Made by a program: the position numbers and the translations under genes. Shown one piece after another: positions 1-64,000 of a stretch of 64,000 bases of DNA. The first letter of the stretch is position 1. Each line of letters starts with the position of its first letter. The DNA comes from Vibrio cholerae (GTDB lineage: Bacteria > Actinomycetota > Actinomycetes > Actinomycetales > Micrococcaceae). A model generated the notes under the pieces. It was given only the letters and a program-made list of their open reading frames with translations, did not search any database and had not been told where the DNA came from. Location: positions 1 to 64,000 of the forward strand of contig WNZI01000003.1 in NCBI GenBank assembly GCA_009728235.1. The letters are read 5' to 3'.

Positions 1-816
1 ACTCGCGTCGAGGGACGCGAGGCTGAGCGGCCCTGGGGCAGTCGCGACGAAGACGGTGGCGAGGATCGCCACTCGCAGTGACAGCGTCCGGAGCATGAGC
101 CACGAACCCACGCTCGCCGTCCGGCGGATGCCGCGCACGGACGGCTTCAGCGGGACGTGCTCCCGCCGCGTCGCGCGCACGATCATCACGAGGTAGACCG
201 CTGCCATGCCCCACTGCGCGAGGCTCGTGCCGAGCGCCGAACCCGCCACCGACAATCCCGCTCCGTAGACCAGCAGGTAGTTGAGGACGATGTTGACGCC
301 GAAGCCCGCGCCCGCGACCACGAGCGGCGTACGCGTGTCCTGCAGGCCGCGCAGCACTCCGGTCGCGGCGAGCACCACCAGCATCGCGGTGAGGCCGGGC
401 ATGGACCAGCGGAGGTAGTCGACGGCGAACGTGTGCACGGCGCCGTCGGCCCCCATCAGCGCGGCCAGCCGGGGAGCTGTCGCCCAGCCCGCGGCTGACA
501 GCAGTATCCCGAGCACGACGGCGAGGCCCACGCCGTCGCGCCCCGCGGCCAGCGCGTCGGGCAGACGGCCTGCACCGAGGAGGCGGGCGACGGCGGGCGT
601 GGTCGAGTAGGCGAGGAAGACCATGAGCCCGACGGCGGTCTGCAGGACCGTGGAGGCGAGGCCAACCCCGGCGAGTTCGTCGACACCGAGGTGACCGACG
701 ATGGCCGAGTCCGCCAGCAGGAACAGTGGTTCGGCGATCAGTGCCCCGAGGGCAGGCACTGCCAGCCGCAGGATGGTACGGCTGAGCTGCCGGTTCGTGG
801 GGATGGTCGTGGTCAC
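1..816 (-). CDS. MATE family efflux transporter (3' part cut off by window edge)
   Basis: An open frame runs on the minus strand from a GTG at 816 to the window edge without a stop (272 residues seen). The translation is a polytopic membrane protein with MATE/DinF features: an early 'AEPLFLLADSAIVGHLG' segment, then 'GVLRGLQDTRTPL' and 'NIVLNYLLVYGAGL' further on. MATE proteins export drugs or metabolites in exchange for Na+ or H+. The GTG start is preferred because it begins just before the first predicted helix and follows a GGACGG ribosome-binding sequence. The missing C-terminus should hold about 170 residues. Substrate unknown. Confidence 0.88.
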   Translation of the reverse strand, partial: MTTTIPTNRQLSRTILRLAVPALGALIAEPLFLLADSAIVGHLGVDELAGVGLASTVLQTAVGLMVFLAYSTTPAVARLLGAGRLPDALAAGRDGVGLAVVLGILLSAAGWATAPRLAALMGADGAVHTFAVDYLRWSMPGLTAMLVVLAATGVLRGLQDTRTPLVVAGAGFGVNIVLNYLLVYGAGLSVAGSALGTSLAQWGMAAVYLVMIVRATRREHVPLKPSVRGIRRTASVGSWLMLRTLSLRVAILATVFVATAPGPLSLASLDAS

Positions 817-895
817 CCGTCCAGAGTAGGGGTGTGGGCGGTGGGGCCTAAGCTGGAACCGATCCGACACGTTTGCACGGGCACCCAGGGGAGAC

Positions 896-1243
896 ATGAG
901 ACTCGGCATCAAGCAGTATCTGGCAGGGCTGGTCCTGCTGTTCATCAGCACGCTCTTCGTTCCCCAGGCCGTGTCCGACTTCGCGCGCGCCGAATCCACG
1001 GGCACCCCGGCACCCGAGGAAGCCCCCCTGCTCCTGGCGATCGGGATCCTCATCATCCTTGTCGCCGCCGCGTGCATAGCGTGGGGTTACTGGCTCACCC
1101 ATCGTCGCGGAGCGCCCCGGAGGACCAACCCCGAGGACGACCCGGATGAGCCCCTGCTGCGTCCCGGCTACGGCCCCGATACCGCGGATCGGGACTCCTG
1201 GCGCGACCATCCGCTGCGCAGGCCGGGCCAGGACGGGCCCTGA
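896..1243 (+). CDS. Small hypothetical membrane protein
   Basis: 115 residues. The ATG is preceded by AGGGGAG. Two hydrophobic segments are visible (about residues 8-24 and 45-67), then a charged, proline-rich cytoplasmic-type tail. I do not recognise a family. It is divergent from the MATE gene, and its start lies only 80 bp from the MATE start, so the two may share a promoter region. The translation is consistent with a real protein (compact hydrophobic blocks, positive residues at helix ends), but no function can be inferred. Confidence 0.65.
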   Translation: MRLGIKQYLAGLVLLFISTLFVPQAVSDFARAESTGTPAPEEAPLLLAIGILIILVAAACIAWGYWLTHRRGAPRRTNPEDDPDEPLLRPGYGPDTADRDSWRDHPLRRPGQDGP

Positions 1244-1439
1244 CGGACGCTGCCCCCGGGGAGCCGCTCGACATCGATGCACCGGTTCCCTCTCCCCTGT
1301 CCAGCCCTGCCGTCACCCGACTCCTCCTTGCCCGCAGTGTGGTGGCGTTCGTACGGTCGTAGACAGCGACCGGGTACAGCCTTTCCCTGGTCGACCACGA
1401 GCCCGCCGGGTGACCGGCCGCGTCGAGAAGGATCCCGTC

Positions 1440-2548
1440 ATGACCTCGAGTACCCGCACCCCTGTCCTGGCCGCTGCACTGGGCGGCGCCCTTCTGCTCT
1501 CGGCGACGGCGTGCACCAACGGGGGCCCGGCCGCGCCCGCGACCGGTGCCCCGCCCAGGTCCAGAGCAGCAGTGCCTCCTCCGACAGCGCATCGGCCAGT
1601 ACGGCAGCCGGCGGCTCGGGGACCTCGGACGGTCCTCAGGGGAGCGACATGAGCATCCCGGACATCGTGGACGCGGTGCAGCCCTCCGTGGTGACCATCT
1701 TCACCGAGGAGGGTCTCGGCAGCGGTGTGATCTACACCGAGGACGGGCTGATCCTCACGAACGAGCACGTGATCCGCGGCAACGAGGAGGTCGAGGTGGC
1801 CTTCGCCGACGGCCAGCGCGTGTCGGGGACGGTGGAAGCGGCGGACGCCGTGTCCGATCTCGCCCTCGTCCGGGCCGAGCGGACCGACCTCCCCGCGGCG
1901 ACCTTCCAGTCGGGCCTGCCGCGCATCGGCGAACTCACCGTCGTCATCGGCTCCCCCCTCGGGTTCGAGAACACCGCCACCTCGGGCATCGTCTCGGGCC
2001 TGCACCGCGAGATCCCCGGTTCGGCTGCCACCAGCCAGTCGCTCGTCGACCTCATCCAGACGGATGCGGCGATCAGCCCGGGCAACTCCGGCGGCGCCGT
2101 CGTCAACGGTCGCGGGGAGATCATCGGCATCAGCGAGGCCTACATCCCGCCGAGCCAGGGCGCGGTGGCACTGGGATTCGCGATACCGGCTCCCACCGCG
2201 ACCGAGGTGGCCGAGGAACTGCGCGAGGACGGCACGGCCGATCACGCCTTCATGGGGCTGGCGCCCGGCGCCATCACTCCCCAGATCGCCGAACAGCTGA
2301 ACCTCGACGACGTGACGGGAGTGGTGGTCCTGTCCGTCTCCGAGGGCGGTCCCGCCGACGACGCAGGAATCCGGCCCGGCGACATCATCTCCAGGATCGG
2401 CGACGAGGACCTTTCGGCGCCCGAGGATCTCCTGTCGGCACTCCGTCAGCGCGATCCGGGTGAAACCGTCTCCGTCGAGACCCGCAGGGGTTCGCAGACA
2501 CAGAGCGTGGACGTTCGGCTCGCGGACCGGCCCGCTGCTCAGGGCTGA
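1440..2548 (+). pseudogene. HtrA/DegP-like S1C serine protease, lipoprotein, with an apparent -1 frameshift
   Basis: An ATG at 1440 opens a lipoprotein signal ending in 'LLLSATAC' (lipobox), but that frame leaves the protease frame near the C-rich stretch 1548-1556. From about 1555 a second frame encodes a full trypsin-like domain: His in 'TNEHV' (about 1766), Asp in 'VSDLALV' (about 1855), Ser in 'GNSGGAVV' (about 2086), followed by one PDZ domain ending at the stop. Restoring one base near 1550 gives a continuous secreted, membrane-anchored HtrA-type quality-control protease of about 370 residues. An in-frame ATG at 1649 with AGGGGAG before it could alternatively start a form without a signal peptide. 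The gene is either functional with a sequence error, or truly shifted. Confidence 0.85.
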
Positions 2549-2562
2549 CGTCGGCTGGTGCC

Positions 2563-3297
2563 CTAGTCGAAATGCGTCCTTCCCGGGCCCTGTCCAAGCG
2601 ACTGCAGGACCGAGGCGGCGACATCGCGCAGCTTGACGTTGCGCACGCTGGAGGCGGATTTCAGGATGGACATCGCGGCATCCTGCGAGCATCTGTTCTG
2701 ACCCATGATGACGCCGACGGCCAGGTCGATGGTCGTCCGGCTCTCCATCGCGGCCTTCATGTCGGCCCTCGACTCCGTGAGCCTGGCGATCCGGACGGCG
2801 AGCCTGAGCGACGCAGACACCTCCTCCGCGAATCTCTGGGCGGCGGCGATGGCGTCCTCGTGGAACGCATCGACCAGGGGGGAGTAGAAATTGAGTGCTG
2901 CCATGGCCTCGCCCTCGAGTGGGATGGGAACACCCAACGCGGACCTGATGCCGTGGTCGGCGATAGCCCTGCTGTACTCGGGGAACCGCTTCTCCCGGTC
3001 GACGTCGCAGACATAGTGCACGACTCCTTCGCGAGCCGCCCGAAGGCACGGCCCGTCGTTGAACTCGTACTGCACCTCGTCCATCTTCTGCGCTTCGGGA
3101 CTGTTGCTCGCCACGGTGGTCTTCGATCGCGAGCGCAGGAGGGTCACACCGCAGAGCACCTCGTTGTCCGCGGACAGGGCACGGCCTGCCATGGTCACGA
3201 GTTTCGTCAGGAACGCCTCGACGTCGTCGCTGTCGAGGACGAGGTCCTGCAGGATGACCGGGGCGATCGCGCCCTGGTCCTTGTCATAGTCAGCCAA
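2563..3297 (-). CDS. GAF and ANTAR domain regulator
   Basis: 244 residues. A GAF sensory domain (about 20-165, with 'DEVQYEFNDGPCLRA' and 'LGVPIPLEGEAMAALNFYS') precedes a C-terminal ANTAR RNA-binding domain (about 180-235, 'TIDLAVGVIMGQNRCSQDAA'). ANTAR proteins bind paired hairpins in mRNA leaders and act as antiterminators. GAF-ANTAR proteins are common in actinobacteria as one-component sensors. It converges on the htrA-like gene with 14 bp between stops. A paralogue with the same architecture lies at 51228-51959. Ligand and RNA targets are unknown. Confidence 0.93.
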   Translation of the reverse strand: MADYDKDQGAIAPVILQDLVLDSDDVEAFLTKLVTMAGRALSADNEVLCGVTLLRSRSKTTVASNSPEAQKMDEVQYEFNDGPCLRAAREGVVHYVCDVDREKRFPEYSRAIADHGIRSALGVPIPLEGEAMAALNFYSPLVDAFHEDAIAAAQRFAEEVSASLRLAVRIARLTESRADMKAAMESRTTIDLAVGVIMGQNRCSQDAAMSILKSASSVRNVKLRDVAASVLQSLGQGPGRTHFD

Positions 3298-3410
3298 CCA
3301 TCGAACTTTCGCATCAACCCGCCGCCGGGCACACGCGATGCCGGCGAGGAGATTGTGGGGGCCGCCTGCTGCTAAACGACCTAGGAGATATTACCCAATC
3401 CCGGGACGCT

Positions 3411-3449
3411 CCGATGCCCTCCCTTCCGGTGGCGCAGGGAGGGCATCGG
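3411..3449 (-). terminator. Hairpin downstream of the PAS-GGDEF-EAL gene
   Basis: A 13-bp perfect stem (arms 3411-3423 and 3437-3449) with a 13-nt loop lies 10 bp beyond the stop of the minus-strand PAS-GGDEF-EAL gene. There is no clear T-run, as is usual for high-GC actinobacterial terminators. Confidence 0.6.
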
Positions 3450-3458
3450 TCCGAGGTG

Positions 3459-5269
3459 CTAGCCGCCGTTCTCTGATCCCGCAGCCGAGAGGCACGGGAC
3501 CGGTACCTGCGCCGGTGGGGTGAACGACGCGGGGGACGCCGTGTGGAGCGCGGGATTGTGCTGTCCGAGCGCGTCCTGCAGGGCCGGCCTTCCCAGCAGG
3601 TAGCCCTGGACCCGATCACACCCCAGCGATCGCAGGATCTGGAGCTGCTCAGGAGTCTCGATCCCCTCGGCGACGATGCGGAGCTTCAGCCCTCGCCCCA
3701 GGCCGATGATTCCTTCGATCAGACCCGTCGAGTCGGCATCGGTGATGTCCGCGATGAAGGACCTGTCGATCTTCACCTCCGTGACCGGCAACCGGTGGAG
3801 TTGCGACAGGGAGGAGTACCCGGTGCCGAAATCGTCGACGGAGATACCCACGCCGAGTCCCCGCAGGTGGTTGAGGATGCCGTCGTTGATGACGGACTCC
3901 GAGATCACCCTCGACTCCGTGATCTCGAGCGTCAGGGCCTCACCCGCCAACCCGGTCTCCGCGAGCGTACGTTCGACGAGGTCGCCGAACTCCGAGTTGA
4001 GCAGCTGACTTCCGGACACGTTGACCGATACCTCGAGGGCATGTCCCAGCTCCTGCACCAACGCTCCCAGCGCACAGGACGACACCAGGGCGAACTCCCC
4101 GATCTCCTCGATGAGTCCCGACTCCTCCGCGACCTCGATGAAGGCGCCCGGCGGCAGCAGACCGAGCTCCGGGTGCTGCCACCGCACGAGGGCCTCGACG
4201 GCCACGAGTTGCAGGGTGACGGCGTCGAACTGAGGTTGGTAATGCATCACGAGCTCGCCGCGGGCGGCGGCCCCCCGCAGGTCCGTCTCGAGCCGCAGTC
4301 TCTCCGGGCCCTGCTGCCTCTGCAGGGGCTGGCCGCGCGTCCGGGCCTTCGACTCGTACATCGCCGCATCAGCAGCATCGATCAGCGTGCGGGCGAGGAC
4401 CTCCACGTCGAGGAAGGGCCCGGCGCTGGGCGAGCAGACGGACCACCCGGCGGCGATGTCCACGGTGATGTCCCTGCCGCTGACCGCAACCGGCCGGAGG
4501 AGCTCCGACCGCACCCGGGCCTCGATCGCGGACAGATCCGCCTCGCCGCCGATACGCGGCACCAGGATGACGAACTCGTCGCCGCTGTAACGCGCCACCA
4601 TGTCACCCTCGCGCACCGCGGCCTTGAGACATGCGGCCACGTGACGCAGCACTTCGTCTCCTGCCGAATGCCCGAGGCTGTCATTGATGCGCTTGAACCG
4701 GTTGACGTCGAAGAACAGCAGCCCCACGGAGCTGGAATCGAGAGCGGCGCGTGCCAGTGTCTCACGGCCGACCCGCTCCAGCAGGGAACGATTCGGGAGC
4801 CCCGTGAGCGGATCATGGAGCGCCTGCTGCCGTGCCTCGTCAGCAGTTCCTGCCGGGCGATCTCGGCCTCCTGCAGGCCGCGCAGCGCCTCGGCCAGTTC
4901 CTGCTCGTACAGGCGGCGTTCTGCCGCGCGGAACACGATGATCCGGTCCTGGACGGAACCGTCGGCCAGCATGGTCCGCGTGGCCGACAGCAGGACGGGG
5001 ATGCGCTCCCGCCCGGGCCCCAGGAGGTCGGCCGACAGCTCCGCGAGAGTACCTGTGTCCTCCAGCTGCGGCATTGCATGGGTGACGAACATGATCCGAT
5101 TACCGGCGGGCAGCAGACGGGAGAAGCTCGTACCGACCAGCTCGTCGCTCGTCCGGCCGGTCCAGTCACACAGGAGCTGATTGACGACGACGATCGTGCC
5201 GTCCGACGCCGCGACCACGTAACCGGCCGGGGCCGACCGGAACAGGGCCTCGTAGTCGGCGTCGTTCAC
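3459..5269 (-). pseudogene. PAS-GGDEF-EAL cyclic-di-GMP protein with an apparent -1 frameshift
   Basis: Starts with a GTG at 5269 overlapping the stop of the RsbQ-like gene (GTGA). Order: PAS domain (about 1-115, 'FRSAPAGYVVAASDGTIVVV'), a short coiled-coil linker, GGDEF domain (about 150-310, signature 'RYSGDEFVIL'), EAL domain (about 330-580, 'EALVRWQHPE', 'DDFGTGYSS'). GGDEF domains make and EAL domains hydrolyse c-di-GMP; both signatures look catalytically plausible. The frame changes between about 4830 and 4848, between the linker and the GGDEF domain: one base seems to be missing. With it restored the protein is about 603 residues. Either a sequence error or recent inactivation; neither half shows other decay. 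The partner gene suggests the PAS domain is the input. Confidence 0.87.
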
Positions 5270-6114
5270 GACACCGCGGCGCTTGGCGCTAGCGCTTCGG
5301 CCAGAAAGGCCAGCATGACGTCGGCTGTCTCCTCCGGCGCGCTGACCTGTGGGAAGTGGCCGCGGGCCTTCATGTTGACCAGGGTGGCAAGCTGCAGCCG
5401 CGATTGCATGTAGGCGCCGATGTGCACGGGAGCGACGGCGTCCTCCGTGCACTGCATGATGAGCGCGGGCACCGCAACCGCCGGAAGGAGCTGCCGCACA
5501 TCTGTGAGGAAGGCGACCCGGGCGAACTCCCGGGCGATCTGGGGATTGGTGCGCTGGAACTTCGATTCGAGTTCGGAGCCGAGCTCCGGTTGCTCCGGCT
5601 TGTTCATGAACACCGGTGCCATGCGCGAGGCCCAGACCAGGAAGTTGGCGTCCAGCGACTCGAACAGCTCGTCGAGGTCCTCCCGGGAGAATCCGCCGTC
5701 GTATCCGTCCTCGACCCTGTCCATGTAGCTCGGTGATGCTGCCATCAGGACTACCGCGGCTATCCGTGCGGAATCCGCGGACTGCCGGGCGGCGGCGGAG
5801 ATGGCCATCATGGCGCCCACGCTGTGCCCGATCAGCGTGACGTCACGCAGGTCGAGGACCCGGCAGATCTCGAGCAGGTCCTCCGTGTAGGCCTCGAGCG
5901 AGCTGTACCGGGAGCCGTCGTAGGCCGCGTGGTCCGAGCGTCCGGACCCGACGTGGTCGAACAGCAGGACTCGGTAGTGGCTCGTGAATCGAGGGAGGAT
6001 GCGCTGCCACATGTCCTGGTCGGTGCCGAAGCCGTGGGCGAAGAGCAGCACAGGTCCGTCCGCGAGGCCCAGCTCCGTGATGTTGTTCCGCCTTCGCAGG
6101 TCCCGCTCGCGCAT
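5266..6114 (-). CDS. rsbQ: RsbQ-like alpha/beta hydrolase
   Basis: 282 residues from the ATG at 6114, which follows AGAGGAAC; a longer frame to 6234 adds an unlikely N-terminus. It resembles Bacillus subtilis RsbQ throughout: 'FAHGFGTDQDMW', 'LLFDHVGSGRSD', nucleophile elbow 'GHSVGA', Asp in 'CTEDAVAP' and His in 'ARGHFPQ' complete the triad. RsbQ is required with the PAS-phosphatase RsbP for energy-stress activation of SigB, and is thought to make or deliver a small hydrophobic ligand to the PAS domain. Here the downstream partner, overlapping by 4 bp, is PAS-GGDEF-EAL, so by inference it feeds c-di-GMP signalling. Related to plant KAI2/D14 receptors. Confidence 0.9.
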   Translation of the reverse strand: MRERDLRRRNNITELGLADGPVLLFAHGFGTDQDMWQRILPRFTSHYRVLLFDHVGSGRSDHAAYDGSRYSSLEAYTEDLLEICRVLDLRDVTLIGHSVGAMMAISAAARQSADSARIAAVVLMAASPSYMDRVEDGYDGGFSREDLDELFESLDANFLVWASRMAPVFMNKPEQPELGSELESKFQRTNPQIAREFARVAFLTDVRQLLPAVAVPALIMQCTEDAVAPVHIGAYMQSRLQLATLVNMKARGHFPQVSAPEETADVMLAFLAEALAPSAAVS

Positions 6115-6349
6115 CGTTCCTCTTCCGTCGAAGCCCCGCGCGGTCAGCCCTGCGCTACCGGCGATACCAATGTAGACCGGGGAACCGGTCAGCAGCGCGT
6201 CCCACCGGTCAGGATCACCACAGCATTTCCGCAAGCCGGCACGTGAGGAACCAGCTTAACCGGTCATGTCCTCCTGGACAGCAGGGGCACCCCGGAAGGA
6301 GACGGACGGGCGGGGGTGAGGGGCGAACAGCCTGTGCAGGGTCACCTGC

Positions 6350-7120
6350 TCACGGTGATGCCTCCGTGAGCAGTCCGAGCCCGGCGTGCCGGCCGCGGTA
6401 GACGGAGGTGCGCAGTTCGACGGCGTAGGCCTCGAGGGCCGGCATCCCCAGCGCCTTCGCCAGGGCGATCTCGGCTTCGATGTCGTAGGGCACCCGCACG
6501 AACTGGATGCCGAACGGGGCGGTCCGATCGCCCAGAGGCTCCCCCTCGAGGATCACGTAGGAAGCCTGCGGTTCATCCAGTGGATTACCGACGCTGCCCA
6601 CGTTGACGAGGGTCCGGCTACGGTCCGTCGAGATGAAGGCGTCATGGACGTCCCCGTAGCAGACCACGTCGGGTCGCGGCCCGTTTCCGGTGAGATCGGT
6701 GGCTTCGAACATCCCCGCGAACTCCGCATCCGTGTGGCGCGCGTGCACCCGGTGATAGACGCTTCTGGCGGACGCATGGAACATGCGCACGCGCCGGCCG
6801 CTCAGGAGGATGTCGTGGGAGAGCGGAAGCGATCCGAGCCAGTGCCGATCCTCCGGCGTCAACTCGTTGTGCCACCACCAGCCGGCGTCGTCGCGCCATT
6901 CGGGGGTCTCGCTCGGCAGGAAGTCGTCCCAGTTCCCCCGCACCGTGAGCGTGCAGTGCAGGCGGCTCAGCCGGACGCACTCGGATCCGCGGGGGCCTTT
7001 CCCGGCGACGTCGCCGAGGTTGTAGACGGTGGTGATCCCGCGCCGGGCCAGGTCCTCGAGTACAGCCGCGAAGGCTGTGGCATTTCCGTGGAGATCAGAG
7101 ATGATCGCGACGCGTTCCAT
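6350..7120 (-). CDS. Metallophosphoesterase (calcineurin-like, YfcE/DiaA-fold type)
   Basis: 256 residues. The calcineurin-like metal-binding motifs are in order: 'ISDLHGN' near the N-terminus, 'NLGDVAGKGP', 'RGNWDD' and 'YGDVHDAF', 'NVGSVGNP'. Enzymes of this type hydrolyse phosphodiesters or phosphomonoesters with two metal ions. Cytosolic; no signal peptide. It stands alone, with 235 bp before the RsbQ-like gene. Substrate not predictable from sequence. Confidence 0.88.
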   Translation of the reverse strand: MERVAIISDLHGNATAFAAVLEDLARRGITTVYNLGDVAGKGPRGSECVRLSRLHCTLTVRGNWDDFLPSETPEWRDDAGWWWHNELTPEDRHWLGSLPLSHDILLSGRRVRMFHASARSVYHRVHARHTDAEFAGMFEATDLTGNGPRPDVVCYGDVHDAFISTDRSRTLVNVGSVGNPLDEPQASYVILEGEPLGDRTAPFGIQFVRVPYDIEAEIALAKALGMPALEAYAVELRTSVYRGRHAGLGLLTEASP

Positions 7121-7280
7121 GCCGTCAGGCTATCCCAGCCTCCCGGTCCGATCAGTGGCGCGTCACCACAAGGGCTGAGCCGAGGATCCACCTCGGGGCC
7201 GACGCGCTGTGCGTCCCTGCTGCCTAGGCTCGAGGAAGCGGGCCGGCAACGAGCGGCCCCACGGACGAGGACAGGACAGC

Positions 7281-7874
7281 ATGGATCTGGCACAGGGCGT
7301 CGAGAGCTTCACCGTCACGCAGAAGATCACCCTGATGGTGAACCGTTACGAGATCCGGGCTGTGGGAGAGGACGGCGGCCCCGGTGACCTGCTGGCCTTC
7401 GCGCAGCAGAAGCGCGCAGCCTTCAAGGAACAGGTGACGTTCTACCGGGACGAGTCGCGTGCCACTGCCCTGTTCTCCTTCACCGCACGGCAACGGCTCG
7501 ACATCGGCGCTACCTATGACGTCCGGGACGCGACAGGACGGGCGATCGGCAGCTTCCGCAAGGATTTCGGCGCGTCCCTGATGCGGTCGACATGGCACCT
7601 CGACGCGCCGGGTATCCAGGCGAAGGGCAGTGAGCGAAGCGCCGCCGTCGCTGTCGGCCGGCGGCTCTGGGAGATGGCACCGGTCCTCGAAGCCATCCCT
7701 TCACCCTTCCTGTTCCACTTCGACTTCGTCGACCAGGCGGGGCAGCCTGTCATGACCTCCGAACGCGGCAGGTCTCTGCGGGACAGGTACCTGGTCAGCG
7801 TTCCCGGCGCGCGACTCGATGGACGGGTGGCGGCAGCGATGGCCGTGGCACTGGACGCCCTGCAGTCCCGGTAG
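7281..7874 (+). CDS. LURP-one/tubby-C-like protein of unknown function
   Basis: 197 residues from the ATG at 7281; the open frame extends upstream to 7209, but the conserved-looking part starts at 'MDLAQGVESFTVTQKITLM'. It has the beta-rich pattern of LURP-one-related proteins ('NRYEIRA', 'YDVRDATGRAIGSFRKDFG', 'RSTWHLD'), a fold also found in phospholipid scramblases and tubby C-termini. The repeated 'G-x-IG-xF' strands fit a 12-stranded barrel with a central helix. Function in bacteria is unknown. Family assignment rests on pattern only. Confidence 0.6.
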   Translation: MDLAQGVESFTVTQKITLMVNRYEIRAVGEDGGPGDLLAFAQQKRAAFKEQVTFYRDESRATALFSFTARQRLDIGATYDVRDATGRAIGSFRKDFGASLMRSTWHLDAPGIQAKGSERSAAVAVGRRLWEMAPVLEAIPSPFLFHFDFVDQAGQPVMTSERGRSLRDRYLVSVPGARLDGRVAAAMAVALDALQSR

Positions 7875-7910
7875 TCGATCCGGCACCGGCAGGTGGACGA
7901 CCGGTTTCGT

Positions 7911-8204
7911 TCACGGGGCAGGCGCCCCGAGCGAGGTCGCCACGCTCGTCCGCTCCCGTTCCGGTCCTGCTGTAGGGGGCACGGCAGCAGGTGCCGTGGC
8001 CGGCCGGGCCAGGTCGTCGAGGAGTTCGTTGACGGATTGGGCGACACAGTCGCGGTCGGGCTGGGGCAGGGGCATCATCCCGTGGAGGTACGCGTCGACC
8101 TCGAGGCGTCCGATCGACCCTCCCATGTTCAGGAAGTGATCCCAGACGGCGGTCAACGAGAGGCGCGCATGCCTCATCGCGGTATGGGTGCGCAAGCCTT
8201 GCAT
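7911..8204 (-). CDS. Small hypothetical protein
   Basis: 97 residues from the ATG at 8204, chosen because GAAGGA stands 8 nt upstream; a second ATG at 8177 is also possible. The central part ('LSLTAVWDHFLNMGGSIGRLEVDAYLHGM') reads as an amphipathic helical domain, followed by 'DRDCVAQSVNELLDDLA'. I believe it is real from codon use and composition, which differ from the shadow frames, but I do not recognise the family. The last 35 residues are proline- and alanine-rich and probably disordered. Confidence 0.55.
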   Translation of the reverse strand: MQGLRTHTAMRHARLSLTAVWDHFLNMGGSIGRLEVDAYLHGMMPLPQPDRDCVAQSVNELLDDLARPATAPAAVPPTAGPERERTSVATSLGAPAP

Positions 8205-8451
8205 CGGCGGATTCCTTCGACCGGCCCGGACGGGGGCGGGAAGCCGCTGGATGGTCACTACCCGGGCGGGTGGCACAACGAGGCGACTCCAGCGGCCGGC
8301 TTCCTGACCTGCTGGTGAAGGACCATCGCTCTGGTCGATCCCCGTTCCGTCCAGTCTGACAGCGATGGGCGCGACGAGGGGAGGTAATTCGCGGGTGTGC
8401 ATAACCACCGCGGCCCAGCAAGCCTGCGCGGTCCCTATCACCACCCCGGAT

Positions 8452-8467
8452 TGCATATTCATATGCA
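8452..8467. promoter_or_regulatory. Palindromic operator candidate of the ArsR-type gene
   Basis: TGCATAT-TC-ATATGCA is a perfect 7-2-7 inverted repeat, AT-rich in a GC-rich context, 19 bp before the ATG at 8487. It matches the shape of ArsR/SmtB operators, which are AT-rich imperfect palindromes over the promoter. There is no Shine-Dalgarno sequence before 8487, so the transcript may be leaderless. Autoregulation is inferred. Confidence 0.65.
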
Positions 8468-8486
8468 TACGTGTTTATCTATTGCC

Positions 8487-9125
8487 ATGACGGATGATGC
8501 TCAGCTCGAAAAGGTGGCTGATCTGTTCAAGGCGCTCAGCACGGCGTCCCGGCTGAGGATCCTGGTCTCCCTCGCGAGCGGCGAGGATTCCGTCGGTTCC
8601 TTGGTGAGAGCCACAGGATTGTCCCAACCCTTGGTATCGCAGCACCTGCGGGTGTTACGGAGCATGAATCTGGTCACCGTCAGCAGGTCGGGTCGGGAGG
8701 CCTTCTATTCGTTGACCGATGAGCACGTCGCCCACGTCATCGATGATGCCATCGCCCACACGGTCGAAGCATCACCCACCACCGATCACACCCACCCATT
8801 CCGAGCACGAGCCAAGGAGAAGAACATGACGACCGAGATCAAGGCCGAGCACACCCTCGACGACCACAGGCACGGCGCCGCCGACTGCACCCACGAGACT
8901 GTCCAGCACGGCGACCACACGGACTACCTCCATGACGGCCACCGTCACGCAGAGCATGACGGGCACTACGACGAGCACGATGAGCCCGCCGAGCACAGCC
9001 TCTCCGATCACACCCACGGCGCAGCGGACTGCACCCACGAAGGCGTCGAGCACGGCGACCACACGGACTACGTCCACGACGGCCACCGCCACGCCGCGCA
9101 CGGGGACCATTACGACGAACACTAG
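8487..9125 (+). CDS. ArsR/SmtB-type regulator fused to a duplicated His-rich metal-binding tail
   Basis: 212 residues. Residues about 1-95 are a winged-helix ArsR/SmtB repressor ('DLFKALSTASRLRILVSLASG', 'GLSQPLVSQHLRVL', 'REAFYSL'), ending in a His-containing helix. Residues about 114-212 hold two tandem copies of a roughly 45-residue His/Asp/Glu-rich unit ('HGAADCTHE', 'HGDHTDY', 'HDGHRHA', 'DEH'). An ATG at 8826, with AAGGAGAAG before it, lies in frame at the junction, so the tail may also be made alone as a 99-residue metal-binding protein like those encoded free-standing in zinc loci of relatives. It is upstream of, and convergent with, aztA. Zinc is the likely metal by context. Confidence 0.85.
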   Translation: MTDDAQLEKVADLFKALSTASRLRILVSLASGEDSVGSLVRATGLSQPLVSQHLRVLRSMNLVTVSRSGREAFYSLTDEHVAHVIDDAIAHTVEASPTTDHTHPFRARAKEKNMTTEIKAEHTLDDHRHGAADCTHETVQHGDHTDYLHDGHRHAEHDGHYDEHDEPAEHSLSDHTHGAADCTHEGVEHGDHTDYVHDGHRHAAHGDHYDEH

Positions 9126-9147
9126 AACGCTTCCCGAAGCGCTCCAC

Positions 9148-9184
9148 GGAACAGCACCGGTCCCGACGGGACCGGTGCTGTTCC
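9148..9184. terminator. Bidirectional hairpin between the ArsR-type gene and aztA
   Basis: A perfect 17-bp stem (9148-9164 and 9168-9184) with a 3-nt loop lies between two convergent genes, 22 bp after one stop and 45 bp after the other. It can serve both strands. Confidence 0.85.
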
Positions 9185-9229
9185 GTTCGACCTGGTGCGA
9201 AGCGGCGACCGGTGGACGGCGCTTGGGCC

Positions 9230-9949
9230 TCAGCGGTGATGCACGCGCCCTGGACCCGCGGAGACCACCCGACCGGCCTCCAGCCGGATGACGTGATCGG
9301 CGGCGGCGAGGGCCGCGTCGTCGTGCGATACACAGACCACGGTCGCCCCGCGGTCGCGCTCGGCGAGCAGGACGTCGGCGAACACTGCACGGGTGGCAGC
9401 GTCGAGACCGGTGGTGGGCTCGTCGAGCAGCACGACGTCGGCACGCTGTGCCAGACCCTGGGCCAAGAAGGCGCGCTGTCGCTGCCCCCCCGACAGGGCA
9501 GTGAGAGGGCGGTCCCGGAATCCGTCGAGCCCGACCAGACCGATGCACTCGTCGACGACGTCACGATCCTCGGCGCCCAGGCGTCGAAGAAGGCCCGTAC
9601 TGGACCACCGCCCCATCGTGACCACATCCCGCACCGTGAGCGGCATGCGGTCGGAGACCTCGCTCCGCTGGACGACGAGAGCCCTGCGCACCCGCGGCGG
9701 AACCGACACCTTCCCCCGACGCGGGGCGAGCAGGCCGGCGAGCACCGCAAGCGCCGTGGACTTGCCCGACCCGTTGGCTCCCGCGATGACCGTCACGGCA
9801 CCCGAGCGGATCACGAGGGAGGTACCACAGAGGGCATCGACGCCGTCGTGGTCGAACCAGACGTCGGTGAGCGACAGCTCATAGGACCCCCGGGCAGCCG
9901 GAACCGGCCGGGAAAGCGTGGAGCTGGAAGGAGATCGAGCCGAAGACAT
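9230..9949 (-). CDS. aztA: Zinc ABC transporter ATP-binding protein AztA
   Basis: 239 residues. Walker A 'GANGSGKST', signature 'LSGGQRQRA', Walker B 'VVLLDEP', H-loop 'VSHDD'. It energises the permease AztB, which is encoded divergently 53 bp away; this split layout sets it apart from a usual aztABCD operon. A Zur-like box lies between the two starts. The first 20 residues are Ser/Pro-rich and not conserved-looking, so the true start could be slightly downstream. Confidence 0.88.
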   Translation of the reverse strand: MSSARSPSSSTLSRPVPAARGSYELSLTDVWFDHDGVDALCGTSLVIRSGAVTVIAGANGSGKSTALAVLAGLLAPRRGKVSVPPRVRRALVVQRSEVSDRMPLTVRDVVTMGRWSSTGLLRRLGAEDRDVVDECIGLVGLDGFRDRPLTALSGGQRQRAFLAQGLAQRADVVLLDEPTTGLDAATRAVFADVLLAERDRGATVVCVSHDDAALAAADHVIRLEAGRVVSAGPGRVHHR

Positions 9950-9967
9950 CCCCCGAAGCTACCATGT

Positions 9968-9987
9968 TGAGAACGATAGTCATTTAA
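9968..9987. promoter_or_regulatory. Zur-box-like sequence between aztA and aztB
   Basis: TGAGAACGATAGTCATTTAA resembles actinobacterial Zur boxes (TGAnAAcGATnnTCATTTtCA pattern, judged by eye). It sits in the 53-bp space between divergent aztA and aztB, where one Zur dimer pair could control both. Confidence 0.5.
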
Positions 9988-10002
9988 GTCTAGGGTTTCC
10001 CT

Positions 10003-10917
10003 GTGACCCTGCTCCTCGAACCTTTCGCTACCGATTTCATGCTGCGTGCGCTGATGGGCGGCACGCTCTGTGCGGCCATCTGCGCCGTCGTCGGGACATG
10101 GGTAGTGATCCGGGGTATGGCTTTCCTCGGTGAGGCGATGGCTCACGGCATGCTTCCCGGGGTCGCCCTGGCGACTCTCGCAGGCGTGCCCGTCATCCTC
10201 GGCGCGGCCTGCAGCGCGATCGTGATGAGCCTCGGCGTGAGTTTCCTGACCCGCCGGGGGCGCCTCTCCCATGACACGAGCATCGGCCTGTTCTTCGTCG
10301 GCATGCTCGCCGCAGGCATCATCATCATCTCCCATTCACGCAGCTTCGCGACCGATGCGACGGCCATCCTCTTCGGGGACGTCCTGGCTATCGGGTCCGG
10401 CGAGCTCGGCCTGCTGACCGGCGCTCTCATCCTCACCCTCCTCGTCGCGGTGACCTTCCACCGCGCCTTCGTCGCTCTCGCCTTCGACCGCAGGATCGCC
10501 CAGGTCCTCGGGCTGCGGCCGCGTCTGGCCCAGGTGCTCCTCGTCGGTCTGGTGACACTGGCCGTCGTCGCCTCCTACCAGGCGGTGGGCGCACTGCTCG
10601 TGATCGGCCTGCTGCTCGCTCCGGCCGTCGCCGCCTCTCCCTGGACCTCGCGCATACCGGTCACCATGGCCCTCGCGGCGCTGATCGGTGCTGCGTCCGT
10701 CTTCCTCGGACTCCTCGCCTCATGGCACTACGGCACGGCCGCCGGTGCATCGATCGCCCTCGCCGCCATCGGGTGCGCCGCCCTGTCCAGCAGCACGCGC
10801 GCCCTCACCCGTCGACGCGCCACCAACCAGCCCGTCATCAGCCCCACCACCCCACGCTTGGCCGGTCCGGAACCGGTTGCCGCTCCGTCACAGAAAGTTC
10901 TTCGTGCGAACGCCTAA
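10003..10917 (+). CDS. aztB: Zinc ABC transporter permease AztB
   Basis: 304 residues from a GTG. Eight or nine hydrophobic segments of the ABC-3 (ZnuB/MntB) family, with 'GMAFLGEAMAHGMLPGVAL' and 'YQAVGALLVIGLLLAPA' as typical cytoplasmic-loop and helix motifs. It forms the membrane channel for zinc passed on by AztC and driven by AztA. The C-terminus is a basic, Pro/Thr-rich tail. It overlaps the following aztD by 14 bp, so the two are translationally linked. Confidence 0.9.
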   Translation: MTLLLEPFATDFMLRALMGGTLCAAICAVVGTWVVIRGMAFLGEAMAHGMLPGVALATLAGVPVILGAACSAIVMSLGVSFLTRRGRLSHDTSIGLFFVGMLAAGIIIISHSRSFATDATAILFGDVLAIGSGELGLLTGALILTLLVAVTFHRAFVALAFDRRIAQVLGLRPRLAQVLLVGLVTLAVVASYQAVGALLVIGLLLAPAVAASPWTSRIPVTMALAALIGAASVFLGLLASWHYGTAAGASIALAAIGCAALSSSTRALTRRRATNQPVISPTTPRLAGPEPVAAPSQKVLRANA

Positions 10918-12166
10918 GACACTGCTTCTCTCCCTTCCCCTGCTCGCCCTCACGCTTTCCTCGTGCTCCCCGGCGGGACCAGCCGGTGATACCGTCACCG
11001 ATCCTGCGACTGCTTCCAGCTCAGCAGCCGCCCTCGGCGACGGCCACGGAACCATCGAGGGCTCCACCGAGGTCGCGGAGCCCCAGCTTCACCTGATGAC
11101 CCTGGACACCGAGGGTTCGATCGCCATGCTCGACCTGGCCGACGGGACCACCACCGACATCGGGGACCTCCAGGACGTCAGCTCCACCACCACCGACGGC
11201 CGCTACCTCTTCGCGTCGTCCGCGACCACAGGGGAGATGACGGTCATCGACAGCGGCATGTGGACCTGGGACCACGAGGACCACTTCCACTACTACCGCG
11301 GCGCATCGAAGCTGGTCGGCGCCGTCGACGGCACAGGTGAAGCAGTGGTCACGTCCGGCTCTTCTGCGACCGGAATCTACTTCCCCGAGAGCGGGGAGGG
11401 CACCCTGCTCGACAACGACGCCCTGAGCAAGGGAGAACTGACCGTCCGCTCCGAGTTCACCACCGAGCCGCATGCCGGGATGCTGGTACCACTTCACGAT
11501 TTCACCCTCCTGACCGAACCCGGGGCCGACGGCACAGCAGCCTCCGTCCAGGTGTACGACGCAATCGGCGAGCGCGTGACCGGCGCGACCGCCGATTGCG
11601 ACGACGCGCAGGGCACGATCACCACATCGGTCGGCGCCGTCATCGGGTGCGACGACGGCGCCCTCCTCGCAACGGTCGACGGCGATGGCGTCACCTTCGA
11701 GCGCATTCCCTACCCAACCGGCGTCGACGCGGAGAAGGCGACCGCATTCCGTGCGCGCGAAGGCCGACCGACGGTCGCCGCGGTCGCCGGTGAGCAGGGC
11801 GCCTGGTTGCTCGATACCCGCAAACGCTCCTGGCAGCTCATCCCGACCGACGGACCGCTGCTGCAGGTGTCCGCCGTCAACGACAAGGAAGGTCATGTCG
11901 TCGCCCTCGGCGACGACGGGCGGGTCCTCGTCCTGTCCGCCGAGACCGGGAGAACCCTCGCTGCTACCGATCCGCTGCTGACCGAGACCCTGGCCGACCC
12001 CGGGCTGTTGGCCGGGGTCGAACTCATCGCCGACCAGCAGCGCGCCTACCTCAATGCTCCCGCCGAACAGCAGCTCCATGAGATCGACTTCGCGGACGAC
12101 GCGCGCATCGCCCGGACCTTCGCGACGGACATCGTTCCCCTTCACGTCGCGGAGACCGGCCGATGA
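10904..12166 (+). CDS. aztD: Zinc metallochaperone AztD, first copy
   Basis: 420 residues from the GTG at 10904, inside the end of aztB; the frame extends upstream, but only this start gives a lipoprotein signal ('LPLLALTLSSCSP'). The rest is a beta-propeller-like repeat protein ('TEGSIAMLDLADG', 'DGRYLFASS', His/Asp-rich 'TWDHEDHFHYY'). AztD in Paracoccus binds zinc in the periplasm and hands it to AztC; here it would act at the outer face of the membrane. The stop overlaps the aztC start. A second copy follows aztC. Confidence 0.85.
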   Translation: MRTPKTLLLSLPLLALTLSSCSPAGPAGDTVTDPATASSSAAALGDGHGTIEGSTEVAEPQLHLMTLDTEGSIAMLDLADGTTTDIGDLQDVSSTTTDGRYLFASSATTGEMTVIDSGMWTWDHEDHFHYYRGASKLVGAVDGTGEAVVTSGSSATGIYFPESGEGTLLDNDALSKGELTVRSEFTTEPHAGMLVPLHDFTLLTEPGADGTAASVQVYDAIGERVTGATADCDDAQGTITTSVGAVIGCDDGALLATVDGDGVTFERIPYPTGVDAEKATAFRAREGRPTVAAVAGEQGAWLLDTRKRSWQLIPTDGPLLQVSAVNDKEGHVVALGDDGRVLVLSAETGRTLAATDPLLTETLADPGLLAGVELIADQQRAYLNAPAEQQLHEIDFADDARIARTFATDIVPLHVAETGR

Positions 12167-13080
12167 ACCCCCTGCGTGGGCCCCTTGCACTGGTCCTCGC
12201 CTCAGCGGCCGTGATCGCAGCGTCGGGTTGTGCCGCTACCGGCTCCGACAGACCCGTCATCGTGGTCACCACCAACATCCTCGGGGATGTCGTCCGGAAC
12301 GTCGTCGGCGAGGAGGCCGACGTGCGCGTTCTCATGCAACCCAACGCCGATCCCCACTCCTTCGAGATCTCCGCGCAGGACGGGGCCATGATGCGCCAGG
12401 CCGACCTGATCGTCACCAACGGGCTGGGCCTCGAGGAGGGACTGCAGCAGCACATCGACGGCGCGCAGTCCGAAGACGTCCCCATCCTGGTCGCCGGGGA
12501 GATCATCGAGCCCCTCGCCTACACCGAGGGCGAGGCGGAGGGAGCCCTCGATCCGCACTTCTGGACCGACCCGGCCCTCATGGTCGACGTCGTCGACGCG
12601 GTCGAGGAACGGATCCTCGGGATCGACGGCATCGACAGCCGAGCCGTCGAGGGCTACACCACCACCTACTCGGACGAGCTGACGGAACTCGACGCAGCCA
12701 TGACCGAATCCTTCGCGGCGATTCCCGCCGATCGCCGGAACCTGGTGACCAATCACCATGTCTTCGGCTATCTCGCGGAACGCTACGACTTCCGGATCAT
12801 CGGCGCCGTCATCCCCGGCGGCACCACACTGGCCTCGCCCAGCGCCTCGGACCTCCGCGACCTCGTCACCGCCATCGAGGAGGCGAAGGTGACCACCATC
12901 TTCGCCGAATCGTCCCACCCCGACCGGCTCGTCCAGGTCCTCGCTGACGGCGCGAACCTGGAGGTCGACGTCGTCGAGCTCTTCACGGAATCACTCACAG
13001 ACCCCGGCGAAGGTGCTGACACGTACCTCGCCATGATGCGCACGAACACGGAGCGCATCACCACCGGACTCTCGCCATGA
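12163..13080 (+). CDS. aztC: Zinc ABC transporter substrate-binding lipoprotein AztC
   Basis: 305 residues, ATGA overlap with aztD before it. Lipobox 'AASGCAA'. A cluster A-I metal-binding fold is indicated by the ligand-bearing motifs 'NADPHSFEIS', 'LDPHFWTDP', 'VTNHHVFGYLAERYDF' and the acidic 'FAESSHPDR' site. The long His-rich loop of ZnuA is absent; only a short acidic stretch precedes 'DPHFW', as in AztC, which depends on AztD for zinc. It overlaps the second aztD by 4 bp. Confidence 0.9.
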   Translation: MNPLRGPLALVLASAAVIAASGCAATGSDRPVIVVTTNILGDVVRNVVGEEADVRVLMQPNADPHSFEISAQDGAMMRQADLIVTNGLGLEEGLQQHIDGAQSEDVPILVAGEIIEPLAYTEGEAEGALDPHFWTDPALMVDVVDAVEERILGIDGIDSRAVEGYTTTYSDELTELDAAMTESFAAIPADRRNLVTNHHVFGYLAERYDFRIIGAVIPGGTTLASPSASDLRDLVTAIEEAKVTTIFAESSHPDRLVQVLADGANLEVDVVELFTESLTDPGEGADTYLAMMRTNTERITTGLSP

Positions 13081-14363
13081 GATTCCCGACCCTGAAAGAC
13101 ACCATGACATCGAACACGCTCCCGCTCCTTCCGCATCGACGGCGCCTGGCGCTCGCGGCGACCGTTGCCGCCTCCGCCCTGCTTCTGACGGCGTGCGGAT
13201 CCTCCTCAGGACCGGCATCGGAGGCATCGGCCGATCCCGACGCCACTTCCTCGGCCGCCGCCGCGTCGCCGACTCCCCGCGTCGCGCTCACCTACGACGG
13301 CGGAATCGCCGTCCTCGACGGCACCACACTGGAACTCGAGGGAGACCTGCCCATCGACGGATTCACCCGCCTCAACCCCGCCGGAGACGGCCGCCACGCG
13401 CTGGTCACCGTTCCCGAGGGTTTCCAGGTCCTCGACCTCGGTACCTGGACCGATTCCTCGGGATCCCAGCAGGCCGAGCCCCGGCTCACGGATCTGATGT
13501 TCGAGGCCGACACCGCCGGCCACGTGGTCCAGCACGCCGACAAGACCATCCTCTACGCCGACGGCACCAGCGACACCACCATCTTCACCACCGACGACCT
13601 GCTCGACGCCGGGGACAGCCTCCCGGCGACCGAGGTCATCGAGGGGGATGAAGCCCACCACGGCGTCTCGGTGCTCCTCGAGGACGGCACGTTCCTCACG
13701 ACGGTCGGGAACTCCGAGAGCCGCTCGGGCATCAAGGTCCTCGACGCCGACGGCAACGAGATCGCCACCAGCGACGAGTGTCCCTCGGTCCACGGCGAGG
13801 GCACCGCGATGAACGAGGTCGTCGTCTTCGGCTGCAGTGACGGCGCTCTGGTGTACGACAACGGTGAGATCACCAAGATCACGGCTCCCGACGAGTTCGG
13901 CCGTATGGGTAACGCGTACGTCAGCGAGACCAGCCCCATCATCGCCGGTGACTACAAGTCGGACCCGGACCTCGAGGGCTACCTGCTGCACCAGCTGACA
14001 CTCATCGACACCGAGACGAAGACCATGGAGGTCATCGACCTGCCCGAAGGCGTCGAGTACACCTTCCGCGACGTCGCACGCGGCCCGAATGACGAGATCC
14101 TGATCATCGCCTCCGACGGAGCCCTGCACACCATGGACCCCGAGACCGGGGAGATCACCGGATCGACGCCAGTGGTCGACCCCTGGGAGGGCCCTGTCGA
14201 GTGGCAGGACCCGCACCCCGCGCTGAAGGTCGTCGGCGGCACGGCGTACGTCACCGACCCCGCTGCGAAGAAGATCCACGCGATCGACCTCGCCTCGGGC
14301 AAGATCACCTCGTCCGTCGAACTGCCCGGTGCTCCGAACGAGATCGCCGTCGTCGAAGGCTGA
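13077..14363 (+). CDS. aztD: Zinc metallochaperone AztD, second copy
   Basis: 428 residues from the ATG overlapping the aztC stop; an alternative ATG at 13104 is nearer the signal. Lipobox 'LLLTACGS'. Propeller-like repeats match the first copy in order ('YDGGIAVLDGTTLELEG', 'GRHALVTVPEG', 'FGCSDGALVYDN', 'DPAAKKIHAIDLASGKI'), but the sequence is clearly divergent, so this is an old duplication. The His-rich patch of the first copy ('DHEDHFHYY') is replaced by 'TAGHVVQHADKT' and 'EAHHGVSV', which may change affinity. Last gene before a strong terminator. Confidence 0.85.
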   Translation: MRFPTLKDTMTSNTLPLLPHRRRLALAATVAASALLLTACGSSSGPASEASADPDATSSAAAASPTPRVALTYDGGIAVLDGTTLELEGDLPIDGFTRLNPAGDGRHALVTVPEGFQVLDLGTWTDSSGSQQAEPRLTDLMFEADTAGHVVQHADKTILYADGTSDTTIFTTDDLLDAGDSLPATEVIEGDEAHHGVSVLLEDGTFLTTVGNSESRSGIKVLDADGNEIATSDECPSVHGEGTAMNEVVVFGCSDGALVYDNGEITKITAPDEFGRMGNAYVSETSPIIAGDYKSDPDLEGYLLHQLTLIDTETKTMEVIDLPEGVEYTFRDVARGPNDEILIIASDGALHTMDPETGEITGSTPVVDPWEGPVEWQDPHPALKVVGGTAYVTDPAAKKIHAIDLASGKITSSVELPGAPNEIAVVEG

Positions 14364-14376
14364 TCCGTTCCGACAC

Positions 14377-14414
14377 GAGGAAGGCCGGCGCCGTACGCGG
14401 AGCCGGCCTTCCTC
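14377..14414. terminator. Bidirectional terminator after the azt operon
   Basis: Arms 14377-14389 and 14401-14414 (GAGGAAGGCCGGC with its complement) lie between the convergent stops of aztD and the DUF4031-HD gene. Confidence 0.8.
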
Positions 14415-14416
14415 CG

Positions 14417-15304
14417 TCAGTACGGCGGAAGCGAGGCCAGTTCCCGTGCGAGATTCCGTGCGGCGCTCTCCGCCCACAGAGCACGCGCCGCATCGCTGTG
14501 GTACAGCGGATCGAGCGCCATCAGCCTCTGCAGCACGGCGCGCCTCCCTGCGGTGAAGGCATCGTCGGGGACGTGCGCGTAGTCACGCCTTACTGCGGCG
14601 GCGTACCGGGCGTAGTCCTCGGGCGCCGAACCCAGTACCGACAGGTCGGCGTCGCAGAGGAGCTCGCCGGCCCGATCGCCCGCCTCCGGGTCATGCCCGA
14701 TCGTCAGCAGGACGAGCCGCGCGACCTCGCGCGCCCCCGCCTCACCGACCGATCCCCGCAACCGTTCGACGGCGAGCGCTGCCGACCTGCGTTCGTCGTC
14801 ACCGGCCACGCCGTCGTACACGGCATCGTGGAACCACGCAGCCAGAAGCACGGTGTCGCGCATCCGGGCGTCGGACGGTCCCAGCAGCCGATCCAGTGCC
14901 TCGAGGACCGCCAGGAGATGTGTCATCGAGTGGTAGCTGCGATGCGGCTCGCTCCAGCGGTCGAGCAGTTCCTCCCCGAGCGCCGGATGGTCGGGCCGGA
15001 GCCGTTCCCAGCGGGACCGGAGGGTCGCCCGCAGCTTGGGCCCCCGCCGTCGCGCCGGAACCCTGAGTCCGCTCCGGATCAACGACCGGACGAGGTCGGT
15101 ACCGCTGACTTCGAGCGCACCCCTGTCGACGAGCTCGCGGTACCGCCCGACCGGTACGTCGTAGTGGTCCTCGTCGAAGGCGCGGCGCGAGACACCTGCC
15201 GCTGCGGCGAAGGTGTGGAGCTCCTCGAGCGACACCGTCGAGACGAGATGCGAGAAGACCGTACCGTGAGCGGGCCAGGACGGTGGATCGATCAGGACGG
15301 CCAT
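14417..15304 (-). CDS. DUF4031 domain fused to HD-type hydrolase domain
   Basis: 295 residues from the ATG at 15304 ('MAVLIDPPSWPAHGTVFSHL' is the typical N-terminus of DUF4031; the longer frame is not used). Residues 1-85 are DUF4031. About 110-290 form an HD-like predicted metal-dependent phosphohydrolase ('RSYHSMTHLLAVLEAL', 'AAWFHDAVYDG', 'LCDADLSVLG'), which has the H...HD...D ligand order. A cytosolic nucleotide-related hydrolase is possible but unproven. Neighbours give no clue: it is convergent with the azt operon and divergent from lsr2. Confidence 0.85.
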   Translation of the reverse strand: MAVLIDPPSWPAHGTVFSHLVSTVSLEELHTFAAAAGVSRRAFDEDHYDVPVGRYRELVDRGALEVSGTDLVRSLIRSGLRVPARRRGPKLRATLRSRWERLRPDHPALGEELLDRWSEPHRSYHSMTHLLAVLEALDRLLGPSDARMRDTVLLAAWFHDAVYDGVAGDDERRSAALAVERLRGSVGEAGAREVARLVLLTIGHDPEAGDRAGELLCDADLSVLGSAPEDYARYAAAVRRDYAHVPDDAFTAGRRAVLQRLMALDPLYHSDAARALWAESAARNLARELASLPPY

Positions 15305-15501
15305 GACCAGCAGTCTAAACGGGGCCGGATGCCTTCCTGCCGCCCGTCGACCCGCCACTCACGAAAGGGGGACGTCGAGCTCGACGTCGCCCATTCCTCG
15401 CATTGCCCACCCATAGCTCCTCTCCCCTGTTGTCGGAACATTCCGGGATAGGGTCGATGGAATGGGGCGATGAATTCATTCGGACGACGCAGGAGAATTT
15501 G

Positions 15502-15837
15502 ATGGCGCAGCGAGTACAGGTGGAACTGGTCGATGACCTCACAGGTGAAGAAGCACAGGAGACAGTGCGCTTCGCCCTGGACGGGACCAATTACGAGATC
15601 GACCTGACCGAGTCCAATGCGCAGGCCCTGCGCTCCGCATTGTCCGACTACGTGGACAAGAGCCGGAAGTCCGGTTCGGGCAAGCAGTCGGCGACCGGCC
15701 AGAAGGCGACGGTGTCCAAGTCCAAGCGCGAGGACACGCAGCAGATCCGCCAGTGGGCGCAGGAGAACGGATACAACCCGAGCTCGCGGGGCCGCATCAC
15801 GCAGTCCATCATCGACGCCTACAACGAGAGCCGCTGA
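15502..15837 (+). CDS. lsr2: Lsr2 nucleoid-associated protein
   Basis: 111 residues; the ATG at 15502 follows AGGAG. The N-terminal oligomerisation domain ('VQVELVDDLTGEEA', 'VRFALDGTNYEIDL') is joined by a Ser/Lys/Gly linker to a DNA-binding domain ending in 'SSRGRITQSIIDAY', whose R-G-R inserts in the minor groove of AT-rich DNA. Lsr2 bridges DNA and silences AT-rich, often acquired, genes. A hairpin follows the stop. A shorter paralogue lies at 19415-19729. Confidence 0.95.
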   Translation: MAQRVQVELVDDLTGEEAQETVRFALDGTNYEIDLTESNAQALRSALSDYVDKSRKSGSGKQSATGQKATVSKSKREDTQQIRQWAQENGYNPSSRGRITQSIIDAYNESR

Positions 15838-15845
15838 ATTCCAGC

Positions 15846-15877
15846 AGCCCATCGTGCGTCGCGGCGCACGATGGGTT
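15846..15877 (+). terminator. Terminator hairpin after lsr2
   Basis: An 11-bp core stem (15848-15858 with 15865-15875), extended by an A-T and a G-T pair, 6-nt loop, 10 bp after the lsr2 stop. Confidence 0.75.
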
Positions 15878-16000
15878 GCCGCTCGCGGGCGTGACGAATC
15901 GCCGTCGGGCCTGTACAAATCGCTTGGACCATGAGATTCTCCGGAGGAATTCGCATCACATACCGGCCTCGTGCCGGAGCGACGCCACCGGGGGCACTCC

Positions 16001-17095
16001 ATGTCAGCACCAGGCACCACTCTCCTCGCGATCGGAACCAAGAAGGGCTTGTGGCTCGCCACCAGCCCGGACCGCCGCACCTGGACCGTGTCCGAGCCGA
16101 CGTTCCTCATGGAGGAGATTCCCAGCGTGGCCATCGACACCAGGGGTGGCACAACACGCATCTTCGCGGGCCGGATGTCCTGGCACTTCGGTCCGTGCAT
16201 CTCGACATCCGACGACCTCGGCGAGACCTGGACGGAACCGAAGGAGGGCGGTATCCGCTTCGGCCCCGACGACGGGGCCGCACTCGAGCGGATCTGGCAG
16301 ATCCAGCCGGACGCGGAGGATCGCCCCGGCGTCGTCTGGGCCGGGTGTCAGCCCATCTCGGTATGGAAGTCGACGGATCACGGCGAGACCTTCGAACTGA
16401 ACCGGGGGCTGTGGAACCATCCGCACAGGAGCGAGTGGGGCGAGGGCTTCGGCGGGGCTGCGGCCCATACCGTGCTGCCGAGCCCGGCGGACGACACGGT
16501 GCACGTCGCGATGAGCACGGGCGGGGTCTACCGGTCCGACGACGGGGGCACCTCATGGCAGCCACGCAACCGGGGGATCAGCGCCTACTTCCTGCCGGAC
16601 CCCTCGCCGGAGTTCGGTCAGTGTGTCCACAAGATCGCCCGGGACGCCGTCGATCCTGATCACCTCTTCGCGCAGAACCATCACGGCGTGTATGCGAGCC
16701 GGGACCGCGGCGATTCCTGGCAGTCGATCGCCGAGGGCCTGCCCGCGGACTTCGGCTTCGTGATGCTCACCCACCCCCACCGCGGCGGCACGGCGTGGGT
16801 CATCCCGCTGAAGGCGGACGGCGAGCGCATCCCGCCGGACGGGCACCTCATGGTGCACAGGACGGACGATGGCGGTGGGACCTGGCGCGCCGGTGACGCC
16901 GGGCTCCCGCGGGCGGACTACAACGCGGTGCTGCGCGACGCCGCGTGTGTGGACACCGCTGCTGTCGCCGGCGTGTACTTCGGCACGCGGGGCGGGACGG
17001 TGTACGCCAGCGCTGACGAGGGACTCACCTTCCAGGAGGTCGTCAGCCATCTTCCCGACGTCCTCTCGGTGCGCGCCGCCGTCATACCAGCCTGA
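16001..17095 (+). CDS. BNR-repeat (sialidase-like) propeller protein
   Basis: 364 residues from the ATG at 16001 (GGGGG at 15990-15994). At least six BNR/Asp-box repeats are seen: 'TSDDLGETW', 'STDHGETF', 'SDDGGTSW', 'SRDRGDSW', 'TDDGGGTW', 'SADEGLTF'. No signal peptide, so it is probably cytosolic and not a secreted glycosidase; the sialidase arginine triad is not evident. The next gene, 9 bp later, encodes a MoaD/ThiS-like protein. The pair is likely one transcription unit. Function unknown. Confidence 0.8.
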   Translation: MSAPGTTLLAIGTKKGLWLATSPDRRTWTVSEPTFLMEEIPSVAIDTRGGTTRIFAGRMSWHFGPCISTSDDLGETWTEPKEGGIRFGPDDGAALERIWQIQPDAEDRPGVVWAGCQPISVWKSTDHGETFELNRGLWNHPHRSEWGEGFGGAAAHTVLPSPADDTVHVAMSTGGVYRSDDGGTSWQPRNRGISAYFLPDPSPEFGQCVHKIARDAVDPDHLFAQNHHGVYASRDRGDSWQSIAEGLPADFGFVMLTHPHRGGTAWVIPLKADGERIPPDGHLMVHRTDDGGGTWRAGDAGLPRADYNAVLRDAACVDTAAVAGVYFGTRGGTVYASADEGLTFQEVVSHLPDVLSVRAAVIPA

Positions 17096-17104
17096 CCACC
17101 GCTG

Positions 17105-17401
17105 GTGTCCCTGATGGCCTCGGTGACCGTGCTGATTCCGACACTCCTGCAGGCCTACCTGGACGGGCGGAGCGAGGTCGTTCTGAGCGTCCCCGACGAC
17201 GGCGACGTGGCTGCTCTCCTCGACCGCCTGGTCGAGGGGCGCCCGCTGCTCGCCCAGCGGATCCGGGAGGAGACGGGATCCCTGCGGCGCTACGTGAACA
17301 TCTACGTGGACGGGGAGGACGTGCGCCGGTTGGACGAACTCCGTACTGCGGTACCGGCCGGGGCGAACGTCATGATCATCCAGTCCGTCGCCGGAGGCTA
17401 G
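17105..17401 (+). CDS. MoaD/ThiS-like beta-grasp protein
   Basis: 98 residues from GTG at 17105 (an ATG at 17114 is also possible). Ubiquitin-like pattern: beta strand 'ASVTVLIPTLLQAYL', 'LLDRLVEGRPLLAQRI', 'LRRYVNIYVDGEDVR', and a C-terminal Gly-Gly ('MIIQSVAGG') at the very end. Family members are adenylated at this diglycine and then carry sulfur. No E1-like, MoaE or ThiG gene is nearby; the only partner is the BNR protein. Its true biochemical role is open. Confidence 0.82.
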   Translation: MSLMASVTVLIPTLLQAYLDGRSEVVLSVPDDGDVAALLDRLVEGRPLLAQRIREETGSLRRYVNIYVDGEDVRRLDELRTAVPAGANVMIIQSVAGG

Positions 17402-17444
17402 GCGCGGGCCGGAAGCTTCGCCCGCCCATGTAGCCCTTGTGCGG

Positions 17445-17457
17445 ATTGTTGAACAAT
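17445..17457. promoter_or_regulatory. Operator ATTGTT-G-AACAAT before the Nramp-like gene
   Basis: A perfect 6-1-6 palindrome, AT-rich in GC-rich DNA, 65 bp before the transporter start. The same palindrome (C at the centre) precedes the pxpA operon at 22923-22935, so both are probably controlled by the GntR regulator encoded at 19768-20466. Confidence 0.7.
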
Positions 17458-17473
17458 CTGTAGACTCCGGTTC

Positions 17474-17497
17474 CAGGAGTGACACCCGTCACTCCTG
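17474..17497 (+). promoter_or_regulatory. Perfect leader hairpin before the Nramp-like gene
   Basis: A 10-bp stem (17474-17483 with 17488-17497) and 4-nt loop end 24 bp before the ATG at 17522. It may be a second operator or an RNA structure affecting initiation; there is no evidence to choose. Confidence 0.45.
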
Positions 17498-17521
17498 CAC
17501 TCCTGAGATGGCGGGAATACC

Positions 17522-18742
17522 ATGGCGACCAGGGCCGGACAGAAGACACCGAGGGCATCGCGGCCTGAGCGGGGCGCACTGCTGGGAGCCATGTTCCTCA
17601 TGGCGACCAGCGCCGTCGGACCAGGGTTCATCACCCAGACCACCACCTTCACCGTCACCCTCGGAGCGGCCTTCGCCTTCGCGATCCTGGTGTCCATCCT
17701 CGTCGACATCGCGGTCCAGCTGAATGTATGGCGCGTGATCGGCGTCTCTGGACGTCGGGCCCAGGAACTGGGCAACCTCGTGCTGCCCGGCGTCGGCTGG
17801 TTCCTGGCCGTCCTGATCTTCCTCGGCGGCATGGTCTTCAACATCGGCAACACGGCAGGTGCGGGCCTCGGCATGAACGCGATGCTCGGCGTCGACCCGA
17901 CCACGGGTGGTGTGGTCTCCGCCGTCATCGCCATCGCCGTGTTCCTCATCAAGCGTGCCGGAGCCGCCCTGGACCGCATCGTCGTCGTCCTGGGAGCGCT
18001 GATGATCCTCCTGACCGGCTATGTCGCGATCGTCTCGCAGCCTCCGGTAGGTCTGGCCATCAGGAATGCGGTGATCCCCGACCAGATCGATGTCCTGGTC
18101 ATCACCACGCTCATCGGCGGCACCATCGGCGGATACATCACCTACGCCGGGGCGCACCGCATGCTGGACTCGGGCGTCGTCGGCCCCGCGAACGTCGGAC
18201 AGATCACGAAGAGTTCGGTGCTCGGCATCATCGTCACCGGGATCATCCGGATCCTGCTGTTCCTCGCGATCCTCGGCGTCGTCGCCGGTGGTGCCGAACT
18301 CGCCAGCCAGAACGAGGCGGCGGAAGCCTTCCAGATCGCGGCCGGCGAGGTAGGGCTCCGGCTCTTCGGAATCATCCTGTGGGCGGCCTCCATCACCTCC
18401 GTGATCGGGGCGGCCTACACCTCGATCTCCTTCGTGACCTCGGCGAAGACCGCTCCGCGACGCCGCAACCTCTACACCTGCGCCTTCATCGCGGTGTCGG
18501 CCCTGATCTACCTGCTGGCCGGCCAGGCGCCCACGACGCTCCTCATCGCCGCGGGAGCCGTGAACGGACTGATCCTCCCGGTAGGTTTCGCAGTGATCCT
18601 GTGGGTGGCGTGGCGCAGACGGGATCTCCTCGGCGGCTACGTCTATCCGGTGTGGCTCCTGGTGGTGGGGGTCCTCGCCTGGCTGCTCACGCTCTTCCTC
18701 GGGTACCAGTCGCTGAGCGGCCTCGCCAGGCTGTGGGTGTAG
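17522..18742 (+). CDS. Nramp-related transporter (YcsG type) of the 5-oxoproline regulon
   Basis: 406 residues, about eleven membrane segments. It has the Nramp start 'SAVGPGFI', but helix 1 continues 'TQTTTF' where metal transporters have DPGN, and the helix-6 region reads 'GGYITYAGAHRML' without the MPH motif. Loss of both metal-binding motifs argues against Mn2+/Fe2+ transport. In Bacillus the related YcsG is encoded with pxpA/kipI/kipA homologues. Here the gene shares its operator palindrome with pxpA, so uptake of 5-oxoproline or a related organic substrate is inferred. Confidence 0.82.
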   Translation: MATRAGQKTPRASRPERGALLGAMFLMATSAVGPGFITQTTTFTVTLGAAFAFAILVSILVDIAVQLNVWRVIGVSGRRAQELGNLVLPGVGWFLAVLIFLGGMVFNIGNTAGAGLGMNAMLGVDPTTGGVVSAVIAIAVFLIKRAGAALDRIVVVLGALMILLTGYVAIVSQPPVGLAIRNAVIPDQIDVLVITTLIGGTIGGYITYAGAHRMLDSGVVGPANVGQITKSSVLGIIVTGIIRILLFLAILGVVAGGAELASQNEAAEAFQIAAGEVGLRLFGIILWAASITSVIGAAYTSISFVTSAKTAPRRRNLYTCAFIAVSALIYLLAGQAPTTLLIAAGAVNGLILPVGFAVILWVAWRRRDLLGGYVYPVWLLVVGVLAWLLTLFLGYQSLSGLARLWV

Positions 18743-18786
18743 GGCTGTCCACGGGCCCGCAGTGGCGACGACGGTTGCGATGCGGC

Positions 18787-19155
18787 CTACGGCAGGCGCA
18801 GGACGTCCGCCCGCACCGGGGCGCCCTCCGGTCCGAGAGGGGTGATGCCACGGACTCGTGCCCAGCAGGTGAGTTCCTCGATGATGGCCTGCGATACTCC
18901 CGACCAACGCGCATACGGCAGCACGTAGAGGGAGTCGATGACCGCTCTGACCTGATCGACATGCCGGAGGCCACCGCAGCCCACCGGCTGTCCCGTCGCC
19001 AGTTCGTAGGTGATCAGGAAGACAGCGATACCCGTTCCGTCGTCGGGCGGCGCGGTCCCGGCCCGCCCGCGGTCGGTCTCGGCAGAGAGAGCCTCCCGCA
19101 GCCCTACTGCCACCGGGTTGGTCCAGGGGACCTGCCTGACCCTCAGTGACTGCAC
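18787..19155 (-). CDS. GNAT-like acetyltransferase, short
   Basis: 122 residues from the GTG at 19155, chosen because AGGAGG precedes it at good spacing. GNAT core: 'FLITYELATGQPVGCGGLRH', 'AVIDSLYVLPYARWSGVSQAIIEEL'. The acetyl-CoA loop (usually R-x-x-G-x-G/A) is here 'RWSGVS', partly degenerate, and the usual final part with the F/LY-x-x-x-GY strand is missing. It may be a truncated enzyme. It converges on the Nramp-like gene. Confidence 0.65.
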   Translation of the reverse strand: MQSLRVRQVPWTNPVAVGLREALSAETDRGRAGTAPPDDGTGIAVFLITYELATGQPVGCGGLRHVDQVRAVIDSLYVLPYARWSGVSQAIIEELTCWARVRGITPLGPEGAPVRADVLRLP

Positions 19156-19414
19156 GGTGGCCTCCTGGAGAAGTGGTGGAGCACCCAACGCTACGGAGTC
19201 ACGGTTTCGGCAGCATTTCCGTCCTCGAAATTCCAGGTGCACCCCGCTCCGCTTCCGGAACCCACGGCCGCGAGCCGGCGGACGATCGGTCCTCCACCGC
19301 GGATCGGTCTCCGCCTCCGGCGTCAAGCCCGCTGATACCGCCCCGGATGTCGGTGTCCTCTGATCTAATGCACAGGATGGGGAGCAGACGAACGACACCG
19401 GACGAGCCCCGCCC

Positions 19415-19729
19415 ATGACGGACGACGGCGGAGGACCGGTAGTGCGAAGGAACGTCCGCTTCGCGCTCGACGGGGTGGACTACGAGGTGGAGCTCGCGGC
19501 CGAGGATGCGGAGAGGCTCAGGTCGATCCTGGCACCCTACGCGGACAAGGGCCGCCGGATCACCGGACGCCGCGCCCGGGACGAGCGGACCGGCTCCGCC
19601 GGCCCTGATCCGTCGACGAGCGAGGAGCGCCTGCGTATCCGGAGGTGGGCGGAGGACAACGGGCTGGGGGCGAGTTCCAGGGGGCGGATCGCCCGATCCG
19701 TGATCGACGCCTACAACGCGAGGCACTGA
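19415..19729 (+). CDS. Second, divergent Lsr2 paralogue
   Basis: 104 residues. It matches Lsr2 from 'VRFALDGVDYEVEL' to the DNA-binding end 'SSRGRIARSVIDAYNARH', keeping the R-G-R minor-groove hook. The first strand and linker of the dimerisation domain ('VQVELVDDLTG' in the other copy) are replaced by a short Gly/Asp/Arg stretch, and the central linker is Arg- and Gly-rich. It could form mixed oligomers with Lsr2 or act as an antagonist. It converges on the GntR gene. Confidence 0.88.
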   Translation: MTDDGGGPVVRRNVRFALDGVDYEVELAAEDAERLRSILAPYADKGRRITGRRARDERTGSAGPDPSTSEERLRIRRWAEDNGLGASSRGRIARSVIDAYNARH

Positions 19730-19767
19730 GCCGCACCGGGGCGAAGGGGCCGGGGCGCCGGCGGGCG

Positions 19768-20466
19768 TCAGACGTGCCGCACGGAGATCGCCGACAGCAG
19801 TTGCGCCTCGGCCCGGTCGAGGTAGTTGCGCATCCCCTCCGCGGCGGCATCCGCCCGTCCCTCCTGGACCAGGGCGAGAATCCCCGCGTTCGCCTCGACG
19901 TAGGGTGCATGGAAGGACGGGTCGTCGCCCATCCCGTGGAAGACCAGCCGCATCTCGGCAAGGACCTCGGACATCATGGCGTCGAACCGCACGCTCCCGG
20001 CGCGTGCGACGACGCCCTGGTGGAAGTCCTGGTTCGCCCCTGCCATGGCCGGGACGTCTCCGGCTTCGCGAGCAGCACGGGCGCGGGCGATCACGCCCTC
20101 CAGCAGGGCATCACCGCCGGGAGCCACGGCAGCACTGCCCCAGCGGAGAGCAGCGGGCTCGAGGTACCTGCGCACCCGGTAGATCTCGCGAACGTCATCG
20201 GCGGAGGGCCGGGCGACGAAGACCCCCCGGTTGGGGACGCGCGTCACGATGTTCTCGCCGGCGAGCATCGCGAAGGCCTCGCGCAGGGTGTTGCGGGAGA
20301 CGCCGAGCGCCGAGCAGAGCGCTTCCTCGAGCAGCTTGGTGCCGGGCGGGAGGTCTCCTGCGGAGATGCGTGTCCGCAGTGCTCCCGCGACCCACTGCCC
20401 GGTATGGGCGTGGCGCGCTCCGCTGGACAGCGACCTCAGGGCTGCGAGGGCGTCATCGAACGTCAT
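19768..20466 (-). CDS. GntR family regulator, FadR/FCD subfamily
   Basis: 232 residues from the ATG at 20466. N-terminal winged helix ('LRTRISAGDLPPGTKLLEEAL', 'LGVSRNTLREAFAMLAGENI', 'NRGVFVA'), then an FCD effector domain with metal-ligand-like residues ('HQGVVARAG', 'HAPYVEANAGIL'). It lies 91 bp downstream of the pxpBC fusion in the same direction and is the probable regulator of the pxp operon and of the Nramp-like gene, acting on ATTGTTnAACAAT. FadR-type regulators bind such short AT-rich palindromes and are released by organic acids. Confidence 0.88.
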   Translation of the reverse strand: MTFDDALAALRSLSSGARHAHTGQWVAGALRTRISAGDLPPGTKLLEEALCSALGVSRNTLREAFAMLAGENIVTRVPNRGVFVARPSADDVREIYRVRRYLEPAALRWGSAAVAPGGDALLEGVIARARAAREAGDVPAMAGANQDFHQGVVARAGSVRFDAMMSEVLAEMRLVFHGMGDDPSFHAPYVEANAGILALVQEGRADAAAEGMRNYLDRAEAQLLSAISVRHV

Positions 20467-20557
20467 GGGACCCAGCGTAACCGCGCCGCCTGGCGGGCAC
20501 TCGCCTCCGGCGCCCCAGGGCGTCGCCACCGGGCATGCCGTTCGGGATCCGGGCGGG

Positions 20558-22138
20558 TCAGGTGCGGAAGCGGACCACGGCCCCGGGCGGTAGTTGCGCG
20601 GCGCGGTCGAGGTCTGCAGCAACGACGACGGCGACGACCGGGTACCCTCCCGTGACGGGATGGTCGGCGAGGAACAGGACCGGCAGCCCGGACGGCGGCA
20701 CCTGCAGGGCGCCGCTCACCGTTCCCTCACTCGGCAGTTCCCCCTCGAATCCTCGAGCGAGGGGCGGTCCGTCGAATCTCAGTCCGATCCTGTTGGACTG
20801 GGCGGTCACGGTCCACTCCGCGCCGCACAGGCGGGACACCGCGTCGTCCTCGAACCAGTCCTCGCGCGGACCGGGTATCACGCGGAGGACCTCCGGGGCC
20901 CTCGCGCGGCGAGGGGTCTCGGGCTCCCCCACCGTCGACCCCACCGGTGGTGTGCCGATCCCGAGGCGCGAGCCCGCGGCCAGCACCGGCGGACCGAGAC
21001 CGGACATGGAGTCGGTGGACCGGCTGCCGAGCACCTCCTCGACGTCGAATCCGCCGCGGACGGCTGTGTAGGCGCGCAGCCCCGACGACGGCGCGGACTG
21101 CGTGAGGACCTCGCCGTCGCGCAGGAGGAACGGGGCACACAGATCAGGCTCCCGCTCGCGGCCGTCTCCCATCGAGATGGTCAGCTCCACCTCGGCTCCG
21201 GTGACCGCGAGCACCAGATCCTCCGCGGCTTCGAGGGCGAGCCCGCCGTTGAGACTCTCGATGGCGGCTGAGCCTGCGCTGTTGCCCACGAGCCGGTTCG
21301 CCTGCCGCAGGGCGGCACGGTCGAGCGCACCGGCTCCCGCCACTCCCAGTGCCATCAGTCCGGGCCGGCCCAGATCCTGCAGCGAGCTGTACAGCCCGGG
21401 GGCGACGACGGTCAGCCCCGCTCCGGCGCCTGTCCCGTCGGGCGCCATTCCGACGTCGGCTTCGACCGCGCGGAGCGCGATCAGCTCGCGGACGGCGGTG
21501 AACCGGATCCTGTTACCGGGCCGGATGAGCGCGGGCTCCGCCCGTCGGGTATCCCACAGGACGGCATCGGTGTGGCCGATCAGTTGCCAGCCCCCGGGTG
21601 ACTCGCGCGGATAGACGGCGGAGAAGGCTCCGGCGAGAGCGACGGCGCCGGCAGGCACCGCCGTGCGGGGTGAGGCGCGCCTCGGTACCTCCAGCCGCGG
21701 GTCGCCACCGGTGAGGTAGGCGAACCCGGGCGCGAAGCCCCCGAAGGCAGCGATCCAGCGGGATTCCGTGTGGGCCGCGACCACGGCCTCCTCGCTCATC
21801 CCCGTGAGGGTCGACACTTCGGCCAGGTCGGCGCCGTCGTACTGCACCTCGATCGCGACGAGCGCGTCCTCCTGCTCGACGGGCACGGACGGATCGATCA
21901 GGCGGAGTCGGGCAGCGAGGGCTTCGACCTGCCGCACCTCCCGCACCGTGACGAGAACCGTGGTGGCAGCGGCGACCACGTCCACCTGCCCCTCGGCCGG
22001 GTCCGCCTGCAGTTGCGCCTGGACGCTGAGGACCTCCGCAAGCCCGGGCAGCTCGACGAGCAGACCGTGGTCACCCACCGGCCGCACCGTCAAGGCGCCC
22101 GCCTGCTCCGGACCGCCCTCAGGCGAAAGCGCCGACAC
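20558..22138 (-). CDS. pxpBC: Fused 5-oxoprolinase subunits PxpB-PxpC (KipI-KipA)
   Basis: About 526 residues if the GTG at 22138 is used (it overlaps the pxpA end by 20 bp); GTG at 22087 is an alternative. Residues 1-220 are PxpB/KipI ('[15 protein letters not shown]', '[13 protein letters not shown]', '[17 protein letters not shown]'), residues 235-526 PxpC/KipA ('[23 protein letters not shown]', '[10 protein letters not shown]'). With PxpA they form the ATP-dependent 5-oxoprolinase that converts 5-oxoproline to glutamate. The fusion mirrors the C-terminal half of urea amidolyase. It lies between pxpA and the GntR gene, all on the minus strand. Confidence 0.88.
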
Positions 22139-22874
22139 GCACACCCGCTGACACCAGTGCGCGGCGCACCGCGGCCGCCATCGCGACGGCGCCCGGGGTG
22201 TCACCGTGCACGCAGATACTCTCGGCAGCGATCCGGATGCGTGATCCGTCGGTCGCCACCACCTCTCCGTCCATCGCCATCCGCAGGACGTGCTCGACGA
22301 CGGCGGACTCCTGGTGCAGTACGGCGCCGTCCTCGCGCCGTGGCACCAGGGCGCCGTCCGGCCGGTAGGCGCGGTCGGCGAACGCCTCGACGACCGTGCG
22401 CAGTCCGACCGCTCGCGCTTCGGCCTCGATGACGGTGTTCGGCAGCACCAGCAGCGGGAGGGTGTCGTCGACCTCCTGTACCGCCCGGACCACGGCGCGG
22501 GCCTGGTGCTCATGCACCGCGATGGTGTTGTACAGGGCGCCGTGCGGTTTGACGTACGTGATGGTCGTGCCCGCCGAGCGCGCGAGTGCCTGCAGCGCGC
22601 CGATCTGGTAGACGACGTCGTTCGTCAGCTCGCCCGGTTCCACGTCGATGAAGCGTCGGCCGAAACCGGCGAGGTCGCGGTAGCCGGGGTGAGCGCCTAC
22701 GGCCACGCCGGCCGCGGCTGCGTCGGCACAGGTGGCCCGGATGCCGGTCGGGTCTCCGGCGTGGAAACCGCACGCCACGTTCGCGCTCGAGACCGATTCC
22801 AGGATTCGCGCGTCGTCACCGAAGCTCCAGTTCCCGAAGGATTCCCCGACGTCGCTGTTCAGGTCGATCGTCAC
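22119..22874 (-). CDS. pxpA: 5-oxoprolinase subunit PxpA (LamB/YcsF family)
   Basis: 251 residues from the GTG at 22874, placed by GGAGG just upstream and by the conserved start '[15 protein letters not shown]'. Further signatures: '[13 protein letters not shown]', 'VGAHPGYRD', '[10 protein letters not shown]', '[10 protein letters not shown]'. These supply the catalytic residues of this TIM-barrel-like enzyme. First gene of the pxp operon; the operator palindrome ends 49 bp upstream. Cytosolic; recovers glutamate from 5-oxoproline, a damage and turnover product. Confidence 0.92.
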
Positions 22875-22922
22875 TGGAACCTCCATCTCAGGGTGCCTAT
22901 CCAGCATGCCCGACCCGGAGTG

Positions 22923-22935
22923 ATTGTTCAACAAT
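22923..22935. promoter_or_regulatory. Operator ATTGTT-C-AACAAT before pxpA
   Basis: A perfect 6-1-6 palindrome 48 bp before the pxpA start and 20 bp beyond the stop of the CDGSH gene. It matches the site at 17445-17457. Confidence 0.7.
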
Positions 22936-22955
22936 GAAGCGGCGAGTTCCGGCGC

Positions 22956-23207
22956 TCACGGTTCGGATCGGAAGCCGGTGAGTTTGTGTGAACCGTCGCA
23001 GTAGGGCTTTATGGCCGAGGCACCGCAGCGGCAGAGCGCCACCGTCCTGCGCGTTCGGGGCAGTTCCTGGCCGTCGGACCCGAGCAGTTCGAAATCACCG
23101 CGGATCAGCAGCGGGCCGTCGGTGCATGCGACCACGCTGACCGGCGGATCTGAAGCACTTCTCAGACCTCTGTCGGCGGGTTCGGACGGCGTCGCATCGG
23201 AGGTCAC
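22956..23207 (-). CDS. CDGSH iron-sulfur domain protein
   Basis: 83 residues; the GTG start overlaps the preceding stop by 4 bp. The single CDGSH motif is complete: Cys-x-Cys in 'LCRCGAS', then 'KPYCDGSHKLTGF', giving the 3-Cys/1-His ligands of a labile 2Fe-2S cluster. The N-terminal 25 residues are disordered-looking. Coupling to the oxidase gene suggests electron supply to, or redox sensing for, that enzyme. Confidence 0.9.
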   Translation of the reverse strand: MTSDATPSEPADRGLRSASDPPVSVVACTDGPLLIRGDFELLGSDGQELPRTRRTVALCRCGASAIKPYCDGSHKLTGFRSEP

Positions 23208-24241
23208 CGCGACATCGCTTCCGCCGGAAGCAGCGATGACGCACCCGCGTCCCAGGCCGCCATGATGTGGGCGGTCATGAGGGCGTCGACGGCCAGCCCT
23301 GCAGCGGCACCGAACAGGACGTCCTCCAGCAGCCGTGGATCGGACTCGACAAGCCCTCCGGCCATGTCCCGCCCGGCGATCTGCTCATGGACCGCGTCCG
23401 CCTCGACGTGCTCGTCGAAGTACTCGGTGACGTCCTCGCCGTACCCGAGCCGCCTGAAACCCCGCGCGTACAGGCCGTTCGGCCGCGACGAGGTCATTTC
23501 GTAAGCGGCCAGGTGACCGATGATCGCCCCCCGGAGCCGCCGGTTGAGTCCGAAGAGCGACATCAGGTTGTTGGCTGCCAGCGTGATAGCCGGTACCGCG
23601 TCGAGGTACGCCCCATAGGAGTCCTCCATGCCGATCCCCCGCATGGTGCGAGCGAAGAGGGCCGAGTGCATGCGCGCCGGCAGGCCGTTCCCGTACTCGT
23701 CCGCCTGGATCTCCACGAGAGCCGCCTTCGTCCGACCGGTGAGGCGCGGGATGGCCCAGGTGTGGGGGTCGGCCTCCTTCAGCTGGAAGACCGACTTGTG
23801 GATGACGAACTCGCGAAGGTGGTCCTTCGTCGCCGTCTTGGCGATGAACCGGGACATGCTCGGGCCGCCGGAGTCTTCGCCCGTCATCCGGAAGAGTTCC
23901 TCGCAGACGGCGGCGCTCGTCGGTGCCGGCAGGTCACCGAGGACGACATCCTTCCGGAGCCGGCGCTCGAAGGCCGCCTCTATCAGGTGCCGCACGCCGA
24001 TCAGTGCCGGATTCCACTCCCAGTCGTCACCCGCACCGTCGATGCCGCTGTAGTGCAGCTCGTAGAGGCAGAAGAGGGCAAGCTGGAGGTCGTCGTCGTG
24101 AAGGATGTCCGGGGTTTCCGCGACAGCCGCTTCGACGAGTACCTCGAGACGTGCGAGTGGACCCTGCTGGGACTCGACAGTGCCGGCAATGACGGCAAGG
24201 AGCAGTGAGCTGATCTCTCCGCGCGGGGAGGGCTGCTTCAT
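23204..24241 (-). CDS. Iron-containing redox enzyme, haem-oxygenase-like fold
   Basis: 345 residues from the ATG at 24241, which follows GAGG; ATG at 24259 lacks a ribosome site. The protein is helical with carboxylate/His motifs expected of the haem-oxygenase-like diiron group: 'CLYELHYSG', 'EIQADEYGNG', 'EYFDEHVEADAVHEQ'. Such proteins perform O2-dependent chemistry on small substrates. It is translationally coupled to the CDGSH protein. A TAAG-type element (24291-24302) lies in its promoter region. Substrate unknown. Confidence 0.8.
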   Translation of the reverse strand: MKQPSPRGEISSLLLAVIAGTVESQQGPLARLEVLVEAAVAETPDILHDDDLQLALFCLYELHYSGIDGAGDDWEWNPALIGVRHLIEAAFERRLRKDVVLGDLPAPTSAAVCEELFRMTGEDSGGPSMSRFIAKTATKDHLREFVIHKSVFQLKEADPHTWAIPRLTGRTKAALVEIQADEYGNGLPARMHSALFARTMRGIGMEDSYGAYLDAVPAITLAANNLMSLFGLNRRLRGAIIGHLAAYEMTSSRPNGLYARGFRRLGYGEDVTEYFDEHVEADAVHEQIAGRDMAGGLVESDPRLLEDVLFGAAAGLAVDALMTAHIMAAWDAGASSLLPAEAMSR

Positions 24242-24290
24242 CTCGAACCTCGTTCTCATCGGTGCGGCCGCGGGGCCCGGGCATCGACAC

Positions 24291-24302
24291 TAAGCCTACT
24301 TT
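24291..24302. promoter_or_regulatory. TAAG-N4-CTTA-type element, iron redox enzyme promoter
   Basis: TAAGCCTACTTT, 50 bp before the ATG at 24241. It matches 7 of the 8 fixed positions of the element shared by five intergenic regions of the 24-31 kb cluster. Confidence 0.55.
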
Positions 24303-24343
24303 GCTTCTGTTCATCGTGGAGAGGCTCCGGCCTGCACGCACGA

Positions 24344-24387
24344 CGACGCCGGACCGGCGGCACGTGAGTGCCGCCGGTCCGGCGTCG
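24344..24387 (-). terminator. Terminator of the Mn-catalase/DUF4383 unit
   Basis: A perfect 20-bp stem (24344-24363 with 24368-24387) and 4-nt loop, about 70 bp after the stop of the DUF4383 gene and before the promoter of the next unit. Confidence 0.85.
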
Positions 24388-24455
24388 ATTCTTCAGCTCG
24401 GCGGCATGGGTGCCACCGGTCGCCATCCGCCGCCCGCGCGGCGATGACCCTACGA

Positions 24456-24917
24456 TCAGGCGCGGTTGGCTTTCGCGCGGTTGTCGCGGGTCAGCAGCAG
24501 TGCGAGTGCGACCATCCCGACAGCGAGGAAGAAGTGCAGCCAGTTGTCCGCACTGTTCAGCGGGACGAAGTTGGCGGACGAGTCCTGACCGATCACGAGC
24601 CCGTAGATCCACAGGACGGCGTAGATGATGCCGCCGACCAGCAGGTAGTTCCGCGCTCCCGACACCGTCCTCGCCATCGCCAGGCCGGCGACACCGAACA
24701 GGAGGTGCACGATGTTGTGGAGGATCGACACCTGGAAGATCCCGAGCAGCATGGCCTCGGACTGGTGTCCGGCGAACTCCATGGTGTCGTAGTTCGACGT
24801 GATCCCCGGGATGAACCCGAGGATGCCGACCAACAGGAACACGATGCCCACTGCCTGGGCGGCCCGCTGGACCTTGGTGCGCCCGTTGTCCACGGTGCGA
24901 TTGTTCGTACTTGTCAT
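24456..24917 (-). CDS. DUF4383 membrane protein
   Basis: 153 residues, ATG with GGAGAT upstream. Four membrane segments, with the family pattern 'LLGIFQVSILHNIVHLLFGVAGLAMAR' and 'NYLLVGGIIYAVLWIYG', 'NWLHFFLAVGMVAL'. DUF4383 proteins are frequent next to stress and catalase genes in actinobacteria; function unknown. Only 42 bp separate it from the Mn-catalase gene, so they probably form one operon. Confidence 0.88.
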   Translation of the reverse strand: MTSTNNRTVDNGRTKVQRAAQAVGIVFLLVGILGFIPGITSNYDTMEFAGHQSEAMLLGIFQVSILHNIVHLLFGVAGLAMARTVSGARNYLLVGGIIYAVLWIYGLVIGQDSSANFVPLNSADNWLHFFLAVGMVALALLLTRDNRAKANRA

Positions 24918-24959
24918 GACGATCTCCTGTTCCTCGATAGGTGCGAGTAGTGCTGGTGG

Positions 24960-25841
24960 TTATTCGCGGTTGAGCTTGTCCTGCACGGTGCCGGCCATCT
25001 TCTCGACGGTGTTCGGGATCTCCGTCGTCCCGTAGAACCGGGAGTCGGGGTGGGTGGGCGGCGGCATGGGCGCACTGGTCGTGGGCCCCTCGTGGTACGT
25101 GAACTCACCCTTGCCGTCCGGCGTCGGACCCGAAGCCCAGCTGCCCTCGGACGCGGTCTTGCCGTCCGAGAAGTTGAGGTACTGGTAGGACACCTCACGG
25201 GCTTCCTTCTTGATGGGGAAGTTGCTCGGTACGGGCATTTCCTCCATCTTGGACTCCTGGAGTTCCCTGGCGGCGGCGGTCCACTGGTTCTGGTGCATGG
25301 TGTCCCTCGCGAGCAGGAAGGAGAGCATGTCCCGGACGCCGTGGTCGTCGGTCATGTGGTAGAGACGGGCGACCTGGAGACGGCCCTGCATCTCCGCATT
25401 GGCGTTGGCCGTGAAGTCCGCCAGCAGGTTCCCGCTGGCGGTGATGTAGCTGCCCTGCCAGGGGTTGCCGTTGCTGTCGGCCGCACGTGCTCCGGCTCCG
25501 GCGACGATGGCCTGCTGCATGTCCGTGCCACCGATGACGGCCGCCACTGCGGGATCGGCCTGGATCGAGTCCTCGGTGATGCCGAGAGGAGCCTTTTCGA
25601 GCAGCTGGGCGATCATGGTCGCGAGCATCTCGACGTGACCCATCTCCTCCGCGCCGATCCCGAACAGCAGGTCACGGTACTTGCCCGGGATGTGCGCGTT
25701 CCATGCCTGGAAGCTGTACTGCAGCGCCACGGTGATCTCGCCGTACTGGCCACCGAGCACCTCCTGCAGCTTGCGTGCATAGATCGCGTCCGGCTTGTCG
25801 GGCGTGGACTTGTACTGAAGCTCTTGCTTGTGGAAAAACAC
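24960..25841 (-). CDS. Manganese catalase (KatN-like)
   Basis: 293 residues from a GTG. Ferritin-like four-helix fold with dimanganese ligands visible in 'GGQYGEITVALQYSFQ', 'GIGAEEMGHVEMLATMI', 'NANAEMQGRLQVARLYHM' and 'LLARDTMHQNQW'. It disproportionates hydrogen peroxide without haem. The C-terminal tail is Pro/Gly-rich, as usual. It leads the DUF4383 gene, and a TAAG-type palindrome (25960-25971) lies in the divergent promoter region shared with the 26125 operon. Confidence 0.94.
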   Translation of the reverse strand: MFFHKQELQYKSTPDKPDAIYARKLQEVLGGQYGEITVALQYSFQAWNAHIPGKYRDLLFGIGAEEMGHVEMLATMIAQLLEKAPLGITEDSIQADPAVAAVIGGTDMQQAIVAGAGARAADSNGNPWQGSYITASGNLLADFTANANAEMQGRLQVARLYHMTDDHGVRDMLSFLLARDTMHQNQWTAAARELQESKMEEMPVPSNFPIKKEAREVSYQYLNFSDGKTASEGSWASGPTPDGKGEFTYHEGPTTSAPMPPPTHPDSRFYGTTEIPNTVEKMAGTVQDKLNRE

Positions 25842-25959
25842 TGGTGTTTACCTCCCCACCTCGGGCCCTCCCCGGTCTGGACCCGCTCCTTCTGGAAGCG
25901 GCCATGGGAGGTCCTCTTGATTCGACGCTAAAGGCTCGCCTAGGATTTTTGGAAGATAC

Positions 25960-25971
25960 TAAGTGTACTTA
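25960..25971. promoter_or_regulatory. TAAG-N4-CTTA element 1 of the katN/26125 divergent region
   Basis: TAAGTGTACTTA lies 119 bp before the Mn-catalase start. The surrounding 283-bp divergent region is AT-rich compared with the flanks. Confidence 0.65.
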
Positions 25972-26016
25972 TTTTGAACTTGCGGGATTCGGAGAAAGAG
26001 CTTGCACTGCGCAAGG

Positions 26017-26028
26017 TAAGCATGCTTA
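26017..26028. promoter_or_regulatory. TAAG-N4-CTTA element 2 of the katN/26125 divergent region
   Basis: TAAGCATGCTTA is a perfect 12-bp palindrome, 97 bp before the start of the 26125 operon. Confidence 0.65.
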
Positions 26029-26124
26029 GCTTCAGTGATAAGTCCAGCACGAGATGCCGGACCATCGCATCGGAAACACGATGGAGCGTCCGCTCTCACG
26101 GCACGATCAACGTTAGGAAGAACC

Positions 26125-26988
26125 ATGACTACGCAGAATTGGCCGCAGGATCCCCTGGTTCCCTCCACCACCGGGAACGAGTCGTCGACGTCGGACCTGG
26201 GCGCGCACGAACTCGGCACCACGGAGTTCTCCGGCGGCACGTCGGGCTCCGGTGACTCGAAGACCTCCGCAGCCAAGGACCAGGCGAAGCAGGTCGGGCA
26301 GGACGGCAAGGAAGCAGCCAAGAACGTGGCTGGTACCGCTGCCTCCGAGGCGAAGAACGTAGCCGGCACCGCAGCCTCCGAGGCGAAGAGTGTTGCAGCC
26401 GAAGCCGGATCACAGGCGAAGAACCTGCTGGGCACCGTGACCTCCGAGGTCAAGAGCCAGGCCGGCTCCCAGCAGCAGAAGATCACCGAGGGCATCCGGA
26501 GCATCTCCGACGAACTGAAGTCGATGGCCGAGAAGTCGGACAACTCGATGGTCTCGAGCGTTGTCCAGCAGGCGTCGCAGCGCACGGACTCGGCCGCCTC
26601 ATGGCTCGAAGGTCGCGACGCCGCCGACATCCTCGAAGACGTGAAGGCTTTCGCACGCCGCAAGCCCGGAGCGTTCCTCGCCATCGCGGCGGGATCAGGG
26701 CTGCTCGTCGGTCGCCTGACACGAGGACTCACGGGTAACCGGGATTCGGGTAACTCCTCCACCGCGAACTCGACGGACACCTCGTCCACCGGGACCTACG
26801 CCGGGTACACGGAAGCCGACACGGACCTCTACAGCGGAACCCCCGCGACAGCCGGATTCGGCGAGACCCGTGGCCAGCACGTCGCCGACTCGGGCCTCGC
26901 GTTCGTTGACCCTGCCGACGACTACCCCACCATCCCACCGGGCACCCCTCCCGTCGGCACCCTGCCGAATGACGGGAGCCTGCGCTGA
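26125..26988 (+). CDS. Hypothetical protein with LEA-like repeats and one membrane segment
   Basis: 287 residues from the ATG at 26125 (AGGAAG upstream). About 45-115 hold imperfect 11- to 12-residue repeats of the type 'KNVAGTAASEA', Ala/Lys/Glu-rich and amphipathic as in LEA proteins. A glycine-rich hydrophobic stretch near 190 ('PGAFLAIAAGSGLLVGRLTRG') resembles the membrane part of YtxH/ElaB-like proteins. The last 80 residues are Thr/Ser/Gly-rich and disordered. First of a three-gene operon whose next start overlaps its stop. A stress role is inferred from repeats and neighbours. Confidence 0.75.
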   Translation: MTTQNWPQDPLVPSTTGNESSTSDLGAHELGTTEFSGGTSGSGDSKTSAAKDQAKQVGQDGKEAAKNVAGTAASEAKNVAGTAASEAKSVAAEAGSQAKNLLGTVTSEVKSQAGSQQQKITEGIRSISDELKSMAEKSDNSMVSSVVQQASQRTDSAASWLEGRDAADILEDVKAFARRKPGAFLAIAAGSGLLVGRLTRGLTGNRDSGNSSTANSTDTSSTGTYAGYTEADTDLYSGTPATAGFGETRGQHVADSGLAFVDPADDYPTIPPGTPPVGTLPNDGSLR

Positions 26989-27440
26989 TGAGTGAGGCAT
27001 ACACGGGCGGCGCCCACCAGGCTGCCGCACCCCTTCCGTCGGAGGCGGAGCAACGCTCCGCCAACGCTTCGGTGGGCGAGCTCCTCGGGGAGGTGACGAA
27101 GGATCTCTCGAAGCTGATGCGCCAGGAGGTCGCCCTGGCCAAGGCCGAGGCCACCGAGTCGGCGAAGAACGCAGGCAAGGGTGCCGGCATGTTCGCCGGC
27201 GCCGCCGTCGGAGGCCACTTCGTCCTGCTCTTCCTGTCCCTGGCCCTGATGTGGGGCCTCGGAGCACTCATGCCTCTCGGCTGGGCTGCTCTCATCGTGG
27301 CCGTGCTGTGGGGGATCATCGCCGCCGTACTGGCGCTGCAGGGCAAGAAGGAAATGAAGAAGGTCAAGGGCCTCCCCCAGACCGCGGAGACCGTCAAAGA
27401 GATCCCCCCGACACTGAAACCAGGTGAAGAGACACGATGA
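26988..27440 (+). CDS. Actinobacterial holin-X / phage holin family protein
   Basis: 150 residues; TGATG overlap with the previous stop. An N-terminal amphipathic helix ('LGEVTKDLSKLMRQEVALAKAEA') is followed by two membrane helices (about 65-90 and 97-120), the layout of the DUF1469/holin-X family. Despite the name these are chromosomal envelope proteins with no phage context here. It overlaps the DUF3618 gene by 4 bp; the pair is a standard actinobacterial module. Confidence 0.88.
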   Translation: MSEAYTGGAHQAAAPLPSEAEQRSANASVGELLGEVTKDLSKLMRQEVALAKAEATESAKNAGKGAGMFAGAAVGGHFVLLFLSLALMWGLGALMPLGWAALIVAVLWGIIAAVLALQGKKEMKKVKGLPQTAETVKEIPPTLKPGEETR

Positions 27441-28153
27441 GCCAGACACCCGATGAGATCCGTGCAGATATCGAACGTACCCGTCAGGAACTGGGTACCG
27501 ACGTCGATGCCGTCGCGGACAAAGTGAATCCCGCCAACATCGCACACCGGCAGACCGAGAAGGTCAAGCACAGCTTCAGCAATGTGAAGGAGAGCGTCAT
27601 GGGCAAGGCCGAGGACGTGAAGGACGCCGTGGTCGGTAAGGCGGAGAACGTCAAGGACACGGTGCAGGACAAGGCCGGACAGGCCAAGGGCAAGGCCGGC
27701 AACGGACTCGGCAACGCCCAGTCCGCCACCGGCACCGCCAAGGACAAGGTGCATCACGCCGGCCAGGCCGTGCAGGGTGCGCCCGGGCAGCTCAGTGACA
27801 AGGCAGCCGGGAATCCCCTCGCGGCCGGGCTCATCGCCTTCGGCGTAGGGCTCCTGGCAGCATCGCTGATTCCTGCCAGCCAGAAGGAGCAGCAGGCCGC
27901 GTCGCAGCTGAAGGAGCAGGTCGCTCCGTTGAAGGAGAAGCTGACGGACGCCGCCAAGCAGGTCGCCGAGGAGGTCAGGGAACCCGCGCAGGACGCGGTG
28001 CAGTCCCTGAAGGAATCGGCAGCCGACTCGGTGCAGACCGTGAAGGACGAGGGCCAGCACGCTGCAGGCGAGGTCAAGAGCGAGGGCCAGCAGGCCGCGA
28101 GCGACGTCAAGGGCAGCGCACAGGACGCGAAGTCCAGCGTGCAGCAGCGCTGA
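27437..28153 (+). CDS. DUF3618 protein with amphipathic repeats
   Basis: 238 residues. DUF3618 at the N-terminus ('TPDEIRADIERTRQELGTDVDAVADKVNP'), then Lys/Ala/Val repeats ('KEDVKDAV' type), a glycine-rich membrane helix ('LAAGLIAFGVGLLAASLIP', about 130-150) and a long Glu/Lys/Gln/Ala tail with LEA-like periodicity. It is probably inner-membrane anchored with extended cytoplasmic helices. Last gene of the operon, followed by a strong terminator. Confidence 0.85.
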   Translation: MSQTPDEIRADIERTRQELGTDVDAVADKVNPANIAHRQTEKVKHSFSNVKESVMGKAEDVKDAVVGKAENVKDTVQDKAGQAKGKAGNGLGNAQSATGTAKDKVHHAGQAVQGAPGQLSDKAAGNPLAAGLIAFGVGLLAASLIPASQKEQQAASQLKEQVAPLKEKLTDAAKQVAEEVREPAQDAVQSLKESAADSVQTVKDEGQHAAGEVKSEGQQAASDVKGSAQDAKSSVQQR

Positions 28154-28167
28154 TACTCCACGCTCCA

Positions 28168-28207
28168 ACGACAGAGGCCACCGGGAACACCCGGTGGCCT
28201 CTGTCGT
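28168..28207 (+). terminator. Terminator after the DUF3618 gene
   Basis: An 18-bp perfect stem (28168-28185 with 28190-28207) and 4-nt loop, 14 bp after the stop. It can also act on the opposite strand behind the isochorismatase gene. Confidence 0.88.
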
Positions 28208-28360
28208 CCGTCCTGCGGATCGATCGCACGCTCTGATTCCGGTTCATGAACGCCACGCCGGACACCTGTCAGGGCCGCTGGAGCTTCCACACGACCAGCA
28301 GGTCCCGGTTCGCAGCGCCTTCGAGCGCGCGCCCGGCCCGGAGCGTCCCCTATTGGAGGG

Positions 28361-28948
28361 TCACTTCAGCAGGGCCAGCGCCTCCGCGAGTCCGATGATG
28401 GGCTGCCGGTATTCGACCGAGAGGATCTCGAGCATCGCAGCGGCATACTCCTCGTTCGTGCTGCCGATCGCATCCGAAACGTAGCTGACCCTGAAATCGT
28501 GGGCGAAAGCATCTGCTCCGGTATGTGCCACGCAGTTGTGCGTCGCAACCCCCGCAAGGATCAGCCGCTCCACTCCCAGGCCGCGGAGCCGCGCCGCGAG
28601 GTCCGTTCCGAAGAAGGCGCTGTCCCGGGTCTTCGTCACCGTCTCGAGCCCTTCGACGGCCAGTCCCTCGACGAAGTCGGCCTGACGCGTCCCTTCGAAG
28701 ATGAATCCCTGGTCGTCGTCCCGCATCGAGAGGGTCCACGTGGAGCCGTCCTGCCGGTGCTCGGTGCGGGCTACCAGGATGTGTGCGCCGCTGGCCCGAG
28801 CCGTGCCGATGAGGCTGTTGCAGGCCGTGACGAGCGGTTGCTGCACCGCGGCGAGGACCTCGTCCTCGAAGAAGGCGTTCTGCATGTCGATGACCAGGAG
28901 CGCGGTCGTCCCCTGCTGATCATCCGGGGCTGCGTCAGCGCGAGGCAT
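28361..28948 (-). CDS. Isochorismatase-like cysteine hydrolase
   Basis: 195 residues. Catalytic triad of the family: Asp in 'ALLVIDMQNAFF', Lys in 'TVTKTRDSAFFGTDL', Cys in 'LAGVATHNCVAHTGADA'. Members cleave amides such as nicotinamide or N-carbamoyl compounds, or isochorismate. Substrate unknown. Its start lies inside the end of the preceding small gene (14-bp overlap), so both are co-translated. Confidence 0.9.
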   Translation of the reverse strand: MPRADAAPDDQQGTTALLVIDMQNAFFEDEVLAAVQQPLVTACNSLIGTARASGAHILVARTEHRQDGSTWTLSMRDDDQGFIFEGTRQADFVEGLAVEGLETVTKTRDSAFFGTDLAARLRGLGVERLILAGVATHNCVAHTGADAFAHDFRVSYVSDAIGSTNEEYAAAMLEILSVEYRQPIIGLAEALALLK

Positions 28949-29312
28949 TTGGCTCCCGCCCGGCCCCAGCAGGAACCTCGACGGACAGAGAGCTGCCCTG
29001 GCGGCCGGGATTGCTCGCCGGGGACGCCTCGGGCGCGATCAGGAACGGCTCGTGCTGCGGTGCCGGACCGAAGACAGACATCGGGCCGGGATCGTCCGAA
29101 CCAGCGGGTGGGGACTCGGCGAGACGCCACACGTCGAGCTCGGGCAGATCGGCGGCGAGGGCGATCTGCGCGTGCGAGAAACCCTCGGCCAGCGCAGAGC
29201 GTATCGCTACCGCGCAGGCCATCACCAGCCGGTCCCGCTCGAACTCGGCGTCCTCGAGATTGCCCGCTGCGATCATGACCTCGTTGATGGAGGGAGGCCG
29301 AGCTTCTGGCAT
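28935..29312 (-). CDS. Small protein with possible helix-turn-helix
   Basis: 125 residues from the ATG at 29312, preceded by AAGGGC; the longer frame from 29402 looks spurious. Residues 8-70 are helical ('NEVMIAAGNLEDAEFERDRLVMACAVAIRSALAEGFSHAQIALAADLPELDVWRLAE', a sigma-70-region-4-like helix-turn-helix in outline); the rest is Pro/Ser-rich and disordered. Could be a regulator of the coupled hydrolase; family not recognised. (The quoted stretch is described by position: key part 'GFSHAQIALAADLPELDVW'.). Confidence 0.6.
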   Translation of the reverse strand: MPEARPPSINEVMIAAGNLEDAEFERDRLVMACAVAIRSALAEGFSHAQIALAADLPELDVWRLAESPPAGSDDPGPMSVFGPAPQHEPFLIAPEASPASNPGRQGSSLSVEVPAGAGREPNASR

Positions 29313-29482
29313 GTTGCCCTTTCGGGAGATTCTATGGACAGGTCGGTGACCGTCCAGCCGGCACAGACCGGGAACCGCCGTTGGACGACACCGACCGCGC
29401 ACTCATCCTATGAAAGCGCGATCGCCTGCTCCCATCACGCTGCCTTGGCGGGTTGTCCTCGTCAAGGTGGCAGATCTGATGC

Positions 29483-29494
29483 TAAGCAGGCTTT
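29483..29494. promoter_or_regulatory. TAAG-N4-CTTA-type element 1 before the PRC-barrel gene
   Basis: TAAGCAGGCTTT, one mismatch at the last position, centred 17 bp... 23 bp upstream of a second copy at 29506-29517, giving two helical turns between the sites. Confidence 0.5.
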
Positions 29495-29505
29495 CCATCA
29501 GGTCC

Positions 29506-29517
29506 TAAGTGTGCTTA
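29506..29517. promoter_or_regulatory. TAAG-N4-CTTA element 2 before the PRC-barrel gene
   Basis: TAAGTGTGCTTA, 99 bp before the ATG at 29617. Spacing to the start is close to that of the 26017 element (96 bp before 26125). Confidence 0.65.
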
Positions 29518-29616
29518 CTCTAGAGACCGGTGGTTATCCGGAGCCTCGGTTCCGGTGATGCCTACAGCCGAAGATTCCAAACCCCTGGCATTGAGATTAC
29601 TCAGAAGGAGAAGGAA

Positions 29617-30498
29617 ATGATCACTCAGCAGAACATCGACACCCTGCTCGGCAACTCCGGTAACGTCCTCGGATCCGACGGAGAGAAGATCGGCTCCATC
29701 GGCCAGGTCTACCTCGACGACCAGACCGGCGAGCCCAGCTGGGTCACCGCCAAGACGGGCCTGTTCGGTACGTCCGAGTCCTTCGTTCCCCTTCAGGGCG
29801 CCGACCTCGAAGGTCATGATGTCCGCGTTCCCTACACGAAGCACCAGGTGAAGGACGCTCCCCGCATCGACTCCGATGGCAACCTCAGCCCTGAGGAGGA
29901 GGACCGCCTCTACCGCCACTACGAGATCGGCGGCGGAACCAGCAGCTACACCGACACCACAGACACCGTCGGCCACGGTGACCGCGACGTCGACATCGAC
30001 ACCACCTCGGGCACCCACGCGGGCGTCACCGGGACCGGTACCGATGCCTTCGCCGGCACCACCTCGGGAACGGATCGCGGCACGGTCGGACACGACACGT
30101 CCGGTCCGACCACCGACGATGCCATGACCCGCTCTGAGGAGCAGCTCCACGTCGGCACGGAACGCCGCGAGGCAGGCCGCGCCCGTCTCCGCAAGTACGT
30201 GGTCACCGAGAACGTCACCCAGACCGTTCCCGTGAGCCACGAGGAAGTCCGCCTCGAGCGCGAGCCCATCACCGACGCCAACCGTGGCGACGCCTACGAC
30301 GGTCCCGCCATCAGCGAGGAGGAGCACGAGGTGGTCCTTCACGAGGAGCGCCCCGTCGTCGAGAAGGAAGCCGTTCCCGTGGAGCGCGTCCGCCTCGACA
30401 AGGAGACAGTCACCTCCAACGAGACGGTCAGCAGCGATGTCCGCAAGGAAGAGATCGAGATCGACGGCGCGGATGACACGCGTCGCGGCAACCTCTAA
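29617..30498 (+). CDS. PRC-barrel and DUF2382 stress protein
   Basis: 293 residues; the ATG at 29617 follows AAGGAGAAGG. N-terminal PRC-barrel (about 1-100, 'GNVLGSDGEKIGSIGQVYLDD', 'FVPLQGADLEGHDVRVPY'), a Thr/Gly/Asp-rich linker (about 105-175), and a C-terminal DUF2382/YsnF-like domain ('RLRKYVVTENVTQTVPVSHEEV', 'VEKEAVPVERVRLDKETV'). In other bacteria this architecture is associated with general stress response. Soluble, acidic. Followed by a perfect terminator. Confidence 0.92.
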   Translation: MITQQNIDTLLGNSGNVLGSDGEKIGSIGQVYLDDQTGEPSWVTAKTGLFGTSESFVPLQGADLEGHDVRVPYTKHQVKDAPRIDSDGNLSPEEEDRLYRHYEIGGGTSSYTDTTDTVGHGDRDVDIDTTSGTHAGVTGTGTDAFAGTTSGTDRGTVGHDTSGPTTDDAMTRSEEQLHVGTERREAGRARLRKYVVTENVTQTVPVSHEEVRLEREPITDANRGDAYDGPAISEEEHEVVLHEERPVVEKEAVPVERVRLDKETVTSNETVSSDVRKEEIEIDGADDTRRGNL

Positions 30499-30506
30499 GT
30501 AGCACC

Positions 30507-30549
30507 GACGACGAAGGGCTCGGAGCGATGCTCCGAGCCCTTCGTCGTC
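30507..30549 (+). terminator. Terminator after the PRC-barrel gene
   Basis: A perfect 20-bp stem (30507-30526 with 30530-30549) and 3-nt loop, 8 bp after the stop. Confidence 0.9.
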
Positions 30550-30600
30550 ATTCATGCGCAACAGGCGACGTCCAATCTTGCCCGATGTGCAGAATGATAA

Positions 30601-30612
30601 TAAGCCTACTGT
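30601..30612. promoter_or_regulatory. TAAG-type half-matching element before marR
   Basis: TAAGCCTACTGT shares its first ten bases with the 24291 element. It lies 82-93 bp before the MarR start at 30694, in an AT-rich patch. Suggests autoregulation. Confidence 0.45.
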
Positions 30613-30693
30613 CTATTTCGGGCAATGTTGACTACAGTAATCAGTAGGAACAAGCAGTTCACCGCGTACATCCGAGGGGAAGGACACGCCATC

Positions 30694-31116
30694 GTGCCGG
30701 AGTTGAACGATTGGTCGACCAGCCGCCTGCTAACGACCGCGGCCCGCATCGTCGAGCATTCATGGAATGAGAAGCTCCTCAGCATCGGCATCACCCATGC
30801 CGGCCTGACCACGCTGGGCGTCCTGGAACGCGAAGGCACCCTGACGGGCGTCCGGCTGGCACAACTCGTGCACGTCCAGGCGCAGACCGTCGGACGGACG
30901 CTCGACCGCCTCGAGAAGCGCGGCCTCGTGACGAGGCTCCGCAACACCGCCGACCGCCGTAGCCAGCGCATCACCATCACCTCCGCCGGCCTGAAGGCTC
31001 TCGAACGTGCGAAGAACATCGAGCACGAACTGATGGCGGAGGACGGCCTGGCTTCCCAGGACCTCAGGGACCGACTCACGACGGTCATCAATGAACTCGG
31101 ACCGAAGAAGGACTAG
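30694..31116 (+). CDS. MarR family regulator, candidate controller of the stress cluster
   Basis: 140 residues from the GTG at 30694, aligned with the start of its paralogue at 47197; an ATG at 30625 gives 23 more residues. Winged helix: 'GLTTLGVLEREGTLTGVRLAQLV', 'QAQTVGRTLDRLEKRGLVTRLRN', wing 'DRRSQRITITSAG'. MarR proteins bind palindromes as dimers and respond to phenolics or oxidants; no Cys is present, so ligand rather than thiol sensing is likely. Its stop overlaps the dnaB stop on the other strand by 4 bp. Confidence 0.9.
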   Translation: MPELNDWSTSRLLTTAARIVEHSWNEKLLSIGITHAGLTTLGVLEREGTLTGVRLAQLVHVQAQTVGRTLDRLEKRGLVTRLRNTADRRSQRITITSAGLKALERAKNIEHELMAEDGLASQDLRDRLTTVINELGPKKD

Positions 31117-32489
31117 TAGCCTCCGCCGTCCGCGGCCATGTTGTTGAATCGCGAGTAGTGACCCTGGAAACCGACCACCAGCGTCTTGGTGGGGCCATTT
31201 CGATGCTTGGCCACGATGACGTCGGCTTCGCCCGCTCGGGCGGACTCCTTGTCGTACACGTCGTCCCGATGCAGCAGGATGACCATGTCGGCGTCCTGCT
31301 CGATCGATCCCGATTCACGGAGATCGGACACCTGGGGGCGCTTGTCGGTGCGTTGCTCCGATCCACGGTTCAGCTGTGACAGCGCCACGACGGGGACATT
31401 GAGTTCCTTGGCCAGGAGCTTGAGGGCTCGCGAGAACTCCGAGACCTCCTGCTGGCGGGACTCCACGCGTTTGCCGGAGGACATCAGCTGCAGGTAGTCG
31501 AGGACGACGAGTTTGAGTCCGTGCCGCTGCTTGAGCCTGCGGCATTTGGCTCTGATCTCCATGAGCGACATGTTCGGGCTGTCATCGATGAACAGCGGAG
31601 CGTCGTTCATACGCCCCATGGTCGTTGCGATCTTGCCCCATTGCTCGTCCTTGATGGTTCCCTTGCGCAGGTCCTGCAGGCCTATGGTCGCTTCGGCCGA
31701 CAGCAGTCGCATGGCGATCTCGTTGCGGCCCATCTCGAGGGAGAAGAACACGGTGGTCATGTTGTGCTTGATGGCTGCCGAACGGGCCCAGTCCAGGGCG
31801 AAGGTGGACTTACCCATGGCGGGACGGGCCGCGATCACGATCATCTGGCCGCCGTGGAGGCCCTGGGTCAACTCGTCGAGTTCGTAGAAACCCGTAGGAA
31901 CTCCGGTCATCCCCTCGCCCCGATGGCCGGCGGACTCGATCTCGTCCACCGTGCCCTCGATGATGTCCTTGAGGGCTACGTAGTCCTCCGCGGTGCGACG
32001 CTCGGCGACGGCGTACACCTCCGCCTGAGCGGCGTTGACGAGGTCGTCCACTTCCCCGTCGTTCGAGTAACCCAACTGGACGATTTTGGTCCCGGCGTCG
32101 ACAAGGCGCCGCAGGACAGCCCGCTCGCGAACGATCTCGGCATAGAAGCCTGCGTTGGCTGCCGTGGGCACGGACTGGATCAGCGTGTGGAGATAAGCGG
32201 GACCACCGATGCGTGAGATCTCCCCCCGCTTGGTCAGCTCGTCCGATACCGTGACGGCATCCGCCGGCTCTCCGCGTCCATAGAGATCGATGATCGCTTC
32301 GTAGATGCTCTCGTGTGCCGGTCGGTAGAAGTCGATGCCGCGCAGGACCTCCACGCAATCGGCGATCGCGTCCTTGGAGAGCATCATCCCGCCCAGCACC
32401 GACTGCTCGGCCACCAGATCCTGGGGCGGGGTGCGCGAGAACTCCGGCGAGCGAGTGTCCGATGATGAATCTGCATGTGCCAGGGACAC
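31113..32489 (-). CDS. dnaB: Replicative DNA helicase DnaB
   Basis: 458 residues from the GTG at 32489, preceded by AGGAG; the ATG at 32546 adds an unlikely tail. N-terminal hairpin domain ('VAEQSVLGGMMLSKDAI'), linker, RecA-like domain with Walker A 'ARPAMGKSTFA', 'FFSLEMG', Walker B 'LKLVVLDYLQLM', 'LSQLNRGSE' and the arginine finger region 'KHRNGPTKT'. No intein interrupts it, unlike several actinobacterial dnaB genes. It unwinds DNA at replication forks. A DnaA-box cluster lies 189 bp upstream. Confidence 0.97.
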   Translation of the reverse strand: MSLAHADSSSDTRSPEFSRTPPQDLVAEQSVLGGMMLSKDAIADCVEVLRGIDFYRPAHESIYEAIIDLYGRGEPADAVTVSDELTKRGEISRIGGPAYLHTLIQSVPTAANAGFYAEIVRERAVLRRLVDAGTKIVQLGYSNDGEVDDLVNAAQAEVYAVAERRTAEDYVALKDIIEGTVDEIESAGHRGEGMTGVPTGFYELDELTQGLHGGQMIVIAARPAMGKSTFALDWARSAAIKHNMTTVFFSLEMGRNEIAMRLLSAEATIGLQDLRKGTIKDEQWGKIATTMGRMNDAPLFIDDSPNMSLMEIRAKCRRLKQRHGLKLVVLDYLQLMSSGKRVESRQQEVSEFSRALKLLAKELNVPVVALSQLNRGSEQRTDKRPQVSDLRESGSIEQDADMVILLHRDDVYDKESARAGEADVIVAKHRNGPTKTLVVGFQGHYSRFNNMAADGGGY

Positions 32490-32677
32490 TGAAGGGCCTT
32501 TCTCCTGCTGTCGAAGCGGCGGTCGCCTCAGCGCTCCACCGGACACCCGGGCCGGTCCGACAGGTCAGACCTATCACCCGGCACCCTCACTATTGGGAAT
32601 CTCCCGCAACGGTAACGCCGTCTCTCTACGCCACCAAGCGCAGTGCTAACAGGGGGTGTGGGTAAGTGTGAATAAGC

Positions 32678-32823
32678 TGTGGATTACGCGGCGTGTCTTG
32701 TGCACAGGATGGGGAGAACCTTGTGGACAACAAAAAAGTTTGGACAGCTGTACCGCTGTGACGTGGGACGATGCTGCCATGAGCATGTGGACGAGCAACT
32801 AGTTCTGGTACACGTCGTCCACA
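32678..32823. other. Cluster of five DnaA-box-like sequences between rplI and dnaB
   Basis: In the 629-bp gene-free stretch 32490-33118 there are five 9-mers close to TTGTCCACA/TTATCCACA: 32678-32686 (minus), 32698-32706 (TTGTGCACA, plus), 32722-32730 (TTGTCCACA on minus), 32786-32794 (minus) and 32815-32823 (TCGTCCACA, plus). An A-run follows the third. I see no other gene there, apart from the rplI terminator at its right end. Confidence 0.65.
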
Positions 32824-33061
32824 GGGGTGCTGTTGACAACTCCGGTGGAAGTAGTTCGCTAAGTTGCCTAGCGGGACGTATGCCCCGCTGGTAGGGGCGG
32901 CCGAGGTCCGGGCCGCACGGAGCCGGGGCGGGACGTGCACGTATACGCCAAGGAGCACGTAGAGGGCTACTGGTAGCGTGCCGAACCAGTCGCGGAGAGG
33001 CATCCTTCCCACTCCACCTGCCGGAGGTTCCACTACCGTCCGGCCTACGGAGCTCCAACGC

Positions 33062-33091
33062 AGGAAGCCCCCGCTTCCGCGGGGGCTTCCT
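33062..33091 (-). terminator. Terminator of the rpsF-ssb-rpsR-rplI operon
   Basis: A 13-bp perfect stem (33062-33074 with 33079-33091), loop TTCC, 28 bp after the rplI stop. Confidence 0.88.
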
Positions 33092-33118
33092 GGTGGACCT
33101 GGTGGAGCTGGCAGCGGA

Positions 33119-33568
33119 TCAGCTGGCAACGACGTCCAGGTCGATGACTGCTGCTACGTCCTCGTGCAGACGAACGTTCGCCTGGTAGGAGCCGACAGAC
33201 TTGATGTGCGCCGGCAGTTCGACCTTGCGCTTGTCGATCTTGCCGAGGCCTGCGGCCTCGACGGCCTTGGCGACGTCGTCCGCCTTGACGGTACCGAACA
33301 GGCGGCCGGAGCCGCCCGCCTTGACTGTCAGGGTGACGGGCTTCGCCGACAGTGCGGCGGCCTGGCGCTGGGCGTCCTCGAGTGATGCGTGCTCGCGGGC
33401 GGTACGAGCAGCCTTGATCGAATCGACCTGCTTCTCGCCGCCCTTGCTCCACATCAGGGCAAAGCCGCGGGGCAGAAGGTAGTTACGTGCGTAACCGTTC
33501 TTCACCTCGACGACATCGCCTGCTGCACCGAGTCCGGTGACTTCCTGGGTCAGAATGAGCTTCGACAT
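33119..33568 (-). CDS. rplI: 50S ribosomal protein L9
   Basis: 149 residues with the L9 N-terminus ('[20 protein letters not shown]', '[14 protein letters not shown]') that binds 23S rRNA, a long connecting helix, and the C-terminal domain ('[16 protein letters not shown]'). Last gene of the rpsF-ssb-rpsR-rplI operon; 15 bp after rpsR. Confidence 0.97.
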
Positions 33569-33583
33569 GATGTGTCCCTTTCC

Positions 33584-33823
33584 CTAGCCGCGACCGGCGC
33601 CGGAGTACGGCAGGAGAGCGACTTCGCGGGCGTTCTTGATTGCCTGGGCGATCTTGCGCTGCTCCTGGACGGTGACACCGGTGACGCGACGGGCACGGAT
33701 CTTTCCGCGATCGGAAATGAACTTACGCAGCAGGGCTACGTCCTTGTAGTCGATGACGGTGACGTCAGCGGCCTTCAAGGGGTTGGACTTTGGTTTGGGC
33801 TTACGGAGTTCAGCCTTAGCCAT
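33584..33823 (-). CDS. rpsR: 30S ribosomal protein S18
   Basis: 79 residues, basic. S18 signatures '[25 protein letters not shown]' region (about 29-53) and '[18 protein letters not shown]'. It lacks the N-terminal Cys-rich zinc ribbon found in some paralogues (no Cys), so it is the C- form used under zinc limitation or as the sole copy. Sits between ssb and rplI. S18 pairs with S6 on the platform of the 30S subunit. Confidence 0.96.
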
Positions 33824-33937
33824 CGTGGTGCTCCTTTTACTCGTGGAGCCCGCAGAACGATTCTGCGGGATGGGAAGTGCGAGTCACGGAGTGACTGCGG
33901 CAGGGGCTCCGGGAACGGAACCTCTGCCTGTAAGTGC

Positions 33938-34513
33938 CTAGAAGGGCGGCTCGGAGTCGGCGCCGTTGCCCCAGTTCTGCGAATTGCCACCCGAGGGCGC
34001 GCCCCAGGGGTCCTCCGCAGGCTGCTGGGCCTGCTGGTTGCCACCCCAGCCCGAACCGGAGTTCGAGCCGCTCGAGGTGGAGCCGCCGCCGGCGTTTCCA
34101 CCGGAGTTGCCTGCATTGCCGAAGCCCCCGCCATTCCCGCCGCCGGAGCGCTGGGTACGGGTGACCTTGGCTGACGCATAGCGCAGGGATGGACCGATCT
34201 CGTCCACCTCGAGCTCCATGACGGTGCGCTTCTCGCCCTCTTTGGTGTCGTACGAACGTGACTTCAGTCGGCCCTGGGCAACTACACGGGTTCCCTTGGT
34301 CAGGGTCTCGGCGACGTTCTCCGCCGCCTCTCGCCAGACCGACGCACGCAGGAACAGCGTCTCGCCGTCCTTCCAGTCGTTTGTCTGGCGATCGAAGGTG
34401 CGGGGAGTGGACGCGATGGTGAAGTTGGCAACCGCCGATCCCGACGGCGTGAACCGCAGCTCGGGGTCGTTGGTGAGGTTGCCGATCACCGTGATGACTG
34501 TCTCGCCTGCCAT
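33938..34513 (-). CDS. ssb: Single-stranded DNA-binding protein
   Basis: 191 residues from the ATG at 34513. OB fold in the first 110 residues ('[18 protein letters not shown]', '[19 protein letters not shown]', '[20 protein letters not shown]'), a Gly/Asn/Ser-rich disordered linker, and the acidic tip 'ADSEPPF' that recruits repair and replication partners. 57 bp after rpsF. Confidence 0.96.
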
Positions 34514-34570
34514 GGTGCCTCCTTGGGTCACTTCCCGCCGGAGCGGGATGGGTGGATGGGTCTGCCGAAC

Positions 34571-34876
34571 CTACTCGGCGGAGACCTTCTGCTCCTCGGG
34601 ACGGATGATCTTGGTACGCATGATCGTCTCGTTGAGGCTCAGCTGGCGGTCGAGCTCGGAAGCCACGGCCGGGGTGGCGGTGAAGTTGACCACGGCGTAG
34701 ATGCCTTCGGTCTTCTTCTGGATCTCGTAGGCGAGGCGCCTGCGTCCCCAGATGTCGACCTTGTCCACGGTGCCGCCGCCATTGCGCACGACATTCAGGA
34801 ACTTCTCGAGTGTTGGGTCGATGGAGCGTTCCTCGACGTCGGGGTCGATGATGACCATCAATTCATATGCACGCAT
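34571..34876 (-). CDS. rpsF: 30S ribosomal protein S6
   Basis: 101 residues from the ATG at 34876, preceded by GGAGG at 34889-34893. '[19 protein letters not shown]', '[19 protein letters not shown]', '[11 protein letters not shown]' are standard S6 features. First gene of the operon. The 167-bp upstream gap should hold the promoter and possibly an S6:S18 leader element, which I cannot confirm by eye. Confidence 0.97.
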
Positions 34877-35043
34877 GTGTGAACCCACCTCCTCTGGGCT
34901 AAACGGTCGCGGTCCTTCCGCAACAGGAGGTTCTTTAGCGTTGGTCCGGCCAGCGTCCGCGGTATGTACCGCCGACCGTTGTGGCACGGACGTATCAATG
35001 TTACCGGACGATCCAGTGCCGCCCTACCCGCTGTGGACAGACC

Positions 35044-36327
35044 CTAGCGACCGCCGCGGAAGAACGCGCTGGTCGCTGCAGCGAGGAAGGCGGGATCGTC
35101 CACGCCGCAGAGCTCGCGCGCCGAGTGCATCGACAGCAGAGGGACTCCGACGTCGACCGTGCGGATGCCCAGCCGCGTCGCGGTCAAGGGTCCGATGGTG
35201 GATCCACAGGGCATGACGTTGTTGGAGACGAACTCCTGGTAGGGCACTCCGCTGTCGCGGCACAGGACCGCCCAGTAGGCGGCTCCGGGCGCGTCCGTGG
35301 TGTAGCGCTGGTTGGCGTTGATCTTCAGGAGCGGTCCCCGGTTGAGGACGGGCAGGTTCGCCGGATCGTGCCGCTCCGCGTAGTTCGGGTGCACCGCGTG
35401 GCCGGCGTCGGCCGAGACACAGAACGACGACGCGAGAGCACGTAGGCGCTCCTCGGTCCCGGCGCCCAGGCCGAGGGAGATGCGCAGCAGCATGTCCTCG
35501 AGGAAGGGGCCGCTGGCTCCCGAACGCGACCCGCTGCCCACCTCCTCGTGGTCGAAACCCGCGAGGACTGCGATGGGACCGCCCGACGGAACCCCGGCGG
35601 CAGCATCGATGATCGCCGTGAGGCCTGCGTGCACGGAGGAGAGGTTGTCCAGCCGGCCCGAGGCGAAGAACTCCTGCTGGGCGCCGAAGATCCGGGGCTC
35701 CTGCGTGTCCGCGACGACGACGTCGAACCCGCCGACGTCGGAGGGATCCACCCCCGCGCTTTCCGCCAGGAGCCCGAGGAGGTCGGCGTCCGCAGGATCA
35801 CCCAGGCCCCAGACAGGGTTCATGTGCCGTTGCTTGTCGAGGGCAAGACTGTCGTTGACCGCGCGGTCGAGGTGGATGGCGAGCTGCGGGAATCGCAGCA
35901 GCGGCCCGGTACGGACGAGGTGCTCGGTACCGTCGTGCAGGGTGAGCCGGCCGGCGAGCGCGAGTTCCCGGTCGAGCCACGAGTTCAGGAGCGGGCCGCC
36001 GTAGACCTCGACCCCCGCCTGCAGCCAGCCGTACCTGCCGGTGGTGGGTCGGGGCTTGAGTTTGAAGGACGGCGAGTCCGTGTGGGCCCCCAGGATGTGG
36101 AAGCCGGTGGTGGGACCGGCGTCCGCGGGGACGGTCCAGGCGATGAATGCGCCGTCGCGGACGACGTAGAAACTACCGGAACCGCCGGGCCACTCCGCCC
36201 GCTCGTCGAGGCGACGGAATCCCGCGATCTCCAGCCGGCGGCCCGCCTCGGCCGAGGCGTGGAAACTCGACGGCGACGCCTGGACGTAGGCGCCGAGATC
36301 TGTGACGTGGGCTGTGCGTGAGCTCAT
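35044..36327 (-). CDS. M18 family aminopeptidase (aspartyl-type)
   Basis: 427 residues from the ATG at 36327. Dizinc ligands and catalytic motifs of the family: 'GAHTDSPSFKLKP', 'GLDNL'-like 'SGRLDNLSSVHAGL', 'AGFDHEEVGSGS', 'SADAGHAVHPNY', and the C-terminal 'SMHSARELCG'. It removes N-terminal acidic residues from peptides in the cytosol. Single gene between the rpsF operon and the two-component system. Confidence 0.94.
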   Translation of the reverse strand: MSSRTAHVTDLGAYVQASPSSFHASAEAGRRLEIAGFRRLDERAEWPGGSGSFYVVRDGAFIAWTVPADAGPTTGFHILGAHTDSPSFKLKPRPTTGRYGWLQAGVEVYGGPLLNSWLDRELALAGRLTLHDGTEHLVRTGPLLRFPQLAIHLDRAVNDSLALDKQRHMNPVWGLGDPADADLLGLLAESAGVDPSDVGGFDVVVADTQEPRIFGAQQEFFASGRLDNLSSVHAGLTAIIDAAAGVPSGGPIAVLAGFDHEEVGSGSRSGASGPFLEDMLLRISLGLGAGTEERLRALASSFCVSADAGHAVHPNYAERHDPANLPVLNRGPLLKINANQRYTTDAPGAAYWAVLCRDSGVPYQEFVSNNVMPCGSTIGPLTATRLGIRTVDVGVPLLSMHSARELCGVDDPAFLAAATSAFFRGGR

Positions 36328-36391
36328 CCGTCGATTCAACCAGATACTGCCCTGACATGGACGACGGTCGGCAGCGTGACCGATCCGAGCA

Positions 36392-37090
36392 TCAGGGACC
36401 CGGGACCACGATCCCGTTCTCGTAGGCGTACACCACGGCCTGCACCCGGTCACGCAGATCGAGCTTCGTGAGGATCCGGCGCACATGCGTCTTGATCGTC
36501 GCTTCCGACAGGAAGAAATGGGCGGCGAGCTCCGCGTTCGAGAGGCCTTCCGCGATGGCCTCCAGCACTTCGCGCTCCCGCGGGGTCAATTCCTCGAGGC
36601 GACGGTCGGGGACCATGGCGGTGGTGTGGGCCGGCGGCAGCGACCTCACGTAGGTCTCCAGCAGCCGCTGGGTGACCCTGGGAGCGACGACGGCGTCACC
36701 GCTTGCGACGACGCGCACCGCGTGGACGAGATCCTCCGGCGCAACGTCCTTGAGCAGGAACGCCGAGGCCCCCGCCTGCAGCCCGGCGAACGCGTACTCG
36801 TCGAGGTCGAACGTGGTCAGGATGATGATGCGCGAGCACGAACCGGATTCGGTGATCTGACGAGTGGCCTCGATACCGTCCCCCTGCGGCATCCGGACGT
36901 CCATGAGCACTACGTCGGGCGAGAGCTCAGCAGCGAGACGTACCGCTTCGGAGCCCGTCGATGCCTCACCCGCGATCTCGAAGTCCGGCTCCCCCTCGAG
37001 GATGAGCCGGAACCCCATCCTCAGCAGAGGCTGATCGTCAGCGAGCAGAATCCTGATGGGCGTAACCGCCACGGTGTGCTGCGTGGTCAT
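36392..37090 (-). CDS. NarL/LuxR-type response regulator
   Basis: 232 residues. Receiver domain (about 12-130: 'LLADDQPLLRMGF', phospho-Asp in 'VVLMDVRMPQGDG', 'LLKDVAPEDL') and LuxR helix-turn-helix ('ELTPREREVLEAIAEGLSNAELA', 'ATIKTHVRRILTKL'). The start overlaps the kinase end by 53 bp. With the kinase it probably controls the adjacent ABC exporter genes. Confidence 0.95.
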   Translation of the reverse strand: MTTQHTVAVTPIRILLADDQPLLRMGFRLILEGEPDFEIAGEASTGSEAVRLAAELSPDVVLMDVRMPQGDGIEATRQITESGSCSRIIILTTFDLDEYAFAGLQAGASAFLLKDVAPEDLVHAVRVVASGDAVVAPRVTQRLLETYVRSLPPAHTTAMVPDRRLEELTPREREVLEAIAEGLSNAELAAHFFLSEATIKTHVRRILTKLDLRDRVQAVVYAYENGIVVPGP

Positions 37091-38360
37091 CTTTCTCTTT
37101 CCCCCGGTGATTCTCCGTTCCCCCCTCGGGGCCCGGGACTGTCAGTCTGGCATCCACGATCCAGCCGCCCGCAGGTCGGTTGCCGCACTCGACAGAACCC
37201 GCGTAGATGGCGGCACGCTCGCGCATCCCGGCGATTCCCTGGCCGGATCCGAGCGAGACGGCGGGGCCCATGGCACCGCGGCCGTCGTCGGCGACGCGCA
37301 GGAAGACGTCATTCCCTGCCCTGGTGATCGCGATGTCCACCAGCGTAACGCCCTTGCCGTACCGCAGGACATTGGTGAGGGACTCCTGGAGGATCCGGTA
37401 GACCGTCAGTTGGAAGGCCGGGTCGTCCGGCAACCGCGGCCCGCTCGTGGTCACCCGCAGCGGCAGACCCGCAGCACGGAAGCCTTCCAGGAGTTGCGCC
37501 AGGGAGCTGGAGGCGGGCAGCGGCTCCAGTGATCCGGTGGTCGCCTCCGCGCGGAGCACCCCGAGGACGCGCCTCATGTCGGCGATCGCCGTCCGTCCGG
37601 TGCCCGACAGTTCTCCGAGCACGGCGACGGCCCGGTCGGGATCCCGCTTCATGACGACGGCTGCCCCGTCGGACAGGGCAACCATCACCGTGAGGGAATG
37701 CGCGACGACGTCGTGCATCTCGCGGGCGATCCGGTTCCGCTCACCGGCGGAGGCGAGGTCTGCATTGCGTGCTGCCCATTCGCGCAGTTCGTTCTCGTGC
37801 TCGCGATCGCGGCGGACGGTGATGCCGACTCCTACGGCGATCGCCAGGAACATCACGATGAACCCGCTGAGCAGCCAGACGATACCGGGAGCGCCGAGGA
37901 AGACCCCGGGCGGTATGAGGAACAGGGCGCCGACGGAGAGGACCACGACCGCTACGGCCGCGATGAGCGTCTTCCTCAGGGGGTAGACCGAGGACACGGT
38001 GTAGAGGGCGAACATCGTGGCGATCCCGATGCTCCCCGCACCGTTGGTGAGGAGGCTGACCGGCGGGTCGAGGAGTGCGACGAAGGCGAGGACGAGCATC
38101 GGCCGGTCACGGCGGAAGGCGAGTGCCCCGGCGGCCAGGACGACTCCGGGAAGGCCCAGCCAGGTGCCCTGGTCGATGATCATGAGGATCGCGTTGGGGA
38201 CGCTGAAGAACAGGAACGCAAGGACCACGACGGCGTCCATGGCCCGCGGTCGCCTGCGGAAGAACCGCCGGATCGGGCCGAGCCGACGAGCGTTGAGCTC
38301 GGTGAAGGAGACCGCGGCCGTTCGTTCCGCGGTCTCCTTCACCAAGGATCTGTCACTCAT
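37038..38360 (-). CDS. HPK7/LiaS-like sensor histidine kinase
   Basis: 440 residues. Five to six membrane helices (about 38-180), then the HisKA_3 dimerisation domain with 'RIAREMHDVVAHSLTVM' and an ATPase domain ('ESLTNVLRYGKG', 'VADDGRGAMG', 'GQGIAGMRERA'). The last 25 residues lie in the overlap with the response regulator. No large sensor domain, so it probably senses at the membrane. It is preceded by an ABC exporter pair in the same direction, the pattern of bacitracin- or lantibiotic-type modules. Confidence 0.93.
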   Translation of the reverse strand: MSDRSLVKETAERTAAVSFTELNARRLGPIRRFFRRRPRAMDAVVVLAFLFFSVPNAILMIIDQGTWLGLPGVVLAAGALAFRRDRPMLVLAFVALLDPPVSLLTNGAGSIGIATMFALYTVSSVYPLRKTLIAAVAVVVLSVGALFLIPPGVFLGAPGIVWLLSGFIVMFLAIAVGVGITVRRDREHENELREWAARNADLASAGERNRIAREMHDVVAHSLTVMVALSDGAAVVMKRDPDRAVAVLGELSGTGRTAIADMRRVLGVLRAEATTGSLEPLPASSSLAQLLEGFRAAGLPLRVTTSGPRLPDDPAFQLTVYRILQESLTNVLRYGKGVTLVDIAITRAGNDVFLRVADDGRGAMGPAVSLGSGQGIAGMRERAAIYAGSVECGNRPAGGWIVDARLTVPGPEGGTENHRGKEKDDHAAHRGGYAHQDSAR

Positions 38361-38386
38361 GGATCGGGTTCATGAGGTGGAGCTGC

Positions 38387-39267
38387 CTAGACATCACGCT
38401 TCTTGGCAACCAGCAGCGCGATGACGAGGAGCACAAGGGCCCAGGCGCCCATGACCAGCCCGCCCTCCCACTGGGTCAGTGCGTCCTCCGCCGTGGTGAC
38501 CGCCACCATCTGGGTCCCTGCGTCGGCCGGCAGGAACCGTGCGGCGTCCGGGATCCAGTCGGCCAGACCCGAGATGAGTTGCACGATGATCGGGAGCACG
38601 AAGAAGATACCGACGGCCGTGACCACTCCGCCTGCGGTGTTCCTGAGCAGGATGCCGATGGACATCGAGATCACTGCCACGAGTGCCAGGAAGGTTCCCG
38701 TGTTGATGACGCTCGCCATGACTCCGTCCTCGGACAGGGCGAAGTCGAGGTTCTGCGGCTGCAGGATGGGCTGTGCCACGAGGTAGGACAGGACGGCACT
38801 GACGAACCCGACGACGAAGGCGACGACGGCGACGATGACGGCCTTCGCGAGAAGGGCCGGGATGCGCTTCGGCACGGCGACCATGGTGGAACGGATCATC
38901 CCGTCGTCCACTCGGACGCGATCAGGACGACCGCGAGGGAGGCGATGAGCAGCTGGCCGAACGCGAGCCCGGCCGAGGGGACGGTCAACGACTGGGCGGC
39001 CGGGCTGTCCGGGCCCTCGGACGGCGGCTGGAACTCCGCCGGGATGTCGGCGTTGCTGAGGCTCTGGGCCGTGGTGGCCATCGCCCAGGCGAACAGTGCC
39101 GCGAGGCCCACCATGACGACGACGGTCGAGACGATCAGGATGACCGTCGAGGGCACGGTGGTGACCTTGATCCATTCGGACTTCAGGACGCGACCGAAGT
39201 TGACGCCCGGTCGCGATTCCTGCTGCGACCGCTGTGGGGCGGGGGCGGGTGATGTCGACGTTGCCAT
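38387..39267 (-). pseudogene. ABC exporter permease with an apparent -1 frameshift
   Basis: The ATG at 39267 opens a frame with the permease N-terminus ('FGRVLKSEWIKVTTVPSTVI', a membrane helix, 'QLLIASLAVVLIASEWTTG') that meets TGA at about 38896. The next frame continues at once with 'MIRSTMVAVPKRIPALLAK', five more helices and 'LLVIALLVAKKRDV'. Family members read 'SE-x-x-TGMIRS' through this point, so one base seems missing at about 38897-38903. Restored length about 293 residues. It partners the ATPase at 39270, 2 bp upstream. Confidence 0.88.
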
Positions 39268-39269
39268 GG

Positions 39270-40217
39270 TCAGCGTCCTTCCACGGAAGCCAGGGCCTGC
39301 GAGGCGTCGGGCAGATTGTGCGAGTGGTACTCGACTTCGGTCTGGGTGAGTTGCATGTAGGCGTCCTCGAGGGACACCTGCAGCGGGGTGAGCTCGTAGA
39401 CGAGCACGCGTTCGCGCAGCGCGACCTCGGCGATGCGTCGGGCATCGACGCCCGTGATCTCGATCAGTTCGGGTTCGATCACCTGCGAGGTCACGCCCTC
39501 CCCCGCGAGGCTGCCGAGGAGGTCCTGCGGCCGGTCGGCACGCACGCGGACCCGGGCCTTGCCCTGACCGTCGATGATCGACTGGATGGGGGCGTCGGCG
39601 ATGATGCGTCCGCGCCCGATGACGATCAGGTGATCGGCCGTCAGTGCCATCTCCGACATGAGGTGCGAGGACAGGAAGACCGTCCGGCCCTCCGAGGCCA
39701 GGCCCCTGGCGAGGTGGCGGACCCACTGCACGCCCTCCGGGTCGAGGCCGTTGACGGGCTCGTCGAGGATCACCGTGGAGGGGTCGCCGAGGAGGGCGGC
39801 CGCGATGCCCAGGCGCTGGCCCATGCCGAGGGAGAAGCCGCCCACGCGCTTCTTGGCCACGGGCCCGAGGCCGGTGAGTTCGATGACCTCCTTGACCCGG
39901 CTGTTCGGGATGCCGTGGGTCGCCGCCATGGCGCGGAGGTGGTTGTAGGCGGAGCGCTTGGTGTGGACGGCCTTCGCATCCAGAAGAGCACCGACTTCTC
40001 GCAGGGGCGCCTTGTGCTGCGCGTACGGACGGCCGTTGACGGTGACGCGGCCGCTGCTGGGGTTGTCGAGTCCGACGATCATGCGCATCGTGGTCGACTT
40101 GCCGGCGCCGTTCGGACCGAGGAACCCCGTCACCCGGCCGGGCTGGACCGTGAATGACACGGCGTCCACGGCCGTTTTCGCACCGTATCGCTTCGAGAGG
40201 GCTTGTGCCTCGATCAT
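39270..40217 (-). CDS. ABC exporter ATP-binding protein
   Basis: 315 residues from the ATG at 40217 (AAAGGA upstream). Walker A 'GPNGAGKSTTMRM', signature 'FSLGMGQRL', Walker B 'TVILDEPVNGLDPEG', H-loop 'LSSHLMSEM', and a C-terminal domain as in bacitracin-type BcrA/YxlF proteins. Works with the frameshifted permease downstream and is probably under the adjacent two-component system. Confidence 0.92.
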   Translation of the reverse strand: MIEAQALSKRYGAKTAVDAVSFTVQPGRVTGFLGPNGAGKSTTMRMIVGLDNPSSGRVTVNGRPYAQHKAPLREVGALLDAKAVHTKRSAYNHLRAMAATHGIPNSRVKEVIELTGLGPVAKKRVGGFSLGMGQRLGIAAALLGDPSTVILDEPVNGLDPEGVQWVRHLARGLASEGRTVFLSSHLMSEMALTADHLIVIGRGRIIADAPIQSIIDGQGKARVRVRADRPQDLLGSLAGEGVTSQVIEPELIEITGVDARRIAEVALRERVLVYELTPLQVSLEDAYMQLTQTEVEYHSHNLPDASQALASVEGR

Positions 40218-40357
40218 GGCTGCGTCCTTTGCCTGTCGTTCCGGACTCCGCAGGCGCGGAGTCACTACCAACAGTAGGCCCGGCACCGGTGCGGGTCACC
40301 GGTCCCAGGGATGATCACTCCAGGAGCAGCCGTACGTCTTTCGGACGACGCCCTCGG

Positions 40358-41233
40358 TCAACGGCTGCTGATCGAGGCGAACTTCCGGATGCACAGGGGC
40401 ACGAAGACGACCAGCATCAGCGCGGTTCCGATCACGACCGTGATCACCGCGTTCTGCATGGGCCAGGCATCGGGTACCGGCACGGTGCCCGTGTTCCCGA
40501 ACAGCTCGCGAACCGCCTGCACGAGTGCGGAGACCGGGTTCCAGTTGGCGAAGGCCTCCAGGGGCCCCGGAAGGGTGGAGGACAGCACGAACGCGTTGGA
40601 GATGAAGGTCAGCGGGAACAGGATCATGAAGGACGCGTTGTTGATCACCTCGGGTGACTTCACCGACATGCCGAGCAGCGCCATGACCCAGCTGAACGCG
40701 TAGGAGAAGAGCAGCAGGAGTCCGATCCCGGCAGCCGCCTCGGAGAGTGAGGTGTTGATGCGCCAGCCGACCAGCAGTCCTGTCAGCATCATGATGACCA
40801 CCGACAGGGTGTTGAGTACGAGGTCGCTGTTCGTCCGGCCGATGAGCACCGCGGAGGAGCTCATCGGGAGCGTGCGGAAGCGGTCGATGATGCCGTCCTT
40901 GAGGTCCTGGGCCATGGCGGACCCGGAGAACGTGGACCCGAAGATCACGGTCTGGGCGAAGATGCCTGCCATCAGGTACTGCGTGTAGTCGCTGCCCTCC
41001 ACCTGGATGGAGCCGCCGTAGATCTGGCTGAACAGCAGCACGAACATGATGGGCTGGAGGATCGCGAAGACCAGCATGTCCGGCGAGCGCTTGAGCTTGA
41101 TGAGGTTTCGCTTCGTGACGGTCCAGCCGTCCGAGAACCACATCGCGAGGTCCGACGGCGGGTCGGTACCGGCGCCCGTCGTCCTGGTCTGCGGGTTCTC
41201 GGGCTGCCGGCTCTCCCGTGCCTCGACGCTCAT
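40358..41233 (-). CDS. DrrB-like ABC-2 permease
   Basis: 291 residues, six membrane helices. 'NLIKLKRSPDMLVFAILQPIMFVLLF', 'DGIIDRFRTLPMSSSAVLIGR' and 'LTFISNAFVLSSTLPG' are typical of daunorubicin-resistance-type permeases. The ATG overlaps the ATPase stop by 4 bp. Drug or lipid exporter; substrate unknown. Confidence 0.92.
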   Translation of the reverse strand: MSVEARESRQPENPQTRTTGAGTDPPSDLAMWFSDGWTVTKRNLIKLKRSPDMLVFAILQPIMFVLLFSQIYGGSIQVEGSDYTQYLMAGIFAQTVIFGSTFSGSAMAQDLKDGIIDRFRTLPMSSSAVLIGRTNSDLVLNTLSVVIMMLTGLLVGWRINTSLSEAAAGIGLLLLFSYAFSWVMALLGMSVKSPEVINNASFMILFPLTFISNAFVLSSTLPGPLEAFANWNPVSALVQAVRELFGNTGTVPVPDAWPMQNAVITVVIGTALMLVVFVPLCIRKFASISSR

Positions 41234-42228
41234 GCTGCCGTTTCCTTCTCGGTCGATGAGTCCGAGGTCTCGGTGGTGTCCTCGGCCCTGCGCCCGGTCA
41301 GCGTCAGGAAGACGTCGTCAAGGCTGGGGCGCCGCATGCCGGCGTCGTGCAGGCTGATGCCGCTCTCGCCGAGGTCGGAGAGGATGTACTGGAGCGCCCG
41401 CGGCCCGTCACTCACGGCCACCTCGATGCTCCGACCGTCGTCGGCGACGGTCGGCTCGCCCTCGCCGTGCCGTCCCAGGATCTCGCGGGCGGTCGCGGCG
41501 TCGGAGGAGTGGACGAGCGAGACCACCGCGCGGTGCCCGCCGATCTGCGCCTTCAACTGGTCGGCCGTGCCCTCGGCGATGGCCTTTCCGCCGTCGATCA
41601 CCGCGATGTCGTCGGAGAGCTGATCGGCTTCCTCGAGGTACTGCGTGGTGAGCAGCAGGGTGGTGCCGTCGCGCACGAGGTCCTTGATGATGCCCCACAG
41701 CGCCAGCCGGCTCCTCGGATCGAGGCCGGTGGTGGGCTCGTCCAAAAACAGGATCTTCGGGTTGATGACCAGCGCGCCGGCGAGATCGATCCGGCGTCGC
41801 ATACCACCGGAGAACCCCTTGACCGGCCGGTTACCCGCCTCCGTCAGCTCGAACTGCTCGATCAGCTCCTGCGCCCTGCGCTTCGACTCGCGAGCACCCA
41901 GGTGGTAGAGCCGCCCCACCATGTCGAGATTCTCGAACCCGGTGAGGTTCTCGTCGACCGCCGAGTACTGGCCGGAGACGCCGATGATCCGGCGAGCGGC
42001 CTTCGGGTCCCGCAGGACGTCGATGCCGTCGATGTGCGCGGTGCCCGCCGTCGGCTGGATGAGGGTGGTCAGGATCTTGACCACGGTGGTCTTGCCTGCA
42101 CCATTGGGGCCCAGCAGGGCCTTGACCGTTCCCTGCGGAACGGAGAGATTCATGCCGTCGAGCGCGTGGACCGGTCCGCTCTTCGACGAATAGGTCTTCT
42201 TCAGACCCTCTGCCTCGATGATCGCCAT
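41230..42228 (-). CDS. DrrA-like ABC exporter ATPase
   Basis: 332 residues. Walker A 'GPNGAGKTTVVKI', signature 'GFSGGMRRRIDLAG', Walker B 'ILFLDEPTTGLDPRS', H-loop 'LLTTQYLEEADQLSD', and the DrrA C-terminal region ending in 'RRPSLDDVFLTLTGRRA'. First gene of a two-gene exporter operon. Energises the permease encoded by the overlapping next gene. Confidence 0.94.
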   Translation of the reverse strand: MAIIEAEGLKKTYSSKSGPVHALDGMNLSVPQGTVKALLGPNGAGKTTVVKILTTLIQPTAGTAHIDGIDVLRDPKAARRIIGVSGQYSAVDENLTGFENLDMVGRLYHLGARESKRRAQELIEQFELTEAGNRPVKGFSGGMRRRIDLAGALVINPKILFLDEPTTGLDPRSRLALWGIIKDLVRDGTTLLLTTQYLEEADQLSDDIAVIDGGKAIAEGTADQLKAQIGGHRAVVSLVHSSDAATAREILGRHGEGEPTVADDGRSIEVAVSDGPRALQYILSDLGESGISLHDAGMRRPSLDDVFLTLTGRRAEDTTETSDSSTEKETAA

Positions 42229-42260
42229 GCAGAAAGGGTAGAACCGGGCGGCTCCTGTTC

Positions 42261-43498
42261 CTAGGGGCGCTGGTCAGGAGCTGTCCGCAATGTCTCTGCA
42301 TCGGGGGAATCGGCCGGAACGGCCGGGTCGGTAGCCCGCTCGCGCGCAGCCGGCGCCACCAAAAAGGACGCGAGGACCGCGACCCCGACGGCGAGCAGCG
42401 CGTTCCGGATGCCGACCGCGTCGCCCAGGAAGCCGATCAGTGGTGGTCCGGCGAGGAACGCCGTGTAGCCGATCGTCGAGACCACGGACACGCGGGCGGC
42501 TGCCCGCTCGGGCTCATCAGCGGCTGCCGACATGCCCATCGGGAAGCCGAGGGCGGCGCCGGCGCCCCACAGGATCGCGCCGACGGCGGCCAGCGCAACG
42601 GTGGGGGCCGCGACGAAGAGGACGAGACCCGCGAGGGAGGCTCCGAGGCTGGCCTGCAGGACCCGAACGCGGCCGAAACGATCGATCAACGGACCGCCCA
42701 CGAAGCGCAGTGCTGTCATGGACGCCACGAAGACCGCGAACATGATGGCGCCGGTGCTCTCGCTGGTGCCGAGACCGTCGACGCTGGCCTTCGCGACCCA
42801 GTCGTTGGCCGCGCCCTCGGTCAGGGCGGCTCCGAGCACCACGAGCCCGATCAGGAGCGTACGGGGCTCGCCCCACGCCCCCAGCCCGCGCGAACGGGCA
42901 GGGACGTGCGCGCCGTCGTGCGCCTCCGGCGCGCCGCACGCAGGAAGTAGCGGGGCATCCACAGGGACACGGCGAGGCTCAGGACCGCGACGGCGACGAG
43001 ATGCGCGGACAGGGAGACCTGGAGCGCTGACAGCCCTGCGCCCACGAGCGCCCCCACGAAGGCTCCTCCACTGAATGCAGCGTGGAAACGCGGCATGATC
43101 GTCCGACCGACGAGGCGCTCCACGGCGGCACCCTCGATGTTCTGACCCACGTCCCACAGGGCGATCCCGCACCCGAACAGGAACAGCCCGACGGCGACCA
43201 CCGGAACCGAGACGCTCACGAGGCCCAGCGCCACGGCGCTCGCGGCGATGGCGGCGGCAGCGCCACCGATCCGGACGGTGTTGGCCGTGCCGAACCGCGC
43301 GGCGACGAGGCCCGCGAGGGGAAGGGACAGCACGGACCCGATCGCGCCCACGAGCAGGAGTGCGCCCATCTGCCCTGAGCCGAGGCCGAGGGTACTGGAG
43401 GCTGCGGGGATCCGGGCCGCCCAGCTCGCGAAGACGAGGCCGTTCAGACCGAAGATGGCGTAGGTGGCGAACATGGCGGATCGAACGGAGGCATTCAC
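42261..43498 (-). pseudogene. MFS transporter with an apparent -1 frameshift
   Basis: The first frame (43498 to about 42920) gives six membrane helices ('FGLNGLVFASWAARIP', 'LWDVGQNIEGAAVERLVGR', 'FHAAFSGGAFVGALVG'). It then runs off at the central loop, and a second frame (about 42930 to 42261) gives the other six ('LLIGLVVLGAALTEGAANDW', 'RFVGGPLIDRFGRVRVLQ', 'TIGYTAFLAGPPLIGFLGD'). One base appears to be missing between about 42905 and 42940, in a GC-rich stretch. Joined length about 412 residues. The family resembles FucP/YbjJ-like transporters; substrate unknown. Confidence 0.88.
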
Positions 43499-43582
43499 CG
43501 TGCAACCCTAGGCGGGCGCGCCGCAAGTACCTAACAGAAGCACGGGGCGCCGGAACGGGTGTCGGGTCCACCAATCACAGGG

Positions 43583-43626
43583 TTATCCACCGAATGTGGA
43601 AAACCCTGTGGAAAGGATGTGGACGG
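43583..43626. other. Cluster of four DnaA-box-like sequences
   Basis: TTATCCACC at 43583-43591, then TGTGGAAAA (43595-43603), TGTGGAAAG (43607-43615) and TGTGGACGG (43618-43626), i.e. four near-boxes at 11-12 bp steps between the MFS and ABC-F genes. The regular helical spacing suggests cooperative DnaA binding; otherwise simply short repeats. Confidence 0.45.
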
Positions 43627-43655
43627 GAGCCAGGCGGGCAGGGGGGACAGCGCGC

Positions 43656-45338
43656 CTACCGGGCCCGGACGACCCGGCTCTCGTCCCAGACCGGTTCCTT
43701 CGTCTCGTACACCGTGCCGTCGGATCCGAACACCAGGAACCGGTCGAAGCTCCGGGCGAACCAGCGGTCGTGCGTGACGGCCATGACGGTTCCCTCGAAC
43801 CCGTCGATGGCGCGTTCGAGTGCCTCTGCGGAGTGCAGGTCGAGGTTGTCGGTGGGCTCGTCGAGCAACAGCAGGGTCGCCCCCGAGAGCTCCAGCAACA
43901 GGATCTGCAGACGAGCCTGCTGCCCGCCGGAGAGCGCGTCGTAGGGTTGCTCCGCCTGCGGTGCCAATCCGTAGCGGTCGAGCACGGCGGAGGCCGCTTC
44001 CCGGCCCAGCCCGGATCGGTGCTCATCGCCGCGGTGCAGGATGTCGACCAGGGTCCGCCCGAGAAGATCGGGCCGCGAGTGTGTCTGGGCGAAGAATCCG
44101 GGCCGGATGCGCGCACCCAGCTTGACCGATCCCTCGTGCGGGACCGACGCGATGTCGACGTCGGAGACCGGCAGGTGCTCCTTGTCCGGATCCGAACCGC
44201 CTCCGGCGAGCAGCCGCAGGAAGTGGGACTTCCCGGAGCCGTTGGATCCCAGGACGCCCACCCGGTCACCGAACCAGACCTCCGTGCTGAAGGGCTTCAT
44301 GAGACCCGTGAGTTCGAGCTTCCGGGCGACGACGGCGCGCTTCGCCGTCCGTCCGCCCTGCAGCCGCATGGAGACGTTCTGTTCGAGCGGGATCGCCTCG
44401 GGCGGCCCCACCTCCAGGAACTTCGCGAGCCTGGTCTGCGCCGCGTGGTACCGGTTGGCCATGTCCGAGCGGAACGCCGCCTTGTTCTTGTACATGTTGA
44501 CGAGCTCCTTGAGCTTGACGTGCTCCTCGTCCCAGCGCTTACGGAGCTCCTCGAACCGCGCATTGCGATCCTCCCGGGCCTTGAGATAGGTCTCGAACCC
44601 GCCGCCGTGGGTCCAGGACGACGCCCCGAGCACCCCGGGCTCGAGCGTGACGATGCGCGTCGCGGCATTGGCCAGCAACTCGCGGTCGTGGCTGACGAAC
44701 AGCACGGACTTCTTCGAGCCCCGCAGCTTCGCTTCGAGCCAGCGCTTACCGGGCACGTCGAGGTAGTTGTCGGGTTCGTCGAGCAGCAGGAGGTCGTCGG
44801 GGCCCGAGAAGAGTGCCTCCAGCACGAGCCGCTTCTGCTCGCCACCCGAGAGCGACGACGCCGCCCGGTTCTGCGCGCGGTCGAAGGAGATGCCGAGTGC
44901 GGCCATGGTCACCTCGTCCCAGGTGGTCTCCAGCTCGTAGCCGCCGGCATCGCCCCAGTCGGCGATGGCCTGCGCGTACGCCATCTGCGTGGGTTCGTCG
45001 TCGGCCTCCATCATGGCGAGCTCGGCGTCGTCGATGCGCCTGGCCGCTGCAGCGAGCACAGGCGGAGCGGCCGAGACCAGGAGATCCCGCACCGTGGTGT
45101 CGTCGCGCACCTGGCCCACGAACTGCCGCATGATCCCCATCGTGCCCGACCGTCCCACGGATCCTTCGTCAGGAGACAAGTCCCCGGAGATGATGCGCAG
45201 GAGGGTGGTCTTGCCGGTCCCGTTCGGTCCGATGAGGGCGGTCTTGTGACCGTCGCCGACCTTGAAGGCCACGCCGTTGAGCAGCTGCCTGCCGTCGGAG
45301 AGGAAGTAGTCGATGCCTGATACGTCGAGATGTGCCAC
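43656..45338 (-). CDS. ABC-F family ATPase
   Basis: 560 residues. Two ATPase domains in one chain: 'IGPNGTGKTTLLRI' and 'LSGGEQKRLVLEAL' in the first, 'LGSNGSGKSHFLRL' and 'LSGGQQARLQILLL' in the second, joined by the charged P-site-tRNA-interaction linker (about 240-310, 'WDEEHVKLKELVNMYKNKAA'). No membrane segment. ABC-F proteins bind the ribosomal E site and either protect from antibiotics or tune translation. Second Walker A has Ser-His after GKS, slightly unusual. Confidence 0.93.
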   Translation of the reverse strand: MAHLDVSGIDYFLSDGRQLLNGVAFKVGDGHKTALIGPNGTGKTTLLRIISGDLSPDEGSVGRSGTMGIMRQFVGQVRDDTTVRDLLVSAAPPVLAAAARRIDDAELAMMEADDEPTQMAYAQAIADWGDAGGYELETTWDEVTMAALGISFDRAQNRAASSLSGGEQKRLVLEALFSGPDDLLLLDEPDNYLDVPGKRWLEAKLRGSKKSVLFVSHDRELLANAATRIVTLEPGVLGASSWTHGGGFETYLKAREDRNARFEELRKRWDEEHVKLKELVNMYKNKAAFRSDMANRYHAAQTRLAKFLEVGPPEAIPLEQNVSMRLQGGRTAKRAVVARKLELTGLMKPFSTEVWFGDRVGVLGSNGSGKSHFLRLLAGGGSDPDKEHLPVSDVDIASVPHEGSVKLGARIRPGFFAQTHSRPDLLGRTLVDILHRGDEHRSGLGREAASAVLDRYGLAPQAEQPYDALSGGQQARLQILLLELSGATLLLLDEPTDNLDLHSAEALERAIDGFEGTVMAVTHDRWFARSFDRFLVFGSDGTVYETKEPVWDESRVVRAR

Positions 45339-45395
45339 CTCTCCAGTCTTCCACCCGGAGCGGGCCCCGGGCGCCGCGCGGGCGGCAGCACCGCG

Positions 45396-46130
45396 TCAGC
45401 CCTGGGAGTCGCGCGGCATCATCCGGTATCCCACGCCGCGCACGGTGCGGATGAACCGGGGGTTGCTCGTGTCCTCACCGAGCTTCTTCCGGAGATTCCG
45501 GATGTGCACCTCCACCAGATGATGGTCCTGGCTCCAGCCGTCGCCCCACACGCGATTGAGCAGGGCCTCGCGTGTCCATACCCGCTGGGAGCCGCTGAGC
45601 AGGGTTTCCAACAGGTCGAACTCGATGCGGGTCAGGGCGAGCTCCTGACCCTGCAGGGTTGCCACACGTCCCGCGACATCCACGACGAGATCGTCATGGC
45701 GTAGCAGGTCATCGCGTTCCTGATCCTCGGCGACGGCTGTCGGAGAACCGGTACGGGGGCGGCGGAACATCGCGGAGACGCGCGCAGAGAGCTCGCGGGG
45801 ACTGAACGGTTTCCCGATGAAGTCGTCCGCTCCGATCTCGAGTCCGACGAGCCGGTCGATCTCCTCCTGGCGGGCGGTCACCATCACGATGTAGGCGTCG
45901 CTGGTGGTGCGGCACTGCCTGCACACCTCGACGCCGTCGAGGTCGGGCAGGTTGAGGTCGAGCGTGATCAGATCGGGGTCGTGCTCCTTCAGCGCCGCCA
46001 GGCCCTCGGACCCCGAAGCCGCCTCGACGATCGTGAAGCCGCTCATGCGAAGGGTGGTCGAGAGCAGCTCCCGGATGTCCGGGTCGTCCTCGACGATCAA
46101 CGCGACGCGCCGGGAGGAGGGAACGGACAT
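45396..46130 (-). CDS. OmpR/PhoB-type response regulator (orphan)
   Basis: 244 residues. Receiver ('ALIVEDDPDIRELLSTTL', phospho-Asp in 'LITLDLNLPDLDG', 'GKPFSPRELS') and winged-helix DNA-binding domain ('LTRIEFDLLETLLSG', 'VEVHIRNLRKKLG', 'RTVRGVGYRM'). No kinase gene is adjacent. It is strongly similar to the regulator at 61757-62542, so the two are recent paralogues. Confidence 0.94.
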   Translation of the reverse strand: MSVPSSRRVALIVEDDPDIRELLSTTLRMSGFTIVEAASGSEGLAALKEHDPDLITLDLNLPDLDGVEVCRQCRTTSDAYIVMVTARQEEIDRLVGLEIGADDFIGKPFSPRELSARVSAMFRRPRTGSPTAVAEDQERDDLLRHDDLVVDVAGRVATLQGQELALTRIEFDLLETLLSGSQRVWTREALLNRVWGDGWSQDHHLVEVHIRNLRKKLGEDTSNPRFIRTVRGVGYRMMPRDSQG

Positions 46131-46243
46131 GGAACAACACTTTCACAGATCATCGGTCCGTGGCGCGCTCGACGGAGCCCCCGATGGCATTTCCCTTCGC
46201 TGGACCGACAGGGCAGGGTGGGCCGGCCCCGTAGAATTCCCGG

Positions 46244-47071
46244 ATGCGACCGACCATCCTCCGTACCGCCCAGGTGGACGGCTTCACCGTCCGGATCCGC
46301 ACGACGCCGGGCCCGACCGTCCCCGTCGGGTCCGAGCGGCCGCCGTACGTGCTGGTGCACGGGCTGGGCATGACCCACCGCTACCTCGACCGCCTCCGCG
46401 CCGAGCTGGCGTCGGACGCCGTCGTCCATTCCATCGACCTTCCCGGGTACGGATCGGATCCCCGCCCGGCCCGGCAGCTCGGCGTCGAGGATCACGCAGC
46501 GCTGATCGTGGGAGCATTGGCGGGCCTGGGGGTGACGCGGTGCATCCTCGTCGGGCATTCGATGGGTGTCCAGTTCGTCACGGAGGTCGCCCTGCAGGCA
46601 CCGGCCCTCGCGGCACGCCTCGTCCTGATCGGACCCGTGGTGGATCGGATGCGCCGCACGGTCCTCCAGCAGGCGCTCTCCCTCGGGCACGACACCCTGC
46701 GGGAGAGTCCTTCCGCCAACCTCCTGGTCGCCGGTGACTACCTGAGGACCGGTGTTCGGTGGTACCTGCGGCAGCTGTCCCCCATGATGCGATATCCGCT
46801 CGAACTCGGTGTCCAGCGGGTGGAGTGCCCGGTCCTCGTGATCCGGGGCGGCCGGGACCCGGTGGCCCCTCGGCGGTGGGGTCTCGAGCTCGCCGAACGC
46901 GCCCGGGACGGGATACTCGTCGAGATCCCGGGGCAACCGCACGTCGTCCAGCACTCGGCTCCGGATCGTGTCGCTGCCGAGATCACCGCCTTCAGCAGGC
47001 GTCCGCTACCCGGGGATGGAGCGTTCTTGTCCCAAGCTTCGGACGGGTCGAGGGGAAAACTTGAATATTGA
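46244..47071 (+). CDS. Alpha/beta hydrolase
   Basis: 275 residues. Oxyanion loop 'VLVHGLGMTHRY', nucleophile 'LVGHSMGVQF', acid in 'IRGGRDPVAP', His in 'IPGQPHVVQHSAP'. Cytosolic, no signal peptide. The C-terminal 25 residues are unrelated to the fold. Divergent from the response regulator. Substrate not predictable. Confidence 0.88.
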   Translation: MRPTILRTAQVDGFTVRIRTTPGPTVPVGSERPPYVLVHGLGMTHRYLDRLRAELASDAVVHSIDLPGYGSDPRPARQLGVEDHAALIVGALAGLGVTRCILVGHSMGVQFVTEVALQAPALAARLVLIGPVVDRMRRTVLQQALSLGHDTLRESPSANLLVAGDYLRTGVRWYLRQLSPMMRYPLELGVQRVECPVLVIRGGRDPVAPRRWGLELAERARDGILVEIPGQPHVVQHSAPDRVAAEITAFSRRPLPGDGAFLSQASDGSRGKLEY

Positions 47072-47089
47072 AGCGCATAGTAGACGTAG

Positions 47090-47128
47090 TGCAGTTGGTT
47101 GAGTACCTGGTTTTTACGGTCAACTGCA
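47090..47128. promoter_or_regulatory. Inverted repeat before the second marR
   Basis: TGCAGTTG (47090-47097) and CAACTGCA (47121-47128) are exact complements, 23 bp apart. Candidate operator for the MarR protein encoded at 47197 or a weak stem in its leader. Confidence 0.45.
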
Positions 47129-47136
47129 GAGACACG

Positions 47137-47175
47137 ACGCCCGGCCGGCGCTGTTCGGCAGTACCGGCCGGGCGT
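47137..47175 (+). terminator. GC-rich hairpin in the marR leader
   Basis: 12-bp stem (47137-47148 with 47164-47175), 15-nt loop, ending 12 bp before the GGAGGA ribosome site of the next gene. It may terminate the hydrolase transcript or attenuate the marR transcript. Confidence 0.55.
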
Positions 47176-47196
47176 TCCAGGACTTCGGAGGATTGC

Positions 47197-47640
47197 ATGC
47201 CTGATTTGCAAGAGTGGTCAACCAGCCGCCTGCTCACCACTGCCGCTCGTCTCGTCGACCACGCGTGGAACGAGAGACTGCTCGACATCGGGATCACCCA
47301 TGCCGGTTACACCACCCTCGGGGTCCTCTCCCGGCAGGGCACCATGACGGGCGCCAAGCTTGCCCTGGCCGTGCACGTCCAGGCGCAGACCATCGGCAAG
47401 ACCATCGAGAAGCTCGAGCGCCAGGGTTTCATCTCCCGGATCCGCGACAGCGTCGATCGCCGGAGCCAGCGCATCACCATCACCGCCTCGGGCGTCGACG
47501 CCCTCGCCAAGGCGGAGGACATCGAGCGCACCCTCATGGTCGGGGAAGGGCTCGAGTCGTTCGAGTTGCGGAGCCTGCTGCGCGGCATCGTCGGCGAACT
47601 CGCTCCCCAGCGGCAGAAGCCGGCAGCCGCTGCCGTCTGA
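47197..47640 (+). CDS. MarR family regulator, second copy
   Basis: 147 residues, ATG with GGAGGA upstream. Strongly similar along its length to the regulator at 30694 ('WSTSRLLTTAAR', 'GITHAGYTTLGVLSRQGTMTG', 'VQAQTIGKTIEKLERQGF', 'DRRSQRITITASG'). Its promoter region carries no TAAG-type element, so the two paralogues probably have separate targets. No Cys. Followed by a hairpin terminator. Confidence 0.9.
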   Translation: MPDLQEWSTSRLLTTAARLVDHAWNERLLDIGITHAGYTTLGVLSRQGTMTGAKLALAVHVQAQTIGKTIEKLERQGFISRIRDSVDRRSQRITITASGVDALAKAEDIERTLMVGEGLESFELRSLLRGIVGELAPQRQKPAAAAV

Positions 47641-47675
47641 CGCCTACGGCTCCACAGATTTCTCAGGAGAACCGG

Positions 47676-47703
47676 GAACGGCCGCCCCACGGGGCGGCCG
47701 TTC
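47676..47703 (+). terminator. Terminator after the second marR
   Basis: GAACGGCCGCCCC (47676-47688) pairs with 47691-47703 across a very short loop, 36 bp after the stop. Confidence 0.8.
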
Positions 47704-47738
47704 TTCGTCGTCCTGGCCCTGATCGGGAACCAGCCGGA

Positions 47739-47762
47739 AGGGCCGGGCATGCGTCCGGCCCT
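47739..47762 (-). terminator. Hairpin after the ABC substrate-binding gene
   Basis: 8-bp stem (47739-47746 with 47755-47762), 8-nt loop, 9 bp after the stop of the minus-strand gene. Confidence 0.55.
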
Positions 47763-47770
47763 CGTCCCCG

Positions 47771-49123
47771 TCAGAGGTAGGGCTCCACGTTCTGCTCGTA
47801 GGAGCGCTGGATCGCGGTGCTGGCGGTGGCGAAGGCCTTGGCGGGATCACCCTCCTGGAGGATGATGCTCTCGAGCGCCGTCGTCAGTTCCTTGTCCCCG
47901 CCCGGCACGAACACGCGGCCCCAGTCCTGCACGCGGGTGGTCTCGAGCTGGTCGACGGCGGTGCGGAACTGCGGCGAGGTCTTGTAGACCTCCTGCATGG
48001 TCTCGCTCTCGCGGGCAGAGGTACGCACCGGCATGTACCCCGTGTTCGAGGAGAAGTAGGCGGTGCTCTCGGTGCTCGTGAGGAACTTGAGGAACATCCC
48101 TGCCGCGAGCTGCTGCTCCGGCGAGCGGTCCGAGTTGATGGCGATACCGGTGCCGCCCGTGGGGCAGGCCGGGCCGGCAGGGCCCTCGGGCAGGAATCCC
48201 GTGCCCACCTCGAACTTCGCAGCCTCGAGGATGCCGGTGAGCGAACCCGTGGATCCGATGGTGCAGCCCGTGAGACCGGCACCGAAGTCCGCCACGTTGT
48301 CGCTCGCGGCGATGGTCGCGATCTTGTCGTCGAAGATCATGGATTGCACGAACTTCGCAGCGTCGATCGCCTCGGGGGTGTCGAGGGTCATGGTCCACTC
48401 GTCGGAGTAGCTGCCGCCGCGGCCCCACAGGAAGTTGTAGAACCACCATGCGGCCCAGGACGTGCCCTTGCCGAGTCCGAGCGGTGTCACGGAGCCCGAC
48501 GCGAGCTTCGGCGCCCACTCGGTGAACTCGTCCCAGGTCTTCGGGGAGCGGTCCGGCAGGCCGGCAGCCGCCCAGACGTCCTTGTTGTAGTAGAACAGGG
48601 GCGTGGACCGCGCGTAGGGCACGGCCCAGTGCGAGTCCTTGAACAGGTAGTCGCCGTACAGCGTCTCGTTGAAGTCCGCCGTGTCGAACTCCAGGTGATC
48701 AGCGAGCTGGTCCATGGGCAGGATCTGCCCGTTGATCATGTAGCGGAACCACCACACGTCACTCGCGACCACGACGTCGGGGCCGTTGTCGGTGCCCGTC
48801 GCGGCCTGGAACTTCTGCGCCACCTCGTCGTAGTCGGCACCCGCGGTGACGAGGTTGACGGTGATGCCGCTCTCCTCCGTGAAGCGCTTGATGAGTTCCT
48901 CCTCGACGGGCTTGGACGCACCGGGGTGGTTGCTCCACCAGGTGATCTCCTTCGCCGGGGTGACGGACGCCCAGTCCGTGGCTGCATCGGTCGCGGCACC
49001 GCCCGAGACGTCGGAGCTGACGGCAGGTCCGCCACACGCGGCGAGTGCGGCCGCCCCGCCGAACATGGCGGTGAGTTGGAGCATTTGACGGCGGTTGAGG
49101 TCGATCTGCGGACGCGGGGACAT
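47771..49123 (-). CDS. Carbohydrate ABC transporter substrate-binding lipoprotein (UgpB-like)
   Basis: 450 residues. Signal with 'NRRQMLQLTAMFGGAAALAAC' region (about 10-30; the Arg pair resembles a Tat signal) and lipobox Cys. Type 1 extracellular solute-binding fold: 'EITWWSNHPGASKPVEEELIKRF', 'DVVVASDVWWFRY', 'WAVPYARSTPLFYYNKDVW'. The Trp-rich ligand site is of the glycerol-3-phosphate/oligosaccharide group. Third gene of the permease-permease-binding protein unit; no ATPase gene nearby. Confidence 0.9.
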   Translation of the reverse strand: MSPRPQIDLNRRQMLQLTAMFGGAAALAACGGPAVSSDVSGGAATDAATDWASVTPAKEITWWSNHPGASKPVEEELIKRFTEESGITVNLVTAGADYDEVAQKFQAATGTDNGPDVVVASDVWWFRYMINGQILPMDQLADHLEFDTADFNETLYGDYLFKDSHWAVPYARSTPLFYYNKDVWAAAGLPDRSPKTWDEFTEWAPKLASGSVTPLGLGKGTSWAAWWFYNFLWGRGGSYSDEWTMTLDTPEAIDAAKFVQSMIFDDKIATIAASDNVADFGAGLTGCTIGSTGSLTGILEAAKFEVGTGFLPEGPAGPACPTGGTGIAINSDRSPEQQLAAGMFLKFLTSTESTAYFSSNTGYMPVRTSARESETMQEVYKTSPQFRTAVDQLETTRVQDWGRVFVPGGDKELTTALESIILQEGDPAKAFATASTAIQRSYEQNVEPYL

Positions 49124-49171
49124 GAGGACTCCTGGGGTTGGGGTTGGGTGGAGGAGGAGGAAAAGTCGGGG

Positions 49172-50029
49172 TCAGCCGGTGACGGCGCCGGCGGTCAGGC
49201 CGGAGACGATGCGCTTCTGGAGCGCGAAGAACGCGATGAGCACGGGGGCGGTCACGAGCACGGTGGCGGCCATGAGCACACCCCAGTCGGCGATGCCGTC
49301 GTTGTTCTGGAGGAGGGTGAGGCCCACGGGCAGGGTCATCATCTCGGCCCGGTCGACCACGAGCAGCGGCCACAGGTACTCGTTCCACTCGGCCACGATG
49401 GACACCAGGGCGACGGCGGCGATGGTCGGTGCCGAGATCGGCACGATGAACCGCCACAGGCGCGTCCAGTGCCCGGCGCCGTCCAGTGCTGCCGCTTCCA
49501 GAATGGAGGCGGGCAGGGTCAGGAAGTGCTGACGGAACAGGAAGGTCCCGAAGGCGCTGGCGAGCCCGGGGACGATGATGCCCTGGTACGTGTTGATCCA
49601 GCCGAGCTCCGCCACGAGCGTGTAGTTGGGGATGATGACGATCTGCTGGGGCACGAGCAGCGCGAAGATCACGACGCCGAAGATCACCTTCTTGAACGGG
49701 AACTCGAGGAACACCAGGGCGTATGCTGTCGTCAGTCCGAGCATCATCTTGAGACCGGCTCCGATCACCGTGGTGATGGCGCTGTTGAGGAAGAAGTTGC
49801 CGAACGGGACCGTATTGATGGCCGTCTCGTAGTTCGAGGCATCCACGGTGCCGGGGAGCCACTGGATGGGCGAGGTGTAGATCTCGTCACGCTCCTTGAA
49901 ACCTGCCAGGACCATCCAGACCAGCGGGAGCACCATGACGGCGACGGCGAGCAGCAGGGTCAGGTACGTGCCCCAGTTCGGAGACGTCCGGCGACGGGCT
50001 ACCGTCGCCTGAAGGGTGGCAGTGGCCAT
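49172..50029 (-). CDS. Carbohydrate ABC transporter permease, UgpE/MalG type
   Basis: 285 residues from the ATG at 50029, overlapping the stop of the preceding permease (TGATG). Six membrane helices and the EAA loop 'ILEAAALDGAGHWTRLWRFIVP'. It pairs with the UgpA-type permease and uses a shared MsiK-like ATPase encoded elsewhere, as is common in actinobacteria. Confidence 0.93.
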   Translation of the reverse strand: MATATLQATVARRRTSPNWGTYLTLLLAVAVMVLPLVWMVLAGFKERDEIYTSPIQWLPGTVDASNYETAINTVPFGNFFLNSAITTVIGAGLKMMLGLTTAYALVFLEFPFKKVIFGVVIFALLVPQQIVIIPNYTLVAELGWINTYQGIIVPGLASAFGTFLFRQHFLTLPASILEAAALDGAGHWTRLWRFIVPISAPTIAAVALVSIVAEWNEYLWPLLVVDRAEMMTLPVGLTLLQNNDGIADWGVLMAATVLVTAPVLIAFFALQKRIVSGLTAGAVTG

Positions 50030-51021
50030 CAGTAGTGCACCTTCCGGTCGACGTACTTCAGTTGGGCTACGGTCACGAGCAGCAGGACCACGAACAGGAT
50101 GGTGGCGACGGCGGAGGAGTACCCCGCCCGGCCGCTCTGGAAGCCCTCCTGGTAGATCTGGTACATCATCGTCGTGGTCCCGCCCAGCGGGCCGCCCTTC
50201 GTCATGGCCTGGATGATGTCGAAGGACTGCAGGGATGTCAGCAGCGTCGTGATGGCGAGGAAGAACGTGGTGGGCCCGAGCAGTGGCAGCACGATCGCCC
50301 GGAACGATCGCACGGACGAGGCACCGTCGATCGAGGCGGCCTCCAGAAGGTCCCGCGGCACGGACTGCAACGCCGCCAGGTAGATGAGGGCCACGTACCC
50401 CACGTTCTTCCAGAGGTAGACGACGATCACCATGACGAGCGCCCAGCGCGGATCGTTGTACCAGTCGGGCGAGGCCAGCCCGACGAGGCGCAGCAGGGCT
50501 GCCGTGACGCCGAAGTTCGGGTCGAACACGAAGAGCCAGAGCAGTCCGACGGCGACGCCGGAGAGGACGTACGGTGCGACGACGATGGTTCGCGCTGCCC
50601 CCGTTCCCCGCAGCCTGCGGTTGAGGACGAGCGCGAGGAGCAGTCCGATCACCATCCCGCCGCCGACCGTCGCGAGCGTGAAGACGAGCGTGACGGTGAC
50701 GATCCTCGGCGTCGTCGGATCGGTGAACCAGTCGACGTAGTTGTCGATGCCGACGGGCATGGCAACAGGAGAGCCGATGTTCCACTGCAGGGTGGAGTAG
50801 TAGAGGGACTGCATGAGTGGCTTGTAGGTGAAGATCACCAGCAGCGCCACGTTGGGTCCGGCGAAGAGCAGGAACAGCAGCCAGGCCTTCCACGGCGTGC
50901 GGCGTCGCCGGATACCGGCGGGCCTGACCGATCCACCGGGCGACAACGGCGCGTCATTGCCCGCCGGCCGCACCTTCCGCGTCTCGGGGACCACGGGGGT
51001 GTCCACCACTTGTTCCATCAT
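50029..51021 (-). CDS. Carbohydrate ABC transporter permease, UgpA/MalF type
   Basis: 330 residues; a charged N-terminal tail precedes six membrane helices. EAA loop 'LLEAASIDGASSVRSFRAIVLP'. First gene of the importer operon. No regulator gene sits with it, and its promoter should lie in the 206-bp gap to the divergent GAF-ANTAR gene. Confidence 0.93.
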   Translation of the reverse strand: MMEQVVDTPVVPETRKVRPAGNDAPLSPGGSVRPAGIRRRRTPWKAWLLFLLFAGPNVALLVIFTYKPLMQSLYYSTLQWNIGSPVAMPVGIDNYVDWFTDPTTPRIVTVTLVFTLATVGGGMVIGLLLALVLNRRLRGTGAARTIVVAPYVLSGVAVGLLWLFVFDPNFGVTAALLRLVGLASPDWYNDPRWALVMVIVVYLWKNVGYVALIYLAALQSVPRDLLEAASIDGASSVRSFRAIVLPLLGPTTFFLAITTLLTSLQSFDIIQAMTKGGPLGGTTTMMYQIYQEGFQSGRAGYSSAVATILFVVLLLVTVAQLKYVDRKVHY

Positions 51022-51188
51022 TCGCCCTTCGCTGTGCCACGTGAAACCTCTGCAAGGCTAGGGGCGGCAGCCCTCCGGAAACCCCCGAATCAGCGCCCTG
51101 AACCGACTTGTGCGGCAAGGTTCACCGGCCATTAAGGCTGGAGCCCGACTGTTTGCCTGACGGTTGCCGGAATGAGCGGCGCACCAGG

Positions 51189-51209
51189 GTAGCTAGACAA
51201 ACTAGCTAC
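51189..51209. promoter_or_regulatory. Perfect inverted repeat before the second GAF-ANTAR gene
   Basis: GTAGCTAG (51189-51196) and CTAGCTAC (51202-51209) with a 5-bp spacer, 18 bp before the GTG at 51228. Either an operator overlapping the transcription start or a leader hairpin that an ANTAR protein could bind. Confidence 0.6.
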
Positions 51210-51227
51210 GAGCCGTAGGATGACGAG

Positions 51228-51959
51228 GTGACGAACGAGCGATTGATCGGGCAGTCCGTCGAACAGTTGCAGGATCTGATGCTGAGCAATGAGAGCGTCG
51301 ACCAGTTCCTCGAGGATCTCGCGGGCCTGTCCTCACGGATCCTCGGCGGAGGGGTGGACGTGCAGTGCGGCGTCACGTACCGGCACCAGAACCTGGCGAC
51401 GACGGTTGCCTGCAGCAGCGACGATGCACGCGTGCTCGACGAGATCCAGTACGGCTTCGGCGACGGCCCGTGCCTGCACGCGATCCGCACGGGTTCCACG
51501 GTGGTGGTCGACGACGTCCGGACCGACAGCCGGTGGCCCGACTACTTCCAGGCAGTGGCCGAACGCGAGTACTTCGCGATGATGGGCGTGCCACTCGTCC
51601 TCGGACCCGAGGGCGGGGCCGCGCTCAACTTCTATGCGGCGACGCCGAGTACCTTCACCAGCACCACGCAGACCATCGCTGAAGGTTTCGCCACCCAGGC
51701 AGCCAAAGCCCTGCAGATGGTCCTCCGGGTGTCCCGGCACGCCAACACCTCGTCGAACCTGAGATCCGCCATGGAGTCGCGGACCACGATCGACATCGCG
51801 GTCGGGATCATCATGGGGCAGAACCGATGCACGCAGGCCGAGGCCTACACGGTGCTCAAGCGCGCCTCGAACGCCCAGAACGTGAAGGTCCGCGACATCG
51901 CCCAGCGCATCGTCAGCGAGGTCTCCGGCGAGACCGCACGAACGCACTTCACCACCTGA
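51228..51959 (+). CDS. GAF and ANTAR domain regulator, second copy
   Basis: 243 residues from a GTG. GAF ('DEIQYGFGDGPCLHAIRTG', 'MMGVPLVLGPEGGAALNFYA') and ANTAR ('TIDIAVGIIMGQNRCTQAEAYTVL', 'VKVRDIAQRIV') domains, same order and length as the copy at 2563-3297 and clearly homologous. Antitermination through RNA hairpins is the known ANTAR role. Divergent from the sugar importer and convergent with sdaA. Confidence 0.93.
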   Translation: MTNERLIGQSVEQLQDLMLSNESVDQFLEDLAGLSSRILGGGVDVQCGVTYRHQNLATTVACSSDDARVLDEIQYGFGDGPCLHAIRTGSTVVVDDVRTDSRWPDYFQAVAEREYFAMMGVPLVLGPEGGAALNFYAATPSTFTSTTQTIAEGFATQAAKALQMVLRVSRHANTSSNLRSAMESRTTIDIAVGIIMGQNRCTQAEAYTVLKRASNAQNVKVRDIAQRIVSEVSGETARTHFTT

Positions 51960-52007
51960 GCGGCTCCGGGACGAGGTCGACCCGCATCGGGGACCGGGAA
52001 CGCCCGT

Positions 52008-53381
52008 TCAGCACTCCACCACGTTCAGGGCGAGCCCGCCGCGCGCCGTCTCCTTGTACTTGTCCATCATGTCCGCGCCGGTGTCGCGCATCGTCTTGAT
52101 GGCGACATCGAGGGAGACGTGGTGCTGGCCGTCGCCGCGAACCGCCATGCGGGCCGCGGTGATTGCTTTCATGGCACCGACGGCGTTCCGTTCGATGCAG
52201 GGGATCTGGACGAGGCCGCCCACAGGATCGCAGGTCAGTCCCAGGTTGTGCTCGATCCCGATCTCGGCCGCATTCTCGACCTGCTCCGGCGTACCGCCCA
52301 GGACCTCGGCGAGTGCACCCGCCGCCATCGCGCAGGCCGATCCGACCTCTCCCTGGCACCCGACCTCGGCGCCGGAGATGGACGCGTTCTTCTTGAACAA
52401 CGCTCCGATGGCCGTCGCGGCGAGCAGGAACCGGACGACGCCGTCGTCGTCCGCGCCCGGCACGAAATCCACGTAGTACTTGAGCACGGCAGGAATGATC
52501 CCGGCGGCACCATTGGTCGGCGCGGTCACCACGCGTCCTCCCGCCGCGTTCTCCTCGTTCACCGCGAGAGCGAAGAGGGTCACCCACTCCATGGTGCCCA
52601 GTCGGTCGTTCGGATCGTCCGCCTTCTCGAGGAGCTGCCGCTGCCGTTCGGCCCGGCGGCGCACGCTCAGGCCTCCCGGGAGGATGCCACCCGTCGTCGT
52701 GCCCCTGCGGATGGTGTCCTGCATGACCGACCAGATCCCGAGCAGCCCGTCCCGCACATCCGCTTCCGTACGCCAGGACAGTTCATTGGCCAGGACGACG
52801 TCGGAGAAGGACCAGCCGGTGGTGCGGCAGATCTCCAGCAACTGATCGGCGGTGTCGAAGGGGTGCGAGACCGGGATCGGCTTCAGCGAGGCTGTCTCCG
52901 ATCCGATCTGCTCCTCGTCGAGCACGAAGCCACCACCCACGGAGAAGTATTCCCTCGAGCGTATGAGTTCGTCCGCCTCCCCGTAGGCGGAGAAACGCAT
53001 GCCGTTGGTGTGATAGTCGAGGCGCTGACCGCGGTGCAGGAGGACGTCGGTCTCCGGATCGAACCGGATAGGGTGTTCTGCCCCGAGATCGAGCGAACGG
53101 CATTCCCCGATATAGGCGACACGGGCATCAGCCGACGTCGGGTCGACGAGGTGTGGCTGTTCTCCTTCCAGCCCGAGCAGCACTGCCTTGACCGTTCCAT
53201 GGCCATGGCCCGTGACACCAAGCGACCCGAAGAGATCCACGCGGACCCGCCGTACGTCCGCTGTCAGGTCCCCGGAGCGCAGCAACTCCGTGAAGAGGTA
53301 GGCAGCCGTCATGGGTCCGCCGGTGTGTGAACTGGAGGGCCCTATACCGATCTTGAACAAATCGAACGCGCTGATCGTCAC
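52008..53381 (-). CDS. sdaA: L-serine ammonia-lyase (one-chain, 4Fe-4S)
   Basis: 457 residues. Beta domain ('FDLFKIGIGPSSSHTGGPM') fused to the alpha domain with cluster cysteines in 'EVGCQGEVGSACAMAAGAL', 'GLTCDPVGGLVQIPCIERN' and the final '...VVEC'; the C-terminal Cys can occupy the active site. Converts serine to pyruvate and ammonia. Overlaps gcvT by 4 bp, linking glycine cleavage to serine breakdown. Confidence 0.96.
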   Translation of the reverse strand: MTISAFDLFKIGIGPSSSHTGGPMTAAYLFTELLRSGDLTADVRRVRVDLFGSLGVTGHGHGTVKAVLLGLEGEQPHLVDPTSADARVAYIGECRSLDLGAEHPIRFDPETDVLLHRGQRLDYHTNGMRFSAYGEADELIRSREYFSVGGGFVLDEEQIGSETASLKPIPVSHPFDTADQLLEICRTTGWSFSDVVLANELSWRTEADVRDGLLGIWSVMQDTIRRGTTTGGILPGGLSVRRRAERQRQLLEKADDPNDRLGTMEWVTLFALAVNEENAAGGRVVTAPTNGAAGIIPAVLKYYVDFVPGADDDGVVRFLLAATAIGALFKKNASISGAEVGCQGEVGSACAMAAGALAEVLGGTPEQVENAAEIGIEHNLGLTCDPVGGLVQIPCIERNAVGAMKAITAARMAVRGDGQHHVSLDVAIKTMRDTGADMMDKYKETARGGLALNVVEC

Positions 53382-54511
53382 GTGGCTGATCCGGTCGGCT
53401 GCTCGCGCCGGTAGAAGGGCGTGGGGATCACCGTGAACGGCTCCGGGCGGCCTCGGAGGTCCACCTGCACCTCGGTGCCGACGGCGGCATGGGCGGCGTC
53501 CACATAGGCGAGCGCGACGGGGTAGCCGAGGGTGGGGCTCGGCAGCCCCGAGGTCACCGTGCCGATGCGCGTGCCGTCGACCACGACGTCGTACCCGGCG
53601 CGGGCCGAACGGCGGCCCACGGCCCGCAGGCCCACCAGGCGGCGGGTCGGCTCGACGGCCTTGAGTGGTTCGAGCACCGAGCGTCCCACGAAGTCGTCGG
53701 CCTTCTTGGTGCTGACCACGGGGCCCAGTCCCGCTTCGAAGGGGGTGATCCCCGGTCCCAGCTCGTTGCCGTACAGCGGCATCCCCGCCTCCAGCCGCAG
53801 CGAGTCGCGAGCAGCGAGTCCACAGGGCAGCAGCCCGTGTGCACTGCCGGCCTGCAGGGCTTCCTGCCAGAGGCGTACGGCGAGGTTGTTGCCGACGTAA
53901 ACCTCGAAACCGTCCTCACCGGTGTACCCCGTGCGGGCCAGCAGCACGGGGATCCCTGCAAGCTCGAGCTCCACGCAGGCGTAGTACTTGAGGTCGCGGA
54001 TCGTCGCGGCGGCCTCCGGTAGCGCCAGCTCGAGGAGTACCGCCTCCGCCGTCGGACCCTGGATCGCGATGAGCGACGTCGTCTCGGACTGGTCCTCCAC
54101 CGCGACGTCGAACGCCGCTGCGCGCATGCGTAGTTCCTCGGCGACCACGGGCGCGTTGGATGCGTTCGGCACGACGAGGAACGAGTCCTCTGCGAGCCGG
54201 TAGGTGATGAGGTCGTCGATCACCCCGCCCTCGGCATTGCAGATCAGCGAGTACTTCGCCTTCCCCACGGGGAGTACCGCGAGATTGCTGACGAGCGCGT
54301 AGTTGAGGAACGCGCCCGCCTGCGGGCCACTCACCAGCACCTCTCCCATGTGGGACAGGTCGAAGAGCCCCGCGGCCCTGCGGACCGTGTGGTGTTCCTC
54401 CAGCTCGCTGCGGTACTTCAGGGGCATCTGCCACCCGCCGAAGTCGGTGAAGGACGCCCCGTGGGCCTCGTGCTGGGTGTAGAGGGCCGTGTGTTTGACC
54501 TGCTCGCTCAT
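53378..54511 (-). CDS. gcvT: Glycine cleavage system T protein (aminomethyltransferase)
   Basis: 377 residues. 'HGASFTDFGGWQMPLKY', 'LFDLSHMGEVLVSG', 'LARTGYTGEDGFEVYV', 'GLAARDSLRLEAGMPLYGNEL' are standard T-protein motifs. It transfers the aminomethyl carbon from H-protein lipoate to tetrahydrofolate. It lies 10 bp after gcvP; the H-protein gene, often between them, is absent. Confidence 0.96.
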   Translation of the reverse strand: MSEQVKHTALYTQHEAHGASFTDFGGWQMPLKYRSELEEHHTVRRAAGLFDLSHMGEVLVSGPQAGAFLNYALVSNLAVLPVGKAKYSLICNAEGGVIDDLITYRLAEDSFLVVPNASNAPVVAEELRMRAAAFDVAVEDQSETTSLIAIQGPTAEAVLLELALPEAAATIRDLKYYACVELELAGIPVLLARTGYTGEDGFEVYVGNNLAVRLWQEALQAGSAHGLLPCGLAARDSLRLEAGMPLYGNELGPGITPFEAGLGPVVSTKKADDFVGRSVLEPLKAVEPTRRLVGLRAVGRRSARAGYDVVVDGTRIGTVTSGLPSPTLGYPVALAYVDAAHAAVGTEVQVDLRGRPEPFTVIPTPFYRREQPTGSAT

Positions 54512-54521
54512 GGGCGGCGTC

Positions 54522-57377
<2,856 letters not shown>

Positions 57378-57433
57378 GGGAACTCCGTACGTCAGAAGGG
57401 GGCGCGGCGCGCTTACCTGGTCGGGTTCCTCCC

Positions 57434-57627
57434 CGCTCTGTGTGGGACCTGAGAGTTTCCGCAGGGCTATGCGCCTGCTTGCACCGTCGGTGAGCGCCGG
57501 AGGGCGTTCCGGGCTGCTTTCCAGAGTTGCCTAACCGCAGCGGTACTGGGCCTGAGAGATTCCTGGGGAGGATTTGCTCCTACGGCGCCTGCCGGTGTTG
57601 CGTCAACGGCAGAACTCTCCCGCTGCA
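57434..57627 (-). ncRNA. Tandem glycine riboswitch before gcvP
   Basis: On the minus strand two aptamers follow each other. Aptamer 1 runs from about 57627 ('GCGGGAGAGTT') to about 57537 with the conserved 'AATCTCTCAGGC' end; aptamer 2 from about 57531 ('AACTCTGGAAAGC') to about 57434 with 'CACCGACGG', 'GGAAACTCTCAGGT'. The conserved GGAGA and CTCTCAGG cores are typical. The second aptamer ends about 57 bp before the gcvP start. Confidence 0.93.
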
Positions 57628-57715
57628 GATCATGGGCTTATTCAGTTGAGGATCGAACGGCATGTGAGCCGCCCCACATCTTACCCTGCGGTACCTACGG
57701 GAGGCAAAGCCCACC

Positions 57716-57890
57716 TCCGAGGCGATCATCGGAAGCACGCCGGTGGAACCCGCCGGCGTCGCCGGCGGCCTGCAAGCCACGGCGCTCCACCTCGGTGGCG
57801 CACGGGGCACCGCGGTCCTACGGAACCAGTGCTGGCCGAGACCGGATCGGGCCCTGGAAGCATCAACGATCCCTATCGTGGTCCGCTGAT
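57716..57890 (+). pseudogene. Fragment of an MFS drug exporter
   Basis: The frame 57716-57890 reads 'GVAGGLQATALHLGGARGTA' and short flanks, matching by eye a late transmembrane signature of DHA2-type multidrug exporters (G-x-x-GG-x-Q-x-TA-x-x-LGG-x-x-GTA). No start, no further homology either side. Probably a remnant. The rest of 57628-58074 shows nothing I recognise. Confidence 0.4.
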
Positions 57891-58074
57891 TCCCTCGCTG
57901 CTGCCGAAGTGACGAGTTCTTTCGCCCAGAGGTCGATGAGACGCTACTGCTCCTCATAGACCTTCAGGCGTTCGCCGTCGCACCACCGGTTTCACCGACG
58001 GACTACACGACAGCGGTGCACCCCTACACCTACATCGGAGGGAAGGGCGGGCAACTGGAACGCACTGCTCACTG

Positions 58075-58390
58075 CGCGTCGTCGTGACCTCCGACGCGGG
58101 GTGGTCTGATGCGTCCGTGGCTGACGAGTACGGCGGGGACCACGAGGATGACCCCGAGGATGACCCCGGTGAGGGGTGTCAGGTAGGTGACTGTGGAGGC
58201 GGTCGTGGCTCCCCAGGCGGTCATGACGTTGTTGTACCAGATGTAGGCGATGCCGGTTCCGACCATGCCGAGCAGGATCATGCTGATGATGACTGCCGGC
58301 GACAGGTCGATGGGGTCTCGCCCTATGAAGGGCGAGAGGACGGTCATGATGAAGGCTCCGGCGCCGATCTGGCCGGCTGCGACGGTGGGC
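58075..58390 (-). pseudogene. C-terminal remnant of an EamA/DMT family exporter
   Basis: The minus-strand frame carries the second EamA repeat: 'GQIGAGAFIMTVLSP', 'LLGMVGTGIAYIWYNNVMT', 'GATTASTVTYLTPLTGVILG', then 'SHGRIRPP' at the end. The N-terminal half is absent, and about 20 residues including the usual GE-x-LT motif are missing before the last segment. Homology stops at about 58387, where CGNR homology starts on the other strand. Confidence 0.75.
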
Positions 58391-58808
58391 GACCTGGCAG
58401 AGTTGGACTCCGTCCGCGCATCCCGGGTAGAACTGCGCCGACTGCTCACTGCCCCACGCGATCAGGCACCGGACCTCATCAACACGGTGCTGCGCACCAG
58501 TAAGGCGTTGCCTCAGCTGGTTCAGCATCAACCGCGAGGGCGGCATATCCATGCAGTCAGCTCGACCGAACCACCGGTGACCCGCCTCCTCGTAGACGGC
58601 ACTGGCCATGAGCGCCGTCGTGATCTCCAATGAGAGTTCGCGAATCAGCACCTGCGCTGCGTCCGGATGTGAGGACCTCGTCGTGTATCTGACTCGCAAC
58701 CGCACAAAACGCTTCTGCAGCACGACCTGCGGCAACCGGACCGGCGTCGCCGCCTACCGGCGACGCCGGAACACACACCAGGACCAGCTGATACCCGGCG
58801 CTCGATGA
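58385..58808 (+). pseudogene. C-terminal remnant of a CGNR zinc-finger (ABATE) regulator
   Basis: Frame 1 (58385 to about 58594) reads 'RASRVELRRLLTAPRD', 'APDLINTVLRTSKALP', 'PPVTRLLVDG', as in the ABATE domain. After a frame change near 58595, frame 2 gives the CGNR finger: 'CAASGCEDLVVYLTRNRTKR', 'FCSTTCGNRTGVAAYRRRR'. The first roughly 60 residues of the domain and the promoter are missing. CGNR regulators often stand head-to-head with EamA exporters. Confidence 0.7.
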
Positions 58809-58951
58809 CGCGCTCCACTCGGGACTGGTGTCCGGAAAACGCCTACTGCGGACACGGCGACGAACGAGAAGTCCTTCCTGTCACCTCTTCGGAATCCAAG
58901 GCTTGTGCGACGAAAGTACGAGATCTGCGGGACGACCGTGCGGTCATTCGT

Positions 58952-59389
58952 TCAGTGTTGTTGGGCACGGCGGGCGGCAGCGGTTGCTTCATGGAAGAGC
59001 GTGGTGCTCATGTATGCCAGGGGCCCTCGAAGGTAGTTCGCCAGGACCCGCTCACCGGAAGCGGTGAGTTCGTAGATCTTACGCTTGGCACCGGTCCCCG
59101 CGACCGGCTGGAGGGTGTGGATGATGAGATTCAGACCTTCAACCCGCCGGAGAGCCCGGTGCATGCTCTGCTCGTCCACCGCGAGATGAGCGTCGCTCAC
59201 ATCGGTGATGAACTGTCGGATCTCGCCGGACCAGCGCGGCTGCCCGGACACGGCCAGCAGGATGAAGAGCATCAGGGTGCTCTTCTTATGGGTGTCAGTC
59301 CATGCGGCGAGCACTTTGCGCTCGTAGTCGGACAACGCGACGTCCGGCCCGACCGCTTCCGCCACACGCTCAGGCTTCGACATGCTCAT
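58952..59389 (-). CDS. PadR-family transcriptional regulator
   Basis: 145 residues from the ATG at 59389 (AAGG upstream), overlapping the preceding gene by 20 bp. Winged-helix with a C-terminal dimerisation helix: 'FILLAVSGQPRWSGEIRQFI', 'SMHRALRRVEGLNLI', 'KRKIYELTASGERVLANYL'. Cytosolic. It probably represses its own two-gene operon, the usual arrangement for PadR genes coupled to small membrane proteins. Confidence 0.8.
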   Translation of the reverse strand: MSMSKPERVAEAVGPDVALSDYERKVLAAWTDTHKKSTLMLFILLAVSGQPRWSGEIRQFITDVSDAHLAVDEQSMHRALRRVEGLNLIIHTLQPVAGTGAKRKIYELTASGERVLANYLRGPLAYMSTTLFHEATAAARRAQQH

Positions 59390-59801
59390 AGCCCTTGCTG
59401 AGCATGGCACCCATCGTGTGCGCGAGGAGTCCGGCGCCCCACAAGACGCTCATCGATACCAGGGGGCCTGACCATCCCTGCTGCAGGGACTCATCGCGTC
59501 CAGCGAGAATCAGGATCCATGCATGCACCCAAAAACTTCCGTTGATGATCAGGTAGGCGACAGCATGCACGAAGTAGGTGCCGTACGCGCGTTGGCGCAG
59601 CGCGGTCGCGTTCCGCACAGTGAAGACCACCATCCAAAGTGCCACGGCGGCGAGCAGCAGCGCGGTGCCGGCTGAGATCCTTCCGTCCGCGACGAAGGCG
59701 GTGTATCCCTGGACGACGAGTACACCGACGACCAGAACGATTACGTACCGGGCGAGTACTTGATTGGTGATCGGACTGACGCCACTGGGTCGATCGCTCA
59801 T
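59370..59801 (-). CDS. Small membrane protein coupled to the PadR gene
   Basis: 143 residues from the ATG at 59801, preceded by AAGGAG. Four hydrophobic segments (about 20-38, 48-66, 80-100, 108-130), with 'RNATALRQRAYGTYFVHAVAYLIING' and 'NGSFWVHAWI' resembling the 2TM/DUF-type domain found with PadR and LytTR regulators. Its function is unknown. Neighbour relation suggests control by, or modulation of, the regulator. Confidence 0.7.
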   Translation of the reverse strand: MSDRPSGVSPITNQVLARYVIVLVVGVLVVQGYTAFVADGRISAGTALLLAAVALWMVVFTVRNATALRQRAYGTYFVHAVAYLIINGSFWVHAWILILAGRDESLQQGWSGPLVSMSVLWGAGLLAHTMGAMLSKGYEHVEA

Positions 59802-60123
59802 GCCAAGCTCCTTAGTAGACTGATGGAATAGTACCAAGCGCTTCTCGCTCGGTCCATAGGGCGACTGCTGGTGCTGATCGACCAGAGGCAACGGCGCTCC
59901 GGGAGATTGACGAGGACCCCGAACTACGACGCCGTGAGGCGCGCTGACGGTTCACACGGAGCTCAACTTCGCGTGCCGATGTCGCGTCGGTTTGCCGTCG
60001 GAATCGCTGGTATCGCGGATTCCGCCAGTAAACTATATACAAATGCATGGAATAATGGGGTGGGGCGGTCCGTTCTACCAGCAGACCCGGCGCGGGTCGG
60101 ACGGCAAGCACAGGAGCGAAACC
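59802..60123. other. 322-bp divergent intergenic region
   Basis: It separates the membrane-protein/PadR operon from the LLM monooxygenase. I find no coding frame. It contains an AT-rich patch around 60028-60055 ('AACTATATAC'), a plausible -10 for the monooxygenase, and TAGTA direct repeats at about 59814 and 59829 near the other start. Confidence 0.5.
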
Positions 60124-61155
60124 ATGGCACGCGAACTGGAACTCGGCCTCGATACCTTCGGGGACGTCACACGCGGCGCGGACGGCAGGCCCGTCCCTTA
60201 CCCGCAGGTCATCCGCAACGTGATCGCCGAGGCGGTCCTGGCCGATCAGGTCGGCGTCGACTTCATCGGCGTCGGTGAACACCACCGGGACGACTTCGCC
60301 GTCTCCGCTCCCGAGACCGTCCTCGCCGCCATCGCCGGCCGGACGCAGCGCATCCGGCTGGGTTCCGCTGTCACAGTGCTCAGCTCGGATGATCCTGTCC
60401 GCGTCTACCAGCGCTTCGCGACCCTCGATGCCGCCTCGAACGGCCGCGCGGAGGTCATCCTCGGCCGCGGGTCCTTCACGGAATCGTTCCCGCTCTTCGG
60501 CTACGAGCTCTCGGACTACGAGCGCCTCTTCGAGGAGAAGCTGGATCTGTTCTCCGAGCTCATCAAGGAAGCCCCCGTGACCTGGTCCGGCACCACCCGC
60601 CCGGGGCTGAAGGACCACGAGGTCTACCCCAAGACCGAGGGCGGACGGCTGAAGACCTGGATAGGTGTGGGCGGAAGCCCCGAATCCGTGGTGCGGGCCG
60701 CCCGCTACGGAATGCCGCTGATGCTCGCGATCATCGGGGGTGAACCGGCCCGCTTCGCGCCCTACGTGGACCTGTACCACCGCGCACTGACGCAGCTCGG
60801 TCAGCCCACGCTGCCGATCGGGGTCCACTCGCCCGGCTACATCGCCGATACGGACGAGCAGGCACGCGAGGAACTGTGGCCGGACAACCGGATCATGCGT
60901 GATCGCATCGGGCGCGAACGTGGCTGGGGACCGACCACGAGGGCCGAGTTCGATCAGGAGGCGGACTTCGGCTCGTTGTACGTCGGCTCACCCGAAACGG
61001 TCGCCCGGAAGATCGCGACAACCGCGCAGACCCTCGGCATCGATCGCTTCGACATGAAGTACAGCGCCGGCCCACTGCCCCACGAGAAGCTCATGCACAG
61101 CATCGAGCTCTACGGGACGAAGGTCATCCCGCTGGTCCGCGAGATGCTCGCCTAG
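60124..61155 (+). CDS. LLM class flavin-dependent oxidoreductase
   Basis: 343 residues from the ATG at 60124 (AGGAG upstream); the upstream in-frame extension to 59992 looks non-coding. Luciferase-like TIM barrel: 'ELGLDTFGDV', 'FIGVGEHHRDDFAVSAPETV', 'RIRLGSAVTVLSSDDPVRVYQ', 'GRAEVILGRGSF', 'WIGVGGSPESVVRAA'. Uses reduced flavin (FMN or F420) supplied by another protein. Substrate unknown. Followed by a hairpin. Confidence 0.92.
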   Translation: MARELELGLDTFGDVTRGADGRPVPYPQVIRNVIAEAVLADQVGVDFIGVGEHHRDDFAVSAPETVLAAIAGRTQRIRLGSAVTVLSSDDPVRVYQRFATLDAASNGRAEVILGRGSFTESFPLFGYELSDYERLFEEKLDLFSELIKEAPVTWSGTTRPGLKDHEVYPKTEGGRLKTWIGVGGSPESVVRAARYGMPLMLAIIGGEPARFAPYVDLYHRALTQLGQPTLPIGVHSPGYIADTDEQAREELWPDNRIMRDRIGRERGWGPTTRAEFDQEADFGSLYVGSPETVARKIATTAQTLGIDRFDMKYSAGPLPHEKLMHSIELYGTKVIPLVREMLA

Positions 61156-61169
61156 GAGCGGCCCCGTTC

Positions 61170-61198
61170 TTCCTCCCTGTCAGGCCCGGCGGGAGGAA
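61170..61198 (+). terminator. Hairpin after the LLM gene
   Basis: 8-bp stem TTCCTCCC/GGGAGGAA (61170-61177 with 61191-61198), 15 bp after the stop. The rest of the gap up to 61442 holds no recognisable feature. Confidence 0.5.
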
Positions 61199-61442
61199 CC
61201 GGCCCATCGGCGGCTTCGCTTTTTCTTCGGTCATCTTTCGCTCTTCCGTACCGTCCCCTTTGAGGGCCGCGCGTCAGAGTAGTACCAGGAGCACACCACC
61301 TCCGAATCTCTTCCCGCCGGTTCCTTGCCGTCCACAGGGGCCGGCGGGAGGTTCCGACCGGTTACCGATCAGGTGGACCGGGCACCAGTGGCACAACCGG
61401 CAGCACACCTCTGCACCGCTACCCGCAATCGACAGGACTCCC

Positions 61443-61787
61443 GTGTCCCACCTTCCCGTGCTCGATCGTCGGACCCTCGACAACCTCGGGGATGAACTCT
61501 CCAGCCGCGAGGGAGCCCTCCGATTCGTGGAGATCTTCACCCACCTGTTGCCACAGCGCCTGCGGGCGATCGAATCGGCCTTCGCATCCGGCGACAGCGA
61601 CGCCGCGGTGGTGGCACTGCTGAGCCTCAACGTCAGCGCCTCGATGGTCGGTGCGCGCCAACTCGAGGACGTCTCCTCCTCGGCTCTTCGCCTCGTCGGC
61701 GAACCCGCGGCCTTCCCGGGCCTGCTCGCCCGGCTGCAGGGGCTCGGCGTCGAATTTCAGTCAGCGCTCGGCGGCATCATCCGATAG
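61443..61787 (+). CDS. HPt-like protein lacking the phospho-acceptor histidine
   Basis: 114 residues from the GTG at 61443; the upstream frame extension is Pro-rich and not convincing. Helical pattern of an HPt domain ('LDNLGDELSSREGALRFVEIF', 'LPQRLRAIESAFASGDSDA', 'VVALLSLNVSASMVGARQLED'). In HPt proteins the third segment reads A-H-S-L-K-G-S-A-x-x-x-GA; here the His is Leu and the K-G is N-V, so it cannot carry phosphate in the usual way. It overlaps the response regulator at its 3' end by 31 bp on opposite strands. Confidence 0.7.
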   Translation: MSHLPVLDRRTLDNLGDELSSREGALRFVEIFTHLLPQRLRAIESAFASGDSDAAVVALLSLNVSASMVGARQLEDVSSSALRLVGEPAAFPGLLARLQGLGVEFQSALGGIIR

Positions 61788-62542
61788 CCCACGCCCCGAA
61801 CCGTGCGAATGAAGCGCGGTGCCTTGGTGTCCTCTCCCAGTTTCTTCCGCAGATTCCGGATGTGCACCTCCACGAGGTGCTGGTCGTTGACCCAGCCGTC
61901 GCCCCAGATGCGCGACAGCAGGGTCTCCCGCTGCCATACCCGGCGCGGTCCGGAGACGAGGGTCGCCAGGAGGTCGAACTCGATCCGCGTCAGCGGAAGT
62001 TCGACACCGTCGAGCGCCGCGATGCGGCCTTCGGTGTCGATGCGTAGGGGGCCGTGGACGAGGAGTCCCTCCACCACCTCCTCCTCCGGAGGCGGTACCT
62101 GCGGTGCTTCGGCTGCACTGCCGGGTGCCGTGAGCAGAGGTTGTGAGACGCTGCGGACGGTGCTGCGCGGCCGCCGGAACATCGCATTGACCCGCGCACC
62201 GACCTCCCGTGGACTGAAGGGCTTGACCACGAAGTCGTCGGCGCCGATCTCCAGCCCGATCAGGCGGTCGATCTCGTCCTGCCGGGCGGTGATCATGATG
62301 ACGTACGCGTCCGTCAGGGGACGGATCTGCCGGCACACCTCCACCCCGTCGATGTCGGGGAGGTTGAGATCGAGCGTCACGAGATCCGGCTGACGCTCAC
62401 GGACGAGCGCCACACCCTGCCTCCCGGTCTCGGCTTCGATCGTGGTGAAGCCGTTCATGCCCAGCGTCATGACGAGCAGCTGACGCACGTCGGCGTCATC
62501 TTCGATGATGAGGGCAACACGCGAATCGGGGTCGGAGGTCAT
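61757..62542 (-). CDS. OmpR/PhoB-type response regulator (orphan, paralogue of 45396)
   Basis: 261 residues from the ATG at 62542. Receiver ('ALIIEDDADVRQLLVMTL', 'LVTLDLNLPDIDG', 'VKPFSPREVGA'), a 30-residue Pro/Glu linker, winged helix ('LTRIEFDLLATLVSG', 'VEVHIRNLRKKLGEDT', 'RTVRGVGYRMM'). Nearly the same order of motifs as the 45396 protein but with a longer linker. No kinase in the window partners it; a degenerate HPt gene and a GGDEF-EAL gene flank it. Confidence 0.94.
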   Translation of the reverse strand: MTSDPDSRVALIIEDDADVRQLLVMTLGMNGFTTIEAETGRQGVALVRERQPDLVTLDLNLPDIDGVEVCRQIRPLTDAYVIMITARQDEIDRLIGLEIGADDFVVKPFSPREVGARVNAMFRRPRSTVRSVSQPLLTAPGSAAEAPQVPPPEEEVVEGLLVHGPLRIDTEGRIAALDGVELPLTRIEFDLLATLVSGPRRVWQRETLLSRIWGDGWVNDQHLVEVHIRNLRKKLGEDTKAPRFIRTVRGVGYRMMPPSAD

Positions 62543-62634
62543 GAGGGACACATTGCCAGAAGATCGGATACCTGCCGAGCGTATCGGAGCGGTTCCGCCG
62601 ATTTTCTCCGGCGTGGAGCGGGGAGGCCTGTGAT

Positions 62635-64000
62635 TCATCCTGTTGCCGCGGTGACTGCGCGGGCCAATACCCAGGGCTCCACGTCACGGGCGGGGAGCGG
62701 AAAGGCCAGGTGGAACCCCTGACCGAAGTCGCAGCCCCGTTTCAGCAGTTCCTCGCGCGTCTGCTCGTTCTCGACCCCTTCGGCGACCACTCGCAGGCCC
62801 AGGCTGTGGGCCAGATCGATGATCGACCCCACCAGGCCGCTCGCCCGGTCGTCGTCCCCCATCGCGGTGACGAAGGAACGGTCGAGCTTCAGTTCGTCGA
62901 CAGGGAGATCCCGCAGGTAGGCGAGCGAGCTGTAACCGGTCCCGAAGTCGTCGATGGAGATCTGCATCCCCTGCCTGCGCAGTTGCGTGAGGATCTCGGA
63001 GGTGCCGGTCGGCGTGGACATCAGGACGTCCTCGGTGATCTCGAGCATGATGCTCGACGCCGGTACGTCGTACTCCGCCAGCAGTCCAGCGATGTCCCGC
63101 GGCAGGCACGGCAGGATGCAGGAACCCGACATGTTCACCGCCACGGAGATGTCCAGCCCCGCAACTCTCCACGACGCGACCCTGCGGACGGCCCGGCGAA
63201 GCACCAGGGAGGAGAGCCCGGGCATCAGGCCTGCCTCCTCGGCCAGCGGCAGGAAGGAACCGGGTAGCAACTGCCCGCGCGTCGGATGGTTCCACCGCAC
63301 GAGCGCCTCGACGCCGGTCACCGCATGGTCGGCCAGCCGGATCTTCGGCTGGTAGTACATCTCGAACTGGTCCTCCGCCAGGGCGGTCCGCAACTCCTGC
63401 ACGGTGCGCAGCCTCAGCGCCCCGTCGTCGTCGTCCGTCGCATCGTAGACATGGTGGCCGCTCCGCTCCGCCTTGGCTCGGAACATCGCGATGTCGGCCT
63501 TGCGCATGAGCAGGCCGACATCGACGCCATGCAGCGGCGTCAGCGCGATACCGATGCTCGCGCTCACCTGTAGCGCCGCCGATCCGACCGTGACGGGCGC
63601 CGACAGTTCCGCTGCCAGCCTGCGCGCAGCGGCGACTGCCTCCTGCTCCGTCACCCCTTCGAGGTACACCGCGAACTCGTCCCCGCCGAGCCGGGCGAGC
63701 AGGTCGCCGGGCCGCACCTGACGGTCGAACCGCCTGCCCACCTGGATGAGCAGCGCGTCCCCGACGTCGTGTCCGAGGGCGTCGTTGACGTGCTTGAAAC
63801 GGTCGAGGTCGAGGAGGAACAACGCCCCCGTGCGACCGTTCCCCAGCCGCTCCGGGAGCTCGTTCAGCAGGGCGCGCCGGTTCGGCAGTCCGGTGAGCTC
63901 GTCCGTCCGGGCGAGGCTGACGAGCGTACGGTGCCGGAACGCGAGGGGCACTGCGGCCAGAGCGAGCGTCGAGGCGGCGAACACCACGGCGAGCAGCGGT
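62635..64000 (-). CDS. GGDEF-EAL cyclic-di-GMP protein (5' end beyond window)
   Basis: 455 residues seen; the frame is open to the window edge. A membrane helix at the start of the visible part ('AVVFAASTLALAAVPLAF'), then GGDEF (about 30-185, 'RLGGDEFAVYL') and EAL (about 205-445, 'GVEALVRWNHPT', 'DDFGTGYSSLAYL', 'KLDRSFV'). Both active-site signatures are intact, so synthesis, hydrolysis or both are possible. More membrane helices probably precede it. It lies 92 bp upstream of the orphan response regulator, same strand. Confidence 0.92.
   Translation of the reverse strand, partial: PLLAVVFAASTLALAAVPLAFRHRTLVSLARTDELTGLPNRRALLNELPERLGNGRTGALFLLDLDRFKHVNDALGHDVGDALLIQVGRRFDRQVRPGDLLARLGGDEFAVYLEGVTEQEAVAAARRLAAELSAPVTVGSAALQVSASIGIALTPLHGVDVGLLMRKADIAMFRAKAERSGHHVYDATDDDDGALRLRTVQELRTALAEDQFEMYYQPKIRLADHAVTGVEALVRWNHPTRGQLLPGSFLPLAEEAGLMPGLSSLVLRRAVRRVASWRVAGLDISVAVNMSGSCILPCLPRDIAGLLAEYDVPASSIMLEITEDVLMSTPTGTSEILTQLRRQGMQISIDDFGTGYSSLAYLRDLPVDELKLDRSFVTAMGDDDRASGLVGSIIDLAHSLGLRVVAEGVENEQTREELLKRGCDFGQGFHLAFPLPARDVEPWVLARAVTAATG

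Follow-up and report, generated by a model that had tools for sequence, protein, structure and literature searches.

A TAAG-N4-CTTA element at general-stress genes of Arthrobacter and related genera, and a MarR clade as its probable reader

The 12-bp palindrome TAAG-YNNR-CTTA is, with a probability that we put at about 0.78, the operator of a clade of MarR-family regulators (a core protein and its paralogues) which has spread to general-stress genes, where it would most likely serve repression. Comparison of genomes establishes the motif, its conservation and its links to MarR genes and stress genes, and that the MarR clade reads the motif is very probable on the same comparisons. Under this explanation the core MarR, encoded divergently from a peroxiredoxin gene, and lineage-specific paralogues such as the product of the gene at 30694 would share one operator, which a MarR dimer would physically bind through its two TAAGY half-sites. 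At first a feature of the promoters of the regulators themselves, the operator would have spread to general-stress genes across Arthrobacter and a number of related genera, and MarR proteins would thereby act as global stress regulators; these repressors would most likely block RNA polymerase near the -10 element or the start point, and a stress signal would release them from the operator.

Six sites and their conservation among relatives

The window is the whole stretch of DNA that was analysed, 64 kb in length. The preliminary description had reported six copies of one 12-bp pattern in its 24291-30612 stretch; all six are present, but as exact matches to TAAGNNNNCTTA only the three at 25960, 26017 and 29506 stand, two others carrying one mismatch and the last carrying two. 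The sites, given without strand, and the genes are:

22956..23207, minus strand: CDGSH iron-sulphur protein (PF09360)
23204..24259, minus strand: Haem_oxygenas_2 iron-containing redox enzyme (PF14518)
24291..24302: operator-like site with one mismatch, ~40 bp 5' of the haem-oxygenase-like/CDGSH genes
24456..24917, minus strand: DUF4383 protein (PF14325)
24960..25841, minus strand: manganese catalase (PF05067)
25960..25971: exact site TAAGTGTACTTA in the Mn-catalase/DUF4383 promoter region (minus strand)
26017..26028: exact site TAAGCATGCTTA upstream of the LEA-like/holin-X/DUF3618 genes
26125..26988, plus strand: "LEA" protein of the preliminary description, without a Pfam match, with homologues in relatives
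26988..27440, plus strand: Actinobacterial Holin-X family protein (PF07332)
27437..28153, plus strand: DUF3618 protein (PF12277; LEA_4 similarity below threshold)
29483..29494: distal site of a tandem pair in the PRC/DUF2382 promoter region, one mismatch
29506..29517: proximal exact site TAAGTGTGCTTA, distal partner 23 bp away
29617..30498, plus strand: PRC-barrel/DUF2382 protein (PF05239, PF09557; scanned on the longer ORF 29530-30498)
30601..30612: site TAAGCCTACTGT, two mismatches, 93 bp 5' of the MarR start
30694..31116, plus strand: MarR-family regulator (PF01047, PF12802; scanned on ORF 30625-31116, start set from the alignment of relatives' MarR promoters)
47197..47640, plus strand: second MarR paralogue in the window (PF01047; 60% identical to 30694)

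With at most one mismatch the window holds five matches, every one inside the 24291-30612 stretch, and shuffled windows give 1.38 +- 1.16 matches, reaching five in 1 of 100 shuffles. This enrichment is by itself modest, and the case is carried by conservation and by the genome-wide data.

Each of the six sites is conserved in related Arthrobacter loci, as judged over 19 aligned relatives, while the flanking sequence drifts. The preliminary description had staked its proposal on conservation upstream of orthologues, and this is borne out, for example, by the LEA-operon site, which is exact in 18/19 relatives and missing in L019. The proximal DUF2382 site is exact in 16/19, with the distal partner 23 bp off (no exact copy in L019, L032 and L036). 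The Mn-catalase site is found in 14 relatives, ending in CTTG in one of them (L034); it is absent from L028, L029, L032 and L036, where the Mn-catalase gene was not found either. At the haem-oxygenase-like gene, 13 relatives have the gene start intact; all of them retain AAGTANGCT, 11 retain CTTA and none the outer T. Upstream of the MarR gene, 16/19 relatives keep a palindromic operator-like site at the regulator's own promoter, an arrangement frequent in the MarR family, in the form TAAGCNNGCTGT, TAAGYAWGCTTC or TAAGCAGGCTTG; the site at 30601 is thus a candidate autoregulatory operator. It is lost in L028, L029 and L032. That MarR is read through from DUF2382 in these three loci is unsupported: the two genes are separated in L028 by a strong hairpin (-48.5 kcal/mol, z -4.8), so shared transcription is no obvious substitute for the lost site.

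Genome-wide sites and their association with MarR genes

The genome carrying the window contains 21 exact TAAG-N4-CTTA sites, whereas the reversed pattern occurs 7 times; for the symmetric form TAAGYNNRCTTA the counts are 13 and 3. Exact sites lie mostly in gene-start regions (17/21 outside any ORF by a crude ORF caller, the remaining 4 at the ends of ORFs, where the coding signal is locally weak), as against 6/7 reversed matches inside ORFs. Many are beside general-stress genes, including those for Mn-catalase, Dps-like ferritin, DUF2382, DUF1508, BrkB, a photolyase-related protein and a short-chain dehydrogenase; some neighbours, such as the RlmH-like and IspD-like genes at L011, are not stress genes. 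A site-adjacent homologue is shared with another genome examined by 11 of the 19 own loci compared (19 of 20, as L012 has no adjacent gene), or by 10 without the doubtful L011, which joins the short-chain-dehydrogenase cluster merely through a generic domain; for 8/19 no shared neighbour was found in the other genomes examined. Genomes of two other genera possess a regulon of the same kind. From the comparison genomes we took in 13/18 sites in G009, 6/11 in G080, 1/5 in G137, and all 13 in G116, likewise in G130. The earlier suggestion of one shared operator-like element near stress genes is supported. The regulon is, however, not "compact" as had been proposed: the six sites are part of the genome-wide set of 21, several of them beside genes with homologues in the two other genera, and this spread rules out a model confined to the island.

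We compared 149 genomes of the family, 59 of which encode a MarR homologue at E <= 1e-20. The mean number of TAAGYNNRCTTA sites per genome is 6.6 with MarR and 0.58 without it, the reversed control being alike in both groups (3.5 and 3.7); the motif is thus rare in MarR-less genomes, where commonness at random would have counted against the preliminary description. At least five sites occur in 35/59 genomes with MarR versus 2/90 without (Fisher p 6e-16, control p 0.9), in support of a MarR as candidate controller, and the two MarR-less exceptions, G076 and G128, have counts not above their controls. Genus means of 11 all-MarR and 19 no-MarR genera differ likewise (p 3e-4; two mixed genera omitted). 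The association is not uniform: 24/59 MarR-bearing genomes hold fewer than five sites, and genera g6, g16 and g27 display no genome-wide expansion despite MarR in 7/7, 3/3 and 3/7 genomes, nor did a search for hidden expansion in these genera with the looser TAAGNNNNCTTA (30 genomes) find enrichment. G117 has 8 sites versus 10 in its control; G028 has 12 symmetric sites, yet its TAAGNNNNCTTA count is below control (18 vs 22). The looser TAAGNNNNCTTA blurred the signal in g29.

The MarR proteins of the window are secure family members, both above the curated cut-off: 30694 scores 44.1 bits against PF01047 (cut-off 24.6) and 39.9 against PF12802 (27), and 47197 scores 42.4 bits against PF01047; the core copy has matches among MarR-family chains of solved structure, of which Rv0880 scores best (E 1e-6). 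The paralogues of 30694 in its own genome are 47197, C15:1199 and C35:4428, and VQAQT-x-G-[KR] is common to all of them in what we take, from the general layout of the MarR family, to be the recognition helix. The reactive cysteine of thiol-based MarR sensors (OhrR type) is lacking, as full-length 30694, residues 1-137 of C15:1199 (the own-genome core copy) and the part of 47197 covered by the alignment are all free of cysteine; because the own-genome copies examined have none, a ligand is a likelier signal than thiol oxidation. The core MarR has conserved EHxWN and THAG segments, which may form a ligand pocket. Next to the core MarR gene, in divergent orientation, stands a peroxiredoxin-like gene in 16/17 inspected loci and in L160, where its AhpC-TSA domain was confirmed, across 12 genera. 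Other MarR genes adjoin DUF2382 in g1 and g10 (L143), DUF3618 (L131) and CsbD (L123) in g29, or, in L130, are found at 1 kb from a Transgly_assoc gene that bears a site.

Sites also precede the MarR genes themselves. A search matrix from which MarR-promoter sites had been left out recovered a site scoring >=9 bits within 130 bp upstream for 26/89 MarR genes of the family, in 9/13 genera (95 places were listed and the six weakest left out; L132 repeats L071). Control windows held one in 21/1102 cases, 7 of them in loci with DUF2382 sites, and the resulting p of 5e-19 is too small because the MarR rows are related. No such site was found within 130 bp of the other 63, including C15:1199 and 47197, and none of good quality within 400 bp upstream of 47197. 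In other families 11/12 MarR homologues (7 genera) carry an upstream site where shuffles predict 0.06, and G276 has a single exact TAAGYNNRCTTA in its whole genome, ~130 bp upstream of the aligned MarR start.

Promoter geometry and the reader of the operator

Among 41 oriented windows, in which a divergent site enters once for each direction, 12 contain the pattern TTGNNN-N16-19-TANNNT; 2.3 were expected, and 0/500 shuffles gave as many as 12. In 10 of these 12 the -10 begins from 12 bp before to 10 bp after the site start; two windows carry their promoter match in another position, and 29 lack a consensus promoter. At 26017 the end of the site coincides in part with the -10 in a TTGCAC-N19-TAGCTT match. 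The antisense strands give 9 matches, which arise partly because promoters are divergent. By our own choice L002, L009, L010, L011, L014, L038, L042, the second site of L039, L133, L136, L139, L141, L146, L152 and the distal site 29483 were omitted, for want of a clear downstream gene or as duplicates. Wherever a promoter can be recognised, the site mostly overlaps the -10 or the start of transcription, a placement that suggests repression. Activation or counter-silencing by MarR instead appears rather unlikely: the site near -38 of the putative 30694 start, on our reading, could be used by an activator, and SlyA can activate by antagonising H-NS, according to the available portions of PMC5797941, but the overlap with or adjacency to the -10 in 10/12 windows speaks against it.

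The co-occurrence of motif and MarR is phylogenetically structured, and another transcription factor of the same phyletic range could possibly account for it, all the more as the link is a correlation and many MarR genes have no nearby site. We regard this as unlikely, since in other families sites precede MarR genes in genomes without motif expansion, and since the layout of the 12-bp element is like that of the SlyA site TTAGCAAGCTAA (PMC5797941). Readership by the MarR clade as a whole also fares better than the earlier proposal that 30694 alone owns the island, in favour of which stand the position of its gene there and a conserved site. The 30694 gene is a duplicate confined to part of genus g1, and genera without its orthologue (g5, g8, g10, g19, g32) have genus means of 8.4-12.5 sites versus 10.4 in g1; in such genera the older paralogue, divergent from the peroxiredoxin gene, accompanies the motif. 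Sole readership is thus very unlikely, also given the putative recognition helix common to its paralogues.

Least probable of all is that the motif forms part of the promoter of a stress sigma factor, here termed SigB/F-like to denote similarity only, as no match in 149 genomes reached the curated cut-off of the SigB/F model. The site-bearing targets are of the sigma-B kind, a SigB/F-like gene adjoins the core MarR in g1, in three g10 genomes a TAAG site lies 110-175 bp ahead of the segment matched in such a gene, and sigma-70 regions 2-4 were confirmed for those of L160 and L163. Nevertheless, 1) the element is a palindrome and its distance to -10-like boxes varies; 2) the best SigB/F-like matches of g7 (6/6 genomes) lie at E ~1e-60, yet this genus has neither MarR nor TAAGYNNRCTTA; and 3) five g32 genomes (G032, G058, G100, G117, G131) have 8-13 sites and no such match better than E ~5e-37. 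The motif hence does not track these genes across genomes, and a sigma-factor element is disfavoured.

Implications and relation to known systems

Arthrobacter and its relatives are noted for survival of drying, radiation and starvation. In Bacillus and Streptomyces the sigma-B general stress response includes catalase, Dps, CsbD, Usp and short-chain dehydrogenases; the target kinds are similar to those seen here, but control there is by a sigma factor and partner switching rather than by a one-component regulator. As MarR genes lie beside targets and in places touch a SigB/F-like gene, we tentatively place MarR above that sigma factor: the Micrococcaceae-type general stress response might be gated by a network of MarR paralogues with one operator and perhaps different signals, inputs converging on the same promoters, an old local autoregulator having been made global by operator spread. 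The genera resemble different stages of such a natural passage from local to global regulator, with sites at the MarR gene and no expansion in g27, and a genome-wide set in g1, g10 and g32. The proposed stress switch is open to direct test, the 12-bp operator being defined, its targets listed and a candidate regulator family named. In the portions available of the open-licence papers found by our literature search, no description of a TAAG-N4-CTTA operator or its regulon, or of a switch for Arthrobacter-type general-stress genes, was found, and those of a study of Arthrobacter sp. Helios under PEG (PMC9608346) offered nothing decisive as expression support.

Three described MarR-type systems, compared through the accessible parts of their reports, bear a likeness to this one. 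With SlyA (PMC5797941) it shares a 12-bp palindrome, a MarR-family reader (here a candidate), several target operons and a site ahead of the regulator gene itself; in contrast, the SlyA half-site is TTAGC rather than TAAGY, SlyA belongs to another phylum and in E. coli antagonises H-NS, and the present set of targets consists of actinobacterial general-stress genes. CrtR of Corynebacterium glutamicum (PMC5401885, PMC6739363) is an autoregulated actinobacterial MarR-type repressor whose site overlaps promoter elements, features that the present candidates would share, but, by description, it governs a small local regulon of carotenoid genes through a TTAA motif, and this difference from TAAG-N4-CTTA rejects a CrtR-type system as the identity of the present one. 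AesR of C. glutamicum (PMC13413800), again an actinobacterial MarR, has paired inverted repeats at promoter elements, but with half-sites of the ACTATG/CATAGT type and local operons.

Sites of the island and their retention in relatives

The six sites of the preliminary description are all present in the window (the first 64 kb of contig C3 in a genome of 3.75 Mb), in the following forms:

25960, 26017 and 29506: exact TAAGNNNNCTTA
24291 and 29483: one mismatch
30601: two mismatches

Within the window alone, the excess of the motif over chance is suggestive (5 matches with at most one mismatch against 1.38 expected). Pfam searches bore out most of the earlier gene calls, recovering CDGSH, Haem_oxygenas_2, DUF4383, Mn_catalase, Holin-X, DUF3618, isochorismatase, PRC/DUF2382 and MarR domains, but gave no match for the protein described as LEA. 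The isochorismatase gene and a possible small gene (28361-29402) are divergent to the DUF2382 gene, so that sites 29483 and 29506 may serve those genes too.

The nearest loci found belong to A. ruber, A. bussei, A. cheniae and A. agilis. Comparison with 19 aligned Arthrobacter loci showed that the sites before orthologous genes are kept although the flanking DNA drifts. The Mn-catalase site is found in 14 of the 19, with the CTTA end in 13 of these and a variable centre (TAAGTCTA, TAAGGCTA, TAAGCGTA, TAAGGGTA, TAAGCTCA); wherever both occur, this site and that of the LEA gene lie 55-57 bp apart, start to start. The DUF2382 region retains its two sites at a spacing of 23 bp in 16 relatives, and the haem-oxygenase-like gene is preceded by AAGTANGCT in 13/13 relatives and by CTTA in 11 of them, a count that excludes a fourteenth locus (L021) matching only the 3' part of the gene. 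The MarR-promoter site is retained in 16/19. In A. agilis UMCV2 (L019) it is the sole site; the other island genes searched for there gave no match, and the DUF2382 gene (L019:8983-9789) is masked in part. Loci L033 and L035 have no exact sites, the MarR-promoter site of L035 having one mismatch. For the three loci without this site (L028, L029, L032) we considered read-through into MarR from DUF2382; it is unsupported, as in L028 a strong hairpin (9895-10000; -48.5 kcal/mol, z -4.8) separates the two genes.

Sites across the genome and the family

The proposal of a compact regulon confined to the island does not hold, as 21 exact sites are spread across the genome, against 7 for the reversed pattern; for TAAGYNNRCTTA the counts are 13 and 3. 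Seventeen of the 21 lie outside ORFs and the remaining four at weakly coding ORF ends, whereas 6/7 reversed matches are inside ORFs. Since coding DNA of such GC content seldom contains TAA or TTA, the reversed pattern is an imperfect control; a better baseline comes from family genomes lacking MarR, with 0.58 TAAGYNNRCTTA per genome. By the latter measure the motif is not common at random.

Genes adjoining sites elsewhere in the own genome
L003: BrkB and epimerase
L015: FAD oxidoreductase and photolyase-related gene
L040: DUF1508
L012: DUF2231-Rieske
L008: ferritin-like (Dps-like) and polyketide-cyclase-like genes
L013: short-chain dehydrogenase
L039: baeRF2 gene
L001: DUF456
L011: RlmH-like and IspD-like genes

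Site neighbours in G009 (genus g10) and G080 (genus g32) include DUF2382, a similar FAD oxidoreductase, DUF4383, catalase, CsbD, a pyridoxamine-oxidase-like gene, DUF1206, the ferritin-like and cyclase-like pair, Usp together with a short-chain dehydrogenase, and Transgly_assoc; several further neighbours are of different kinds. For 11 of 19 own-genome loci (10 if the doubtful L011 is dropped), protein clustering found a site-adjacent homologue in one or more of the genomes G116, G130, G009 and G080; the other 8 had none in these four.

MarR paralogues and motif numbers

Homologues of the 30694 protein (E <= 1e-20) occur in 59 of the 149 family genomes, and motif numbers follow them: five or more sites are present in 35/59 genomes with MarR against 2/90 without, the control counts being alike, and the highest mean of any MarR-free genus is 1.72 sites. 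MarR looks necessary for expansion of the motif, and not sufficient, because genera g6, g16 and g27 have MarR without expansion. With a matrix built without any MarR-promoter site, a site was found at most 130 bp upstream of 26/89 family MarR genes against 21/1102 control windows, 7 of these 21 falling in the loci that hold the DUF2382 sites (L043-L048). Other families of the order yielded 12 MarR homologues in the 198 genomes searched (family members included); 11, from 7 genera, are preceded by TAAGC/TCAGC-NN-GCTTA/GCTGA-like palindromes, against 0.06 expected, and in G276 the only exact TAAGYNNRCTTA of the genome is the site before the MarR homologue. No clear motif expansion was seen outside the family among the genomes searched. 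The one odd case, a 0.9-Mb genome of family f4 (G316), has 7 TAAGYNNRCTTA against 0 for the control and no listed MarR match, a count perhaps due to base composition.

These proteins are MarR-family members. The own-genome paralogues 47197, C15:1199 and C35:4428 are 60%, 58% and 44% identical to 30694. The tree sets the core MarR, present in most MarR-bearing genera, apart from two types, 30694 and 47197, that occur in six of eight g1 genomes and were absent elsewhere among the genomes searched. A peroxiredoxin-like gene is divergent from the core MarR in 16/17 inspected loci and also in the own-genome locus:

G000:C15:97-1609 (L160): core MarR, peroxiredoxin-like gene divergent, SigB/F-like gene after

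The SigB/F-like sigma gene follows the core MarR in six g1 genomes, the further five being G079, G116, G130, G031 and G057. Three g10 genomes have an exact TAAG site just upstream of the SigB/F-like gene (L163:1810, L164:2273, L165:2762), and in L163 and L165 this site also serves as the upstream site of a divergent epimerase-like gene; the own-genome epimerase gene (L003) likewise has a site. Further MarR paralogues adjoin DUF2382, DUF3618 and CsbD genes (L143:2657-3001, L131, L123; g10, g29), and that of L130 has a Transgly_assoc gene within 1 kb.

Predicted mode of action and known systems

The preliminary description named the 30694 product as candidate controller. The tracking of MarR by motif counts favours a MarR controller, but the paralogues have VQAQT-x-G-[KR] in common, which makes it likely that they share one operator. 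The alignment also shows widely conserved EHxWN and THAG segments, which may line a ligand pocket; the absence of cysteine from the copies examined argues against thiol sensing of the OhrR type. Promoter-like TTGNNN-N16-19-TANNNT occurs in 12/41 oriented windows against 2.3 expected from local shuffles that left the site itself in place. In five of the 12 the -10 starts with the final TA of the site; in another five it starts 5-12 bp before the site, which would then lie over the start point; in the other two it lies 43-51 bp downstream of the site. The first two are positions where repressors act and would fit repression, while at the 30694 promoter, with its site near -38 by our reading, activation would also be possible.

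No description of this operator was found in the open-licence literature searched. The SlyA site TTAGCAAGCTAA resembles the present motif in its 12-bp geometry and differs in its half-sites (PMC5797941), and the actinobacterial MarR proteins CrtR (PMC5401885, PMC6739363) and AesR (PMC13413800) each have another motif and a local regulon. Judged from sequence, the system is predicted to be of a known kind, with a MarR clade raised to wide control of general-stress genes.
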